A program made the position numbers and the translations under genes. A stretch of DNA of 64,000 nt from Sulfolobus sp. A20. Lineage in GTDB: Archaea > Thermoproteota > Thermoprotei_A > Sulfolobales > Sulfolobaceae. Within the stretch, counting starts at the first letter, position 1. The number at the start of each line of letters is the position of its first letter. The notes under the pieces were generated by a model. That model was not told the origin of the DNA. It saw nothing but the letters and a program-made list of their open reading frames with translations, and ran no database searches. Below are positions 1-64,000 of the stretch, piece by piece. Location of the stretch: NCBI RefSeq assembly GCF_001719125.1, contig NZ_CP017006.1, positions 1,240,001 to 1,304,000 of the forward strand, read 5' to 3'.

Positions 1-673
1 TATATAATACGAGCATCGAGAATATCCAAGTTGTAGTACCCCATGTTGCCCATAATTCGCCTAACCTAATTAGAGTAGATAAGGCGATTTTCTTATCAAA
101 GAGTACTTTGAACGATTTCTTTACTTCAGTGGAATTTACTCTAATGTTGATTTTCGTACTTATTACTACTAGCAATAGAAAGGCCAAGGAGAAGAATAAG
201 AAAAGATATCTCCACGAATTTAAGATTAAAGATGATATTAATCCTAATAATAAAATCGTTATAGGACCAGCACTCTCTAATATCGCTACATAAAATGTTA
301 AATGATTAGAGTAAGATACAGCTACGATTTTCATAGCTGAGGGAAATATTGAAGAAGCTACTAATCCCTCAAGCAAATAGATTAAAGTTAAAACTAAATA
401 TGATTTAAAGAATAGGAATAGTACTAGATTGAGCAATACTAAGAATATTGAAGAAATGGCAATTGCTTTACTAGGTCCAATCTTATCTATTATTAACCCC
501 CATGGAATTGACATTACTATGTAACCTATATAAAAAGACGTGGCTACGAATCCCACTTGTACCGGATTTAAATGTAGAATTATGGATACAGGCAAAGCTA
601 TAACTCCCCAACTTAATCTTATTAGTAACTGAAGGAAGGTACCATACCATCCAGTGAGAAGGTTCCTCAGCAT
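1..673 (-). CDS. MFS transporter, N-terminal part (runs off the window)
   Basis: The reverse strand is open from an ATG at 673 to the window edge: 224 codons, starting MLRNLLTGWYGTFLQ. The translation is a series of hydrophobic helices. Between predicted helices 2 and 3 it has the short charged loop with D-K-I-G-P-S typical of the major facilitator superfamily loop, so this is about the first half of a ~400-residue secondary transporter of the cell membrane. The substrate cannot be told. It is transcribed away from the gene at 810, with 136 bases between them. The small forward reading frame at 108-293 lies antisense inside it and is not counted as a gene. Confidence 0.85.
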   Translation of the reverse strand, partial: MLRNLLTGWYGTFLQLLIRLSWGVIALPVSIILHLNPVQVGFVATSFYIGYIVMSIPWGLIIDKIGPSKAIAISSIFLVLLNLVLFLFFKSYLVLTLIYLLEGLVASSIFPSAMKIVAVSYSNHLTFYVAILESAGPITILLLGLISSLILNSWRYLFLFFSLAFLLLVVISTKINIRVNSTEVKKSFKVLFDKKIALSTLIRLGELWATWGTTTWIFSMLVLY

Positions 674-809
674 AGAAATAGTCTTAACGTTTACTGTTTA
701 AAAATTAATCACTTTAAAAGTCAAAATCAGCCTATCTTTATATTCATGAAATAAACGTAGTTTAACTAAAACTTTTAATATTTTAAAAAAGGGGAAGATA
801 GGATAGGCT

Positions 810-1217
810 ATGGAATTAGAGAAGGAGATTAAAGTAAACCATGAGATTACCTCGCTCTTTAAGATACTTTCAGATCCTTGTTTCATTATACCCAAAATTT
901 TCCCTTCTATCAAACATATAGAGTGTAAAGGGGACGAGTTCAAAGGAAATGGAAACCTTTCTATCTTGGGCGAATATGATTTCAGAGGGAGAGTTTACGT
1001 CGGTGATTCGAGGATTAAGTACATTTATAATACGACTAAAGGAAATGGAACTCTAGAGATAGAGAAAGTGAATGTAGGCATAATTAAACTGAAACTTGAA
1101 CATGATAATGGTTTAAGCTCTTATTTTATAAGATTCTTATTTTCGTCTAACCTAAGGAAGATGGAAAAAGAATTAGATGAAGAGATAAGAATAGAAAGAA
1201 TCAGAAGAAAAATATAA
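810..1217 (+). CDS. SRPBCC/START-like protein, probably DUF3211
   Basis: A 135-residue soluble protein with no signal peptide or membrane helix. Alternating beta strands (GNLSILGEYDFRGRVYVGD, then TLEIEKVNVGIIKLKLEHDN) follow a short N-terminal helix, and a long charged C-terminal helix ends EEIRIERIRRKI. This order fits the SRPBCC/START ligand-pocket fold, and the length fits the DUF3211 proteins of thermoacidophilic archaea; both assignments come from recalled family features. An A/T-rich TATA-like stretch at about 772-787 lies ~28 bases before the ATG, as expected for a leaderless transcript. Its ligand is unknown. Confidence 0.7.
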   Translation: MELEKEIKVNHEITSLFKILSDPCFIIPKIFPSIKHIECKGDEFKGNGNLSILGEYDFRGRVYVGDSRIKYIYNTTKGNGTLEIEKVNVGIIKLKLEHDNGLSSYFIRFLFSSNLRKMEKELDEEIRIERIRRKI

Positions 1218-1366
1218 TTCTTTGTATATATTTTAATGAAAATCCTTATCTTAAAGTTATTAAGCTAATTCGTTAGCAATGAAAAAATTTTACGACAAAT
1301 TTTGTATGCATATTTATATTCGAAGTATCATGTGCCACAACATATAATGGACGGAAAGAATAGGGC

Positions 1367-1885
1367 TTATCCATATGATGCCCTAATGCCGACTTGAGGT
1401 TTACAAGCTTCTTTAGCTAATTCTTCCGGTGAATCGAAATACTTTGGTTTAATGACCTTCCTTTGATCTATGTACTCTGGAAAGGCTCTTGCTATTACGT
1501 CAGACGATAATCCAGTGTGATTTAACACAAGTAAGGGCTTTCCCATTGCGTAAGCCATGAATATTTCTATCATTGTTCCTACTTCACCACCTAGAGAGAC
1601 TAAAACATCAGATGATCTTACCAACATCACAGATCTGCATCTAAATTCACAGCCCGTATTAACTCTTATTACATTTACTGGTAAATCTATATCTTCCCTC
1701 TCTATCGGTAAGAACACTATCACCTCTAATCCCCTTTTAGAGGCTTCGTCTACTACTGTCTTCATTAATCCCCAATACCCTCCAACCAAGATCGTGGGTC
1801 TACAATCTAGTGAATTTATAAAACGGGCTACTTTCTCTTCCATATCCTTAGAAGAGGAGCTATGAACAGCTATTCCGATCTGCAT
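1367..1885 (-). CDS. LOG-like / TIGR00725-type nucleotide-binding protein
   Basis: 172 residues with a Rossmann-like fold. Glycine-rich GGYWGLMKTVVDEA follows the first strands, and LGGEVGTMIEIFMAYAMGKP corresponds to the PGGxGTxxE site of the LOG (cytokinin-activating phosphoribohydrolase) and lysine-decarboxylase-like families. The usual leading Pro is Leu here. Members bind nucleotides or nucleoside monophosphates. The closest annotated group I recall is TIGR00725, of unsettled function, so a phosphoribohydrolase activity is only possible. The gene stands alone and is divergent from the small gene at 1943. It has no signal peptide and should be cytoplasmic. Confidence 0.75.
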   Translation of the reverse strand: MQIGIAVHSSSSKDMEEKVARFINSLDCRPTILVGGYWGLMKTVVDEASKRGLEVIVFLPIEREDIDLPVNVIRVNTGCEFRCRSVMLVRSSDVLVSLGGEVGTMIEIFMAYAMGKPLLVLNHTGLSSDVIARAFPEYIDQRKVIKPKYFDSPEELAKEACKPQVGIRASYG

Positions 1886-1942
1886 AACAAAATGTGATTA
1901 TGTGATAAGTCTTAAAAATTATTCTTCAAGTATTTTTATATC

Positions 1943-2161
1943 ATGAACTACTCTAGATTTTGGAGAAAATTCAGAAAGTGGGCTTTGGTGACCGAGGAGG
2001 AAGAGATACCATATAAGTTAAGGACAGTTGTGAGAATCATCAAGGATAATCCAGATATTAGTTTAGTTAAACTTGCTGGTTTTTTAGACACAGATGCGTT
2101 ATACTTAGCAAGGTTTCTTTATAGCAATAGTATTGAAAAAGTAAGGGTTATTAAAGAGTAG
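1943..2161 (+). CDS. Small hypothetical protein, possible helix-turn-helix
   Basis: 72 residues, basic at the N terminus (MNYSRFWRKFRKWA). A middle section (RTVVRIIKDNPDISLVKLAG and on through a helix) reads like the helix-turn-helix-strand order of a small winged-helix domain. No family is recognised. A TATA-like TCTTAAAAATTA stretch lies about 28 bases before the ATG and supports a real, leaderless gene. It is divergent from the LOG-like gene, 57 bases away, and ends just before a hairpin repeat of opposite orientation. Confidence 0.55.
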   Translation: MNYSRFWRKFRKWALVTEEEEIPYKLRTVVRIIKDNPDISLVKLAGFLDTDALYLARFLYSNSIEKVRVIKE

Positions 2162-2166
2162 TCAAT

Positions 2167-2216
2167 CTGACCTCATTCCCGCCCTAAAGGGCGAGGTTTG
2201 TCGTTCTTCTTATCAA
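2167..2216 (-). repeat. Solo hairpin element, copy 1
   Basis: Read on the reverse strand it is TTGATAAGAAGAACGACAA, then stem arm CCTCGCCC, loop TTTA, stem arm GGGCGGG, and the tail AATGAGGTCAG. It belongs to the family of eleven related copies in this window. It lies directly after the stop of the 1943 gene. Confidence 0.8.
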
Positions 2217-2507
2217 ATTTTTAGGATTTAATATCTTGTAGAACACATTCCTCTACTAATAAGACCTTCTACGAGAGCTTAACTCTTGAAGAAGAGATCT
2301 TATCGCATTACCTCCAAATGACTTTCCATTATTCTACTCTCTAGACTGAGTATTGGACATGACGTGCTTATCCATTTGGCGTTTTGTAAATTGAGGGAAA
2401 AATATTGAGGAATAAAATCATTATATTCGTATACAGGTTAGAGAAAGATATGGTTAATAAATACTCATACCAATATGAATAAAAACAATGAGTTATAATC
2501 ATCTATT
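2217..2507. other. Gene-free stretch
   Basis: No credible reading frame, RNA gene or clear repeat was found. It adjoins hairpin copy 1 and could hold decayed insertion-sequence coding DNA read on the reverse strand, but stops interrupt every frame. The last ~30 bases (TATA-like GAATAAAAAC near 2477-2486) probably form the promoter of the esterase gene. Confidence 0.4.
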
Positions 2508-3467
2508 GTGAAAGTTGATATACTAGAATTTGAAAGTAATGTGCTTAAGGACAATCCTTTGAATGATCCTTATAAGAGAAAAATAGGTTTATTATACTCT
2601 GATCAATTTGAAGGAAGACCTATAGTTATTTATTTAAGTGGATACTTTTCTTCATCTCTAACGCAACTGAATTATCAGCCCTTAGGGGAAGACATGAGAA
2701 GTAGATTAGAGAGGTTGAAGAGAGAGGGTAAGATAAATAACGTAATAGTTGTTTTGCCAGACATGTTCACTAGGTTAGGTGGAAATCAATACATTAATTC
2801 TACTGCAGTAGGAATGTATGAAGACTTCCTTATCAAAGAGCTAATACCATATTTAAAAGATAAATTTAAGAGTGATCTTATAGGCGTTTTTGGACATTCC
2901 TCTGGAGGTTATGGGGCATTAGTTTTAGGTATGAAATATCCTAATGTCATAAGAGCTATAGCAGACCACGCTGGTGATGCCTACTTTGAATACGTTTACT
3001 TACCCACTTTTCCAAGGGCAATAGAGCAATTGAGAAAATTCGGAAGCGTAAAGGAATGGATAGATAGTTATTGGAGAAGAGAGAATAAACATCACAGAGA
3101 TGATCTGAATACGTTAAACGTGATTGGTATGTCAGCCTTTTATTCTCCCAAGGGAGAAGAGATAGAATTACCGTTTGATATAGAAACTGGGGAAATAATA
3201 TATGATGTATGGAAAAGGTGGTTAGAGAAAGATCCTGTGAGACTGGTTGATAGCTATAAAGATAATTTATCTCAGTTAAAATTGATCTTCATAGATGTTG
3301 GGAAAAGGGATGAGTACAACATTCAGTATGGGAGTAGGATTTTACATAAGAAATTAGAAAAATACGGGATAAAGCATTATTATGAGGAATTTAATGATGG
3401 ACATAACGGCATATCTTATCGCTATGATATATCCATTAGTCTAATAGAGAAATCCCTTTTAGAGTAG
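2508..3467 (+). CDS. Alpha/beta-hydrolase, putative esterase (esterase-D type)
   Basis: 319 residues, alpha/beta-hydrolase fold. The nucleophile elbow is G-H-S-S-G around Ser131 ([20 protein letters not shown]), and a likely catalytic His lies near residue 298 in [12 protein letters not shown]; an acidic partner may be the Asp in DVGKRDEYN. The layout matches the PF00756 putative esterase group (esterase D, mycolyltransferase-like). No signal peptide, so probably cytoplasmic. It starts with GTG; an upstream ATG at 2489 runs into a stop after seven codons and is ruled out. The 3' end overlaps the convergent epimerase-like gene by 9 bases. Confidence 0.8.
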
Positions 3468-4370
3468 ATTATAGTATTTAGCCATTTCCTTAAATGTTTC
3501 AACTCTAACGTCATCAGGTTCGTAGTTTAGCTCCCTTTTGGCTTTCTCATACGAGTAGACCAACTGATTTGAAAGCACGTCGTATAACATGGTTATGACT
3601 TGATGAGAGTTCTTAAACGGCTCTATTAGCTTAAGGTTAAGGGGAAACCAAAATCTAATATTTCTATTTAACGCTCTAGAAGCGTCTAAAAATAGACTAG
3701 TTAGACTTGCGGGTTCTCTATCTGTTATGTAAAAGTGTCCGTTCTTCTTATAGCCACAAGCTAGTTCTATAGCCTTAGATGTATTTCTCGTGGAGACTGC
3801 ACTAAATTGATTATCATTCTTTACACCTATATCGTGGGATACTAGCCACATGAACGTTCTCCACATCATTATTCTACTGTAAGGACCATAAATTATTGGA
3901 AACCTTAGAATAGTGTAATTTGGGAGTGTTGATATAACCTTTTCGCCTTCGCACTTAGTTATACCATGAAGTGTATTCGGCTCTAATCCCTCACAAATAT
4001 TAGTTTCCTCCTTAATCGGCCTTTCTTTACTTTTTATGTTTTCCGAGACCCCTATACTACTGATGTAAACGAACTTCCCTGAGTTCACTGAAGAAAACTT
4101 CTTTCCTATCTCATATGGTAACTTAACTTGCAAATACTCAAAATCGTTAGGATTTTTATTCCACATAGCCCCGATGAAGTAGACTAAACAGTCAACATCC
4201 TTTAAGTGCTCATCATAAGAGAAAGTAATCTCAGCTCCTGCTTCTTTCAGATCTTGTGCGTACTTATTCATCGTTCTAGCGTAGACCAAGACATAATGTC
4301 CCTTAGTTAATGCATACCTCGCAAAATTACTTCCTACAAACCCTGTTCCACCTAATGTTAGGATTCTCAC
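3459..4370 (-). CDS. NAD(P)-dependent epimerase/dehydratase-like protein (extended or atypical SDR)
   Basis: 303 residues. The N-terminal dinucleotide-binding motif GGTGFVG lies at residues 7-13, followed by the strand ending [16 protein letters not shown] and IIYGPYSR take the place of the usual S-Y-K region; a clear YxxxK motif is not obvious, as in atypical SDRs of the NDUFA9/isoflavone-reductase-like sort. It probably binds NAD(P) without a confirmed reaction. It is convergent with the esterase (9-base overlap), and there are 515 gene-free bases upstream. Confidence 0.75.
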
Positions 4371-4443
4371 ATATATACATTTCTTATAGGAGTTAAAGAG
4401 TTTAAAAAAGAGAAGTTTAATATGAAGACCAATAAAAAACTAC

Positions 4444-4494
4444 TTGATAACGAGAACGGCAAACCTCGCCTTTTAAGATGGGGGAGGAGGTCAG
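4444..4494 (+). repeat. Solo hairpin element, copy 2
   Basis: TTGATAACGAGAACGGCAAA, then CCTCGCC, a TTTTAAG loop region, ATGGGGGAGGAGGTCAG. The 5' block TGATAA-n-AGAAC and the tail GGAGGAGGTCAG match copies 1 and 8 closely. Confidence 0.8.
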
Positions 4495-4536
4495 AATGCT
4501 TTAAGGGAGTCAAGCTTTTAAAACCATCTCTCTATC

Positions 4537-4581
4537 CTCTGACTCCAGCCGTAAATAGCTAGGTTTTCCTCACTTTGTAAG
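4537..4581 (-). repeat. Solo hairpin element, copy 3 (diverged)
   Basis: On the reverse strand it reads CTTACAAAGTGAGGAAAACC, AGCTATTTACGGCT and GGAGTCAG. It has the TTACAAAGTGAGGAAA upstream block that copies 5 and 6 also carry, so it marks the second subtype of the family. Confidence 0.65.
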
Positions 4582-4763
4582 TTATTCTTCAGCTCACAAA
4601 ATGGGGGAAAAGCCTCTGGGGTGACAAAGGTCTTAAAGTTATTTATGTTGTCTCTAGTTTCCCATCAGTATAGCAAATGAAAGAAGTTACTTATAGATAT
4701 TTTCGTTATGTTAGTTATGGTTATTAGAATGATAGGGACATTATTGTAATAATGAATTTGTAT

Positions 4764-4850
4764 GGTTCTCTAATCCTCTCAATACATGAGAGATCGAATT
4801 CCAAATCGATGAGGAGAACCTCTAAGGGGAAGAAGCCAGTTAAGGGGATT
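4764..4850 (+). ncRNA. Candidate structured RNA with a three-way junction
   Basis: The outer stem GGTTCTC (4764-4770) pairs perfectly with GAGAACC (4814-4820). Inside are two perfect hairpins: CTCTC/GAGAG (4776-4780 with 4788-4792) and ATCGA/TCGAT (4793-4797 with 4806-4810). The 3' side continues TCTAAGGGGAAGAAGCC, which resembles CTCTAAGGGGAGGAG at the end of the structured segment at 35836-36031. I infer a remnant of a tnpB-associated omegaRNA or a solo non-coding RNA; no family was identified. Transcription is not shown by the sequence. Confidence 0.4.
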
Positions 4851-4885
4851 TAAACTTAATACCTTCTGATAAAAATCTTAATAGC

Positions 4886-5977
4886 ATGAAGTTAAGTGTA
4901 AAAGAGATAAAAGAAATATTTAAACCTAAATTATTACCCATAATTTGGAAAAACGATACTTTAACAATTCTCGACCAGTCACTTTTACCTTTCCAGCAAG
5001 TTTACGTGGACTTAAAGGATGTTGATAGTGTAGCAAGGGCTATTAAAACTATGCAAGTTAGAGGAGCTCCGGCAATAGGTATAACTGCAGGATATGGTAT
5101 GGTAATATCATTATTGAATAAAAAACCGTCAAATTTAGATGAAGCTATAAAAGAATTGACTAATGCGAAGGCTATACTAGATTCATCAAGACCTACGGCA
5201 GTTAACTTAGTTTGGGCTACCTCGAGGATGTTGAATACAGCTAAGAAGTTAATCGAGGATGGTAGTGTTAAGAACGTTAATGAATTAATAGATGAGTTGA
5301 AGAAGGAAGCTAATAAAATATTCAATGAGGAATACGAGGCTGAAATACAAATGGGGCTTTATGGTTTAGAAAAGATTAGTGATGGGGACACTATATTAAC
5401 CCAATGTAACGCTGGAGGTTTAGCAACTGGAACTGGATTAGGAACAGCCTTAGCTCCAGTAAAACTTGCTAATGCATTAGGTCTTAAGGTATCAGTAATA
5501 GCTCCCGAGACAAGACCATGGCTGCAAGGAAGCAGACTGACAGTCTATGAATTAATGGCTGAAAACATCAAGGTTACTCTAATTACTGACACTGCTGTAG
5601 GACTAGTTATGTATAAGGGTATGGTGAACAGCGTAATGGTAGGGGCTGATAGAATATTAAGAGATGGGCACGTCTTTAATAAGATAGGCACTTTTAAAGA
5701 GGCTGTCATAGCACACGAGCTTGGTATTCCATTTTACGTATTAGCGCCAATATCTACCTTTGATTTAAAAAATAGTGTAGACGATATAAAAATTGAAGAG
5801 AGGGATCCCAATGAAGTGAGGACTGTTAGGGGTATTCCAATAGCACCTGAGAACGTTGAAGTTTACAATCCAGTGTTTGATGCCACCCCACCAAAATATA
5901 TTACAGCAATAATAACTGAAAAAGGAATTATTTATCCACCTTTCATCGTGAATATTAAGAGGGTTGTTGAGAAGTAA
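4886..5977 (+). CDS. mtnA: S-methyl-5-thioribose-1-phosphate isomerase (MtnA/aIF2B-like)
   Basis: 363 residues, the usual MtnA length. It isomerises 5-methylthioribose-1-phosphate to the ribulose form in methionine salvage. RGAPAIG lies at 59-65, [18 protein letters not shown] around the catalytic-type Cys174, [12 protein letters not shown] at 208-219, and GADRI with the catalytic-type Asp255. The aIF2B regulatory subunits share this fold but lack the Cys/Asp pair, so MtnA is preferred; ribose-1,5-bisphosphate isomerase is a less likely relative. The ATG lies ~30 bases behind a TTAAACTTAATA box. The next gene follows after 5 bases, so they may be cotranscribed. Confidence 0.9.
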
Positions 5978-5982
5978 ATATT

Positions 5983-6999
5983 GTGAAAAGTAATTTAAAT
6001 GTTAAAGTAGAATTTAACCTCATGAGAGAATTAACAAAAATCATTTTAATAATCTTTGTCTTTGAAGTAGCTATTTTCTTTATAGCTTCAGCGATACCGA
6101 TTAACAATTCTAGCTTAGTATCACAATTTAACTCTACAGAAAGTCAGATTTTAAATTACACATATTTTCAAAAAGTCTTCACGATATTTACGCATAATTT
6201 AACTGTAGCAGCAATGGAATTAATACCTGCAGTGGGGTTAATAGTTTTAGGAATCAGTATTTACTCCACGGGGGCAGTCTTAAGTGCCTTTTCCTCTTCA
6301 TTAAATGTTTCGGGTCTCCTAGCAGCTTTAAGTTTAATGACTTTACCACACTCATGGTTAGAATTACCCTCATATGCAATTGCAGCTGGTAGTGGATTAT
6401 ACATCATAATAAAACCGAGAGAATGGTTTAGAGGAGTATTAACTATGACTATGGTTCCCATTGAACTATTCTTAGCCGCCCTAGTAGAGTCAGGGGAATT
6501 TTACACTAATCCTTACTTGTTATGGTTATACTCAATACCTGCCTTCGTATTCCTTTATTTCTACTATCAGACTATGCAGAGGATATCAGACAATTTAGTA
6601 AGGAATAAACAAGGAACTATTAATACAGTTGCCAGCCAACAACAATCTCAAATTCCAACCACTCCCGTAGTTGACTATTTAACTAAATATACTCAAGCTT
6701 GGAACACTGGAAGTTACTATGAGTCTCAAGGTAATCTATTAGAGGCAATGAGATACTATTGGGAAGGGTTATTTTATCTCTTAACCGCTACTGGGATGAA
6801 ACTTGGAATGCCTAGCCTATCTAAAGAGGATTATGATAACATAGTTAGAGCAGTTTCGTATAAAGTAGGTAATCCTCAATTATATGAAATATATAATCAA
6901 GCATTCAAAATTAGAGTAGAAAACAAGGTGGATGATTTTCCTACGTTTAAAAATTACGTTTCAGAAATAATTAGATTCCTTCACATGATTACTCAATAA
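5983..6999 (+). CDS. SpoIIM/DUF95-like integral membrane protein with a soluble C-terminal domain
   Basis: 338 residues starting with GTG, 5 bases after mtnA. An N-terminal helix (IILIIFVFEVAIFFIASAI) is followed by an extracytoplasmic Asn-rich stretch and helices around ELIPAVGLIVLGISIYSTGA. The signature LPHSWLELPSYAIAAGSGLY matches the P-H-x3-E-L-P block of stage II sporulation protein M (DUF95) proteins. From residue ~215 a Gln-rich linker leads to a helical domain (YYESQGNLLEAMRYYWEGLFY), which reads like a TPR/HEPN-type helical bundle. Function is unknown in archaea. The 3' end overlaps the convergent gene by 11 bases. Confidence 0.75.
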   Translation: MKSNLNVKVEFNLMRELTKIILIIFVFEVAIFFIASAIPINNSSLVSQFNSTESQILNYTYFQKVFTIFTHNLTVAAMELIPAVGLIVLGISIYSTGAVLSAFSSSLNVSGLLAALSLMTLPHSWLELPSYAIAAGSGLYIIIKPREWFRGVLTMTMVPIELFLAALVESGEFYTNPYLLWLYSIPAFVFLYFYYQTMQRISDNLVRNKQGTINTVASQQQSQIPTTPVVDYLTKYTQAWNTGSYYESQGNLLEAMRYYWEGLFYLLTATGMKLGMPSLSKEDYDNIVRAVSYKVGNPQLYEIYNQAFKIRVENKVDDFPTFKNYVSEIIRFLHMITQ

Positions 7000-7396
7000 C
7001 GTTCTGAGAAATTACGATTATGCCCAACTTATTAGCTAAATCGTAGTATTTTTTAGGAATTGTGAAGGCTACTAAGTACATTGATACATCCTTACCGAAT
7101 TTCTTCTTAAGAAATTTCTCCCTCACTAACATCTGTTCTATGCTAGAATAATCAGCGTAATTTTTAGATACGAATAAGTAAATCTTTCCATCATCTTCAT
7201 AATACATTATTGGAAATATGTAGCCTATACGCAATACGTCTACATCGTCTACAAAGTATTCCCTTTTTATTTTACCTAATTTAACCCCTTTGCTTTCCAG
7301 CTGTGGCTTAAACATGTTAATTACTAAATATTCTAACTCCTCTTCCTTTCTAGCCATATCTTTTAAGAACTTTAGCACTTCATTTTCCAAATCCAT
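6989..7396 (-). CDS. Hypothetical protein, possibly PD-(D/E)XK nuclease-like
   Basis: 135 residues, charged and soluble. The order is a long acidic N-terminal helix, strands around YFVDDVDVLRIGYIFP and KIYLFVSKNY, then a helix and a strand-helix end (MYLVAFTIPKKYYDLANKLG). That last block resembles the end of DUF3782-type restriction-endonuclease-fold proteins, but no complete D-(E/Q)xK motif can be pointed to, so the assignment is tentative. It is convergent with the SpoIIM-like gene and divergent from the DUF5658 gene. Confidence 0.6.
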   Translation of the reverse strand: MDLENEVLKFLKDMARKEEELEYLVINMFKPQLESKGVKLGKIKREYFVDDVDVLRIGYIFPIMYYEDDGKIYLFVSKNYADYSSIEQMLVREKFLKKKFGKDVSMYLVAFTIPKKYYDLANKLGIIVISQNVIE

Positions 7397-7521
7397 GAAA
7401 TATTATTTTGTATTCCCCCTTATTAAATATACTTTTGCTACATACAAATGTGGGCATTTTACCACAGACACATATAAATTTATATATCATCTTTTTAACT
7501 AAAAATAAACATATTTAGCTT

Positions 7522-7806
7522 ATGAAACAAGCTTTATTACTTCCATTAAGCGCTTTGATGTCCTTAGACATTTTAACCACTGTCATTGGATTATCTAAAG
7601 GATTAATGGAAAGTAACCCCTTAATTAACGCCCTATACTCAACCCTACCCCTTCCCCTATTTATAATAGCTTTCCTCATAATTAAGGTGGGTGTAATAGG
7701 TGTAATATATTTTCTTTATAAATACACAAAATTAGATTTAGTACTCATATTTGGGATAGGGATTTCTCTCATAGTTTTTATCAACAACATCTCCCTCTTG
7801 GCTTAA
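7522..7806 (+). CDS. Small membrane protein, DUF5658-like
   Basis: 94 residues, three predicted membrane helices. The N-terminal block SLDILTTVIGLSKGLMESNP contains the L-D-x-x-T-T-x-x-G-L-x-x-G-x-x-E-x-N-P pattern that I associate with DUF5658. Function is unknown. A TATA-like stretch (TATAAATTTATATATC, ~7473-7488) precedes the ATG. Its last 69 bases overlap the 3' end of the convergent DUF1404 gene, an unusually long tail overlap. Confidence 0.7.
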   Translation: MKQALLLPLSALMSLDILTTVIGLSKGLMESNPLINALYSTLPLPLFIIAFLIIKVGVIGVIYFLYKYTKLDLVLIFGIGISLIVFINNISLLA

Positions 7807-8340
7807 CATTTTATTCACATAACTTAATAATATATACACTGCTATTAAATTCATCATTAGAAACATAATTATACCAAGGTACTTCAGTTCAGTTGAACTA
7901 TATATATGAGTATATACTGATGGGTTTATCATTAACATTGAAGATAGAATAGTATCTCCAGCCATCCACATGGCTAAAAGTAGTATTTTATAATTCTTAC
8001 CTAAATCGTTAAGAGAATATCCAACCATGTAACCGCCTAAGAATAGAGTTACTTCCTCTATCATTCTTATCCATAAAAATATAGCTCCTAAATTAAAAAA
8101 CAGAGGATAATGCCATAGAACAGCTATAAAAATACCCAGAGATAATGAAATTTCCGTTCGTATTAGCTTTTTCTTAAACACGAAATAAGAGAGAAGAAGA
8201 CCAGAGCCGAAAAGGGAATAATGGGCTAACATATAAGGTATGGGATTAACGTACATAAGGGATTCTGTAAATGGATTAACAGTTAGAATAATTAAGAGAA
8301 GAGCTAAGAGAAGAACAAAAAAATTAGTCTTATTTTTCAA
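7738..8340 (-). CDS. DUF1404-like polytopic membrane protein next to soxM
   Basis: 200 residues with about five or six membrane helices and a short polar C-terminal tail (NYERNPYPKYEY). His residues sit near helix ends (MLAHYSLFG, AVLWHYPLF), and IRMIEEVTLFLGGYMVGYS lies mid-protein. Length and pattern fit DUF1404, a Sulfolobales family of unknown role. It begins 12 bases after the soxM stop in the same direction, so it is very probably read with soxM; a part in oxidase assembly (cofactor insertion, CtaG-like) is an inference from position and conserved His. The tail overlaps the DUF5658 gene. Confidence 0.7.
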   Translation of the reverse strand: MKNKTNFFVLLLALLLIILTVNPFTESLMYVNPIPYMLAHYSLFGSGLLLSYFVFKKKLIRTEISLSLGIFIAVLWHYPLFFNLGAIFLWIRMIEEVTLFLGGYMVGYSLNDLGKNYKILLLAMWMAGDTILSSMLMINPSVYTHIYSSTELKYLGIIMFLMMNLIAVYILLSYVNKMLSQEGDVVDKNYERNPYPKYEY

Positions 8341-8352
8341 AAAATCAACACC

Positions 8353-10710
8353 TTATACGAATAAATGGAGATAGAAAGTGCTGAATACTACTACCCATAT
8401 TGCATCTACGAAGTGCCAGTAGTATGTAGCTGCTACTGATCCAGAGTACGGTATAACACCCTTTTGTGTTCTTAGGAGTACGAAAGCCCATATAGTTAAT
8501 CCCATAATTACGTGAAATCCATGCAGACTCACTGTCGAGAAGAAGAAAGCTGTGAAAGCTGATTGCTGAGGAGTGAAGTGTATAACATGAGTAAACTCAT
8601 ATAGCTGCCCCATTAGGAACGTGAATCCCATGGCTGCTGTTAATATACCTAAACTCTTAAACATCTTCATATTACCTTTCTTAAAGAATTCATATGCCAA
8701 GTGAGCTGGTACGGAGCTTGATAACAATATTATAGTCATTATCGTAGGTAACGGGAAGTATTCTACGCGTAAAGGCGGTACATTTGCATAAGCTATTGGA
8801 TTGGTAACTGGACTAGCTACAAACATATAACCTCCTATAAATGAACCGAATAAGAATATCTCAGCCAAGATAAACCATAAGACAGCTGTCCTAGTGTCCC
8901 TCATTGTAGTAATTCCTAAGGTTGACAATCCATTCACAGCATTACTTATTGACGGAGATCCACCATCCAGATACATAGAAGGCGGAATTGTCTTAAACCA
9001 TTGATCATAAGCCCAGTATATCCCCATACCCATGAATGCTGCAATGAACACTAAACCCACTGGTATTATACCAATTAGAATGAATGTAAATCCAATGGGT
9101 ATGAAGGAGAGCATTATGCCTAGAAGACTATAGTAAGGAATCTTGATTCCATGGTATTCCTCATCATGTGCTCCATCCAAAGATTTCCCAAAACTTAATG
9201 GTAGTTTTACTGGCTTAATGTAGAAATCATTTAACCCTATTGCCATAGCATTCCAAGGATCTATTCCAATTACATTTTTACCTCTAATCCAAGAATAAAC
9301 TAATTCTACGAAAGCTGTTACTAGCCCTATACCCATTAATACCGTTCCAACATCAGCTAGTTGTTGGAATGGAATATATATGCTAGCAGGGACTTCAGCG
9401 TACCTCCTCGGCATTCCTAAAACTCCATCAATAGTCATTCCAGTAGCGATCAAGAATGTCCCAGCTACTATTAAAACAGTTGCAGATTTCATAACGTCAT
9501 CGTTGTACCATTTGCCGCTCCAGTATGGGAAGTAATAAATTAGTCCTGCTAACAATGCAACTAATATCGCATATACCATATAGTGGAAATGACCTACTAC
9601 AAGATAAGTTCCATTAAATGCGTAATCTAGTGGTACTAATGGGAAGAATACTCCAGTAATTCCTCCTACTAAGAATAACGCAATAAACGATATAACTAAA
9701 ATGGTAGGAGCTTTATACCTTATTTCCCCGCCGTAAAGAGTTGCAGTCCAGTTAAATACCTTCACTCCAGAGGGAACAGCTATAGCCATTGTAGTAGCTG
9801 ATGATACTACTTGTGCAACCGTATTATCTATAGCAGTGAACATGTGATGCATCCAAACTCCTAAGGCGCTTAAGAACGCAATTGCCATTGAAGATAATGC
9901 TAAAGCCTTATAACCGTATATGGGCCTTCCCACCATTCTAGGTAATACTTCACCTATTAGCCCCATTGCAGGTAACATTAGTATGTAAACTTCGGGATGT
10001 CCGAAAAACCAGAATAGGTTCTGCCACAATACTGGGCTTCCTCCTAAATTAGGATCGAAGAAGGGAGTATTCCATAATCTTTCTAAGAAGGCGAAGACTA
10101 GACCAGCAGTTAAGGGAGGCATGGCTATTACTAACAATATGGAAGTTGCAAAGAATGACCACGTAAATAAAGACATTTTAAAATATGGGATTTTCTTAAG
10201 TTTTGTTATAGTCATTAGAAAGTTAACTCCAGTTAAAGTTGACGAAATACCTGATAGAATTAGTGCTGTTTCTACTAAGTTAACTCCCAGGCCATAGTTT
10301 ACAGAAGTTTCCACGGACAAAGGAGCATACATATACCATCCGGTGTTTACGGGACCGAACCATGGAGATATCATACCTAAGATTACAGCCGGTACTAAAA
10401 TCCAGAAGGATAAAGCATTTATTCTAGGCCAATACAGATCATGTGCACCTATCATCCTAGGTATTAAGTAGTTAGCAAAACCTACCGATATTGGCATTAC
10501 CATGAAGAATATCATGTAAATTCCGTGAAGTGTAACAGCGTTATAATACTCAGTTGCACTTAGTGATTGAAACGTCAGCTGATACCTTATTAATGCGGCA
10601 TTAATTGAGCCGAATATTAGTGAAATTACTCCTAAAACTATATACATTTGTCCAATATCACTTGCACTTGTAGTGAATAATGCTACTTTAATCACTCTTT
10701 TTAGGTTCAT
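8353..10710 (-). CDS. soxM: SoxM: fused heme-copper oxidase subunit I+III
   Basis: 785 residues: the catalytic subunit of the SoxM terminal oxidase supercomplex, reducing oxygen to water while pumping protons at the cell membrane. Subunit I spans about residues 1-560. The helix II heme His is in [10 protein letters not shown] (~62), the CuB His and the crosslinked Tyr in FGHPEVYI (~236-240), the CuB His pair in WMHHMF (~286), and the high- and low-spin heme His residues in GHFHYMVY (~370). A subunit III part follows ([20 protein letters not shown], ending [13 protein letters not shown]). The I+III fusion is characteristic of SoxM. soxE lies 127 bases upstream and a DUF1404 gene 12 bases downstream. 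Confidence 0.97.
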
Positions 10711-10796
10711 CTCATATACATCTTTATATTTAATATTTTTAAATCTTTCTATTAAAAGGCAATAAGTATAAATAAATTAGAGTTATTTAGCTTATT

Positions 10797-10808
10797 AAAT
10801 AAAAAAAG
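10797..10808 (-). terminator. Probable U-run terminator of soxE
   Basis: The reverse strand shows TTTTTTTATTTA about 30 bases after the soxE stop, a typical archaeal oligo-T termination signal. soxM follows and has its own TATA-like AAATATAAAG before its start. Confidence 0.5.
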
Positions 10809-10837
10809 GTGTCTTTTTATCACGTTTATAGGTACTA

Positions 10838-11425
10838 TTAAGTTACATAGGGCGTAGTCACGTTAGAAGATACGACTACAACAGCCCACATTCCACTTTC
10901 TGCATGACCCAATATGCCACAAACTAACATATAGGTTCCGGCATTTAATGGACCCCATAATCCAGAAACGGATTGACCACTTGATATACCAGTGGATTGA
11001 TAATTACTCGTTGTCGCTCCCACAATGTATAATATTTTGCCGAATTGAGCTACATCAGCATTGTTAGGAGTTGCAGTGTTGTTTTCCAGTAGGATCAAGT
11101 TATGTGGTAAAGATTGATAATTGATGTAAGTTACGTAAACTGACCAACCAGCTGGGATGTAAATCACTAATTGTCCGTTAGAAGTACCATTGAAGTTAAA
11201 TGCAGGACCACTAGTTAGGACGGCTATGGTTAAGAAAACCGTCTTATTCGAAGAATCATACTTTAAAGGTAATTGACTCGAAGTACTAGTTGTTGTAGTA
11301 GACGCGGTAGAAACAGGCTTAGAAAGTAGTTGGTATTCGTAATATGCGTATACTGATGCTCCTACAGCAATTATAGCTACTAGTATACCTACGATTACTG
11401 GCAAAAATGAAGACTGTGCTTTCAT
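10838..11425 (-). CDS. soxE: Sulfocyanin SoxE, membrane-anchored blue copper protein
   Basis: 195 residues. The N-terminal anchor helix (residues ~8-28) is followed by a Ser/Thr-rich linker (~38-52) and a cupredoxin domain on the outside of the cell. Type-1 copper ligands are visible: His108 in SLPHNL, Cys169 and His174 in VCGILGHAE, and Met179 in SGMW. It carries electrons between the cytochrome b-Rieske part and the oxidase part of the SoxM complex. A TATA box (ATTTATAAAC) sits ~28 bases before the ATG. An IS-derived stretch of 1 kb separates it from soxF, which reads the other way. Confidence 0.96.
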
Positions 11426-11445
11426 GTGTTTAACTACTCTACTTT

Positions 11446-11460
11446 TGTTTATAAATTTAT
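11446..11460 (-). promoter_or_regulatory. TATA box of soxE
   Basis: The reverse strand reads AATAAATTTATAAAC, centred ~28 bases before the soxE ATG, so transcription should begin at or just before the start codon (leaderless). Confidence 0.6.
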
Positions 11461-11536
11461 TAGTGAATGAAGGGAACGATTCGAACTAAAAAATAATTTA
11501 TATAGTTATGTTAAAAATGTGTAAGAGAATGTAGCT

Positions 11537-11583
11537 GACATAGGAAGGACAAGCCTCGCCCTTCAAGGCGGGGAGGAGGTCAG
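11537..11583 (+). repeat. Solo hairpin element, copy 4
   Basis: CATAGGAAGGACAAG, CCTCGCCC, TTCA, AGGCGGGG, AGGAGGTCAG. It is one of the best-preserved hairpins of the family and lies in the gap between soxE and soxF. The upstream GGAAGGACAAGCCTC also occurs at copy 7. Confidence 0.8.
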
Positions 11584-11670
11584 TACAAGTGTGTTGTGGT
11601 TATGTTTTAAAATACTTGATGCAATTTTCCATTATTCTATACAACGAATTAAAGAGGAATGAAGTATTAC

Positions 11671-11716
11671 TTATTACAAAGTGAGGAAAGCCTCGGTCTT
11701 CAAGACTGGAGTGTGG
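11671..11716 (+). repeat. Solo hairpin element, copy 5
   Basis: TTATTACAAAGTGAGGAAAG, CCTCGGTC, TTCAA, GACTGGAG; the usual GGTCAG tail is replaced by TGTGGACAAC, the start of the repeated insertion-sequence remnant that follows. The hairpin is compensated: both arms changed, pairing kept (GTC with GAC). Confidence 0.7.
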
Positions 11717-12377
11717 ACAACAGTTTTATCTACCTACGTAAAATTTTATTCTCACTTATGCTAATAGATTTCGAGTAAATTGTGGAAGAATGTTTTCAGC
11801 TATCTCATCTTGTGAGTTCCATGTGAAGTCTATGCTAACTAATTTTAAACTTTATAATAACTAATCTCTTGCCAAAACGTTTGTATTAAACCAAGAGAAG
11901 GCTTTGTAGACTGATTCTTTGTCATGTATAAATAAAATCTTATACCTCCATTAATTTAATATTACGTAAACGTGGAATTTAGTTAAGCATGAAGAAAACC
12001 TAGACTAGTAATGTGCTAATAGCAATTGCCATTAACCTTCCAAACGAATAAACGATCCCATAACATCAACCTTATATTCAATGTTAGCTAACTTGTGAAA
12101 AGCAAGGTAGTGTGAGGTAAAAGCCAACTTTACAACCCAGTAGGTTAAGGCTAACGAAATCTCGACCAAGAAATGAAACGTTGGTTTAACACTTTAAAGA
12201 AGATAACTTGGGCGAGGAAACTGACCTTATTCTCATCCAAATAAATAACCTCATTCAAAAACTTTTCGGAAATAAAGAAAATTCGATCTACGCCAAAATA
12301 ACAAAATTGTTGTTCAAACATTTCTCCGTTTATGAAAGTGGAATTTTTAGGTTAATTTTGATTGATAATTAGGCATG
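11712..12377. mobile_element. Degenerate insertion-sequence remnant between soxE and soxF
   Basis: The stretch is repeated in diverged pieces at 35395-35745 and 36032-36309. Shared landmarks are GTGTGGACAAC, AATAGATTTCGAGTAAATTG, the block around GTTCCATGTGAAGTCTATGC, GGTAGTGTGAGGTA and the end GGCATGATG. The left GTGTGGACAACAGTTTT and TGTTTGAACAACAATTTT (reverse of 12303-12320) form an imperfect inverted repeat, so the core unit may be ~609 bp. On the reverse strand short coding-like runs (TSHGTHK, FFHNLLEIYWHK) suggest an old transposase with many stops. The IS family is not identified. Confidence 0.6.
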
Positions 12378-12465
12378 ATGGCTAACATTTGAATTATTGA
12401 ATAAATGCTTTAGTTAGATATGTTCATCTTAAAACTTAAATATCTCGTAAATTTATATTAAACTG

Positions 12466-13195
12466 ATGAATAGGAGAACATTCTTAAGACTTTATTTAGT
12501 AGTTGGAGCTGCTGTGGCGATAGCACCACTGATAAAGCCATTAGCTGACTATGTGGGATACTTCTATAATGAGTTAGGTTCAATTTCGAAACAGTATCTA
12601 GTTGCTAATAATACTGATGGAATAGGAGGATTTCCTAAATATAAAATTACAAATATCAGTACTTTTCAACAACAAGTGAAGAACTCTAGCTGTCCGGTTT
12701 TCTTCTTCGCATATCCGTTAACTAACGAGCCTTGTTTCTTAATAGATTTAGAGGCTATTTTAGGCGAGCCAGTCCCAGAAATAGAAAATCCATATTACGG
12801 TCAATATGCTGGTCCATTAGGACAAATGAAAACTATACAAGGAGTAGGTCCAAATAATTCCATATATGCATTTTCTGATGTATGTGTTCACCTGGGTTGT
12901 CAGTTACCTGCTCAAGTATTGGTAACTTCTTCAAATGACCCCCGGCTTAGATATAGAGAATTCAATTTTACACTGTCCATGCCATGGTTCAATGTACTTA
13001 CTGAAGAGTGGCGGTATTGTAGTAGGCGGTCCTGCTCCCAGACCTCTACCGATGGTAATACTGGAATACGACGAGAATACTGGTGACATCTATGCCGTGG
13101 GTACTAACGCCCCCTATTTCAGTGCTTCAATACCTAGGGTAAACCCCCTCGGACAACTTACTTTACGACCCGAGATACAGTTACAGTACTCCTAA
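12466..13195 (+). pseudogene. soxF: Rieske iron-sulfur protein SoxF, disrupted by a +1 frameshift
   Basis: The N terminus MNRRTFLRLYLVVGAAVA is a Tat-type signal or anchor. In the first frame the first Rieske motif is complete (Cys140, His142, Cys145 in CVHLGCQ), but the frame then runs into unrelated sequence and stops at 13086. The second motif CPCHGSMY is in the next frame, open to 13195. The frames meet at a run of five C at 12939-12943; removing one C gives ...SNDP-GLDIENSILHCPCHG... and a normal protein of 242 residues. The intact protein passes electrons from the quinol site to sulfocyanin. A true mutation or a sequencing error in the C-run are both possible. soxG follows after 20 bases. 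Confidence 0.9.
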
Positions 13196-13215
13196 TAATC
13201 CCTCTTGTAGTAAGG

Positions 13216-14748
13216 GTGGTTAGGATGGTAGAGAAAGAGGAAAAGGGTTTGTTTGATAGGTTTATGAAATGGTTGGATGATAGATTAGGTATATATGGGC
13301 ATACGTTAAGACCAGCTCCAAGATATGCTTATTCAATCGATTACTGGCTTGGAGGTTTAGTGTTATCTGCATTTATATTCGAAGTACTTACGGGGGCGAT
13401 GATAGCCATATACTATACTCCAAGTGATCCTTATACGTCAACTACCTACTTAATAAGTAAAGTGCCTTATGGTGCGTTACTATTTAGTTTGCATAGTTGG
13501 GGAGCTTACGTCATGATATTTTTAATGCTAGTTCATATGACCAGAAACTTCTTGGTAGGAGCTTATAGACCTCCTAGAGAGATAATGTGGATTGTTGGGT
13601 CAATATTGGCTGGTTTAACCTTAACTGAAGCATATTTAGGCTATTCATTACCTTATAACTTAATTTCATGGGTAGCAACTACTACTGGTTTAAACTTATT
13701 CTCTTACATGCCATTTAATTTAGGCTATCTAATATCATTAGCAACTGTAGTTAATCCGAACCAGCCTGGTATTATGTCTGGGGTAGACCCTCTAGTCCAG
13801 AGGTTCTTCGTTTTCCATTGGATTGTAGGAGGACTGATAATGCTCTTCATCGGCTTGCATCTTTACATATTCGAGAAGCATGGGATAACTCCTCCAATTT
13901 CTGAAGTCAGACCAGGTGATCCAGAGCTAATTGATGAGTATCAAGATAAAATAAGGTCAAATCCAAGATGGGAAATACAACCACTTATTAGGTCAATAGG
14001 TATGGTAGTGATGATATTTCTATTAACATTTGGACTAATCTTCTTCATAGCCTCTATAATACCATTTAATATAACAATAAGCGGTGGAACTCCAAAGTAT
14101 ATAATGCCACCCTTCAACCCAGTTGAGGCTGCTCAAACTCCACCAGTCCCAGATTGGTATTTCCTATTCATTTACTTCTTCTACAAGTCTGTTAGCCCAA
14201 CTAATGCGTCGTTAATATTCTTAGGCTGGGTGATTATCACTGTACTATTCCCGTTCATAGAAGAGTATATATTTAGGCATAAAGCCCCTCATCCAGCATT
14301 AAGACCTGCTGCCATTGCTATCGGTACTGGGTTTATCATAAGTTTTATCGTAAATAGTGTATGGGCTGGTTTAACTCCAGGTAGGGATATAGGACCTATC
14401 GGAGTCGAAGTGGATGGTGCAATATTCCTAATATGTTTTGCAGTAATATGGCCTTTACTGAGATATGTAGCACAGCCTAGGGTTCTAGCAAGGATGCAGA
14501 GTTCTCCATTAACTGATGGTGGAGTTATAGTCGAGGATAAAAGAAGGCTAGTACTGAATGGGCTCACAGTTTTAGGTATAGATTTAGGGATATTGGCTGG
14601 TTTAATATACTCACTTTACGAGGTTTATGTTCTATCATCTAATCCCATAGTTAATCAGTTCTTAATAGGTCAATTTTTAGGTTTTTCACTGGTATTATTT
14701 TCAATTTCAGTCTTCATAAATGTGGTGATGGGAAGTGGAAAAAGCTAG
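13216..14748 (+). CDS. soxG: SoxG, cytochrome b of the SoxM complex
   Basis: 510 residues, polytopic. It ligates two hemes by His93/His107 and His201/His215 (spacing 14 in each pair: SLHSW...LVHMTR and FHWIVG...GLHLYIFE) and has PVPDWYFLF in place of the PEWY quinol-site motif. With the Rieske protein SoxF it makes the quinol-oxidising, bc1-like part of the supercomplex. The GTG start at 13216 is used; an in-frame ATG at 13225 would shorten it by three residues. It follows soxF by 20 bases and overlaps soxH by 14 bases, so soxFGHI form one operon. Confidence 0.95.
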   Translation: MVRMVEKEEKGLFDRFMKWLDDRLGIYGHTLRPAPRYAYSIDYWLGGLVLSAFIFEVLTGAMIAIYYTPSDPYTSTTYLISKVPYGALLFSLHSWGAYVMIFLMLVHMTRNFLVGAYRPPREIMWIVGSILAGLTLTEAYLGYSLPYNLISWVATTTGLNLFSYMPFNLGYLISLATVVNPNQPGIMSGVDPLVQRFFVFHWIVGGLIMLFIGLHLYIFEKHGITPPISEVRPGDPELIDEYQDKIRSNPRWEIQPLIRSIGMVVMIFLLTFGLIFFIASIIPFNITISGGTPKYIMPPFNPVEAAQTPPVPDWYFLFIYFFYKSVSPTNASLIFLGWVIITVLFPFIEEYIFRHKAPHPALRPAAIAIGTGFIISFIVNSVWAGLTPGRDIGPIGVEVDGAIFLICFAVIWPLLRYVAQPRVLARMQSSPLTDGGVIVEDKRRLVLNGLTVLGIDLGILAGLIYSLYEVYVLSSNPIVNQFLIGQFLGFSLVLFSISVFINVVMGSGKS

Positions 14749-15175
14749 AATATTTGAACTATCAACCATAATTTTTGCAATAGTAATACTTACTGTATTA
14801 GGTGTTTTTTCTGATATATATTTAAACTCTATAAACACGGGAGCATATCTAACTACTCAGCAAAGACAGGACGCTATCCCAATAAAAGTTATCGGCATGC
14901 AATATGCGTGGGAATTCGTCTATCCTAACGGCACGGTCTCGATAGATAAACTGGTGCTTAAGGCAAACCAAACTTATTTGCTGGAGATTACGTCCAAGGA
15001 CGTAATACATGCCTTCTATATTCCCCAGCTAGGATTTAAGTTTGAGGCAATACCGGGCTATGTTTATGACTTTTACATTGTGGTAAATAAGCCGGGAGTA
15101 TATGATATATGGTGCGCTGAGTTCTGTGGACCAGGGCATTACTTAATGAAAGGAACACTAATAGTGGTGAGTTAA
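14735..15175 (+). CDS. soxH: SoxH, CuA-containing oxidase subunit II
   Basis: 146 residues: one N-terminal anchor helix (~10-28) and an external cupredoxin domain. All CuA ligands are present: His92 in VIHAFYIPQ and Cys127, Glu129, Cys131, His135 and Met138 in WCAEFCGPGHYLMKG. It takes electrons from sulfocyanin and hands them to heme a in SoxM. It is shorter than most subunit II proteins, having a single helix. The start overlaps the soxG end by 14 bases, and soxI begins one base after its stop, consistent with translational coupling. Confidence 0.95.
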   Translation: MEKARIFELSTIIFAIVILTVLGVFSDIYLNSINTGAYLTTQQRQDAIPIKVIGMQYAWEFVYPNGTVSIDKLVLKANQTYLLEITSKDVIHAFYIPQLGFKFEAIPGYVYDFYIVVNKPGVYDIWCAEFCGPGHYLMKGTLIVVS

Positions 15176-15176
15176 G

Positions 15177-15629
15177 ATGAGTAAGACTAGTAAAAAATTA
15201 ACTGGAAAAGATTATGCTTGGTGGGTCATATCAGTTCTAGGGTTCTTCGTGCTTTTTTTATGGATTGGAGATTTTGGTAGACTATCATACCTAACCCAAA
15301 GCCCTTTAACTAATTATGTTGAAAACTTATGGTCAGTGACTTACATAGCAGCTGGGGGAGTTTTCGCAATTTTTATGGGCAGTATAGTTTTTTTATCAGT
15401 CAGGTTTAGAGCCCCACCTGAAGCAGTGACTACTGGGGTTAGTAAGAGGGTAAGCGTAACTACATATTACTATATGACTCTATTTATAGACTTAGTAATG
15501 GGTATAGTAGTAACTTACGAAATGTTTACAATAGCATCACAGTTTACGATAGGGTTATTAGCCTCTGCTGATCTTTTCATATTCGCCTCTATAATATACC
15601 TAATATATAAGTTGTACTTTGAAGATTAA
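15177..15629 (+). CDS. soxI: SoxI, small membrane subunit of the SoxM complex
   Basis: 150 residues with four predicted membrane helices (about 14-36, 52-76, 98-120, 124-146) and no recognisable cofactor ligands. It is assigned by position at the end of soxFGHI and by agreement with the known gene order of the SoxM supercomplex; sequence motifs alone would not name it. It begins one base after the soxH stop. Confidence 0.85.
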   Translation: MSKTSKKLTGKDYAWWVISVLGFFVLFLWIGDFGRLSYLTQSPLTNYVENLWSVTYIAAGGVFAIFMGSIVFLSVRFRAPPEAVTTGVSKRVSVTTYYYMTLFIDLVMGIVVTYEMFTIASQFTIGLLASADLFIFASIIYLIYKLYFED

Positions 15630-15636
15630 GCTAAAA

Positions 15637-15680
15637 GTTATTTTTGTTTTTTCTTTTATTTAATATATTTTTTTATTTAA
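15637..15680 (+). terminator. T-rich terminator after soxI
   Basis: Several oligo-T runs (TTTTTGTTTTTTCTTTT, TTTTTTTATTT) follow the soxI stop within 50 bases, as is usual for crenarchaeal transcription ends. Confidence 0.6.
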
Positions 15681-15817
15681 ATCGAGTTTATCAAGTTTTA
15701 CCCACTCCTTTTATTGCATAAAAAGAGACTTAAATATTATATAATTAGTTACTTATACTAATTTTAATGATTAAAGAGAAAAGTTTATTAAACAATTTTT
15801 GCATACTATATTATTGA

Positions 15818-16264
15818 GTGAAAGGAGTGAAAAGAGAGAAAGTTGTGGTACCAATACTTATAATTTTAGTAGCCTTAATAATAGGGACCTCTGGAATACT
15901 TACAGCCAGAAATCCGTTCATATCACCTAGTGTTGTCAGCAATACTTTGGGAGGTAAGTGGTCTGTCCAAAGCTTTTACATGGGAAATAATACTGTTACC
16001 GAAACCTTATATGATTCCTCCGGTGATGTTCTAGTAATAACTGAATACAGTTTTTCTACTCCATCGCAAGCCTTGAACTTCATTTACGCAAATCAGCTAA
16101 ATAATCCGCAAATGTTCGAAGGTTATTTGGTCTCATACTATTCGCATGGGTTAATTGAATCAGCTTATATTTTAGATGGTAGTCACGTATTTTACGTGAG
16201 TTACGTAGGGTCAGTGAGCACTAATTTGCCTAGTTTAGCTCAGTTGATAAATCTCATTAAATAA
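15818..16264 (+). CDS. Hypothetical membrane-anchored extracytoplasmic protein
   Basis: 148 residues: one N-terminal helix (VVVPILIILVALIIGTSGIL), then an external domain rich in Ser, Tyr and Asn. No family is recognised. It starts with GTG, and TTTATTAAACAATTTTTG precedes it. It is followed by two further envelope genes (16308, 17077) reading the same way downstream of the sox operon, so a link to the respiratory chain is possible but unproven. Confidence 0.6.
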   Translation: MKGVKREKVVVPILIILVALIIGTSGILTARNPFISPSVVSNTLGGKWSVQSFYMGNNTVTETLYDSSGDVLVITEYSFSTPSQALNFIYANQLNNPQMFEGYLVSYYSHGLIESAYILDGSHVFYVSYVGSVSTNLPSLAQLINLIK

Positions 16265-16307
16265 AAAAAGAGGAAATTTTAAATAGTTTTTTTAAGTATA
16301 GTTTCTT

Positions 16308-17033
16308 GTGAAGCAAACATATTTTCTTTCGATTATACCAATAGTGATGGGCTTAGTATTAGCTTACTTATTTCCTCTTGATGAAGCTTTGCCAATCACC
16401 ATTTTCTGGATATTCTTAACATATCTTCTATTGAGAGTTTTCTTCAGAGGTGAAGTAAATGTAATTAATACTTATAATGGTAAGTCTAAGTGGGCTATTT
16501 TGGCCTCGTATATGAGTGTGCACTACGTTCTTTATAGTATAGCTTTAGAAACATTGTTAACGTACTTATTTAGACCAGTTATATATCCCCAAAGTTCGTT
16601 TGTAGGATTCTTTACAACACCATTTGGAGAATCGAGGAGTTTTGCGAATCTGGGCTTATCTTTAGTATTTAATCCTACGATAACAATTTTCATAAGCCCT
16701 AATTTTGCTATTGATTTGTCGTTGTATAGTATAGTATTTGGACTTTTGATATCCATACTTGTAACTTCTATTTTAATATCTATACTTTCGATAAATGGGA
16801 AACAAAAATACATTATTTTAGTTCCTCTATTAGGGCTTATTGCTGGAGCAAGTTGTTGTGTGTCGATACCGATATTGTTAGCTGAATCAGTTGAGTTAGC
16901 TAATATAGTATTTATTTCAACAACCTCTTGGCAAGCTTTATTTATAGCCTATATATCACTTCCAATAATAACAGTAATATTCTTGAAGCATTTATCCAAT
17001 TCTTTAATTAGACTTAGAGCTAAAATTAATTAA
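16308..17033 (+). CDS. Six-helix membrane protein with a vicinal Cys-Cys motif
   Basis: 241 residues with about six membrane helices. The fifth carries GLIAGASCCVSIPILLAES: two adjacent Cys inside the membrane after a Gly/Ala-rich stretch, which suggests metal or disulfide chemistry (a similar placement occurs in some mercury and copper transport proteins and in VKOR/DsbB-like systems). No family is assigned. GTG start, 43 bases after the previous gene. The DUF929 thioredoxin-like gene follows 43 bases later, and the two could work as a redox pair. Confidence 0.6.
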   Translation: MKQTYFLSIIPIVMGLVLAYLFPLDEALPITIFWIFLTYLLLRVFFRGEVNVINTYNGKSKWAILASYMSVHYVLYSIALETLLTYLFRPVIYPQSSFVGFFTTPFGESRSFANLGLSLVFNPTITIFISPNFAIDLSLYSIVFGLLISILVTSILISILSINGKQKYIILVPLLGLIAGASCCVSIPILLAESVELANIVFISTTSWQALFIAYISLPIITVIFLKHLSNSLIRLRAKIN

Positions 17034-17076
17034 CTAATTTATTGGGAAAAACTTTTTATCCTACATCTCTTAAACA

Positions 17077-17871
17077 GTGTTAATGAAAAGAGTATATCTA
17101 GTAGTGGTTATACTAGCTCTCTTAATAGCTGGAATATTATCTTATTATTACTTCTTTGTCTTACCAAGTTCCGCCGCAATTCCTGCTGGTGTATTCATTA
17201 AAATCTCAAATGAAGATTATGCTCCCTTAGGAAAGGTTGCGATTTATGTTCAATCGTGGATAGGTTGCCCGGTGGGAGCAGCTGCCTCATGGGCTATATA
17301 CTTATTACTATCGCACTATGGCAAAGTCGAGTATTATGCACATTATTCTGATCCTTATGATAAGACAGCTTCTAATATACCGGGGTTAATATTTTTAAAC
17401 TTCACCCCTAACTCCTCCCTAGAGTTTCATATAGCTTATCTGTATAATGAATATCTTAACGCAACACCCAATGGCACTCCAATACCTGTAAGCCAACTTG
17501 TACAAGTTGGAGAAGAAGAATTAATGCAGGACTTCCCTGCTCAGATAGCGCAATTAATAATAAAGTACGAGACTCAAGTTCCAATTAAACAGTATGGTAA
17601 ACCCTCGGCGTTATACGTTAACCCACCTCACCTAAACTTTGCAATTCTAATTACTGGACCAAACGGAACGTATATACTAACTACTCCATTAATAAGTCCA
17701 AAAGCGTTAGAGGGGTATAACATTTCTTATGTAATGTCACACTTGAATCAAATACAAGCGATAATGAACGGTTACAATGAGTTATATAATGCTGTTTACA
17801 AAGCTTCTTATGATCCAAATACCGGAGTCTCTTGCTTACTTTTGATTCTTGATATCAACAAGGTATTGTAA
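17077..17871 (+). CDS. DUF929 secreted or anchored thioredoxin-like protein
   Basis: 264 residues. The N-terminal anchor helix is followed by an external domain with YVQSWIGCPVGAAASWAIYL, the hallmark Cys-containing block I associate with DUF929, whose members have a thioredoxin-like arrangement; SLEFHIAYLYNEYLN and VSCLLLILD near the end carry another Cys. Disulfide handling outside the cell is a plausible but unproven role. GTG at 17077 or ATG at 17083 may be the start. It is the last gene of the run that follows soxI. Confidence 0.7.
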   Translation: MLMKRVYLVVVILALLIAGILSYYYFFVLPSSAAIPAGVFIKISNEDYAPLGKVAIYVQSWIGCPVGAAASWAIYLLLSHYGKVEYYAHYSDPYDKTASNIPGLIFLNFTPNSSLEFHIAYLYNEYLNATPNGTPIPVSQLVQVGEEELMQDFPAQIAQLIIKYETQVPIKQYGKPSALYVNPPHLNFAILITGPNGTYILTTPLISPKALEGYNISYVMSHLNQIQAIMNGYNELYNAVYKASYDPNTGVSCLLLILDINKVL

Positions 17872-17944
17872 AGATTTTTCCTGATAATCATTAAAATTTC
17901 TTTTTATCTATAAAATTTTTTAGATTAGACTCATTTTTATAATC

Positions 17945-18523
17945 ATGGTAGATAATAGGCCAGAACTTAATAGAATGGGATTATCACTTAGGAATATTGA
18001 TTCTAGATATAAGCCAATCATGAGAATGGGAATATCGATTGATGAAATGATATACGTTGCCAGAAGGTTATATCCTATGGTAAAAGCTAGTGAGAGGATC
18101 TTAGAAGTGGGTTGTGGGAATGGATTAATAGGGGTAATTTTATCCAAGTTACTGGATCGAGAGGTGTACGTGATCGACGATTGGAATCAAGTATCTAAAG
18201 ATGATGTAATGCGTAATATAAAGGAAGATAACGCTAAAGTATTACTTAATGATTTTCATGAAGGCTACGGTCTGCCTTTTGACGATCGAAGCTTTAATTT
18301 GGTCTATTCAGTAATGTTCTTATCTAATATAGGAAGAGAAGGTAGGTTAAAATTAGGAAAAGAGGTTTTAAGGGTTTTAAAAAATAATGGCTTATTTATC
18401 GTAGTAGATACGCTAGTTTTCAGGGGAAAAATTAGAAAAGATTTAGAGGGTATGTTTAAACTTAAGTGGTACGGTGAGGAAAATGGGTTCTCGTTCTTTT
18501 TATGGTCTAATAATCTTACTTAA
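17945..18523 (+). CDS. Class I SAM-dependent methyltransferase
   Basis: 192 residues. SAM-binding motif I is ILEVGCGNGLIGVIL (about residues 51-65), followed by the acidic end of strand 2 (VYVIDDW) and motif IV-like FDDRSFNLVYSVMFLSN. The FYSV/MFLS block and LKNNGLFIVVD match small-molecule or ubiquinone-type methyltransferases of the Methyltransf_11 kind; the substrate is unknown. It is cytoplasmic. The 3' end overlaps the convergent 78-residue gene by 24 bases. Confidence 0.85.
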   Translation: MVDNRPELNRMGLSLRNIDSRYKPIMRMGISIDEMIYVARRLYPMVKASERILEVGCGNGLIGVILSKLLDREVYVIDDWNQVSKDDVMRNIKEDNAKVLLNDFHEGYGLPFDDRSFNLVYSVMFLSNIGREGRLKLGKEVLRVLKNNGLFIVVDTLVFRGKIRKDLEGMFKLKWYGEENGFSFFLWSNNLT

Positions 18524-18736
18524 TTCCTTTTTTAACAAAATTAATGAATTTATCATGCTTTTGATTTCCTCTCTTTCTTTCTCATCATTAGCCTGAACCT
18601 TCTCCAGTGAATAAGATAATTGATCCAATAATTCCTCAACAGTGTCACATACTTCACAATCTTTACACTTCTTACACTCCTCCATTTTACTCAGAATATT
18701 CTGATACATTTTTCTTATATCATTAGGGCTCATCAA
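18500..18736 (-). CDS. Small Cys-rich coiled-coil protein
   Basis: 78 residues. The N-terminal third holds CKKCKDCEVC (four Cys in two CxxC pairs), which could bind a metal; the rest is a charged amphipathic helix with a coiled-coil heptad look (LLDQLSYSLEKVQANDEKER). No family is recognised. It is convergent with the methyltransferase (24-base overlap) and divergent from the antiporter. Confidence 0.6.
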   Translation of the reverse strand: MMSPNDIRKMYQNILSKMEECKKCKDCEVCDTVEELLDQLSYSLEKVQANDEKEREEIKSMINSLILLKKELSKIIRP

Positions 18737-18798
18737 ATATATAATATCGTTAGAGCAATAATTAAATTTTATAATTGCAGAGACAACACTCTTATCAG

Positions 18799-20607
18799 AT
18801 GAATTATGCTGTAATTAGTTTTGTTTTACTATCTACTTTACTATTAGCATTCTTGCTCACTAGGCTCAAGATCTCACCTGTTATAGCTTATCTTTTAGGT
18901 GGTGTATTGGCAACTACGTATTTAGGAGTAAGTTTTAACTCCTCTTACTTCAGTATACTGAACTTTCTGGCATTAAACCTTTTAGCATTCGAAATTGGTG
19001 CCTCATTTGATATATCTAGGGCTAGAGAATTATTCAGAAAGGCATTAAGTATTTCATTAGTAGAGCTAATCTTAATAACACTACTTTCCTACTACTTTGG
19101 ACTGTACTTATTACATTTAGGACCTCTATTGTCTCTATTTCTCGTTATGGCTTCGATTGATACTAGTACGTCAATATTATATAAGATAGCTGGAAACAAA
19201 TTAGACAAGAACACTAAGGACTTATTGATTGCAGTAGCATCGATAGAAGATATTGAGGTATTCTTTCTATACTCTATAGCAGTAGCCGCTAATGGATCGT
19301 TTAACCCTATAAGAATTGTATCTGTAGTTGTGGAAGTTTTAGTTGCAGGATTAATAATGTATGTTTTTGCAAAGTATTTTATAGCTGGATTATCAATTTT
19401 TACGCTAAACAATGTAGAAGATGAGAGTATTTTAATACTATTTCCGGTTGCTCTAGTTTTCCTCTTTGAATACATTTCTTCTGTAACTTCTATTCCTACA
19501 ACTCTTACAATGATTTTGGCTGGATTAGCTTTTTCCTCCATCAGTGAAAGTGAGAGAGTGCTAAAGCTTACCTCCCCCATTAGAGAGTTCGCTCTAATAT
19601 TCTTCTTTCTATCGGTAGGTAGTTATTTAAAGGTATCGACATCAATATTAACTTTCGTAATATTTTCGGTATTGATTCTTCTTATTAAATATATTTCATT
19701 TAGTACAGCATCATGGGTCACTGGAACAACCTTCGTTAAAGCCTTCACGAACGGGCTTTATATGTTACCTATAAGTGAATTTGGAATAATAGTATCACTT
19801 GAAGCATTAAATAGAGGAATCAACGTATATGTAGTATACTATATTTCTGTTGTCGTTGTATTATTATCCTCTACCATAGGGTCAATTATAGCTACTAGGG
19901 TAAGTATTTTTGGAAGGATAGTCAGCATGATTTACTCACGTTCTTACTTCTTAAGACAGTTGGACTCTGCTATTGTCTGGCTTAATAGAAATATATCTAA
20001 GGACTTTTCTCCTCTATCAAAATCATTAATATTCAGAGGTTTCATAAAGATGTTAATATACATGACTTTGCCTTACGTACTATTTCCACTAATTGGGAGT
20101 TTGATTACGAGTATAATAGATCCAAATAGAATCTCATTATTCTCTTACTTCATTTATGCAGGTGAGATTATCATAGCCTTATTCTTATTATCGCTTTTCC
20201 TATCTGAAGGTATTCAATTATATTTAACGATAAACAATCAAATACTGGAGAAATTAGTGAAGGTGAAAAGTAAGTTATTCAAACTCTTCTGGCTTAATTT
20301 AACATCTGTCTCCTCAACATTTTACACAATTATTATTACAATTATTTACATAATATTTGAGATTATACCTTTATTATATAATCTTCCGCCAATTTTTGGC
20401 TATATTACGCTCATCGCTAGCGGATATATTGCATATAGAAGAAGGAATTTAAAAACATACTCATTTGCCTTCAGCATTTTTAGTGAAAAAAACATAAGTG
20501 ATAAAGAATTAGTAAAGATAAGTAAAAAAGTCATAAAGAAAAAGATTAATAAAAATGATGAAAACAACCTAATTGGTTCATTTTTAAGAAAAATAATAAA
20601 AAAATAA
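18799..20607 (+). CDS. Kef/NapA-type cation:proton antiporter (CPA2)
   Basis: About 602 residues: twelve or so helices in the first ~390 residues, further helices near 415-550 and a basic tail. KISPVIAYLLGGVLATTYLG, LLAFEIGASFDISRARELF and the helix DTSTSILYKIAGNKLDKN followed by ASIEDIEVFFLY match the CPA2 exchanger core, where acidic residues of the crossed helices carry Na+ or K+ and H+. The tail lacks a clear RCK/TrkA-N domain. The ATG at 18799 is preferred; a TTG at 18775 would add eight polar residues. It is convergent with the MFS gene at 20609, only one base between. Confidence 0.8.
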   Translation: MNYAVISFVLLSTLLLAFLLTRLKISPVIAYLLGGVLATTYLGVSFNSSYFSILNFLALNLLAFEIGASFDISRARELFRKALSISLVELILITLLSYYFGLYLLHLGPLLSLFLVMASIDTSTSILYKIAGNKLDKNTKDLLIAVASIEDIEVFFLYSIAVAANGSFNPIRIVSVVVEVLVAGLIMYVFAKYFIAGLSIFTLNNVEDESILILFPVALVFLFEYISSVTSIPTTLTMILAGLAFSSISESERVLKLTSPIREFALIFFFLSVGSYLKVSTSILTFVIFSVLILLIKYISFSTASWVTGTTFVKAFTNGLYMLPISEFGIIVSLEALNRGINVYVVYYISVVVVLLSSTIGSIIATRVSIFGRIVSMIYSRSYFLRQLDSAIVWLNRNISKDFSPLSKSLIFRGFIKMLIYMTLPYVLFPLIGSLITSIIDPNRISLFSYFIYAGEIIIALFLLSLFLSEGIQLYLTINNQILEKLVKVKSKLFKLFWLNLTSVSSTFYTIIITIIYIIFEIIPLLYNLPPIFGYITLIASGYIAYRRRNLKTYSFAFSIFSEKNISDKELVKISKKVIKKKINKNDENNLIGSFLRKIIKK

Positions 20608-20608
20608 A

Positions 20609-21769
20609 TTATGGATTTATTTCCCTCAGTTTCGGATGTAATAACCATAATACAAATGAGATGAATACCCCGGATATTCCCAAAATAATGAAGTAAAGAT
20701 AGTTGACTGATAATAGATATTCAAAAATATAAACTAAGGAAACTTCCAATGAACTGGTTATTAATATCTCTATGCTTAGCACACTACCTAAGAATTCATT
20801 GCCAGTGCTGGATTTAACTCCAGCCATTACGAAATTCTCTATCACACCTTGACTGAAGGAGATAAATGATAGTGATGCTAATAGAAGGTATGGCGATATC
20901 GAGGGTGATAATAAAAGTAAATAAGTCATGAAGCACGAAGTAAGGTAAATTATCATAATATTTCTTCCGTTATGAAGTTTTGTCATAACAAAAATAGATA
21001 ATATGAAGATAAAATAATAAATTGCTTGGGAAAAACCATAGATCTGAGTAGTTCCTCTGAATAAAGTAATTAATAGGGGTAAAATATATGTAATGGGGTA
21101 TAGAAATCCCTCAGAAATAGCGTAAGTTAGTATGACTCCTCTTACTTTTTCATCTCTTTTCATGTAATCTATACCGGTACTTAACTTAACTCTCTTACTT
21201 CCCCCTCCTATATTAAATCCTTTGAGAACTATAAGACCTAAACCAGAAACTAAACCAACTAAAATTAAGTCATATGCATTTAGGAAGTTAAATAAAATGT
21301 ACCAAACAGCCCCAGATATTATTCTGGAAGACATCGAAATAACATTTACATATAAAATAGCCTTTGCCCTAGCATCGTCGGGCATTGTTGCATAATACGT
21401 TACATAACCTACGTTATTCGATATCTCAGCCACAAGGATCCTGATATAATAAACTAGAAATATTATGAGTGGAGATTTAGTTAAGAATGCTAACGCCAAT
21501 ACAATAGCTAAGGAAGCTGATATTCCTCGACTAATGAAAAAAAGTTTTGCTCTATTATATTTATCTGATAAAAATCCGATAAAGTATGAAATGAAAATTC
21601 TAAATAGAGGTCTTGCAATTACAGCTGAACCAAATAATAAGGGCTCTGTCTTAAATAAGAGGAAAAATAGCCAATAAGTAGTAAGTTCTGATTGAATGTA
21701 CGAGAATCCTGCAAATACGCTGAACGTAGTATATTGTCTGAAGGCTTTATATTGAAAAGGAGAAGGCAC
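20609..21769 (-). CDS. MFS transporter
   Basis: 386 residues with about 11-12 membrane helices. The loop FLSDKYNRAKLFFISRG between helices 2 and 3 is the classical major facilitator motif (G-x-L-S-D-R-x-x-R-R type). It may be a drug or small-molecule exporter, but the substrate is not evident. It ends one base from the convergent antiporter gene and has 504 gene-free bases upstream. Confidence 0.8.
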   Translation of the reverse strand: MPSPFQYKAFRQYTTFSVFAGFSYIQSELTTYWLFFLLFKTEPLLFGSAVIARPLFRIFISYFIGFLSDKYNRAKLFFISRGISASLAIVLALAFLTKSPLIIFLVYYIRILVAEISNNVGYVTYYATMPDDARAKAILYVNVISMSSRIISGAVWYILFNFLNAYDLILVGLVSGLGLIVLKGFNIGGGSKRVKLSTGIDYMKRDEKVRGVILTYAISEGFLYPITYILPLLITLFRGTTQIYGFSQAIYYFIFILSIFVMTKLHNGRNIMIIYLTSCFMTYLLLLSPSISPYLLLASLSFISFSQGVIENFVMAGVKSSTGNEFLGSVLSIEILITSSLEVSLVYIFEYLLSVNYLYFIILGISGVFISFVLWLLHPKLREINP

Positions 21770-22273
21770 AAATCTATCTATCTTAAACTATTTATAAATA
21801 TTTTATATGAAAAATAGACTATTTATTTTAACCTCGATTATCCTCATTTAAACCATTCTTATTCTACTTTAGTTAATTTAAAGTCTCTATAAGGGTTCAA
21901 AAAGAGTTTATTTAACATTCCATAAAGTTTGATAGAAAGATATATGATATATAATATAAAATTTTATCAAATTTCTAACAGCTTAAATTAGTTTTAAATC
22001 AAATTATACATTTAAGTTATAGAATTATAACTAGAAAATCATTATGAAAAATTAGATGGAGTTTAAGTATTTTTCTTATATAATGTGAAGTAATCTGTAA
22101 ATAGAGGCTTTCCATAATATTGTTATATAGCTATAAAAATCAAACATGTAGTTTATTATTTTATTAGTCCAATTTAAATCCTCAGCATCATAAAACCTTT
22201 CTGCGTGTTAAGTAAATTCTATATTTTTGAAATTGAATAGTATCTGCTTAGCATTGTTCTAAGTCAAACATTT
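21770..22273. other. Gene-free, very AT-rich stretch
   Basis: No open frame with coding character, no RNA gene and no hairpin element was seen. It contains long A/T runs, including the promoter region of the MFS gene (TATTTATAAATATTTTATATG just before its start at ~21790-21810). The rest may be decayed sequence. Confidence 0.5.
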
Positions 22274-22651
22274 CTATTGCTCTTTTTTTATTATTAATCT
22301 TGTTATTTCAATTGCAATACCCACGATGGATAATATTAATCCTACGTTCATCGCTTCATTTCCATAAAAAATCTTATATCCCTCTAGTAACATACTCGCA
22401 TTTCCACTCCCTTTCAGATAAAATAGTTCTTTAACTACAATCGAATCTGAAGAGTTTAGTTTGTTGATAGACCCATTTTCATAGAATATAGTGAAATTTC
22501 CAGAATTTACCATGATCTCTGCTTTGGTATACCAAGGAGGCATGGTAAAGGTACTATTAGTATATACTGTTAAGCTCAATGGAAAAGTGATCTCTCCTAA
22601 AGTGACTATTATCAATCCTATTGATAATAAGAATAACCCTATCCTTATCAT
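22274..22651 (-). CDS. Small two-helix membrane protein in the ABC operon
   Basis: 125 residues: an N-terminal helix (IGLFLLSIGLIIVTLGEI), an external loop of ~65 residues rich in Asn, Ser and Tyr, and a C-terminal helix (VGLILSIVGIAIEITRLII) with a basic end. No family is recognised. The start overlaps the stop of the permease gene by 4 bases, so it belongs to the same operon and may be an accessory subunit of the exporter. Confidence 0.65.
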   Translation of the reverse strand: MIRIGLFLLSIGLIIVTLGEITFPLSLTVYTNSTFTMPPWYTKAEIMVNSGNFTIFYENGSINKLNSSDSIVVKELFYLKGSGNASMLLEGYKIFYGNEAMNVGLILSIVGIAIEITRLIIKKEQ

Positions 22652-23271
22652 ATAGACATCCTCTTAAATATGTGGTAGGAAAAATAGATTAGTAAAAAAT
22701 CAACCGGTAAGAAGTAATAAAAAATATAAGCTAAACCGACAACTTCAGCCCCTAATAAGGAGAGTATTATGAAAATGCTTATGAAAAAGCTTCTGAATGG
22801 TCTCTTAATTAGTAGAGTGATAAGATATGAAAGATTACATATAAACAAATACTGGGAAATAAATTCCTCTATCCAAATCAATGGAGGTCTAAAAGAAGAT
22901 AGCAGAAATGTGATTTCAGATATTGTGATGAAGAGGAGTGATATTGCTAAGACGTCTAAAGTATAAAGAATAAAAAAGACCGTTCTCTTATTTTTTATTT
23001 GAAGAAAAGTTACTATTGTGCCGTCGAATAGATCTTGTCCTAATCCTAGGCTTATATTTTTAACTGTTATAACAGATAATATTATTCCGATTGTCCATAT
23101 TTCTAAACTAAGTATTTGAAACTGTTGTGAAGTGACTACATCCCTTACTTGTGGAAATAAGAAGTTATATGATGCAACTAAAGCTACACTTAATATGAAT
23201 GCTAAGTCAATATAAGCTAATAGACCGTAATTGCCGTACCTATGCTTCAATACTAAAGTAGTCATTCCCAA
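22648..23271 (-). CDS. ABC transporter membrane subunit (ABC-2-like)
   Basis: 207 residues with about six membrane helices and short loops, the size of compact ABC-2-type permeases. No family signature stands out. It overlaps the ATPase gene by 10 bases and the downstream small membrane gene by 4 bases. Together they would form an exporter, since no solute-binding protein is present. Substrate unknown. Confidence 0.75.
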   Translation of the reverse strand: MGMTTLVLKHRYGNYGLLAYIDLAFILSVALVASYNFLFPQVRDVVTSQQFQILSLEIWTIGIILSVITVKNISLGLGQDLFDGTIVTFLQIKNKRTVFFILYTLDVLAISLLFITISEITFLLSSFRPPLIWIEEFISQYLFICNLSYLITLLIKRPFRSFFISIFIILSLLGAEVVGLAYIFYYFLPVDFLLIYFSYHIFKRMSI

Positions 23272-24140
23272 CCTATTCCACCCTGAATACTTTTATCTAT
23301 AATCGAATTTCTTACATAAAGTATTTTTATACCTGCATCAGTTAATACTTTTATTATCTCAGATAGATTGCCTTTAACCTTAATCTGATTTCCTATTACT
23401 TCTATGTTAAATTTCTCGTTTAATAATTCAACTGACTTACTTACATTATCTACCACAATGTAAAATTCCTCAAGAAAGTCATTTCTTAAAAGATTATTTA
23501 CTTTTCCAATAAATCTTAATACACCGTTGTTGATAGCTAGAACATGCGTAGAAAACGCAAGTATTTCTGAAGCTATGTGAGAAGATATTAATACAGTTAA
23601 ACCTAATTTTTCTCTAAGACGCATGAAGGTGTTATAAACTTCATATCTTGATGTTACGTCTAGGTTTGCTGTAGGCTCATCAGCTATAATAATGTCTGGA
23701 TTTTTCATTAACGCGAATATTATCTGAAGTTTCTGCCTTGTACCAGTTGACAAGTCTTTTACTTTATTTTTTATAAAATTATATAAATTGAATTGATCTA
23801 ATAATTCCTTAGCGTCGCTTAAGGGATAATTGAACTCCTTACTTACCTCGTTAATAACATCATATACAGTTAAGTAGAGTGGAAGATAAGGTTTATCTAG
23901 AATAACAGATAACTTCCTATAGAGTTTATTACTAGTCCAAGGATCCTCTCCTAAAACGCTCACGTCACCAGAAGTTCTATTTATTAGACCAGAAAGTATT
24001 TTTATGAGAGTAGATTTACCAGCACCATTAGGACCTAATATTGCCGTTATACTACCTTCTTCAACATGAAATGAAAGTCCATGAAGAACTTCAAAGTCCC
24101 CATACCTCTTCACTAAATTCTTTACTTCGATAACGCTCAT
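23262..24140 (-). CDS. ABC transporter ATP-binding protein
   Basis: 292 residues. Walker A is GPNGAGKST (36-44), the ABC signature LSTGTRQKL (~134-142), Walker B IIIADEPTANLD, and the H-loop His is in SSHIASEI. It has the length and C-terminal extension (~220-292) of drug- or lipid-export ATPases (CcmA/NatA type). First gene of a three-gene operon with the permease at 22648 and the small membrane protein at 22274. Confidence 0.92.
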   Translation of the reverse strand: MSVIEVKNLVKRYGDFEVLHGLSFHVEEGSITAILGPNGAGKSTLIKILSGLINRTSGDVSVLGEDPWTSNKLYRKLSVILDKPYLPLYLTVYDVINEVSKEFNYPLSDAKELLDQFNLYNFIKNKVKDLSTGTRQKLQIIFALMKNPDIIIADEPTANLDVTSRYEVYNTFMRLREKLGLTVLISSHIASEILAFSTHVLAINNGVLRFIGKVNNLLRNDFLEEFYIVVDNVSKSVELLNEKFNIEVIGNQIKVKGNLSEIIKVLTDAGIKILYVRNSIIDKSIQGGIGWE

Positions 24141-24230
24141 GCTTTAATTAATGATTAGATGAGAACGTTAAAAACTTTTCCAGAAAAGATTAGATTATAT
24201 AAAAATTAGATATATATCTTAAAAATAAAC

Positions 24231-24821
24231 TTAATTATCATATATCAGATTTATGAATAGTGAGCTTAATCTAATAAAAATTAAGATTAGGTCATCATTA
24301 TTTTCATTATCGTGATGGGGTGAGATGAGTTGAAAATACAAACCGATATCATTTAAAACTTCTTGATAAGTCAAATTTTGGTATGCCTTACCTGTAACGT
24401 AAATTGTAATCTCTACTTCTTTATCGTTTATACTTACATTCGATGAGGTATGGTTCAAGTTTAGCGTAACTACATTTCCATCTTCGAAATATAAAACCAC
24501 GTATAATTGTGAAAAGTTTATCTCAGGCTTTATACCAACTAAGTATAGTCCCTTATCCTTTACATGGACTTTTAACTTAGCTGTAAAGGAAAAAGAATAA
24601 AGTGTGGAAGTATTTGATGGTAAAGTATTGGTTGATGTCTGGGTGTTAGATATTTGGGCTGAATTACTACTACTAACTATTTGTACGTTAGAAACATTAA
24701 TTGGGACTTGGCTAATAGGCTGATTAGGTCTATGCAATGCATAATATAATTCTATACCAAGAGCTATATTTACAATAAGAGTGACTATCACTAGGCTAGC
24801 TAATAATACTTGTCTATCCAC
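24231..24821 (-). CDS. Anchored extracytoplasmic protein, unknown family
   Basis: 196 residues: an N-terminal anchor helix (VLLASLVIVTLIVNIALGIEL), a Ser/Thr/Asn-rich linker (~38-70), then a beta-rich domain (FTAKLKVHVKDKGLYLVGIK, QLYVVLYFEDGNVVTL). Near the end is an HHDNENNDD cluster followed by a final hydrophobic segment. No family is recognised. It is divergent from the membrane-anchored regulator at 24919 (97 bases between starts) and upstream of the ABC operon. Confidence 0.65.
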   Translation of the reverse strand: MDRQVLLASLVIVTLIVNIALGIELYYALHRPNQPISQVPINVSNVQIVSSSNSAQISNTQTSTNTLPSNTSTLYSFSFTAKLKVHVKDKGLYLVGIKPEINFSQLYVVLYFEDGNVVTLNLNHTSSNVSINDKEVEITIYVTGKAYQNLTYQEVLNDIGLYFQLISPHHDNENNDDLILIFIRLSSLFINLIYDN

Positions 24822-24918
24822 AATATTATCTTTGCAATTTATCTCATATAAGTATTAGTTCCGGAACAGCGGAACTGTCATTAAGTTATTAAAGCCAGAT
24901 TGTCTTTTATAGAAATAG

Positions 24919-25716
24919 ATGATAAAGGGACAATTACTTCTAATGCTACTAGTAATTCCACTGGCGTTCACTATAGTTGCCAATAGTAGTCCAAGTGTAA
25001 TAACAATCTACTATAATGGGACTGTAGAAGCTAAACTATACAACGTTTCTCAGTTCATTCTCATTGGCTACAACGTTACTAATCTAAAAGTAGTTGGAGC
25101 TCAGTATAATCTCTCTGGTAATATGCTTTATCTAAGAAATTACACTTACGCTTACGCCTTAATCACCTATAAGGCAGTCTTCCCTAAGGGTGTAATTCAA
25201 GCGAACGAAAATGGAAATTACAGTATGATTATATTGCTACCTATTAACGCATCAATTAGTTATATTATTCCACAGCCGTCTAGTTTTACAATAAATAATA
25301 ATTTCTATAATATTACATTTTATACAAATAAAGTTACAATACTATATGCTTTCTCTACTGCATTGATACAGAAATCTAATGAATCAAATATAGAGTTGTA
25401 CTTAATAGGAGGGTTAGTAGGTAGCGATGCAATATTAGCTTCACTGATATTTCTAGTTTTGAGGAGAAATAAGACTAGAGAAGAAGTTGATGACCAAAGC
25501 ATAAATGTGGATATAGTGCCCAATATATTAGACGAGAGAGATACAATAGTCTTGGAAGCCATAAAAATGGGTACTAACACGCTGGCTGATATTATTAGAC
25601 AAACCGGATTGCCTAAGTCTACAGCGTACAGAAGAGTTAAAAAACTCGTTAAGTTGGGTTACATAGAAGAGGTAAGAGAAGAAGGAAAAATAAGATATGT
25701 TTTAAAGAAAAAATAA
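24919..25716 (+). CDS. Membrane-anchored winged-helix regulator with an external sensor domain
   Basis: 265 residues. Order: signal or anchor (1-20), an external beta-rich domain with many N-x-S/T sites (~25-155), a membrane helix (158-181), a basic stop-transfer LRRNK, a linker, and a C-terminal winged helix (205-265: ERDTIVLEAIKMGTNTLADI, then LPKSTAYRRVKKLVKLGYI and a KIRYVLKKK wing end). This is a one-component design: a sensor outside the membrane and DNA binding inside. The N-out/C-in HTH order is opposite to ArnR-type Sulfolobus regulators (HTH first, helices last). Its likely targets are the flanking secreted-protein genes and the ABC operon (inference). Confidence 0.8.
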   Translation: MIKGQLLLMLLVIPLAFTIVANSSPSVITIYYNGTVEAKLYNVSQFILIGYNVTNLKVVGAQYNLSGNMLYLRNYTYAYALITYKAVFPKGVIQANENGNYSMIILLPINASISYIIPQPSSFTINNNFYNITFYTNKVTILYAFSTALIQKSNESNIELYLIGGLVGSDAILASLIFLVLRRNKTREEVDDQSINVDIVPNILDERDTIVLEAIKMGTNTLADIIRQTGLPKSTAYRRVKKLVKLGYIEEVREEGKIRYVLKKK

Positions 25717-25719
25717 AAT

Positions 25720-25914
25720 TTAATTGGGTGGAAGTAGTTCCATATTATATCCGCTTGTAGCTATTATTATTGCATCTACTATTGCATATATACATATCCC
25801 TATCAATAATATAATTGTTACTTTCTTCGTATCTATTATGTAACTTTCTTTTTCCCCTTCGTCCTCCTCAAAATTATATACTGTCTCTCCCATTTTTATC
25901 AAATCATAATTCAT
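25720..25914 (-). CDS. Small membrane protein
   Basis: 64 residues: an acidic cytoplasmic part (NFEEDEGEKESYIID), one membrane helix (VTIILLIGICIYAIVDAIII) and a short tail. It ends 3 bases from the convergent regulator gene. No family is recognised; the clear helix and charge layout argue that it is real, but evidence is limited. Confidence 0.45.
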   Translation of the reverse strand: MNYDLIKMGETVYNFEEDEGEKESYIIDTKKVTIILLIGICIYAIVDAIIIATSGYNMELLPPN

Positions 25915-26114
25915 ACATATTCTTATTAAGAGACCCGTACCGAGACTTTCAATTAGTTATCTTGAATTTAACGTTGATGTGTTTCAATGTGTTTCATTTT
26001 AATGGAACTTTAATTCTTGATTTACCCTGCCTAAACTAAATGGTTAGATATCATAAAAATGGAACTGTACCTTATAAGAATGAAACTACAAGATGATATT
26101 TAGGTGTTCAAAAA

Positions 26115-26663
26115 ATGAATAAGTTAGCCCTAATCGGAATATTGTTAGCTACCGTATTAGCTGGAGGAATAGTGATAGGCGAAGAGGTTACGGGAGGTTT
26201 AGCCAATATAAGTTATAACGTTACTTCTCCTACAATCCAAACAATTTCCGCTTCATTTAACCTAGGTAACTTAACAGCAGGGCAAAGTGGAACTCTAACC
26301 CAAAATGCGACTGTTACTGTTTCAGCCAATGGTACTTATACAATAAAATTAGTAAAGGACGTATTGGAAGACGTATTCTCTGAGTTTAATGTCACTATTC
26401 ATATTGCAAACTATACTTTTACCCTAATGCTACATGGGAAAGGTCAGTACGCAGTGTATTTAACGAAGGGTACATATACAGTTAATATTAAGATATCTTA
26501 TCAAGTATCACAGAGCCCAGAAGCAAAGTCTGTTAGTAATATACCGTTCTTGATAATAAAGTATGGAAATGAAGAGATTAGCCATCAAGGAGTTACTGGT
26601 ACGAATGAAAATCATGGAAAACACAAACACGATCATGATGATAACGATCAGGGAGATGAATAA
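26115..26663 (+). CDS. Secreted protein with a His/Asp-rich tail
   Basis: 182 residues: signal peptide (LALIGILLATVLAGGIVIG), a beta-rich domain with repeated N-x-S/T sites (SYNVTSPT, FNVTIHIANYTFTLMLHG), and an extremely His/Asp-rich C terminus (HGKHKHDHDDNDQGDE) that should bind divalent metal. A possible partner is the protein at 24231, which also carries an HHDNENNDD patch. A TATA-like ACAAGATGATATTTAGG region precedes the ATG. Family unknown. Confidence 0.65.
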   Translation: MNKLALIGILLATVLAGGIVIGEEVTGGLANISYNVTSPTIQTISASFNLGNLTAGQSGTLTQNATVTVSANGTYTIKLVKDVLEDVFSEFNVTIHIANYTFTLMLHGKGQYAVYLTKGTYTVNIKISYQVSQSPEAKSVSNIPFLIIKYGNEEISHQGVTGTNENHGKHKHDHDDNDQGDE

Positions 26664-26842
26664 AAATATAAGAATTTTTCCTTCCAATTTTTTAATTTAT
26701 CTATAAATTAAATGATATTATAATATCCAATATAGAAACGTAATATTTTTTTGGTATAATTCTAAATACTAGATAAGATTTCCTAATTTTTTATAACACT
26801 AACAACAATGCATAGTATAAATATCAATAAGACGTTTTAGTG

Positions 26843-27466
26843 TTAAAGCTTTATAAGTGCATAATTAACTCCTAGGAAGACTGCAAAGAACACTGGTAGG
26901 AAAACCTCATCTATATTCAACAAAGCTTCACCCATAAATAGCGTGGCAAGACCGAAAAGTAAAGCCGAGAGAACAAATTTAAGGTGCGGAACCCTTATTT
27001 TCATAATTTGAGCCCTTAACGCAATCGTTAGAGCTATTACCACCACCACTGCTATTAGAGTACCTAGAAGCGTAGACGAGAAACTTTGTGGAATTAATGC
27101 TAATATGACCAGACCAGCCTCCAAGGCCTCAGTAGCTGAGACTACAAACACTGTTATAATTCCTTCCTCTTTTTCCTCATGCTTTCTTCTTATACCCTTA
27201 AAGCTTCTCCTAGCACTAGCTAGTAACCTGTAACCGAAATAAGCTAATATGACTGCAGCAGCTAATAACACGTATTCTATCGGTAAGAAAACTATGTATC
27301 TACCTAAAAGAAAAACCGGGAGGAGCACTAGTAATATTCCTGCTATCGCATAAAGGATAGGCTTAAAGTTTTTGTATATGCCTTGAAAGATCACCGCTAC
27401 AGCACTTGCCTCGGATAACTCTAATACACTTATGCCGAGAGATGCCAATAAGACTGAAATATCCAT
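26843..27466 (-). CDS. Integral membrane protein with two acidic helix motifs, possible metal permease
   Basis: About 207 residues and six to seven helices. Two similar intramembrane motifs occur: [15 protein letters not shown] in the first helix and [15 protein letters not shown] in the middle, spaced like the two R-E-G-x-E helices of FTR1 iron permeases and the acidic motifs of GDT1/TMEM165 transporters. A charged cytoplasmic loop ([15 protein letters not shown]) separates the halves. The inverted-repeat layout suggests an ion transporter; the arginine of FTR1 is missing, so the family is open. The ATG at 27466 is preferred over a start at 27523, which adds a polar leader before the first helix. 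Confidence 0.65.
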
Positions 27467-27636
27467 GCACAAATATTCTTCGACTATTTTAATAAAGTTT
27501 AACCTAGAAATAGTCCAGAACACTTTATATAGATCTAAGCACCCAATAGAAATAACCTTAAGAAATAAGACTTAAAAAATCTCATCATCTATAGCAGGGG
27601 AGTAAGTTCAGTAAATTTATCTAGCTTATTTTCTAC

Positions 27637-29169
27637 TTAATTATACTTACCGTATCCTCCTCCACCAGGAGTTTCAATAATGACCTCATCTCCCTCTTTA
27701 AGTAATGTTGAAAACTTACTAGGCATGTTCTCAATCCTTCCATTATTCCTCACTATCGTTACTTTACCGGGTTTACCGTTTTCTCCTCCATTTAGACCCC
27801 AAGGTGGTATTATAAACCTTTCAGCCATTATGGATAGTCTAGTTTCGTCTAACACTTTAAATGCTCTTATTATTCCATCCCCTCCTTTGTACTTTCCCTT
27901 ACCACCACTACCCTCCCTAATTTTATAAGCAGTAAATAGAATTGGATATTGTCTCTCAGCAATCTCTATAGGAGTGTTAAGTGTATTTGTCATGTTTACG
28001 TGAACACCGGATACTCCATCTTTGTTAGGTCTACCGCCAGTGCCTCCTCCAATAGTCTCATAATATGCCCAATATACTCCATTATGTATACCTCCCATCA
28101 TCACGTTCATCATGGTTCCAGAACCCGCAGCTGGAACTGGGATTATATGAGATAAGACCTTGAAAGTGACATCAGCGATTCTCTGAGAAGTCTCAACGTT
28201 CCCGCCACCAACTGGAGCAGGTTTTATTGGATTTACTATTGTTCCCTCTGGTGCTTTTACATTAATTATGCCATAGAATCCTTCATTAGTGGGTATTTCT
28301 TTCTGTATTAGGGATCTTATAACAAAGCTAACAGCTGAAAACGTAACGCCGTATACTGCATTATAAGGTAGGTTAACTTGCCTATCCGTACCAGTGAAAT
28401 CTGCGTAAATGCCGTCGTAGGTAACATTTATTTTCAATTTAATCTTTTTGATTTCATCTAATTCTAAATAGTCTTCATCCTCTGCTTCGCCTACGTTCCA
28501 TTTTGAAATCTCCTTGAGACTTAATTCTTTACTATATTCAATTGATTTCTCCCAAGATATTAAAACTGTTTCCAGACCATACTTATCAACTAGTTGTTTA
28601 ACTCTACTTATTCCGGTTAGATTTGCTGAGATCTGAGCATTTAAGTCACCTAACGATACTTCTGGTACTTTGAAATTTTCTTTAATAATATTTATAATTT
28701 CATTATCAATCTTACCTCTTTTGACCAACTTTACGGGTGGTATTACCAATCCTTCTTCATAGATCGTTGAGGCTTGAGGGTTCAGACTAGCGGGGGATGG
28801 TCCTCCTACGTCTACCTGATGAGCTTTATTTACAACGTAACCTACTAACTTATTTCCGTAATAAATAGGAGCTAGCAACATTACGTCATTTAGATGAGTT
28901 CCCGAAATGTAAGGATCGTTCAATACTACCATATCTCCTTCTTCCAAATTTACCATTTTCAAAGTGTTTTTGACACCTATTCTAAACGAGCCCAAGTGGA
29001 CTGGTATGTGCTCAGCTTGAGCTACTACATTACCATCCTTGTCCAATATAGCGCAGCTGTGATCCATTCTCTCCCTAATATTTGGAGACATTGCTGACTT
29101 CTTTAGCATAACACCCATTTCTTCTGCAATAAATTCTGAAGCCTTATGAACCACTTCCCAATTGGTCAT
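27637..29169 (-). CDS. hyuB: Hydantoinase/oxoprolinase subunit B
   Basis: 510 residues: HyuB / N-methylhydantoinase B / acetone-carboxylase alpha family. Characteristic blocks are the N-terminal [53 protein letters not shown] and the glycine-rich end [11 protein letters not shown]. With HyuA it makes an ATP-dependent enzyme that opens hydantoin-like or 5-oxoproline rings or carboxylates ketones; the substrate cannot be told from sequence. It overlaps hyuA by 4 bases, so the subunits are translated together. Confidence 0.9.
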
Positions 29170-31115
29170 TCTCTCACCAGTATTATCGAATCATCTATTA
29201 TTGCATTCCACTCCGGCTTAATTACTGTAGTTGAACTATATTCTTCAATTATTGCAGGTCCCTTAATCCTTAGTCCCTTAGGTAACTTCTCTCTGACAAA
29301 AACATCAGCATCTATCCAATCATCTTCCATCATCACTTTCCTACGTCCTACTGGTTTATCATCACTCCCGAATTTTGAAGATATCTTAGGAATAAGCCTT
29401 TTCCTTACAGCAAAAACTCTAATAGTAACCACCTCAATCTCTCTATCCTTCATAATGAATCCATAAGTCGATAAATGTTTCTCCTCAAATGTTTTCCTCA
29501 CTATTTCCTCGTTAACTTCACTTGGCAATTGTACTGTTAACTCCCACCCTTGACCCTTGTATCTAATATCGGCGTATCTTATGAAATAATCGACTTGTTT
29601 AAGTCTCTCTAACAACTTCTTCTCCAACTCCTTATACTCCTTTTCTAGGTCTTTAGGAAATGACTTTCTAATCTCAAATCTCCAATCTGCAAGTAAAAGA
29701 CCTAAAGCACTGAAGAGACCTGGGTAAGGTGGTACTACTACTTTTTTAATACCAATTTCATCAGCGAGGTATAGTGCGTGTTGCGGACCAGCACCGCCAA
29801 AAGCTATCAGGCTAAAAGATGTAGGATCTAGACCTCGCTCCACAGTGACAAGCCTTATAGCCCTAGCCATCTCCAAGTTTATTAGTTCTAGGGCATTTCT
29901 ACTTACCTCAAAAGGATCACCTAACTTTGATAAACCTTGTAAAGCCTTTTCTTTATTTAGTCTTAGATTACCACCTATTAACTCATCCCCTAACTTACCT
30001 AAGACCAAATTGGCATCAGTTATCGTTGGTTTATTTCCTCCCTTATTATAACAAATAGGACCTGGATCGGCACCAGCACTAATTGGACCTACCTTTAAAG
30101 CGTTAGCTTCATCTCTCCAAATTATTGTACCTCCTCCTGCCGACACTTCTGCTAGATCTATGAATGGGAATCTGATGGGATATCCACTTCCCTTAACCAC
30201 TCTTCCGTGATGAACCTCTCCACCAACTTCATATTCAGACGTTATCTCATAAGCACCATTTATTATAACTCCAGCCTTAGCGGTAGTTCCTCCCATATCG
30301 AAGCTTATCAAACTATCATTTGGTAAGAAGTTGGCTGAAGCAATAACTCCCGCTGCCGGACCAGATTCTATCAATTGTACGGGTTTCTTTGACGCCTCTT
30401 CTACATCTATAATACCGCCCGAACTTGACATTATGTAAAAGTTTTTAGTGGGCAAAGAGTGTTCTAAATTCTCTAGGTAAGAACTAACGATAGGCATTAG
30501 CGCTGCATTAATCACGGTAGTTGACGTTCTTTCATATTCTCTAGGCTCTGGGGCTATCTCATAGGATATTGATATATACTTAAAACGATCCTTTAAGACC
30601 TGTTTAGTTATAAGCTCGTTTTGTGGATTAAGGTAAGAATGAAGATAGCTCACTGCTATGGATATTACACCCTTTTCACTTAACTCCTTGGATATCTTAG
30701 ATATTTCTTCAGCATTTACACTTTTTATTATATTCCCATTGGCATTAACTCTTTCGTCAACCTCTATTCTCAGATCTCTTTCTACAATTTGTTTAGGCTT
30801 TTCGAAGTATAAGTCATACAATCTAGGTCTGTTTTGCCTACCTATCTCTATTATATCTCTAAATCCCTTGGTAATGAGAAGAGCAGTCTTAGGTATGCTT
30901 AGATTTTCTTGTCCAAGCAACGTATTAGTAGCTAGCGTTGTTGCGTGTATTACCTCATCAACCTCACAATCTAAACTACTCACGGCGTTTTTTATGACTT
31001 CACCGGGATTTTTGGGATTCGTTAAGACCTTAAGAGTGCTTACTCCTCCGTTCTCTCTAAGGATAATAAAATCGGTAAAAGTACCACCTATATCGACAGC
31101 TATTTTACATTTCAT
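29166..31115 (-). CDS. hyuA: Hydantoinase/oxoprolinase subunit A (ATPase part)
   Basis: About 649 residues. The N terminus [15 protein letters not shown] is the actin-like phosphate 1 motif; [23 protein letters not shown] (phosphate 2) and [20 protein letters not shown] follow, as in HyuA and 5-oxoprolinase. It phosphorylates the substrate for HyuB. The ATG at 31115 is chosen over the TTG at 31130 because a TATA box (ATATAAAAAC on the reverse strand, ~31135-31145) lies ~26 bases upstream, which would make the transcript leaderless at that ATG. Confidence 0.92.
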
Positions 31116-31133
31116 AAATAGGCAATACAATAG

Positions 31134-31150
31134 ATGTTTTTATATTCAAC
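31134..31150 (-). promoter_or_regulatory. TATA box of hyuAB
   Basis: The reverse strand shows GTTGAATATAAAAACAT with its centre ~27 bases before the ATG at 31115. Just upstream is AACATGTAA, one mismatch from the ara-box AACATGTT of sugar-responsive Sulfolobus promoters; with one mismatch in 8 bases this may be chance. Confidence 0.5.
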
Positions 31151-31188
31151 TTACATGTTAACACTCTTGAATAAGGTGCTTTATCTAT

Positions 31189-31458
31189 TTAAATATATTC
31201 CAGCTTAATTATTATCTTATCCTTAAAATTAATTATAAACAATTCCCCTTTCTCATTTACTACATCGCATTCCGCTCTTTCCTTAAAACACTTTATCCAC
31301 ATGTTACCCATATTCATCCCTTCTTTCACAGTTGTCTTTGAAATAGACTGGAAAGTATTATTTTCTGAAAAATCCCTAGCTTTTCTTATACTCATTTTGA
31401 ACCCTTTTATGGATGGATTTTCGACAATGGCTTTTATATCATTTATACTGTAGCTCAT
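31189..31458 (-). CDS. Hypothetical small protein
   Basis: 89 residues, soluble, mixed charge, ending in beta strands (GELFIINFKDKIIIKLEYI). No family is recognised. It lies 58 bases upstream of hyuA in the same direction, with its own short upstream region. Confidence 0.5.
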   Translation of the reverse strand: MSYSINDIKAIVENPSIKGFKMSIRKARDFSENNTFQSISKTTVKEGMNMGNMWIKCFKERAECDVVNEKGELFIINFKDKIIIKLEYI

Positions 31459-31990
31459 TTCAATTAACTTTAGTCTTCAAACTATATTAAGCTTATCTTG
31501 TTTAACTATTTTACTTTAAAATAGTTAACAAAGAATATTAGCATCATCCTATATTATTATTTTAGTAATAAATGTAAGTATAGTAGTGTCATGAGGATTT
31601 AAATTGTACAATAATAAGCTGTATGTGAGTGATTAATATTTTTACCCCCATATATCCATAATTTGCTCATAAGTGAAAGTTTTTAAACTTGATCCAATTA
31701 TGTTCGATCTTTAGATCTGTAATGGATTAGTTATTTACAAAGTTGAGGAAAGTCTAGCTCTTTAGGTGGGAGGAAGTCAGTATTATTCATAATAGTATAA
31801 ATCAGACTAAAATATAGTAGACGTGTAATGGTAAACATAGTTAGAATTATATATTGAGGGTATGGCTTTTTGGATCAATAGTAGAATTCAAACATATTTA
31901 TAAATTTGAGATCAAATTTAAATTTTTAAACAAAAATTCTATATTTGTGTAAAACATTAATTTTATTAACTTTACCAGTAATTCATACAT
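31459..31990. other. Gene-free stretch with a hairpin element
   Basis: No protein gene. It holds hairpin copy 6 (31733-31780) and long A/T runs. The last 30 bases form the promoter of the MFS gene: TTTTATTAAC at 31961-31970 lies ~25 bases before its ATG. Confidence 0.5.
31733..31780 (+). repeat. Solo hairpin element, copy 6 (diverged)
   Basis: ATTTACAAAGTTGAGGAAAG, TCTAGCTC, TTTA, GGTGGGAGGA, AGTCAG. The upstream ACAAAGTTGAGGAAAG block and the GTCAG tail are kept while the stem is degraded. Confidence 0.65.
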
Positions 31991-33292
31991 ATGGGAGGGA
32001 AAGAAATCAGTACAACTCAAGTGATCAAAGTAGCAGCTGGAACGTCGTTAGGAACTACAATAGAGTGGTATGATTTCTTCTTATATGGTTACGCTGCCTC
32101 TTTAATATTCCCGAAACTTTTCTTTCCTCCTTTCTACTCTCCTATAACGGCTTTACTAATCTCTTTATCAACTTATGCAGTAGGTTTTGTTGCCAGACCT
32201 ATAGGAGCCATGATTTTTGGACATATAGGTGACAAACTGGGAAGGAGAACTGGTTTATTATGGGATCTAGTACTAATGGGAATAGGAACGGGAGTTATAG
32301 GATTTCTCCCAAGTTATGCAGTGCTTGGATTCGGATCATTAATTATAGCAACCATTGCTAGGATACTTCAAGGAATAGGTGTAGGAGGTGAATGGGGCGG
32401 TGCTACAACATGGTTAACAGAATATGCCGCTAAATCGAAGTGGAGAGCTTTTTGGGGAAGTTGGGTACAACAAGGAGTTCCGATAGGACTGTTATGGGCT
32501 TCAGGGATGTTAGGTTTGTTCGCCTCATTCCCTGATAGTTCACCTTTAAGTCTCTATAACTATGGGTGGAGGTTAGCATTCTGGATAGGGGCAATTGCCG
32601 CAATAGTAGGTATTATAATAAGATTAATATTGCTCGAAAGTCCTCTCTTTGAATCCATTTTAGAAAAAGGAGAGGTTTCGAAAGTGCCCTCCATTGAGGT
32701 TTGGAGAAAGTATTGGAGTAAGATTCTGTTGTTAGCTGCTTCTTGGGCTGCACAAAACGCAGGATTCTATTTATATTCAGTTTATTCTGTTGACTTCTTA
32801 GTCGGGCTACATTTCTCAAGGAACCTGGCACTTTTATCAGTTACAATATCTTCACTAATTGGAATATTTATAACAATAGCGTTTTCCATATATGCCGATA
32901 AAATAGGAAGAAGAATTGGAATGATAACAGCATTTGGCTTTGGATTTATATTCAGTTTCCCTTACGTTTTACTATTGTTAAAGTTGAATTTCTTACTAAT
33001 ACTGTTAGCTCAGTTATTGATGGTTATAGCAGTTTTAGGATCCTATGCGATAATACCTGCATTCTTCGCTGAGAATTTCCCTACCAAATATAGGTACTCT
33101 GGCACAGGTTTAAGCTATCACATGGCAGCTCCTTTCGCCGGTGGATTAGCTCCGCTAGTTGTTGCTGCTCTAATAGGAGAGAATTATGCTAATAATTGGT
33201 ATTTCTTCGGATTAATCTTCGCTATATACTTTGCAATATCTTTAGCATCTCTAGCAGTGTTAAAGGAGACCAAGGGAAAGGAACTAGAGTGA
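31991..33292 (+). CDS. MFS transporter of the metabolite:H+ symporter (MHS) family
   Basis: 433 residues, twelve helices. The start GTSLGTTIEWYDFFLYGYAA is the MHS signature, followed by the loop HIGDKLGRRTGLLWDL and, in the second half, YADKIGRRIGMITAFG. MHS members import organic acids such as citrate, 2-oxoglutarate, proline or shikimate with protons; the substrate is not resolved. The promoter gives a leaderless transcript. The stop is 1 base from the convergent gene at 33294. Confidence 0.88.
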   Translation: MGGKEISTTQVIKVAAGTSLGTTIEWYDFFLYGYAASLIFPKLFFPPFYSPITALLISLSTYAVGFVARPIGAMIFGHIGDKLGRRTGLLWDLVLMGIGTGVIGFLPSYAVLGFGSLIIATIARILQGIGVGGEWGGATTWLTEYAAKSKWRAFWGSWVQQGVPIGLLWASGMLGLFASFPDSSPLSLYNYGWRLAFWIGAIAAIVGIIIRLILLESPLFESILEKGEVSKVPSIEVWRKYWSKILLLAASWAAQNAGFYLYSVYSVDFLVGLHFSRNLALLSVTISSLIGIFITIAFSIYADKIGRRIGMITAFGFGFIFSFPYVLLLLKLNFLLILLAQLLMVIAVLGSYAIIPAFFAENFPTKYRYSGTGLSYHMAAPFAGGLAPLVVAALIGENYANNWYFFGLIFAIYFAISLASLAVLKETKGKELE

Positions 33293-33293
33293 A

Positions 33294-34634
33294 TTAACAC
33301 TCAATAAACCCTTCCTTTAACTCATTGTTTTTATCTAAAAGAGATAAAATAATTTTTCTATTCTCTCTAGGAAGACTGGCATAATTTCTACAAAGCACCC
33401 TACCAAGTTCAAAGGCAACTTTTCCTCTTAATGAGATGACCAGTCTAGAGAGGTTAAATTCACTTATTCTCCTACCCATTTGTTCTACAAATTGCAATAA
33501 AAACTCATCATACTTCAGCACCAGTGTCATCACTTTTTCCTTATTTTCAAAGAAGAAGAGAGAATTAATGTTCATTAACAAACCCTTCGCAAAGGAATCA
33601 ACTCTATCTGCTAACTCTAAAATACGTTCTTGTTCTTCTCTTTTAAGTTCATAGCTTTTCCCCCTTATGAAATTTATAAAACTACTGATGGAATAACTAA
33701 TTCCTTCTCCGAATCCATATGCGAAGTTAGGATTATTTTCTGCAATTTTAAATGAAACGTTCTTTAAAAATTCATTTAGGGATGGAAAACTTTCACCAAA
33801 GTTTTTTCCAAGTATTTTGGAAAGTTCCTCATCTTGTGTTGCTACTTTTATAATTTCTTCAACGAATTCATCCTCTAAAGATATTAGATCTACAGATGAG
33901 AGAAAACCTTTGGCAAATTCCTTATCTTCCCTTACTTTTTCTATGACTTTTCTCTTCCAATAGTATGAAAGATTCTGAAACCCTTTTCCTACTCCCTTAG
34001 CTATAGTAGGAAAGTTTAACAATCTCTCCTTTAACTTATCATTTAACTCACTTAACCTATAGCCTATTATTTCATCTATATCCTTGTTTTTACCAATAAA
34101 CTGATCAATATTATCGATTTTACTCAAATTTACCGTTTGTAAAAACTCGTATAAGAACATTCCATTATCTTTCAACGTATTTATTATTTGATTTCTATAT
34201 TCGAATGGTAGTTTATCTATTTGTTTTGCAATATTACTTCCAACATTAGGTAAGTATTTTAGTTGACTTACGTTATTCGCTAAACTTTTCATAACTTCTG
34301 GAAACTTATAGAGATCCAAATTTGCGAGAAGCTCCCTAGCCATTATAGGACTTGATTTACCTAAATTTAATATCAAATCTTTATCTATAGCCTCACTTTC
34401 ATAAATTCCTCTGGCTATTCCTTTACACAAATTAGGGTAATAATCGCATAATTGTATTAAGTTGATCAAACCTCTAAAGCTAGATCTGTTTATATTACGA
34501 CCTATATTTATTCCAAGTTGAAAAAGAATCATATCTCTATCTACTCTACTGAGAGTATCTAAAGTAAGTAATTGAACTACGTTCAGTAATGCATCACTAG
34601 GTAGTTCTGATATTAGGTCTATGACTTTATCCAT
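33294..34634 (-). CDS. Large all-helical protein of unknown function
   Basis: 446 residues with no membrane helix, no Cys-rich motif and no recognisable catalytic site. Repeating units of 30-35 residues can be seen by eye, with blocks such as AKGVGKGFQNLSYYWKRKV, AYGFGEGISYSISSFINF and GINIGRNINRSSFRGLINL, i.e. alternating helices with G-x-G-x-G or GxNxGRxI turns. The pattern looks like HEAT/armadillo-type solenoids. It is convergent with the MFS gene and divergent from the tRNA-Ala gene. No function is proposed. Confidence 0.7.
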   Translation of the reverse strand: MDKVIDLISELPSDALLNVVQLLTLDTLSRVDRDMILFQLGINIGRNINRSSFRGLINLIQLCDYYPNLCKGIARGIYESEAIDKDLILNLGKSSPIMARELLANLDLYKFPEVMKSLANNVSQLKYLPNVGSNIAKQIDKLPFEYRNQIINTLKDNGMFLYEFLQTVNLSKIDNIDQFIGKNKDIDEIIGYRLSELNDKLKERLLNFPTIAKGVGKGFQNLSYYWKRKVIEKVREDKEFAKGFLSSVDLISLEDEFVEEIIKVATQDEELSKILGKNFGESFPSLNEFLKNVSFKIAENNPNFAYGFGEGISYSISSFINFIRGKSYELKREEQERILELADRVDSFAKGLLMNINSLFFFENKEKVMTLVLKYDEFLLQFVEQMGRRISEFNLSRLVISLRGKVAFELGRVLCRNYASLPRENRKIILSLLDKNNELKEGFIEC

Positions 34635-34774
34635 TAGAAATTCTCTTAATTTTCACGCTTTATAAAACTTTACGCTCTAATCGATTCTTAAAATTTTACA
34701 TCTATCTTAACAACAAACTTGACAACCGATCTAGTGTGAATCCTACACTTCAAGATAGTCATCAATATGTTTAA

Positions 34775-34784
34775 GTTTAAATAC
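34775..34784 (+). promoter_or_regulatory. TATA box of tRNA-Ala
   Basis: GTTTAAATAC is centred ~26 bases before the first base of the tRNA, the usual archaeal spacing. Confidence 0.6.
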
Positions 34785-34805
34785 ATTCTCCCTATACTAT
34801 TTATT

Positions 34806-34879
<74 letters not shown>

Positions 34880-34904
34880 CTGTGGGGGATACCCCCACAC
34901 CCCC
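34880..34904. other. Perfect hairpin directly after tRNA-Ala
   Basis: TGTGGGGG, ATA, CCCCCACA: an 8-bp perfect stem starting two bases after the tRNA, followed by CCCCC. It lies inside the int(N) remnant (coding GIGGVGVSP in that frame). It may help 3' processing or be chance from the Gly/Val-rich coding run. Confidence 0.4.
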
Positions 34905-35063
34905 GATTCCATTTTTCAATTTGAGATAAGTTTCGACGATCTTATCTAAAGGACCAACGTAAGTTTCCTTTACGTAACTGTTTATCGTTTCTAGTTCATA
35001 GACGTAATACCTATTACCTCTCTGACGTATTTTATATTGCCCGACTGAGAAAGTCTTAATAAA

Positions 35064-35394
35064 TCATATATTCAACTCTGCCTTTTATGACAGTTAAAGC
35101 TTAAATATCATGTTAGTTGCCTTAACCGATCGTGGAGTTGAAGAAAGATGGCAAAACTTCTCATTGGTAATATTGGTAAAATGATATTAATAATGGTAAA
35201 AGTGGAAACTACGGAGTTGATTCAAAATTAGCACCGCGATATCCAAAAATCCTTTTTATCCTCGTTTAACACGTCTATATGTATGAAGATTGTAAAGATA
35301 GAGTGAAGAGGAAATATAGATAATGTTCGAGACTGGGAGACTTTGAAAGGTTCAGTAACCATTAATTGAAACTTATTATGAGTTAAATCCCGAC
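35064..35394. other. Gene-free stretch behind the integrase remnant
   Basis: No gene seen. It should be decayed virus or plasmid DNA from the integrated element. Near 35155-35200 TGGTAA occurs three times (TTGGTAATATTGGTAAAA, then AATGGTAAAAG), a weak iteron-like pattern. Confidence 0.35.
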
Positions 35395-35745
35395 CATAAT
35401 AGATTTTGAATATATTGTGGAGGAATGTTTCAGTCATCTTGCTGAGTTCCATGTGAAGTCTATGCTTACTAGCTTTAAACTTTGAATAATAGTTCTACTA
35501 ATCTCTTGTCTTGCATTAATCCTGGATGATGCCTTATCGTGTAACCTTTTCCCTCCAATTTTCTAACCATTTAATGTTACGTAAACATGAAGACTACTCC
35601 TAAGGTATGAAGAAGACAGCCCAAACTCATAATGACTAATTCACTATTTAACTCTCGTCAACGATTAAATAATCTCCATAACATCAAGCTCATAATTAGC
35701 CAACTGCGAAAGACAGGGTAGTGTGAGGTAGTAAAGTCTTCCAAC
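35395..35745. mobile_element. Degenerate insertion-sequence piece A
   Basis: It matches in order, with many differences, the stretch 11755-12140: ATAGATTTTGAATATATTGT, TTCCATGTGAAGTCTATGCT, TAAACTTT, CTAATCTCTTG, the TTACGTAAAC block and GGTAGTGTGAGGTA. Reverse-strand coding-like text includes LSKMTETFLHNIFKIYYG, cognate to the FFHNLLEIYW run at the other locus. Both ends of the element are missing. Confidence 0.55.
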
Positions 35746-35747
35746 TT

Positions 35748-35830
35748 GACAAAGGAAGGACAAGCCTCACCTTGGGGTAAAGTTTTTAAGTGAAGGAAGA
35801 TCATTGGGGAGGAGGGAAGCCAAAAAGGGG
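35748..35830 (+). repeat. Hairpin element copy 7, broken by extra sequence
   Basis: GACAAAGGAAGGACAAGCCTC matches copy 4 (CATAGGAAGGACAAGCCTC), but the stem is expanded: CACCTTGGGGTAAAG, ~20 other bases, then GGGGAGGAGGGAAGCC in place of GGGGAGGAGGTCAG. It leads straight into the structured segment below. Confidence 0.5.
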
Positions 35831-35835
35831 TAATG

Positions 35836-36031
35836 AGAGTGTGTTCCTACTCCTCAGTACATATCCCCAAGTCTCGAGGAGGGTGGAGTGAGGGAAAAGG
35901 GATAGGGGTAATTTGGCTGAAGATCCAGCTATCGCTGGACGAATGGAGCGGGCTCTAAAGCCCACTAGCTATGAAGTGGTGAAGGCGGTAAACTTGTGAA
36001 CCGCCCTAAGGGAACACTCTAAGGGGAGGAG
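35836..36031 (+). ncRNA. Structured RNA candidate / tnpB 3'-end (omegaRNA) remnant
   Basis: Successive perfect hairpins: CTCCT...AGGAG (35850-35882), CCAGC-TAT-CGCTGG hairpin (~35925-35939), GGGCT-CTAA-AGCCC (~35950-35963), GGCGGT...ACCGCC (~35984-36004) and ACACTC...GAGTGT (36014-36035). One frame also reads DPAIAGRMERALKPTSYEVV...VNL-stop (35924-35999), which looks like the low-complexity tail of an archaeal TnpB, overlapping the RNA as in IS200/IS605 elements. No nuclease domain is left. The family call is an inference; the stems are seen directly. Confidence 0.5.
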
Positions 36032-36309
36032 TGTGTGGACAACAATTTCATTCACCTCCATAAAATTCAATTTTATTCCAACATATGCCAATAGATTTCG
36101 AGTAAATTGTGTTGTAGAAGAATATTTTTAGCCATCTCATCGTTGTGTTTCTTGTTAAGTTAGGTGAGTATTAGGAAATCAAACCCATCCATCTTCTCGC
36201 CCTAACCCTAAAAATACTTTTCCACAATAAAGAAAATTCAATTTATATCAAAACAACCAAATTATTGTCCACACATGGAAGGTTTATGAGTTTCCCTATT
36301 TGGCATGAT
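36032..36309. mobile_element. MITE-like insertion-sequence remnant B
   Basis: TGTGTGGACAACAATTT at 36032-36048 and its near-perfect inverted copy AAATTATTGTCCACACA at 36259-36275 (16 of 17 bases) enclose 244 bp. Homology with 11712-11810 on the left and 12220-12377 on the right shows it is a version of the same element with the middle deleted; similarity continues to GGCATGATG at ~36309, so the outer right border is uncertain. It abuts the structured segment exactly, with the TIR forming part of the last hairpin. Confidence 0.6.
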
Positions 36310-36322
36310 GTGGACTAGGAAT

Positions 36323-36766
36323 TTAGAGAAGTATGATTTCACTAACGTTAAAACCTTTCTTATTGAGAAAATCGTAGAACATCTTGTCTAGAGTTATCAA
36401 TGGTATTTTGGTAGAAGCATATGAGGAATATAATATAGCATCGAATATATCGTTCCAACCCTCACTTATGATTTCATACACTAAGTTTAAGTCTTCCAAG
36501 GTGATGAAGTTAACAGTGCTATTTATGTAGAATAATCCTTTAATTGCTTCTTCCGGTATTTTCTTTAACTTGAGTTTTCTCACCTCTTTCATTATAACTG
36601 CAATAAGTTCTGTTAACATTAGGGAAGGGTAATAAATCCTCTTTCCTTCCAGTAATCTTTCATCTATCCCTTTAACTTTAATACCTACAAAAGGGAGTAG
36701 AAAAGAAGTGTCAACTATTAATTCCGAGTGATTTAGTAATCTCTTCTCCAACCTCTTCAGCCTCAT
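36323..36766 (-). CDS. vapC: VapC toxin, PIN-domain ribonuclease
   Basis: 147 residues, PIN fold. The first catalytic Asp is Asp19 in LIVDTSFLLPFVG, an acidic residue is in MLTELIAVIMKE, and further Asp residues are in GWNDIFDAILYSS and PLITLDKMFYDFL, matching the three or four acidic metal ligands of PIN RNases. It forms a toxin-antitoxin pair with VapB upstream. The ATG at 36766 overlaps vapB by 56 bases; the PIN domain itself starts ~15 codons later, so a shorter form from a TTG within the overlap is possible. Confidence 0.85.
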   Translation of the reverse strand: MRLKRLEKRLLNHSELIVDTSFLLPFVGIKVKGIDERLLEGKRIYYPSLMLTELIAVIMKEVRKLKLKKIPEEAIKGLFYINSTVNFITLEDLNLVYEIISEGWNDIFDAILYSSYASTKIPLITLDKMFYDFLNKKGFNVSEIILL

Positions 36767-36938
36767 CAGCGTCTATTTCTGCCCAATATTTTGTCGGCTT
36801 TTTAAGAGGAATAAGCGAAATCTTATCTCCTTCCTTAATGACCATCAACAAGTCTCCCTCTTTAATTTTCGTTTCTTCAACAAGTTCCTTAGGCAAGTAT
36901 ATAGCGAACTTTTTCCCTACTCTTAGAATCTTAACCAT
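36711..36938 (-). CDS. vapB: VapB antitoxin, AbrB/SpoVT type
   Basis: 75 residues. The N-terminal swapped-hairpin domain reads KILRVGKKFAIYLPKELVEE, TKIKEGDLLMVIKEGDKISL; the acidic tail (AEIDADEAEEVGEEITKSLG) would bind VapC. It is the usual partner upstream of the PIN toxin and probably represses its own operon. A TATA-like CTTATTATTC lies ~29 bases before the ATG. It stands at the edge of the mobile-element scar near tRNA-Ala. Confidence 0.85.
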   Translation of the reverse strand: MVKILRVGKKFAIYLPKELVEETKIKEGDLLMVIKEGDKISLIPLKKPTKYWAEIDADEAEEVGEEITKSLGINS

Positions 36939-37005
36939 GCGCTTACTCTGGTAAATCTGAATAATAAGTTTTTTCCGGTAAACATTGAGGCACTACCTAA
37001 TTAGG

Positions 37006-37055
37006 CTGATCTCCTCCCCGCCGTAAAGGGCGAGGTTTGCTGTTCTTTTTATCAT
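37006..37055 (-). repeat. Solo hairpin element, copy 8
   Basis: The reverse strand reads ATGATAAAAAGAACAGCAAA, CCTCGCCC, TTTA, CGGCGGGG, AGGAGATCAG. The TGA of its TGATAA block is the stop codon of the phosphomevalonate kinase gene, so it lies in the 3' end of that transcript and could act as its hairpin end. Confidence 0.8.
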
Positions 37056-38026
37056 GACAATTCGTCGATTCTTAATCCATCATCTTCCTTTACATCTATT
37101 ATTTTTAAACCCCTTTGTCTCCACTCCTCTCTGACTTTATGTAAATTTTCACCTAAAGCGAATATTGAATCGCCACCTCCAGCCCCCGGCGATAATGCTA
37201 GTAAAGCACCGTTGTTCTCAGCGATTCTGATAAGCCTCTCTTCCTCCTCGCTAACTAAGTTAACCCTAATCACGTTCCTAGCTAAATAGTTCAAATAATT
37301 CCTAGCTAACCTCACGTGTTCTACAGCCTCATCTACTTTATCTAACTTTATGAGTTTTATTGCCATCATGTTTTCTTCATCTATTAGTTTCATCAACTCC
37401 TTAAAGTCCTCATCTTTACTTTTCTCAACGAATTTTTTAACTAACCCTACAGTCTCAGAACTCCTACCAGTGAATCCTAAAATCATATCATAGTTTCCCT
37501 TCAATCTTAATTTCTCGTAATAAAAGTCCATTTTTTCCAAATCATTAAAACGTTTGTAAACTATGCTTCCAAATACCGCTGATGCTATGTCAAAACCACT
37601 ACCTATTCCCTTCTGTCTCTTATAATTAGCTATTTGAGCTAGCTTGTGAATTTCCATTAAATCTATCTTATTGTTTATCATGTAGTAAAAACATGCAGTT
37701 AATGCCACTGTTGAGGCTGATGAACTACCTAAGCCGGTCTTTTTTCCGTCAATTATGAACTCATTATCATTATATAACTCTACCTCATATCCCTTTAATT
37801 CCACTCCGAGTCTTTCCTTAAACGTATCTATAACGGAATTTATTAACTCATTACCTCTGTTCTTAAATTCTCCATATGAGGTGTGAAAGATTAACTCATC
37901 TGAATTACTCCCTTTTATACTGCACTTTACCCTCTTATTTATAGCGAATACGTGGGAAATTCCTCCAAATACTACACTATAACTTCCTATCCAAAGTATT
38001 TTGCCCGGTGATGTTGCTTTAATCAC
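37052..38026 (-). CDS. Phosphomevalonate kinase (GHMP family)
   Basis: 324 residues. The GHMP ATP loop is GLGSSSAST (98-106), preceded by [17 protein letters not shown] at the N terminus (motif I), and motif III is [15 protein letters not shown] near the C terminus. It phosphorylates mevalonate-5-phosphate in the classical mevalonate route, which is rare in archaea but known from Sulfolobus solfataricus. mvaD, the next enzyme, is 2.1 kb away. Plain mevalonate kinase is less likely because the N terminus resembles PMK (SYSVVFGG) and mvaD is linked. A hairpin element starts at its stop codon. Confidence 0.85.
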
Positions 38027-38075
38027 ACGTTATATTCTTTAATAGCTTTTTAATCTTTAACCATATATACACCAC

Positions 38076-38681
38076 ATGGATTTTCTGAGTAAGAAGGAGA
38101 GAATTGTACTGATAGCTATAGCCCAAGCTGGTCCAGCCGGGATACCATCCTCTAGCCTTTCAGCATTAAGTTACGTTATGACTAAGGACACTATTCAGAG
38201 AATAATAGAGGATTTGTACTTTAAGGGGTATATTAACGTTATAAGGGACGTTGATGAAATAAGGTATATAGCGTCGAAAAACGTGAGAAATGCTATGGTG
38301 AACTTTGAATTTCATAAATATAAATTACTTAAGAATCTCGAGAAGCTTAAGAAGGATGTCGAGGAAATAAGTAAGTTAGATAAGCAACAGCAGATAGGAG
38401 CATTTAAGAATTTGATTAGGGATCTAATGTCTCAGATCTCAACATCTCTTATCACGTTATTTAACGATTTACCAGATTTAACCATACCAGAATATATTGA
38501 GCTTTTGGAGAATTTAGACAAGGAATTTCTTTCTAGGTTATTACCTATAATCCAAGAAAATATGAGTGAAGAGGAATTAGCTACTTTTATTTCGTTAATT
38601 AGCAGATTTAGAGGAGAAAAAGAGGCTGAACAGCTTAAAACACTCTTACAGAGGGCTAAGGAAAACGTAAATAATAAATGA
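38076..38681 (+). CDS. Hypothetical protein, winged-helix plus helical coiled coil
   Basis: 201 residues. The N-terminal ~75 residues (KKERIVLIAIAQAGPAGIPS, LYFKGYINVIRDVDEIRYIA) look like a winged-helix domain; then a charged helical part (LKNLEKLKKDVEEISKLDKQ) with coiled-coil spacing and a helical end. Not a known family. It is divergent from the PMK gene with ~50 bases between starts and convergent with the membrane gene at 38685. Confidence 0.65.
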   Translation: MDFLSKKERIVLIAIAQAGPAGIPSSSLSALSYVMTKDTIQRIIEDLYFKGYINVIRDVDEIRYIASKNVRNAMVNFEFHKYKLLKNLEKLKKDVEEISKLDKQQQIGAFKNLIRDLMSQISTSLITLFNDLPDLTIPEYIELLENLDKEFLSRLLPIIQENMSEEELATFISLISRFRGEKEAEQLKTLLQRAKENVNNK

Positions 38682-38684
38682 AAT

Positions 38685-39254
38685 TTAATCACCTTTTATG
38701 CATGATTCACCTATTCTTTTGAACTCTCTTGTATATCTTATACTGGTTACTGACAGAATTACTGACATGAGAGATATTCCAAAGGTTAATCCGGAGAGAA
38801 GGAACGATGTAACAATTTGATTAGTGAGAATAAGTATAATTGAGGATAATAATAGTATTAAAAGTAGCTTATTAATAATCGAAACGTTTCTAAGGGATGT
38901 TTTTATCTCATTTTCCAAAAATACCAATTTATTTACCTTTTCTATCTTAGAATTTAAAACATCTACTAATGACTTGAATGAACTCCAATTGTCTGAAATA
39001 AATTTTATCGCGTCATCCATTGGCAATTTTAGTGGAACTGCCAATATTGCTCCCTCTAAGATTTCTGACATATTATCAGAAGATAATATATGGATTAGTG
39101 AGAGTAACGATTCGATTTTAGCAAGGTCAATCACTTTAGAGGAATTTCGTAAAATTTCAGCAGCTTTCCTCTCTGCCGTAAGCTGTAACAAGGTTGAGAG
39201 TACGTAAAGCAGAGAGGATATTGATATAAACTCTAAAAAAATTAGGTTTGTCAT
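38685..39254 (-). CDS. Hypothetical membrane protein with an internal helical domain
   Basis: 189 residues: one N-terminal helix (EFISISSLLYVLSTLLQLTA), a central charged helical stretch (~25-115), and two C-terminal helices (LLLILLLSSIILILTNQIV, FLLSGLTFGISLMSVILSV). The layout suggests both ends in the membrane with the helical part in the cytoplasm. No family is recognised. Four bases separate it from the convergent gene at 38076. Confidence 0.6.
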   Translation of the reverse strand: MTNLIFLEFISISSLLYVLSTLLQLTAERKAAEILRNSSKVIDLAKIESLLSLIHILSSDNMSEILEGAILAVPLKLPMDDAIKFISDNWSSFKSLVDVLNSKIEKVNKLVFLENEIKTSLRNVSIINKLLLILLLSSIILILTNQIVTSFLLSGLTFGISLMSVILSVTSIRYTREFKRIGESCIKGD

Positions 39255-39449
39255 ATCCTATCCCGGTGATTAGTATTATTATACAAATCTAATATTGTAA
39301 TCGGTATAACCACGTATTTTATGTACAGAAAACAGATAAATAAATTTTTGTCTTAAATCAACAGCTAGTTATATCTTTACTATGAGGGTGTGTATAAAGA
39401 TTTATTCAACAAATTATATATTTGACTCTGATTTTTAAGATGTATCAGA

Positions 39450-40148
39450 ATGATTAAAAATATCATAGATAAATATGTCATTACTTCCGATAGCGATAAT
39501 ATACATGAGTTAAAAGAATTGGTAGATTTGCTAGAAAAATATAATGTAAAAGCGTATAATTATAAAGTAGAATACTTAAGAGGAAAGGTAAACATAAGGG
39601 TTATGAAAGGCAATGTGATTTTAGATTTAGCAAATTTAACGTTAGGCGAATTAGAGGAAACGTTAAATAAATCTGAAGAACTGTTTACCAATAGATTCAA
39701 GATTACCTTTCATAACTGTCCCTCCTTAAGGGAGATTTTAGATAAGCTTGAAAGGACCAACTTGCCTTATAGTGAAATAAACGTCTTCAGAGATTCCGTA
39801 AAAATCAGAATTATAGATAAGAACATCTCCTTCATCGATAGTAGGGATTTAGAAGCCACTTACTATCTTAGTTTAATATTGGATAAGGTTAATTTAACCG
39901 ATGTCAACTTAGGAAGGATTACGCGAGTTAATGATATGTTAGCCTTTATTTTGCTTAAAGCCCATGGAATCAGGGATCTTAATTTATTAAGAGAAATATT
40001 AGCTAAAGACTACATTATAAGAGGAGATGAGATAGTAATAAGAGATATAGGAGTAATAATTTCTAAAGAAGGAATATATAATGAGACGAAAAAGTTTAAG
40101 TTGAGTAGGAAGGAGTTATACGATTTAATTTATTTAGGTAAAGATTAA
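39450..40148 (+). CDS. Hypothetical soluble protein
   Basis: 232 residues, charged, alternating strands and helices, no membrane segment and no recognised motif. HNCPSLREILDKLERTNLPY and FIDSRDLEATYYLSLILDKV are its best-defined blocks. It ends 24 bases before mvaD on the same strand, so the two are probably cotranscribed; whether it serves isoprenoid synthesis is unknown. Confidence 0.6.
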   Translation: MIKNIIDKYVITSDSDNIHELKELVDLLEKYNVKAYNYKVEYLRGKVNIRVMKGNVILDLANLTLGELEETLNKSEELFTNRFKITFHNCPSLREILDKLERTNLPYSEINVFRDSVKIRIIDKNISFIDSRDLEATYYLSLILDKVNLTDVNLGRITRVNDMLAFILLKAHGIRDLNLLREILAKDYIIRGDEIVIRDIGVIISKEGIYNETKKFKLSRKELYDLIYLGKD

Positions 40149-40172
40149 AATCTTTAATCGTTTTTAGAACCA

Positions 40173-41159
40173 ATGATGTTAAATAGTGTAACCGTTACAG
40201 CTCCCTCAAACATTGCAATCGTAAAGTACTGGGGAAAGAGAGGAGATGAAAAATTAAATCTTCCGTTAAACAGTTCAATTTCTATAACTTTAGATGAGCA
40301 GTTATCGGTTACAACCACAATAAGCTTGAATAAAGATGAGAAAGATGTAATCATAGTGAACGGTAAGATATTGTCTGAAGAGGAGAGCAGGGAATACGCT
40401 GGAAGGGTTATAGAAAAGTTCAGACAGATCGTAAGTAAGAACTTTCATGTTAGGATTGAATCGATAGCTAACTTTCCAGCTAATGCAGGTTTAGCTTCAT
40501 CAGCTGCGGGAATAGCTGCAATAACTTTAGGGCTAAATGAGCTTTTAGGACTTGATTTACCTTTGAAAGAGCTCTCAAAAATAGCTAGGTTAGGTTCAGG
40601 TAGTGCGTGTAGAAGTATGTTCGGAGGATTCGTTATGTGGGAGAAGGGAATTAGAGAGGATGGAGAAGATTCGTATTGCTACCAATTATTTCCAAGTGAC
40701 CATTGGAGGGATTTAGTAGATATCATTGCGATTATAAGTGAAGAAGAGAAGAAGATTTCGTCTAGAAGGGGGATGATGAGATCAGCTGAAACTTCGGAGT
40801 TAATGGAGTGTAGGTTGAAATTCATAGAGAATAGCATAAACGAGGTGGTTGATGCGATAAGGAAAAAGGATGAAAAAAGGTTTTACTATTACGTAATGAG
40901 ACATAGTAATAGTATGCACGCGGTTATACTTGATAGTTGGCCCTCATTTTTCTACTTGAATGATAAATCTCTGAAAATAATGGAATGGGTTCAAGAGTTT
41001 GGTAATGCCGGTTACACATTCGATGCTGGTCCAAATCCTCATATCTTTACTACCGAGAAATATATTAATGAGGTGATGGACTTTTTGGAAAAAGTAGGAG
41101 TCAAGAGAGTAGTAATCTCTAGAGTGGGTCAAGGTCCTAGCTTAAAACAAAAGTATTGA
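40173..41159 (+). CDS. mvaD: Diphosphomevalonate decarboxylase
   Basis: 328 residues. Family blocks: [20 protein letters not shown] (start), [28 protein letters not shown] (ATP loop near 105-117), [16 protein letters not shown], and [12 protein letters not shown] with the conserved acidic residue near the C terminus. It makes isopentenyl diphosphate from mevalonate diphosphate, the last step of the classical pathway for archaeal lipids and the carotenoids encoded at 44.7-49 kb. The stop overlaps the convergent glycosyltransferase gene by 23 bases. The ATG is doubled (ATGATG). Confidence 0.95.
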
Positions 41160-42381
41160 GAAACTCATGTGTTTCCTTAGCAACGTTAGCCCAGGAAGAG
41201 TGCTCCTCTAAGAACCGTTTTACCCTTTCGTCTTCATGCTCCTTCTCATAAGACTCTTCATCCATTTCTAGAATTTTATTAGCTAGGTTAGCCATGGCTT
41301 TTATGTCATATTCTTTTACGATTTTAACTGGTTTCAGTCCAGAGTAAACGTATCTTATAGCCGGTATATCATAAGCTACCACAGAAGTTCCTAAGGCCAA
41401 AGTATCTAATACTACCAGCGAAAATCCATCTTGGTGCGAGGGATATATTAACACTTTAGCCTTAGATACGGTATCATATACTTCTTCAATTGGCCTATAT
41501 CCTTTATACTCTATTTTTCTAGAGGACATTAGCATCTCTTCATCCCTCTCATTTATCGTCTTGCCGAAGACGACTACCTTACTTTTTAATAGATTAGCAA
41601 TATTAGGAAGCTCTCTTATTCCCTTTTGAGGAACTAACCTTGCTAAGAATACCGCATAATCGTCTTTTCCCTTGGTCCTCCTAAATTTATATATTAAATC
41701 CTTATTAAACGCATTTCCTACTCTAAATACTTTTAATTTAATGTTATACTTATTGCATATCTCATCTATTCTAGATAATTCAATGGAAGCTTGAGAAACG
41801 GACGCAATTCCTTTCAATACACCATCACTCATAGCCTTTATGTAAGCCTTTCTATCTAGCTTGTAAAAATACCACATCAGAGTATCATAGGCTAAACCAT
41901 AAAGTCCTAAAATCTTCCTATATCCCCTTCCAAAAGTCTTCCTAAAAGGTTCATCATGAAGAAGCTTAATAAGAGGTTTATTAAGTTTTTTTGCAATGTG
42001 ATACGATAATCTAAGAGTAATTGAGTCCTCATGCATATCATAAACTAAGTCTGCCTTTACATTATTTAGCATTTCAATATAGTTCCTATCAATCCCTAGA
42101 TCATTCCATTTTATATAGACGGTATGAGATTTAAGGAAATACGAGAAAGTACCTTGCTTTAACTCATCGTTATACTTTTCTATCACATCATACACTGAGT
42201 CAAAGACTCTTACCCCACTCTTCTCTAAGTCTTTCAATACTTCATAATTATTTTTAACCAAAAAAGAAGGAACGTAAAGTGTAACCTCATCCCCTAATTT
42301 CACTAACTCTTTTAATACGTTAATAATATGTGTAGAAACCCCTGAAATATTAAATACGTTGCCTATTGCCAGTATCTTCAT
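41137..42381 (-). CDS. Glycosyltransferase family 4
   Basis: 414 residues with the GT-B layout. The N-terminal domain begins [20 protein letters not shown] (acceptor domain with G-V-S-T-H), and the C-terminal domain has [19 protein letters not shown] and [19 protein letters not shown] with the E/D region replaced by QDGFS plus VLDTLA. It transfers an activated sugar to an unknown acceptor at the cytoplasmic membrane face (glycolipid, S-layer glycan or glycogen). 23-base tail overlap with mvaD. Confidence 0.85.
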
Positions 42382-42440
42382 TCATTATACATAAGTTTTA
42401 CATTTTATTAACACTTTGCTTCACCTATCGCACAATTACT

Positions 42441-42486
42441 GACAAAATGAAGACTAGGCTTGCCCTTTAGGCAGGAAGGAGGTCAG
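42441..42486 (+). repeat. Solo hairpin element, copy 9
   Basis: GACAAAATGAAGACTAGG, CTTGCCC, TTTA, GGCAGGA, AGGAGGTCAG. The arms are shortened (TTGCCC with GGCAGG) but pair, and the tail is intact. Confidence 0.7.
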
Positions 42487-42840
42487 ATATAGGATATTAA
42501 TACTAATGGCAAATTTAATATTATGAAGTTAGGAATAAATAAAGTAACTAATGTGTTGAAAATCACTTTCCTCCTTTCTCTCATCAAACGGAGTAATTCC
42601 CGTGAAAAGGATTAACGCTTTAGACCTCGGCAAAAATCCTTGCCTATAGAGTTGTAAGGAGGTTAACAGTCTTCTCTTCAATCAATAGTGCTCCAATTAT
42701 TAAATAAAATGACATAATATAAATAATTTTTCACTATAGCAAATACGTTTTGGGGCGCATTTTATGTATAATTCTTTATTTAATTATGTAAACAATGCCA
42801 CTAGCACTGACTTTATAATTTACTTTACCAAGTAAATCCC
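42487..42840. other. Gene-free stretch
   Basis: No coding frame is seen. At 42583-42670 there is a run of short complementary pieces (GGCAAAAATCCTTGCC, and GAGTTGTAAGGAGGTTAAC), a poor match to the 3' ends of the two structured RNA candidates. The last ~60 bases (TTTAATTATG, ATTTACTTTACCAAG) probably carry the FMN reductase promoter. Confidence 0.4.
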
Positions 42841-43416
42841 ATGGACGAAATCAAAATCCTTGGTATAGCAGGAAGCCTAAGGAAAGACTCATACAATAAA
42901 AAGTTGCTAAGATCTACCTTAAATCTTTTGCCTAAAGGCGTTACTATGGAGATTTTTGAAGGTTTAGGAGAGATTCCACTATTTAACCAAGATCAAGAGA
43001 ATAATCCCCCTCAAATTGTAAAAGAGTTTAAGAAAAAGATTAGGGAAGCTGACGCTCTATTAATAGCTACTCCGGAATACAATAGGTCAATACCAGGGGT
43101 GTTAAAGAACGCAATTGATTGGGCATCAAGGCCATATAACGACAATGCTTTTAGTGGAAAGATAGCTGCTATTGTTAGTGCTTCTATGGGAATGCTAGGA
43201 GGATCCTTGGCTCAGTATCACTTGAGGCAAATATTATCCTTCCTTAATGTAATAGTAGTTCCTGCACCAGAGGTATTCGTAAGCTTTGCTCAGCAAAAGT
43301 TCGACGAGCAGGGAAATTTAACTGATGAGACTGCGAAGAAGTTAATAAGCCAGTTGATATCAAATTTAGTTTATCAAGTGAAAATATCTAAAAATGTTCA
43401 AGTAATAAGAGTATAA
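42841..43416 (+). CDS. NADPH-dependent FMN reductase
   Basis: 191 residues, flavodoxin-like. ILGIAGSLRKDSYNKKLLRS is the phosphate loop of the NADPH-dependent FMN reductase (PF03358), and ATPEYNRSIPGVLKNAIDW is the P-E-Y-N-x-S-x-P-G-x-L-K-N-A-x-D-W signature. It reduces FMN or quinones/azo compounds with NADPH in the cytoplasm. Single gene, followed by a NiCoT-like gene 117 bases on. Confidence 0.9.
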   Translation: MDEIKILGIAGSLRKDSYNKKLLRSTLNLLPKGVTMEIFEGLGEIPLFNQDQENNPPQIVKEFKKKIREADALLIATPEYNRSIPGVLKNAIDWASRPYNDNAFSGKIAAIVSASMGMLGGSLAQYHLRQILSFLNVIVVPAPEVFVSFAQQKFDEQGNLTDETAKKLISQLISNLVYQVKISKNVQVIRV

Positions 43417-43533
43417 CAGCTTTTTTACTTTATTATTCCTTGTTTGAGGAAATTAATCAATATTTGCGTGGTAGTAACAATTTATTTTTTAGTGTCAATA
43501 ACTAATTTTTAGTTAAAGTTCCTAATCTAAATC

Positions 43534-44052
43534 GTGAATCCTATAATATTAGCAGTCATATTAGGCTTATCTCATGGTATAGAACCTGATCATGTAGTTA
43601 CGGCAAGACTGTTAAAGACTAGGCGAAAGATATTACAATTCGCTTTATCACATTCAGCTGGTTTCATAGTTATAGCTATACCGCTCGTCATATTAATAGG
43701 GGATAATAAGATTCTTGAGATAATTGCAGATATAGTAGGAATAATATTCTCAATCCTTCTTATAATCGAAGCTATAACTGGTAAAGAATTCGATATTGGT
43801 GCTAATACCGCTGGAGTACTTCAAGGAGCTTTTGTTATTACTCCTACAAAGGTTATAGTGATAGTTATAGCATCATCTGGATATAATTTATTATATTCTA
43901 TAGAAACACTCTTAGCTTTCATATTTGCATCGTTTATTTCAATATTTTCCCTTTCAATATTAAATATCATACCTAAGAGAATTTACAAAATTCTGAATAT
44001 GTCAATAGCTTTGTTTACACTGGGTTATCTTATATTTTCATTATTCAGTTAG
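43534..44052 (+). CDS. Small NiCoT/NicO-like metal transporter
   Basis: 172 residues, about five helices. The H-x4-D-H signature of nickel-cobalt transporters is at residues 14-20 (LSHGIEPDH), and SHSAGFIVIAIPLVIL with its second His follows. At 172 residues it is shorter than typical members of 300 or more, so it may be a minimal form or a half-transporter. GTG start, no start ATG nearby. It overlaps the convergent winged-helix gene by 12 bases, which suggests a regulator-transporter pair. Confidence 0.7.
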   Translation: MNPIILAVILGLSHGIEPDHVVTARLLKTRRKILQFALSHSAGFIVIAIPLVILIGDNKILEIIADIVGIIFSILLIIEAITGKEFDIGANTAGVLQGAFVITPTKVIVIVIASSGYNLLYSIETLLAFIFASFISIFSLSILNIIPKRIYKILNMSIALFTLGYLIFSLFS

Positions 44053-44337
44053 ATTTATTTCCTTCTTTAATTCATTAACCAAGGTAATTAAGTCTATTTC
44101 AGCTTTTCTTATACTTCTTATCTGCTCTAGGACTTTCCTTCCCTTTTCAGTGATTACGTACTCACCGTCTTTTTCTTCAATTAAACCATTTTCTTTCATT
44201 AATGCCAAATATTTTTTAGCCAAAGATGCACTAAGATTTACATATTTCATTATCGATGATATTCTATTTATCTTACTGTCAATAGCCTCTAGTATGTCGG
44301 AAATTATTTCTTCACGGTTTCTCCTCATTATTATCAT
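44041..44337 (-). CDS. Winged-helix DNA-binding protein
   Basis: 98 residues. Helix-turn-helix KYVNLSASLAKKYLALMKEN and the wing GEYVITEKGRKVLEQI are clear, followed by a dimerising helix. This is the archaeal PadR/COG3432-like type of small repressor. No metal-binding His/Cys cluster is visible. The N-terminal MIIMRR could be shorter: ATG 4 begins MRRNREE. It may control the adjacent NiCoT-like gene, an inference from position. Confidence 0.75.
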   Translation of the reverse strand: MIIMRRNREEIISDILEAIDSKINRISSIMKYVNLSASLAKKYLALMKENGLIEEKDGEYVITEKGRKVLEQIRSIRKAEIDLITLVNELKKEINLTE

Positions 44338-44680
44338 GATAACCTTTAATTGAACGCATATATATTTATTTTCATAATTACTTTAACGGCATCAACATTA
44401 TATATAATATCAGATATAAGATATCAATTATCGTGATCTATGTCCTATAGAAAGTTGTTATCAGGAAACAATTTATTGAATATCACTATCTACAAAAAGT
44501 ATATATTGCATCTATTTACTATTATTCCTATCTTTCATTAACACTTGCTTCCCTTAATATGTATAAATTTATCACTTAATTGTTTTCTTACAACGAGATC
44601 TACTACTTATAATTAGCGATCTCATCTCGAATGGTGAAACTTGTCGTCACTTTATTATGAAATTTCTTGACATATGTTTC
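44338..44680. other. Gene-free stretch
   Basis: Very AT-rich, with no reading frame or repeat recognised. It holds the winged-helix gene's promoter (AATATATATGCG area near 44350) and ends at hairpin copy 10. Confidence 0.45.
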
Positions 44681-44722
44681 TTACGATTTGAGGAAAGCTT
44701 CACTCTTCGGGGAGGAAGTCAG
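44681..44722 (+). repeat. Solo hairpin element, copy 10 (diverged)
   Basis: TTACGATTTGAGGAAAG, CTTCACTC, TTCG, GGGAGGAAGTCAG. Its final TCAG overlaps the TGA stop (44719-44721, reverse strand) of the downstream glycosyltransferase. Confidence 0.65.
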
Positions 44723-45603
44723 AACTTAAATCTCTCTAGGAGATAATTCATGTAAACTTCATTTACAAATAATTTTAAAAATCTAATTTTATTGAATCCT
44801 AAACTACTACCTCTATCTTCATTTATCCTAAACTTTATTATCTCAAGATCTTCTCTCATTTTCATCGATAGGTAAACATCTTCGTACCCATTGATAAACG
44901 TTTCATCAAAAACTTTTCCATTGATTACCCTTCTATTCAAGATTAGAAAACTTCCTGCATTTAAGAATGAATCAATAATTTCCCCGGAAAGCTTAATAAA
45001 GGGACCTACCATGGAATTAATTAATACGACGTGTTTAATCTTGAGATTTTCTCCATACTTATTTAACAAATAACCATATACTTCTGCTGGTGGCAAGTGG
45101 AATATTTTGCCTATGATGTGCATTACTCTAACGAAATCGGAAGTTGGTTTTACTATTGATACTCTGTACGTATGATATGATGATGGACTAGCCAATACCA
45201 TACCTTTTGTAGCCGTAGAAAGTTCATCGATTAACTTAGTAGCATTATCTACTTTATGCATATCGTCATTTGAAATAACTACCCATTTCGGATGTGACTC
45301 TATAGCCTTTAAAACACCTAAATTTACGCTTCTTGCATAGTTGAAGAATTTCCCCCTACTTTCAACGAAAACTATTGGTAAAGGTGAGAAAATTGATTTA
45401 GCTTGCCTAGCTCTCCCAGAATTAACGTCCATAGTGGGAATAACGACTACTACATCATTTTCTGTATTATCCTTAATTACTTTGATTTCCGCTGAAGGTC
45501 TATTTTTCATCCATTTAATAATCGAATCTCTATCGAATTGATATACTCTCTCTATCTTCCTAGGTTCTTCACTAGAGTAATAGGTCTCTATGTTAGATTC
45601 CAC
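44719..45603 (-). CDS. GT-A type glycosyltransferase-like protein at the end of the carotenoid operon
   Basis: 294 residues. DVVVVIPTMDVNSGRARQA (start of GT-A fold), KWVVISNDDMHKVDNATKL (N-D-D in the DxD position) and FDETFINGYEDVYLSMKMRE (catalytic E-D region) resemble GT2 transferases. It overlaps crtY by 16 bases, so it is translated with crtY and crtB. Sulfolobales make zeaxanthin glycosides, so sugar transfer to zeaxanthin is a reasonable idea but not shown. The hydrophobic end FLKLFVNEVYMNYLLERF could contact the membrane. Confidence 0.75.
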   Translation of the reverse strand: MESNIETYYSSEEPRKIERVYQFDRDSIIKWMKNRPSAEIKVIKDNTENDVVVVIPTMDVNSGRARQAKSIFSPLPIVFVESRGKFFNYARSVNLGVLKAIESHPKWVVISNDDMHKVDNATKLIDELSTATKGMVLASPSSYHTYRVSIVKPTSDFVRVMHIIGKIFHLPPAEVYGYLLNKYGENLKIKHVVLINSMVGPFIKLSGEIIDSFLNAGSFLILNRRVINGKVFDETFINGYEDVYLSMKMREDLEIIKFRINEDRGSSLGFNKIRFLKLFVNEVYMNYLLERFKF

Positions 45604-46280
45604 ATTCGTTCACCTACTCTATAAAATAATGTGTAGAAGTTCATCATAGTTAAAGAATATATTGCATCCTCTATTGGAATAGTCAAGATTCTAATCCCTA
45701 ATATAGAGTGAGGTCCATAGATGACTATAGGAAGGGAAGTCAAAAAGTAATCGAAAACTAGGAAAGGAATATAAGTTAAAGCAACAAATACCCAATAATT
45801 AGTTGATTTAAACATTTCTTCATCAAATATCTCTACTAGAATGAGAGAAGCTGAGAAGTATATAAGGTCTACAAAAGTATATGAAAAATATCTAAAAAAG
45901 AAGTCTAATACTAAAACAATAATTGATACAATCAACACTTTGTCTCTTCTGACAAAAGGTATCTTATTGTCTCTTATTTTAATATTTACAAAGTCATATA
46001 TCATCAGACAAGCGAAAGGTGTAACGAAGAAAAATAGTATCTCCTCAATTGGTAAATTGATAATTTTGAGTCCAATTATCCAATACGGGTTAAAGCTCCA
46101 ACTGTCTATAGAGGTTGCAAAAATATCCCACAATATGAATGGTATAGAGGATACTAGAATGGAAAAGGCTAAAGCTTTGTACCTTCTTTTCACGAAAAGA
46201 AGAGATATGATTAGAGTAGGAAAGAATATCATGGAGTCTATTTCGATATATGCTAAATGGGGATAAAAGAAGGTAACCAT
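45588..46280 (-). CDS. crtY: Lycopene beta-cyclase, fused CrtYc-CrtYd type
   Basis: 230 residues with about seven helices and two homologous halves: [14 protein letters not shown] in the first and [15 protein letters not shown] in the second, the two P-I-E-(E/D) motifs of the heterodimeric-type lycopene cyclases, here fused. It cyclises both ends of lycopene to beta-carotene in the membrane. It overlaps crtB by 28 bases upstream and the GT gene by 16 bases downstream; these make one operon. Confidence 0.92.
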
Positions 46281-47098
46281 CTCAATACACCTACTAGCGA
46301 ATTATAGACACCTTGAGTTATTATCCTCCTCTTCTTTGGTTTAACCTTTACCCTTATCACTACACATGGATCGTGCCATATCTTATTAGCTGTCCATTTA
46401 TACATATCAGCTGCAGTCTTTATCGGTATTAGATACCTCAATGGAATGTACTTATATCCCTTCTCGGCTTCTCTTTGGTATACATTAAACCTTTCAATCT
46501 GAAACCTCATATACTTCTTAAACCCTTCATTGCATTCACATAAGCTCTTAATACCAAATTTTCTCATTTCGTCGTAAGGCAGATACTGTCTACCTAACTC
46601 AACGTCTTCCTTAACGTCGCGAATGAAGTTCAAATACTGCATTGCTCTTCCTAACATTCTAGCGTAGTAACTTGACTCCTGATTTAAACCCAAAATCCTC
46701 ATCATCATTAGACCAATTACCTCAGCTGAGCCATACATATATTTTAATGTCTCATCGATAGTGTAATATGTCTTCTTATAAATATCAGACTCCATAGAAT
46801 TCAGAAATGCCTCTACCCACTCCCTTTCAATCCTTTTTCTTTTCATTAGGTCTGAAAAGTTAGTTAGAACAACGCCATCAATTTGCTTACCCTCTAACAC
46901 ACGGTAGAACTTGTCTCTCATTTCATAAAATTCATCTACTTTTTGTGGTATCGAATCAACTAAATCATCAAAAACTCTGACAAAAGCGTAAAGCCTCGTC
47001 ACATCTCTTCTGACTTCATCTGGAAAGAATAGAGTACTATTATAATAAGTTACACTGCCCCTCCTAAAGATGGCATTTAATGTTTTATAATCATCCAT
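46253..47098 (-). CDS. crtB: Phytoene synthase
   Basis: About 281 residues. Two Asp-rich motifs bind the Mg2+-diphosphate: DDLVD (44-48) and RDVKED (160-165), in [12 protein letters not shown] and [13 protein letters not shown] contexts typical of squalene/phytoene synthases. It joins two geranylgeranyl diphosphates to phytoene, fed by the mevalonate genes nearby. The ATG at 47098 gives the standard family start ([19 protein letters not shown]); a GTG at 47119 would add 7 residues. It leads the crtB-crtY-GT operon. Confidence 0.95.
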
Positions 47099-47218
47099 AA
47101 TTCTATAAGAGGAGTACACGATAAAGCATTGTATAAAAAACCGTTTAACAATCGCTTTTTAAAAGCTATTAAAATATTTTTAACACACGCTTTATTTATA
47201 TTAAGCCTTATATATGAT

Positions 47219-47686
47219 ATGCTATTCCATACCATAGAACTAATCCTGATCAGTATTACAGTATTTTTTGGGATGGAGTTCATAGCTAGAGGTCTACATA
47301 AATACGTCATGCATGGTTATCTATGGATATTACATGAAGACCATCATAAGGAAAAACAAGCTGAGATAGAGAAAAATGATGCCTTTGGAATTTTATTCGC
47401 ATCAATAGCAATATTTCTAATAATAGAGTGGTTAAGTACTGGGAGTCTACTATTCTTGTCTGTAGCGTTAGGGATGACTGCATATGGCTTAGCTTACTTT
47501 TTTATTCATGATATGATCATCCACGATAGGCATTTACATCTAAGGTCTTGGGGTTTAAAACACAGATTATTTAGACAGCTTATTTTAGTTCATGACGTTC
47601 ATCACAAGGAAGGAAGAGGGAATTGGGGTTTTCTACTGGTAATTAAGGGTATAGACAAGATTCCTAACGAGAGTGAAATTAAGTGA
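47219..47686 (+). CDS. crtZ: Beta-carotene hydroxylase
   Basis: 155 residues from the ATG at 47219. Four His boxes: HKYVMH (27-32), HEDHH (39-43), [11 protein letters not shown] and HDVHH, as in CrtZ diiron hydroxylases that turn beta-carotene into zeaxanthin. The frame continues open upstream to a TTG at 47129, but the family starts right at this helix, and TTTATATTAAG at ~47187-47197 lies 22-32 bases upstream. The 4-base overlap at its end joins it to crtI. Confidence 0.9.
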
Positions 47687-49092
47687 ATGTAGTTATAGTA
47701 GGTTCTGGGATAGGAGGATTATCAACAGCACTATATTTACAGAGAAAAGGTTTTCAAGTCACTGTGTTAGAAAAACTAAGTGAACCTGGGGGAAGGGCTA
47801 GGAATTTTTCAGTGGGAGAATTCTCTTTTGATATGGGTCCCTCATGGTACTTAATGCCAGAAGTATTTCAAAAGTTTTACCGAGAAGTAGGAGAAGAAGT
47901 TCCAGAAATAGAGAAAGTTGATCCTCTATTTTCTCTGTATGTAGGAAAATTAAATGAGTTAGGCAGAGGTGTTGATATATATGCCTCTGAACCTAACGTA
48001 ATTAAAGGCGATGTTGAAAAGTATATAGAAGATACGAAGTTCATGTATGAACTTGCAATGGAGAGGTTTCTTTTCAAAGAAATGAGAATTAGTGACATGT
48101 TTGATAGTGTCATAATTAAAAACTTTAGGAAATTCCCCATATTCTTGAATTTGGATTCATTTAACAGGAGGTACTTTAAGGATGATGTTTCATTGAAGGC
48201 TGTAGGTTTTTCTTCAGTGTTTTTAGGAGGTTCTCCTTTTAGCACTCCTGCAATATATGCAATGGTGAACTACGCAATCTTGGGGAAAGGTGTATATTAT
48301 CCAAAGGGTGGATTTAAGGGTTTGGTAAATAAATTATTCGAGGCATGTAAGAGAGCTGGAGTCGATTTCTTGTTTAACTTTGAAGTAGATAGAGTAAAGG
48401 TAAAGGAGAACAAGGTTATATATGTTGAATCAGAGGGTAGGAAGGTAGATGGAGATCTTTTTGTATTTAATATGGATTATCATTACGCTGACCTTCTCCT
48501 GCCCCCCGAATACGCATTAGGAGAGTATTATTGGGAAAGGAGAAAATTAGCTCCTTCTGCTATTTTAGGTTATTTAGGCGTAGAAGGAGAGGTTAGGTCA
48601 AGCCATCATACCATAATAATTAATGGAGACTGGAAGATGCATTTTGACTCAATATGTAAAGGTAAGGAAATAGATGTGGGGAACATGTCATATTATGTGA
48701 GTTATAGGAAAGCTACTGACAAGAATTTAAAGGGTGATGATTTAGTTTTTCTCATTCCAATACCTCCAGGTTTTAAGGAAAGGGAAGAGTATTTGTTAAA
48801 TAAAGCAATTGAAGATTTTAAGATAAAGACTGGTTCTAATTTTGTCATAAAGTTTAAGAGAACTTTTGGACTTCTTGATTTTATGAGAAATTATAATGCA
48901 TATAAGGGAACAGCATTTGGTCTTTCTCACACTTTAAGTCAAACTGGTCCTTTCAGACCTCCTTTGAAGAATAAGAGTATAGACAATTTATTTTATGTGG
49001 GACAATATACTCAGCCCGGCATAGGTGTTCCCATGGTTACTATATCTTCAATGTTAGTAGGAGAGAAAATCATTACCTCGATGCGGAGATAA
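47683..49092 (+). CDS. crtI: Phytoene desaturase
   Basis: 469 residues. The N-terminal FAD motif is [20 protein letters not shown], then [13 protein letters not shown] and [11 protein letters not shown]; the C-terminal FAD block is [21 protein letters not shown]. CrtI-type desaturases take phytoene to lycopene. It starts with GTG overlapping the crtZ stop, so crtZ-crtI form the rightward operon opposite crtB-crtY-GT. No signal peptide; membrane-associated. Confidence 0.95.
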
Positions 49093-49317
49093 TAAGGAAT
49101 AACTTAACTTTTTATTATTATATGGTAAAAACATTCTAATGACCCCTTAACCTTTATAGTATCTTTAAAAGCTCAAATGGATATAACTATGTAAATTTTA
49201 ACGGAAAATTAGCTATGAAGGGATCTTAGTTATTCATGTCTAATCTTTAATTTATATAAGTTAACACATGAAGGTTGGTATATAAAACTTAATTACTCTA
49301 TTCTCTAAATATAAGTT

Positions 49318-50190
49318 GTGGTATATAGACAGTGTATCAAATGGAAGAAGGGCTTAGTTAATACTCAGTGTGAAATAGAAGTTCAAGTTAGTGATGATAA
49401 CGAGGTATATATTATAAAAAATGGAATAGTGAAAAGAGTTAAGAGTGAAAGTGACATTATGCCTTACATTAGCGCTATTTCTTCAGCGTTTAGAGCTATA
49501 GTCTTAAGTAGATTAGATCCAGTTTTGGCTGATAGATTATACAGATTAATTTACAAGTTACCTCCTTTTACTGAAATTAGAAAGGTCTCAGAGAGGGCTT
49601 ATTCCATATGGAGTGGATCATATCCTAGTTTCGTTGTATTTTTGGACCTCAGCCCCGACACAATAAAATATTTACCCCCCACTAGACTTATAGAGATAGA
49701 CTCTCAGTATTACGCTCATATAGAGCCTTTAAGTAAGAGTATGGAAAAATATGCTGAATGGGCTAACAATACAGCTTATATTTACGGTAATCAGATGTGT
49801 ATTGCATTAAGAGGATGCACATCCTTTGGTGATGAAGCTTACAGTATAAGAAGTATTGATCAAAACCTTAACGTAGTGAAACTATGGCTATTTTACATAA
49901 TCTTTGGGTCAGGTATTCTTGTTGTAAATAATAACGTAAACAATTTAGAAAAATTCGTCATTTTAAGATACGATAAGGGGTTTGAATTTCTTGAAAGCTC
50001 GAATGATAATGGGAAGTTGGGAATAGAGGCGGATAACAAGAGGATACGTTTAACATTAGACAATGAGGAACTGCTTAATGTAGATTACACTTCCTCACAA
50101 TACATACAATTTTCATATCCATTGAGTTGGAAAAGTAGGTATTCAATAAACGACTTTGTATCATCATTAAAGATGTGGAAGGGTAAGTAG
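49318..50190 (+). CDS. Hypothetical protein
   Basis: 290 residues, soluble, Tyr- and Asp-rich, no recognised motif. Blocks such as LSRLDPVLADRLYRLIYKLP and QMCIALRGCTSFGDEAYSIRS are well formed, and a hydrophobic stretch VKLWLFYIIFGSGILVVNN could be a membrane segment. Starts with GTG after a TATA-like CTCTAAATATAA. It is convergent with the NRAMP gene, 10 bases apart. Confidence 0.6.
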   Translation: MVYRQCIKWKKGLVNTQCEIEVQVSDDNEVYIIKNGIVKRVKSESDIMPYISAISSAFRAIVLSRLDPVLADRLYRLIYKLPPFTEIRKVSERAYSIWSGSYPSFVVFLDLSPDTIKYLPPTRLIEIDSQYYAHIEPLSKSMEKYAEWANNTAYIYGNQMCIALRGCTSFGDEAYSIRSIDQNLNVVKLWLFYIIFGSGILVVNNNVNNLEKFVILRYDKGFEFLESSNDNGKLGIEADNKRIRLTLDNEELLNVDYTSSQYIQFSYPLSWKSRYSINDFVSSLKMWKGK

Positions 50191-50200
50191 AAGAATTATG

Positions 50201-51424
50201 TTAATAAATTAGAGACATGAATCCACTAATTCCTATTAACGCCATGGTAATCCAGTAAATTATCAATCTAGTTTTACCATATGCATAGTCCCCCATTATT
50301 TTCCTATCTCCTACGAGAATTCCTATGAAGAAGGCAGGAATTAGGGCTACTATAGGTGAAATAGACATTAGAGTTAAGACAAAATTTACTATCTTGTCAA
50401 AATTATTGCTAAATATCATTACTACTATTAAAGCCGGTACACTTTCCGTAAGGTAAAGCCAAACTAAGTTCTTATAACTCTTTTCATCATATGGATCGTA
50501 TTTATTCAAGGACTCTAAAGTGCCCCATGCACTTCCAAAAGACTCTACGATTAGTGCTAAGAAGCCAGCACTAATTAATCCTATACCAAAAATATAGGGA
50601 GATAGGTTACCAGAGATTATTGAAAGAGCTTGAGATACTTGTTCATAGTTTAATGGATCTACAGACTTTGAAATACCAGTCGTCGCTAGTTCTATTGCTA
50701 CCATCAATGCCTCTGAAACGATAGCTCCTATTATAGTTTCATAAGACGACCATCTAACCTTCACTTCAGATGATGAATTGGCATCTATGTACTTGTAAGC
50801 AGTAGCGGAAGCTTGATAAAACAACATGAATGGCATTATTACTGCTCCTATATTTGCTGCTACCAGAAAAATAAACGATGGTGAGGAGGAGAAATAGAAT
50901 ATTTGCTGATTAGGGACTATTCCCCTTAATCCCGCTTGAATTATAAATGAAATCATCAATATGAATGATATTCCCAATAATATTTTTTCTGCCTTTGTAT
51001 ATTTTTTCGTAAGTATTATAGCAAGATGAATTAGGAAAAATGAAGGTAAGCTTATGTAAATAGGTATGCCTAGGATTAAGGAACCAACAGCTATTCCACT
51101 GTACTCCACTACATACGTAAAGACGTCTACTCCAAACATAGGCATTGAAGATAGAAGGGCCAAACTAGTAGAGAATTTTCCTCTAATCAAGCTTCCAAGA
51201 CCCTTTCCATTGTTCACTGCACCTATCCTACCGGCAGCGTCTTGAATAAGAAATAGTGGTAAAGTTAAGAGCAATAATAGCCATACTAATCTGTAGCCGT
51301 ATTCTTGTCCATCAGCTACGCCCGTTAAAACGCTTGCAGCATCAACATCAGCCATCATAACTATCCATGCGGGTCCAAAGAGTTTTATCGCATCCTTAAT
51401 GGTCACAGTATTATCTGTTCTCAT
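50201..51424 (-). CDS. NRAMP-family metal transporter with an altered metal site
   Basis: 407 residues, eleven helices. Helix 1 shows MADVDAASVLTGVADG (D26, D28) where the family has D-P-G-N, and helix 6 has GAVIMPFMLFYQASAT with Met of the M-P-H motif but Phe for His. Overall order and the QDAAGRIGA loop match NRAMP proteins. The missing Asn of DPGN is reminiscent of the NRMT (Mg2+) branch. Selectivity therefore cannot be assumed to be Mn2+ or Fe2+. It imports divalent cations with protons or without. Confidence 0.85.
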   Translation of the reverse strand: MRTDNTVTIKDAIKLFGPAWIVMMADVDAASVLTGVADGQEYGYRLVWLLLLLTLPLFLIQDAAGRIGAVNNGKGLGSLIRGKFSTSLALLSSMPMFGVDVFTYVVEYSGIAVGSLILGIPIYISLPSFFLIHLAIILTKKYTKAEKILLGISFILMISFIIQAGLRGIVPNQQIFYFSSSPSFIFLVAANIGAVIMPFMLFYQASATAYKYIDANSSSEVKVRWSSYETIIGAIVSEALMVAIELATTGISKSVDPLNYEQVSQALSIISGNLSPYIFGIGLISAGFLALIVESFGSAWGTLESLNKYDPYDEKSYKNLVWLYLTESVPALIVVMIFSNNFDKIVNFVLTLMSISPIVALIPAFFIGILVGDRKIMGDYAYGKTRLIIYWITMALIGISGFMSLIY

Positions 51425-51533
51425 ACCCCTTTATATTCTTTACGCCTAATCGTAATTGGATAAATTTAGTTTACTTTATATCAACTAAAGTATGAATTGA
51501 AAATTTTATTAAGTAACGAGATGATAGTATCAT

Positions 51534-52685
51534 ATGATAAAGAGGTTAGGCGTAGTTGGAGCTGGAACCATGGGTCATGGAATAGCCGAGGTATCAGCGT
51601 TAGCTGGTTTTGAAGTTTATGTTATCGACGTTTCTTGGGACTTCTTAAATAGGGCTAAACAAAGAATAAATGAATCATTGATAAAATTTTATGAAAAAGG
51701 GATATTAAAGGAAAAACCTGAGAACGTGATGAGTAGAATAAATTTTTCCGTTTCCTATGATGTATTGAAAGACGCAGATTTCGTAATAGAGGCGGTTCCA
51801 GAGTTAATTGATTTAAAGAGAAAAGTTTTTGAAAACTTAGACAAGGTCACTCCACAAAATACTATTTTAACTTCTAACACTTCGTCAATTCCCATATCAA
51901 CAATTGCTGAAGTTACAAAGAGGCGAGAAAAGGTGATAGGGATGCATTTCTTTAACCCTCCACCCATAATGAAATTAGTTGAAATAGTGCCGAGTAAATA
52001 TACGTCTGAGGAAGTTATTAATGTGACGATTGAGCTAGCTAATAAGATGGGTAAAATACCGGTTAGGCTAAGAGTTGAAGTTCCAGGTTTCGTGAGTAAT
52101 AGGATCTTTTTAAGGCTATTACAAGAGGCGTGTAGGGAAGTGGAGAGCGGAGAGGCAACAATTCAAGAGGTAGACAGTTCAGCGAGGAATGGTTTAAAAT
52201 TACCAATGGGCATATTTGAGTTAGCTGACTACGTAGGTTTAGATGTGGTAGTAGATTTATGGAAGGTTATAGTAGAGAGCGGGACAGCCGAAGATGTGAA
52301 GTGTTCTCTGTATCAAAGAAGAGTGGACAATAAGGAGTTAGGTGTAAAAAGTGGTAAAGGTTTCTACGTTTATCCAGAGCCTGGAAAATATAAGAAAGTT
52401 GAACTACCTCAACATAGTAAAGTAGACCCTGCTAGGCTAATTTCATTGGCGGTTAATGAGGCTAGTTGGCTTATTGAAAATAATATAGTTAATGCTAAAG
52501 ATATTGATACAGTAATGGTTTATGGATTTAATTTCCCTAGAGGGATATTAGAGATTGCTGATGAATTAGGAGTTAATAAAATTTACCAACATTTAGTTGA
52601 CATTTATTCCAAAGGATATAAGGCTTACAAACCCAATAAAATTCTAGAAGAGATGGTAAAAGAAGGTAAAAAAGGATTTTATTAA
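51534..52685 (+). CDS. 3-hydroxyacyl-CoA dehydrogenase (stand-alone)
   Basis: 383 residues. NAD-binding G-x-G-x-x-G is [14 protein letters not shown] (6-19), the catalytic His lies in [17 protein letters not shown], and [16 protein letters not shown] and the second C-terminal repeat (~290-383) complete the family. It oxidises 3-hydroxyacyl-CoA in fatty-acid or carbon-fixation-linked steps. Many Sulfolobales genes fuse this domain to crotonase; here it is alone, which may point to 3-hydroxybutyryl-CoA use. Confidence 0.9.
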
Positions 52686-52850
52686 GTATTAGCTGAGGAA
52701 AGTATATACATTGTGATATATCTATAGCGAGAAATGAAAGAATCTTACTTCTTTGCTCAACTTACTCAAGAATCTCGCTTTTATTGCTGGAAGAAGGTTA
52801 AATATCAAGATAATGATTTAAAACTTTCATAAGAAAGAATAGGATACACA

Positions 52851-52899
52851 AATGATAATAGAGTGATAAACCTCGCCTTTTAGGGCGGGAGCTGATCAG
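52851..52899 (+). repeat. Solo hairpin element, copy 11
   Basis: AATGATAATAGAGTGATAAA, CCTCGCC, TTTTA, GGGCGGGA, GCTGATCAG. The TGATAA block and hairpin are kept; the tail has one changed section (GCTGATCAG for GGAGGTCAG). Confidence 0.75.
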
Positions 52900-52930
52900 T
52901 TTATATGTTCATTGTATTTTTAAATGCTAT

Positions 52931-54190
52931 CTATAAATCATAGTCTTCCCAGTACTTTTTCATAATTTGATCATCTAAGTCCACTCCTAATCCAGGGTCA
53001 TCAGTAAGCTTTATAATTCCATTTTCGATGATTCTTCTCTTAGGCTTTACGATTTCATTCCAAAATGGTACGTCATGTCCGTGAAATTCTACAAATCCAA
53101 AAGTATTAGCTATGCTGGCTAAATGAGCGTGAGCTAAAGTACCAATAGGCGAGGAAATATTATGGGGAGAGAACTCTATATCATACATTGATGCAAGCTC
53201 TGCTATTCTTCTCCCCTCAGTAATTCCTCCAGCTTTAACTATGTCTGGCGCCCAGACTCTTACACCAGTATTTAGCAAATCCTTAAACTGAACTACAGTG
53301 TACAGATTTTCTCCAGTCTCTATCGGAGTAGAGCATTGGGAAGTAAGAAGTTTTAACTCATCAAAATTACTAACGGACATTATTGCTGGTATCGGGTCCT
53401 CAATCCACCTCAGTCTATAAGGATCTAATGCCTTGCAAATCCTTATTGCAGTATTTAAATTATATCTCCAATGAAGGTCAACCATTATTTCTACCTCATC
53501 TCCTACTGCTTCTCTCACAGCTCTAACTATACTAGCCATGTAATCTATATCCTTAAGAGATAAGTCTCCAGACATAATCCTCCTTATATCCACATAAGGG
53601 GTAGGAACGTCTAAGTCGAACTTCATCGCTGTAAATCCCTCATTTTTCATCTTTAAAGCCCTCTTAGAATATGCTTCTGGCGTATAATCCTCATTCCATC
53701 TCTCTATAGATAATCTACCATGAATAGGGTTGTTATCAGTTAATAATCTACCTCTCTCTACCTCAGCTTCTTTTATCCAAGGTAGTTTGGCGGGTAAATG
53801 TAGTGCATTCATGGCTTCTAGACCTTTTCCACCATGGGCATCAACGTAAACGGGTATTTCTGTCCTATCTCCTCCTAACAATCTATAGATAGGTAAGTTC
53901 AAGTATTTGCCTATTAAGTCAAATAACGCTATATTAATTGCTGAGATCATGTGATAAGTTGTGCTCCCTGAGTATAATGTAGCATATCTTAGTTTCTGTT
54001 CAATCCTATTAATCTTAAAGGCGTCTTCTCCAAGTAATAATTGTTTGAACTCACTCTCCATTCCCTTTAATCCGGGTGCTGGACCAGCCTCACCGATACC
54101 ATAAAGGTCTTTAGAATACACTTTAACAAAAGTCCACTCAAAATTAGCTTGAGTCGTAAAAACCTTAAAATCAGTTATCTTAAGCTCCAT
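52931..54190 (-). CDS. Sugar-acid dehydratase, mandelate-racemase branch of the enolase superfamily
   Basis: 419 residues. The capping domain is followed by the barrel with metal ligands in MVDLHWRYN (D), RWIEDPIPA (E) and TPIETGENL (E), a KFDLDVPTP lysine strand (AMKFD), and the histidine SPHNISSPIG. This set matches acid-sugar dehydratases (D-mannonate, gluconate or similar) of the MR group. The neighbouring alpha-mannosidase, glucose dehydrogenase and sugar kinase fit a mannose/mannonate or gluconate route; the substrate is not fixed by sequence. Confidence 0.85.
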   Translation of the reverse strand: MELKITDFKVFTTQANFEWTFVKVYSKDLYGIGEAGPAPGLKGMESEFKQLLLGEDAFKINRIEQKLRYATLYSGSTTYHMISAINIALFDLIGKYLNLPIYRLLGGDRTEIPVYVDAHGGKGLEAMNALHLPAKLPWIKEAEVERGRLLTDNNPIHGRLSIERWNEDYTPEAYSKRALKMKNEGFTAMKFDLDVPTPYVDIRRIMSGDLSLKDIDYMASIVRAVREAVGDEVEIMVDLHWRYNLNTAIRICKALDPYRLRWIEDPIPAIMSVSNFDELKLLTSQCSTPIETGENLYTVVQFKDLLNTGVRVWAPDIVKAGGITEGRRIAELASMYDIEFSPHNISSPIGTLAHAHLASIANTFGFVEFHGHDVPFWNEIVKPKRRIIENGIIKLTDDPGLGVDLDDQIMKKYWEDYDL

Positions 54191-54236
54191 ATGATATATA
54201 ATATGACATAAAAATATTAACTCATATCTTAACTTT

Positions 54237-55835
54237 TCAACCCATGTACGGTTGTTGTTGTGGTTGTTGTTTAGCAGGAGCAGCTGCTATTACGTCATCT
54301 ATTTTTAAAACTGCTGTAGCAGCCTCTGTAGCGCTTTTTATTACTTGCTCCTTAACTCTTAAGGAATCGATGACCTTTAAATCGTACATATTATCATTAA
54401 TTTGACCTTTAATTACGTCGATTCCAGCGTTTTTCAAACCTTTGGCATGTTTGCTCCTTATTTCCACTAATGTGTTTGTTGGATCCATGCCTGCTGTGTT
54501 AGCCAAAGTAACTACGTATTCTTCTAGAGCATCTGCAAAGGCATTAAAGGCAATCTGTTCCTTACCTTTAATCTTGTTCGCACTTTCCTTCAACTTCAAC
54601 GCTAATTCTTCTTCAACAGCACCCCCACCCGGTAATATATACGGTTCGAGTAGTAAATTTCTGACTGAGTTAAATGCATCGTTTAAACTCCTCTCAGCTT
54701 CATCAGTTAATAAACTGCTAGACCCTCTTATTATAACAGTCACAGCTTTAGCCTTGTCCGACTTTATGAAGAGGAACTTATTCTTACCTAGATTTCTCAA
54801 TTCAATTACTTTAACTTCCCCTAGGTCGCTCTCACTTACATCTTTAATACTACTTACTATTCTTGCTCCCGTAGCCCTACTTAGTAGTTCAATATCGCTT
54901 CTTTTAACGTTTTTCACAGCTATAATTCCGTTCTTTGCCATTAGATATGAAGCTACTTCATCAATATCCTTTTGACTTATTACAACTTTAGCTCCTAGAC
55001 TTTTTATCTTATCTACTAGCTGTTTTATGTAGGCTGTTTGTTCATCCAAATAAGCTTTCATCTGCGTTGGATCAGTTATGCCTAATTTCATGTTGATCTC
55101 GGTTTTCTCTAACTTTAATGGGAAATCTATCAGTAATATTTTAACGTTTTCTAGAAACTTTGGCATGTTCTCATTAGCTGGTTCCTTGTCTAAAACAACG
55201 CCATTAAATAACTCACTATCATCAAATTCTCCACTATTTATTTTCACAGTTTTTATGTTCTTTATATCAAGGTTGTACTGTCCATCTCTTTTATCTAAGA
55301 CAGCTAACGACGCCTCTATTACTAATCCTATTATTTTCTCTAATGTACTTTCTGTAGAGAAGAATTTGCTGGATAATGTTGTGTAAATTAAATCGTGAAG
55401 TGCTTTTCTGTTTTCTGGCGTTATCTTATCTGAAATCTCTTTAAGAACTTTCAAGGATTCATTAAGTGCTAATCTGTATCCTTCAATTATAGTCGTGGGG
55501 TGTATCTTTTGGTTTATCAAGTCTTCAGCTTTTTCAAGTAATAAACCTGCTAATACCACAACTGATGTAGTCCCGTCACCCACCTCTGAATCTAACGTTT
55601 TAGCAGTTTCTATTAGAATTTTTGCAGTAGGATGTTCCACTTCCATATTCTTTACTATTGTAGCTCCGTCGTTGGTAATAGTTATATCTTGACCCTCTAT
55701 CAACATCTTGTCTAAACCCTTAGGTCCTAAGCTAGACTTTAACATTTCTGACAATATTTTAGCTACAGCTATGTTATTTAGTATTACGTCATTTCCAGAT
55801 GACCTTTGCGTGCCTTCTTTAAATAGATATGCCAT
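54237..55835 (-). CDS. thsC: Thermosome (group II chaperonin) subunit, gamma type
   Basis: 532 residues: ATP-driven protein folding. Equatorial ATP motifs are LGPKG (36-40), NDGATI (55-60), GDGTTSVVVLAG (86-97) and, near the C terminus, LPGGGAVEEELA. The tail is AKQQPQQQPYMG, unlike the charged or GGM ends of the common alpha and beta subunits. The gamma assignment is by elimination and remembered gene order next to glucose dehydrogenase. Strong T-rich/TATA-like elements lie at 55860-55900. Confidence 0.9.
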   Translation of the reverse strand: MAYLFKEGTQRSSGNDVILNNIAVAKILSEMLKSSLGPKGLDKMLIEGQDITITNDGATIVKNMEVEHPTAKILIETAKTLDSEVGDGTTSVVVLAGLLLEKAEDLINQKIHPTTIIEGYRLALNESLKVLKEISDKITPENRKALHDLIYTTLSSKFFSTESTLEKIIGLVIEASLAVLDKRDGQYNLDIKNIKTVKINSGEFDDSELFNGVVLDKEPANENMPKFLENVKILLIDFPLKLEKTEINMKLGITDPTQMKAYLDEQTAYIKQLVDKIKSLGAKVVISQKDIDEVASYLMAKNGIIAVKNVKRSDIELLSRATGARIVSSIKDVSESDLGEVKVIELRNLGKNKFLFIKSDKAKAVTVIIRGSSSLLTDEAERSLNDAFNSVRNLLLEPYILPGGGAVEEELALKLKESANKIKGKEQIAFNAFADALEEYVVTLANTAGMDPTNTLVEIRSKHAKGLKNAGIDVIKGQINDNMYDLKVIDSLRVKEQVIKSATEAATAVLKIDDVIAAAPAKQQPQQQPYMG

Positions 55836-55934
55836 TTTTTCTATTCACTCTTTATCACACCGCTTAGAAAAGTAAAAAATCTATTCTTTTGTCTACATTT
55901 TATCTAATAAATTACACAATTTTTAATTAAAAAA

Positions 55935-57332
55935 CTAACTACGACCAGACCATTTTTTCTGCTTCCAGATAGTAAATAAGGCAAAAATGTCAGCGAAGAA
56001 CATTAGGGGAAAGGCAAGCATTCCTATTGTGAATTCCCTAAAACTCTTTTTAGTATATAAAATAATTGTAAGAATCATAATAATTGAAACAATAGTAGAT
56101 ATTTCCCCCACGAGGTTATGGAAATTATAGAAGTAATAGAAGAATATTATATTTACATCTAATGGCTTTTGATTTATAACTAATATGTGGCGATGGTAAA
56201 AATAATGATGATAAAAGTTAGGTGAAAGATGTGATAGTTTACTAATTTCTCTTGTAACAGGAGATGGATCTAAGTTAAATACATTATTTATCCTTCTCAC
56301 TATAACATATTCTATGAATTTAATTGGATCCCTAGTTATTACTTTAACGATAATATTCCAATGGGTAAGTATATGCCTCATTACTATTTCAGTGTATAAT
56401 AAATAATTGCTTAAGCTAAGCAATGGAAGCGTATACCAATAAAGTAAAGTAAACGCGTAAAAGAACCCCTTCTTCATGAGAGTTCCATCAGTGAGCTCCT
56501 TTATCAAGAAGAAATTATTCGATCTATACCACCTCACTAACTGTCTTAATAATCCCTTTAAATTATCAGGTGCCTTAGTTTTCACCATTACTTCACTGGT
56601 TACTATTGCCTTATATCCTTTAGAGTAGATGTAATTAGTTATTTGCCTATCATCTCCTAAAATTGTAGTAAACCTCCAAAGTTTAACACTCTTGAAATCA
56701 CCAGATTCAATTAAAGGTCTTATGACCTCAGTTTTTACTAAGATACACTGACCATTTAATGACACTATACTACCTACTTTCTGCAATGCTCTATAACTTA
56801 ACTCTCTTAATCTTTGCATCATCTCGCTAATATAATATACATTTTTATCCTTCCCTGGCATTACCCTTATCTCCGGGCTAACTGCTACTACTTTATCATC
56901 TAGTTTAGAAGATAACTTCTCAATTGCTCCCTTTGGGAGTACAGTATCGCTATCAAGTAGTAATACATAAGGAGTCTTAACATACTTGAATCCTTCCCTT
57001 ATTGCATTCCTCTTCCCACCGTTCTTAGCTAATCCAATAAAAACACCGCCAGACGATTCCACAATCTCTCTATAGGGCTGATCACATCCGTCTCCAACTA
57101 CTATAAAATTAATTCCATTCTCCTTTACGGAATTAATTACTTCTTTAAAAGTATTAACGTTCTCATTATACACTGGTATCAAAGCAGTTATGTCATTTTT
57201 ATTTACTTTACTTGAAGAAAATTTTTGCCTATATGAAAACGCTAAGGGAACAGTAAAGCTTATGTAAATTATAGTTGCGATTGAGATAATAGTGGAGATC
57301 AATAAATAAAATAGTATATCCAGCCTTATCAT
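55935..57332 (-). CDS. Membrane glycosyltransferase, family 2 (processive type)
   Basis: About 465 residues. An N-terminal helix, cytoplasmic GT-A domain with TALIPVYNEN, VVGDGCDQ, KNGGKRNAIREG, LLLDSDTVLP (D-x-D), GDDRQITNYIYSKG and the Q-x-x-R-W motif (LLRQLVRWYRSNNF), then C-terminal helices. This is the layout of hyaluronan/cellulose/chitin-synthase-like enzymes; the product (exopolysaccharide or glycolipid) is unknown. The ATG at 57332 is chosen: CCTTTTTATA on the reverse strand (57361-57370) is the TATA box, ~30 bases upstream. Alternative starts at 57344 and 57377 precede this point. Confidence 0.85.
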   Translation of the reverse strand: MIRLDILFYLLISTIISIATIIYISFTVPLAFSYRQKFSSSKVNKNDITALIPVYNENVNTFKEVINSVKENGINFIVVGDGCDQPYREIVESSGGVFIGLAKNGGKRNAIREGFKYVKTPYVLLLDSDTVLPKGAIEKLSSKLDDKVVAVSPEIRVMPGKDKNVYYISEMMQRLRELSYRALQKVGSIVSLNGQCILVKTEVIRPLIESGDFKSVKLWRFTTILGDDRQITNYIYSKGYKAIVTSEVMVKTKAPDNLKGLLRQLVRWYRSNNFFLIKELTDGTLMKKGFFYAFTLLYWYTLPLLSLSNYLLYTEIVMRHILTHWNIIVKVITRDPIKFIEYVIVRRINNVFNLDPSPVTREISKLSHLSPNFYHHYFYHRHILVINQKPLDVNIIFFYYFYNFHNLVGEISTIVSIIMILTIILYTKKSFREFTIGMLAFPLMFFADIFALFTIWKQKKWSGRS

Positions 57333-57554
57333 TTCCCTATACATATAATGTATGGGAAAATATAAAAAGGTTTCCAAAAGTTTGACATTTAAACATAATA
57401 TATATCAACTTAGATTTATAATGAAACTATTTTAGTATATTTAACACCATAAAACAATAGGAAGATATAACTAGAAACTTATAAAATCTTAGGGAATTTC
57501 GAACTAATAGAATGAGGAAAATTTACTTAAAAAAATTCTTGATTGAAATTTCAA

Positions 57555-58661
<1,107 letters not shown>

Positions 58662-58746
58662 TTATACTACATAAAGTAGAATATAAACCTTTATGTTTAT
58701 GTTAGATAAATAAAAGATCAATATAATTCGATAAATTTAATAATTT

Positions 58747-59751
58747 TCATCCCCACTCACGTGGAGGCTCTCTAAAAAATAGAATACTTTCTACTTGTTT
58801 TTGAGGTAAGTTAGCTTCTATGAAATCATCTAACTGAAATAATAAATCTTGAATTTTTTCGAATATTTCTATCCTATCCAATATAACTATCCCACCAATT
58901 ACTGCTTGATATCCGTAGAATACGTGAAAGTCTAGACTTGATGGTAGACTGTGCCTGACCTTATTTAATAGGAAGTCACCAGCTTGCATTAAGCCACCTA
59001 CCAATGAAATTCTAGGATGAGTCGAATCGAATTCCTTCAGTAATTTTCTAATAGTAGTAGATATATATTCTACAGCTTCATCTAATATTAGATTAGCATA
59101 ACTTGACCCGGACTTAGCTAATTCTACCACTTTTGTGGCTAAGCCAGATACTAATGCCTTATCTGGTTTAAGCTCTAATTGTTGAATCACCTTCTTTAAA
59201 GGCTTACCAAAGTATTCTTCTACAGCCTCAACTAGATCGTATCCCTCAAGTAATCCGTCATGCTGTCTAATAGCGTATGTTAACGCTCTTCTACCAATCC
59301 ATGAAGCGGATCCTTCATCTCCAGCAAACCAACCCCATCCCCCAAGTCTCTTTAATATCCCATTCTTCTGATAATAGTTTATGTTACTTGATCCAGTAAC
59401 TACAGTTATTCCATCTTCAAAAGCATTAGCTACTCTATAAGCAGCTACTCCATCATTATACACCTTGTAGCTTTTTATGAAAGCTTTGATCGATACTGCC
59501 TTGACTATCTCATTAACTATCTCATCGGAATCGTTGGAATCTCCAGCTCCAGATAAGCAAAAAACTGCCCTCGGTATCTCATGTATTTTTCCTTTAGCTT
59601 GTCTGATTGCGCTCAATATATTAGCTATTGCAGTCCTTTTGCCCACGACGTAAAAACTTGAGGGTCCGGAAATGCCCACTCCTCGTATCTGGTTATTATC
59701 ATAGATCACGGCTATTGTTTTGCTAGCCCCTCCATCGACAGACAAAATCAT
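58747..59751 (-). CDS. Sugar kinase of the BadF/BadG (N-acetylglucosamine kinase-like) family
   Basis: 334 residues. The N-terminal phosphate loop SVDGGASKTIAVI, then AVFCLSGAGDS, VTGSSNINYY, and GGWGWFAGDEGSASWIGRRA, match the GlcNAc-kinase/BadF ATPase group (GTGS and GDEGS(A/G)xWIG blocks). It would phosphorylate an amino sugar or a sugar using ATP. It overlaps the SDR gene by 4 bases and reads with the alpha-mannosidase, so it probably works on sugars released from glycans. Confidence 0.85.
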   Translation of the reverse strand: MILSVDGGASKTIAVIYDNNQIRGVGISGPSSFYVVGKRTAIANILSAIRQAKGKIHEIPRAVFCLSGAGDSNDSDEIVNEIVKAVSIKAFIKSYKVYNDGVAAYRVANAFEDGITVVTGSSNINYYQKNGILKRLGGWGWFAGDEGSASWIGRRALTYAIRQHDGLLEGYDLVEAVEEYFGKPLKKVIQQLELKPDKALVSGLATKVVELAKSGSSYANLILDEAVEYISTTIRKLLKEFDSTHPRISLVGGLMQAGDFLLNKVRHSLPSSLDFHVFYGYQAVIGGIVILDRIEIFEKIQDLLFQLDDFIEANLPQKQVESILFFREPPREWG

Positions 59752-60632
59752 AGAATTGCCCTAAGTATATTCTTTACTTCCTCCCTATTTTGTTTTGCTC
59801 TTTCTATAAGTTTTCTCATTAGTATTGAAAGCTCTTCATCCTTAAAAAGTAAAGATAAAGAGTCTTGTATTATATTCTCGTCTAAGTAAATCATCTTCAC
59901 CGTCATACCTCCGTCTACTGTAAAGTTTACGCCACTGATCCATGAAGCGTCATCTGAGACCAAGAATGATACTAACGACGCTATATCTTCTGGTCTGCCT
60001 ACCCTACCAGTTAAGTGTTGTTTATTATCTAAATTAGACAAATTAGATTCCTTTGGCGGAAATTGCCAATTGCTAGTATCTATCCAGCCTGGACTAATGG
60101 CTATTACTCTTATGCTATATTTACTTAAGCTTACTGCTAGCGAGTGAGTTAAAGCTATAATACCACCTTTTGAGGCTGAATATGGTTCAGTGTTAGGTTC
60201 TGACTGAAATGCTCTAGTTGAAGCTATGTTAATTATTACACCGCCGGTATTTTTCATATATTTGATTGCATACTTAGAACATAGCCAAGTTCCAGTCAAA
60301 TTAGTATCTATTATTTTCTTCCACTCTTCCAAAGTCTGCTCTTCAATACTTCTACCGCTGAAACCAATTCCTGCATTATTAATTAACACGTCAATTCTTC
60401 CATACTCTTTATACACTTGATCCATAAGCTTCTTAACGTCGTTCTCCGATGATACGTCAGTTTTTACGAAAAGGGAGTCAATACCTTCATCCCTAAACTG
60501 CTTCAATCTATATTCTCCAGCTTTATCATCAATATCAGCTATTACTACAGAATAACCTTTCTTTCCCAGCGTATAAGCTATACATGCTCCTATTCCTTTC
60601 GCTCCTCCAGTGACAATGCTTATCTTCCTCAC
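59748..60632 (-). CDS. Short-chain dehydrogenase/reductase
   Basis: 294 residues. TGGAKGIG (8-15), NNAGIGFS, and YSASKGG with the catalytic Tyr and Lys (~156-160), are classical SDR motifs; VDGGMTVKMIY ends the core, and a ~45-residue helical tail extends it. Probably oxidises a sugar or sugar alcohol with NAD(P). It overlaps the alpha-mannosidase by 4 bases and the kinase by 4 bases, the middle gene of a three-gene operon. Confidence 0.9.
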   Translation of the reverse strand: MRKISIVTGGAKGIGACIAYTLGKKGYSVVIADIDDKAGEYRLKQFRDEGIDSLFVKTDVSSENDVKKLMDQVYKEYGRIDVLINNAGIGFSGRSIEEQTLEEWKKIIDTNLTGTWLCSKYAIKYMKNTGGVIINIASTRAFQSEPNTEPYSASKGGIIALTHSLAVSLSKYSIRVIAISPGWIDTSNWQFPPKESNLSNLDNKQHLTGRVGRPEDIASLVSFLVSDDASWISGVNFTVDGGMTVKMIYLDENIIQDSLSLLFKDEELSILMRKLIERAKQNREEVKNILRAIL

Positions 60633-63520
60633 TTCGAAAACCTCACCTTTATAGTTAGAATATCTCTATTTTTATATTTTATTCTAATCTTATTTCCCTC
60701 TATCAATATATCCCTAGGTATCTGGTTAAGCTCTATTAAGTCTAAGCTCTCAACCTTTTCTACGTTATAAGGGAATTCGATAGTAGCTTCCCCCCTAGAG
60801 TTTGCGTATTCATAGAGTCGAAGAATGATACTTCCATTGTCGTCCTCTGAGACTTTGATCGATTCCAGCATTAATGGACCATCGATTTTTACGAAACTTT
60901 TAGTACTAGTACCATTTCCCTTTATTACTCTTAAGGGAACGTTAAGTTCGTAAGCTCTCTTTAATACCTCACCCCTCTTCCAATCTCCTAAGTGAGGGTA
61001 TAATGCGTAGGTAAAAGTTACTTCGTCTAAGTCAGTATTAGGATCAGGAAATATTGGCGTTTTACTCAAAGATAAACCAATACTATTACCCTCTAATGAC
61101 ACGCCGTACTTACCATCATTAAGTATTGCTACTCCATAATTGTCTTCCGACATATCGACGAACTTTTGGATGGGCACCTCAAATCTAGCCTTATCCCAAC
61201 TAGTATTACTCCATGTGAATCTCTCGACAACTCCAAAAGGTATATCTGAAACTGCTCTATCAACGTTGAGGTCAAAGTAGAACCAAGTCTTAACTAGTAA
61301 CTCTCTATCCTTCATCTTAAGCGTAGTGACGAAGTCTATACGCCTATAATCAGCATAAACTTTCAATAATTGTGTAATGGTTGACCTTCTAAAGCTATAT
61401 GTAAATTTAATGGTTACAACTGTAGGTCCTTTTTCTATCACTTCAGAGGAAGAGGCTTTCACTTTAAAGCTAGTCTCCTTGTACCCCTTTTCAATATCCC
61501 AAGCGTCCGCCCATCCGGGTATATTCTCATAAAACACTATTGAATTACTAGGCTCTTTAATTACCTCCCTCATGACCTCTTTATCATTAAGAGATAATAT
61601 CTCACCGCTCTTACTAACTCTAATCCTAAAGTACCTATTCTCTATAATATACTCCTTCTCGTCAATATCAAGCTTTACGGTGTCTTTAACGTCGACTGGA
61701 TTCAATTTAGTATAACCTAATGGTGGAACCCTTACCTTTACCTTATCGATGTACTCTTCTCTTTCCCAATTAAGAGAATTAAATACTACTAGATCTTCTC
61801 CTTTACCTACTATCTTTGAAATCGATTCTTGAGTAATTCTCTCTGCCTCTATTATAACCTCTTCCAGTTCTTTATAGGCAACTTCATATACTTCTCTTAT
61901 AGCTGAACCGGGCAAAACATCATGGAATTGATTTTTAAGAACTGTTTTCCAAAGTCTTCTAAATATATTATGATCATAGTTACCAGCTATTGTAGACCAA
62001 ATTTCTGCTTCTCTCAACAAGATCTCAGCCTTTCTGTTAAGTAATTTCATCTTAGAATGCGAAGTTAATACTCCCCTATGTGTCTCTAGATAGAGCTCTC
62101 CTCTCCATTTATTGATTGGCTTAATCTCGTTTAGCATTTCACTCAAACCGTTTAAGGTAACTTTTGGCAAAATCGGTATGTCATTTATCGCATTAGCCTT
62201 AATTAGCATAATCTCGTTTGGTCCTCCTCCCCCGTCCCCATATCCGAAAGAGTATAGCATTGGCTGGTTCTTCTCATTCCAATTTTGCCATTGTTGTAGT
62301 ACGCTAGATGAGGAAAAATCTGAATTATATCCTCCCTTTCCGTTACCAAAGGCTATTGATGGCAATTCCTCACCATTTGGAGCTACCCAGTTAAACACAT
62401 TGTATGGAAACTTATTCGTATCATTCCAAAAGACCTTGTGTGTGGCAAAAGCCTTAACTCCTCCTAGTTTAGCTATTTGAGGCAACGAAGCTGTGAAACC
62501 GAACGTATCTGGTAACCATAAAACCTCAGCTAATCTATCGAAGTTCTCCAAGTAAAACCTCTGAGAGTATAAGAAATGTCTTGCTAAAGACTCCCCAGAT
62601 ACCATGTTAGTATCGCTTTCAACGTATAGTGCACCTATCTCCCACTTTCCCTCCTTAACCTTTTGCTTTATCCTCTCGAAAAGTTCAGGGTAATCCTCCT
62701 TTACCCATTCATAGTAAATTGAAGCGCTCTGAATGTAATGAAAATCATATCTATCCAGTAATGTTAACATAGTTGCAAAGGTCCTTATGACCTTTCTTCT
62801 AGTCTCATCAAAAGGCCAAAGCCACGCAGTATCTATATGTGCATGACCTACACCTATCAGTTTACCTCTTTTACCGTAAATAGAAACGAGTTTTCTTAAC
62901 TCATCTCTTAAGACGTTTAAGGCTTTAACATATTTCTCACTATTTTCATTCTGGGCATACACTTCATCATCACTGATCGACTTATACATTCTGTTTAAGT
63001 CTAAGCTAGTTTTAACGAACTTAGAAGCAATGTAGATTTGATCCTTGGAAACTGATTCAAAATATGCTTCTCTTAACCCTTTAGTTAAAGCCTCCGCTAA
63101 ATCATCTTTTATCTCTCTTTCTATATTATTATCCCTTAACAAATCTAGAATCAAATCGCCATAAATGTATAGTTCAAAGGCATTAAGATCTAATTCTGTG
63201 TAAAATGGTAATCCTGGGCTAGGATCGATCTTCTCTCCGAAATCCATATAGTTTGATAAATTTATGTTGAAGACGTGTTTTCCTTTGGGTATTGGTATTA
63301 GGGTATGATAAGCGTCTAATTCAAAGTATGGTTTTCCGTCTAGCCTAACTAACCCACTTCCTCTATGGTCAATTATTACCAGATAAGAGCTCTTGCCATT
63401 GCCCTCAACCTCAACGAAAGGTTCAGAATTGTTATACTTCCACCTAAGTTCCTTCAAGTTTTTGAAAGAACTGGCTAAAATTAATACAATTCTAGCCTCA
63501 AGCTCTGAAAATGTTCGCAT
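60629..63520 (-). CDS. Alpha-mannosidase, glycoside hydrolase family 38
   Basis: 963 residues. Zinc ligands His228 and Asp230 lie in GVGHAHIDTAWLWP, the nucleophile-type Asp338 in VLWLPDTFGFTASLPQ, and KAFATHKVFWND follows. C-terminal beta-rich domains (~600-963) have the expected length. It releases terminal mannose from alpha-mannosides such as glycans. No signal peptide, so it is cytoplasmic or anchored otherwise. It is the first gene of a three-gene operon and is divergent from the glycosidase at 63558 with only 37 bases between. Confidence 0.93.
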   Translation of the reverse strand: MRTFSELEARIVLILASSFKNLKELRWKYNNSEPFVEVEGNGKSSYLVIIDHRGSGLVRLDGKPYFELDAYHTLIPIPKGKHVFNINLSNYMDFGEKIDPSPGLPFYTELDLNAFELYIYGDLILDLLRDNNIEREIKDDLAEALTKGLREAYFESVSKDQIYIASKFVKTSLDLNRMYKSISDDEVYAQNENSEKYVKALNVLRDELRKLVSIYGKRGKLIGVGHAHIDTAWLWPFDETRRKVIRTFATMLTLLDRYDFHYIQSASIYYEWVKEDYPELFERIKQKVKEGKWEIGALYVESDTNMVSGESLARHFLYSQRFYLENFDRLAEVLWLPDTFGFTASLPQIAKLGGVKAFATHKVFWNDTNKFPYNVFNWVAPNGEELPSIAFGNGKGGYNSDFSSSSVLQQWQNWNEKNQPMLYSFGYGDGGGGPNEIMLIKANAINDIPILPKVTLNGLSEMLNEIKPINKWRGELYLETHRGVLTSHSKMKLLNRKAEILLREAEIWSTIAGNYDHNIFRRLWKTVLKNQFHDVLPGSAIREVYEVAYKELEEVIIEAERITQESISKIVGKGEDLVVFNSLNWEREEYIDKVKVRVPPLGYTKLNPVDVKDTVKLDIDEKEYIIENRYFRIRVSKSGEILSLNDKEVMREVIKEPSNSIVFYENIPGWADAWDIEKGYKETSFKVKASSSEVIEKGPTVVTIKFTYSFRRSTITQLLKVYADYRRIDFVTTLKMKDRELLVKTWFYFDLNVDRAVSDIPFGVVERFTWSNTSWDKARFEVPIQKFVDMSEDNYGVAILNDGKYGVSLEGNSIGLSLSKTPIFPDPNTDLDEVTFTYALYPHLGDWKRGEVLKRAYELNVPLRVIKGNGTSTKSFVKIDGPLMLESIKVSEDDNGSIILRLYEYANSRGEATIEFPYNVEKVESLDLIELNQIPRDILIEGNKIRIKYKNRDILTIKVRFSK

Positions 63521-63557
63521 ATAATTTAAAAAGAGTTTTTAAGTTATAAGATTTAAC
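63521..63557. promoter_or_regulatory. Compact divergent promoter with a palindromic core
   Basis: The centre TTAAAAA-GAG-TTTTTAA (63526-63542) is a perfect inverted repeat. Each half is a TATA-like element, ~21-28 bases before the ATG on either side (63520 leftward, 63558 rightward). One DNA site therefore serves two opposite leaderless genes. Confidence 0.6.
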
Positions 63558-64000
63558 ATGGAAGATTTTATTATAGGAGTAAATTATTGGCCATCTGATT
63601 CCAATATAAAGGTATGGAGTAGGTTTAATGTAAATGAAATTAATGAGGACTTTGAATTAATGAAAGAACTAGGTATTAATACGATAAGGGCTTTCATACT
63701 TGATGAAGATTGTTCAGATAAGGAAGCTAATTTCAAGGAAGAATGTAAGGTCAAACTATCACAATTCTTAGATATAGCAGAGAAAAACTCAATAAAAGTA
63801 TTACTTACCCTTATCGTAGGTCATATGAGTGGTAAGAATTGGAGAATACCTTGGGATGAGGACAATTCAATATATGACAAAATAGAACTAACTAAGAAAT
63901 TTGTAACAGAGATAGTAAGCCACTTCAAGTCGCATAAGGCATTACTGGGATGGGTATTAACTAATGAAATATCTCTTGTTAAAATTCCTCAAAGCGATCA
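63558..64000 (+). CDS. Glycoside hydrolase (GH5-like), N-terminal part
   Basis: Open from the ATG at 63558 to the window end, 147 residues. MEDFIIGVNYWPSDSNI opens a barrel; EDFELMKELGINTIRAFIL and the block LLGWVLTNEISLV carry a Trp-x-x-x-Asn-Glu pair whose Glu is the likely acid/base, as in GH5/GH2-type beta-glycosidases. With the divergent alpha-mannosidase it may degrade mannan-like or mannosylated glycans. The rest lies outside the window. Confidence 0.7.
   Translation, partial: MEDFIIGVNYWPSDSNIKVWSRFNVNEINEDFELMKELGINTIRAFILDEDCSDKEANFKEECKVKLSQFLDIAEKNSIKVLLTLIVGHMSGKNWRIPWDEDNSIYDKIELTKKFVTEIVSHFKSHKALLGWVLTNEISLVKIPQSD

Follow-up and report, generated by a model that had tools for sequence, protein, structure and literature searches.

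TnpB is thought to retain its own transposon by cutting emptied donor sites. Minimal IStrons in clostridia, attributed to Zedaveinyte 2024, are reportedly shortened elements that depend on machinery in trans; they differ from the Sulfolobaceae mini-elements described here in being bacterial and in containing a group I intron. The PATEs of Haloquadratum (PMC3119063) resemble the mini-elements in being non-coding, with near-terminal palindromes of IS605 type, no terminal inverted repeats (TIRs) and a short targeting oligonucleotide. Terminal-only forms of 52 bp exist among PATEs, which are also often hit by other small elements (PMC3119063). The PATE paper predates the omegaRNA and leaves the retained segment unlinked to it, whereas in Sulfolobaceae this segment has a conserved, covarying fold across genera. 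Our literature search, of incomplete coverage, found PATEs and transposon-derived RNAs, and no paper assigning PATEs a full omegaRNA.

The omegaRNAs of TnpB and the haloarchaeal sotRNAs (Gomes-Filho 2015, as cited in PMC12817955) are like the predicted RNA of the family studied here in that they overlap the 3' end of tnpB and end at the right end (RE) of the element. The mini-elements differ from such loci in lacking tnpB, and their matches to the Rfam family sot0042 lie under the gathering score. In S. acidocaldarius, processing sites are reported for Saci_1941 (PMC12817955). The RNA-257 paralogs of S. solfataricus are intergenic RNAs that stem from the distal part of a transposon ORF (Martens 2013, PMC3674436). 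Like the mini-elements, they were left by transposon rearrangement, and in a close relative of Sulfolobus sp. A20; they differ in their origin from ISC1904, which is of resolvase type, and in their proposed antisense role (PMC3674436).

The window analysed here is a stretch of 64,000 nucleotides from the 2,688,317-bp chromosome of Sulfolobus sp. A20. Within it, 196 bases (35836-36031) had been proposed as a solo omegaRNA left by a lost IS200/IS605 element. We found that these bases form the core of a repeat ~285 bp long, of which the A20 genome has about 19 copies, counted as matches of our covariance model R1, so that copy numbers rest on search results. The element in the window occupies about 35751-36030 (+ strand) and reaches further left than the segment first reported. 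It is very probably a decayed, non-autonomous IS200/IS605 copy (PATE/MITE) from a family that lost tnpA and most of tnpB. Its parts and its immediate neighbour are as follows.

35747-35750, + strand: TGAC target motif (putative TAM), adjoining the left end of the element
35751-35790, + strand: left end (LE), in agreement with the LEs of full tnpA-tnpB elements
about 35764-35778, + strand: subterminal palindrome of the LE
35777-35789, + strand: GTAAAG-TTTTTAA within the LE, an archaeal BRE/TATA-like box and putative promoter
35806-35855, + strand: helix H1 of the omegaRNA region (5' arm 35806-35817, 3' arm 35844-35855)
35858-35992, + strand: 3' omegaRNA domain with helices H2-H6, degenerate (covariance model R1, 79 bits, E 1.2e-19)
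35922-35999, + strand: frame-shifted remnant of a TnpB C-terminal tail, DPAIAGRMERALKPTSYEVVKAVNL then stop, resembling intact TnpB tails of relatives
36000-36030, + strand: RE remnant, aligned with the RE of other copies, ..GGGGAGGAGGTCAG
36031-36275, no strand assigned: unrelated family B MITE of ~240 bp with TIR GTGTGTGGACAACAATT, lying on the RE, with many copies in the genome

H1 of the window copy has a single internal mismatch. Alignment of its RE with other copies revealed neither the terminal GTCAG nor the original guide, and the insertion motif is readable on the left side only. Instead of a solo remnant, the locus is one member of a mini-element family, degenerate and with its guide-bearing tip displaced by a MITE. 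Family B has terminal inverted repeats of its own and, in some other copies, 8-bp target duplications. We considered whether the hairpins are part of this neighbouring repeat, and rejected the idea because family B begins at 36031 with its own TIRs.

In three cases (window 36031, window ~11713 and locus L049) the family B MITE follows immediately on GGA/GGGGA belonging to an IS605-type end. Small elements also favour the Haloquadratum PATEs as targets (PMC3119063), and the parallel could be due to chance. A likely autonomous partner of family B was identified elsewhere (L152:1737-2538), with ~800 bp between perfect TIRs and a DDE-like frame of 236 aa whose weak match to DDE_Tnp_IS66 is below the cut-off. 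Beyond the MITE, two short overlapping frames at 36323-36938 (- strand) resemble, by eye, a PIN-toxin/AbrB-antitoxin pair (VapBC-like).

Searches of relatives with an A20 copy matched its left 50 bases and right ~185 bases ~1.57 kb apart, and between these ends lie genes for a Y1 TnpA (~137 aa) and a TnpB (~427-441 aa), with Pfam matches to Y1_Tnp, OrfB_IS605 and TNB on the full element. Because the LE, the RE and the tnpB 3' region are common to these tnpA-tnpB elements and the A20 repeat, we regard the repeat as a gene-less IS200/IS605 element. An IS607 origin was set aside since the elements of relatives encode Y1 tnpA. The original prediction hinged on IS200/IS605 elements of Sulfolobales carrying this 3' end, and full elements in several genera do so. 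The right part of the repeat overlaps the 3' end of tnpB, where TnpB tails read ..QPVVYRWTNGAGWV..APTSYEVMRMKAVNHKPMNR.., and in full elements the candidate omegaRNA region likewise overlaps the tnpB 3' end and terminates at the RE. The peptide earlier likened to a TnpB C-terminal tail, running from D-P-A-I to Y-E-V-V, is indeed encoded at 35922-35999, continues K-A-V-N-L before a TGA, and matches intact TnpB of relatives; an 8-nt deletion shifts its frame in the window copy. Subterminal palindromes (LE and RE hairpins) lie at both ends across the family, that of the RE being reduced in the window copy. As judged from sequence, the mini-element family has retained its LE, a putative omegaRNA region derived from the tnpB 3' end, and its RE. 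The 33-nt right end AACCCTCGCCCTTTAGGGCGGGGAGGAGGTCAG is found, letter for letter, in Archaeoglobales, Desulfurococcales, Thermococcus, Thaumarchaeota and other archaea (loci L277-L308).

The covariance model R1 was trained on 23 sequences (the window copy excluded, two other A20 copies included) and had 107 hits, distributed over 23 of 31 Sulfolobaceae genomes. Among 80 loci fetched outside A20 for classification, 41 are mini-elements, lacking tnpA and most of tnpB and uniform in design: an LE with a promoter-like box, 113-147 nt, the 3' omegaRNA domain, the RE and a guide. A full or near-full tnpB, free of stops, is present at 14 loci. Another 8 or so extend over the whole length but show at least one stop when aligned in the search, and some of these stops may be the ordinary end of the gene; the remaining loci are fragments or unclassified. 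Mini-elements outnumber full-length loci in this set (41 against about 22). The family has multiplied recently in relatives, with nine mini-copies, 96.3-100% identical, alongside full elements in S. tokodaii. Much the same 3' segment has been kept by several mini-families whose junctions differ, and mini-elements are also found in genomes that lack TnpA or cognate TnpB.

Insertion is precise. TGAC precedes the LE in nearly all copies, and in relatives in which a gene has been interrupted, joining TGAC to the base after GTCAG restores the Band_7 and Gpr1_Fun34_YaaH frames (exact empty sites). The restored frames at the junction of TGAC and flank indicate that the element inserts on the 3' side of TGAC and duplicates no target bases, as IS200/IS605 elements do. 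A 44-bp end-only element is located after TGAC at window 11540-11583 (ATAGGAAGGACAAGCCTCGCCC..GGCGGGGAGGAGGTCAG), in which the LE and RE are fused at the palindrome. This type has 32 similar matches in 10 of the 31 Sulfolobaceae genomes and is comparable to the 52-bp terminal-only PATEs.

The run of consecutive perfect-stem hairpins described in the original prediction was borne out in part: short perfect stems are present, but the + strand of the 196-base stretch folds no better than chance (z -0.33; 72 of 200 shuffles equally good), and the full window element gives z +0.48 against shuffles. The - strand of the stretch folds better than shuffles (z -3.66). For the + strand of intact relatives, the fold beats shuffles by a wide margin in most cases (z -3.3 to -5.4), with a single value of -0.95. 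As folding the window copy by itself on the + strand was uninformative, we relied on comparative data. Seven helices are supported by an alignment of 23 sequences drawn from full elements, mini-elements and tnpB fragments, and 94% of their cells pair. Cells changed on both sides number 66, a value reached by 0 of 500 shuffles, compared with 24.4 (sd 4.5) after shuffling and at most 22 when the partner is slid by 1-3 columns; these comparisons serve as controls rather than a blind test, because the sequences had themselves helped to define the structure.

In full elements the further 5' helix, H1, falls within the tnpB codons for the zinc ribbon. Mini-elements lack that coding context, and their H1 arms pair better within their own family than across families, although the 5' arms were picked by best pairing, which introduces bias. 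This pattern suggests that the RNA is under selection in mini-elements. In most recent mini-copies the frame of the TnpB tail is preserved, and their structure could therefore be partly inherited from full elements. For the same reason we dropped the idea that loss of the frame proves selection at the RNA level, since recent mini-copies elsewhere mostly retain it.

Rfam searches across the window at gathering thresholds returned only a single tRNA. Below the gathering score, sot0042 (RF02656, a haloarchaeal sense-overlapping RNA) gave full-length matches (E 4e-8 to 7e-6) to L086, L101 and L100, which include a full element and mini-elements, and to two A20 copies; the window copy itself has no sot0042 match. 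HgcC (RF00062) matches the tnpB-3'/right-end region (L101:407-529, L086:1835-2010 and A20 1445202-1445303), and its consensus ending resembles an IS605 right end (..CGcccUUuAgggCGggGAGGAGGUCAG). HgcC may be a family of omegaRNA type.

The anatomy described above, together with known TnpB biology, allows us to propose how intact copies might work. The promoter-like box of the LE would drive an omegaRNA, for which the right flank would act as guide. H1 starts ~20-42 nt past the GTAAAG-TTTTTAA box in mini-families where both could be placed, and this spacing and the BRE/TATA-like box make plausible a transcript from near H1 through the omegaRNA into the right flank. The mini-element would be moved by TnpA supplied in trans; TnpB, likewise in trans and loaded with the mini-element omegaRNA, would cut the emptied TGAC-guide donor site, and repair of the cut would restore the copy. 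We lean slightly towards intact mini-elements having such an own-promoter omegaRNA, a guide from the flank, mobility by TnpA and donor-site retention by TnpB in trans. More tentatively, and with a little under even confidence, we suggest that the whole Sulfolobaceae class consists of mobile omegaRNA genes, each with an LE promoter, a scaffold and an insertion-site guide, that parasitise TnpA and TnpB in trans.

Alternatively, the mini-elements may be neutral deletion derivatives in which the tnpB 3' region was kept merely as the neighbour of the RE and the RNA has no role, a reading that we take seriously and yet rather doubt. It accords with the 44-bp end-only elements that lack the tnpB 3' region in 10 of 31 genomes, with the persistence of mini-elements where TnpA or cognate TnpB is absent, and with the decay of the A20 copies. 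It does not readily account for the retention of about the same 3' segment by mini-families with different junctions, or for an H1 that diverges between families and is still paired after the surrounding zinc-ribbon coding was lost. The end-only elements also weaken any requirement of the omegaRNA for the spread of mini-elements; as such elements exist, the omegaRNA is perhaps dispensable for mobility or persistence. That the RNA was co-opted to act in trans in an antisense or regulatory role, in the manner of the tnpB-derived RNA-257 paralogs of S. solfataricus, is improbable, as copy number and decay suit a mobile element and RNA-257 derives from a resolvase-type (IS607-like) one.

In A20 itself the family looks dead, because we found no Y1 TnpA in the genome and no intact cognate TnpB, only broken pieces. 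Scored copy by copy, helix integrity shows that H3, H5a and part of H4 are gone from the window copy, and that among the aligned A20 copies only L007 and L014 keep most of the fold. The window copy is probably dead as well: we consider it a relic because of these lost helices, a + strand fold no better than shuffles, the missing GTCAG tip, and the lack of TnpA and cognate TnpB. The label of orphan omegaRNA is accordingly apt for its origin, as the tnpB-3'/RE part of an IS200/IS605 element that lacks tnpB, but not for present use, and the suggested employment by a TnpB elsewhere in the genome finds no intact cognate protein in A20. A stand-alone omegaRNA currently active in A20 with TnpB in trans is very hard to credit, despite the nearly full folds of L007 and L014 and one TnpB-like frame, given the missing TnpA and cognate TnpB and a window copy without several helices and its RE tip. 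That frame (L106; A20 1045464-1045652, - strand) is 290 aa long, has a TNB domain and RuvC-like IDLG/LED/DRDFNA motifs, is unrelated to the TnpB of the repeat, and is possibly a domesticated or viral TnpB.

Overall, the element family ties the Rfam RNAs sot0042 and HgcC to one right-end structure. If the proposed parasitism of TnpA and TnpB by intact mini-elements is correct, the retention service of TnpB would be shareable in trans and hence open to cheaters, and mini-elements that carry a guide RNA and no genes would constitute natural guide-RNA sets.
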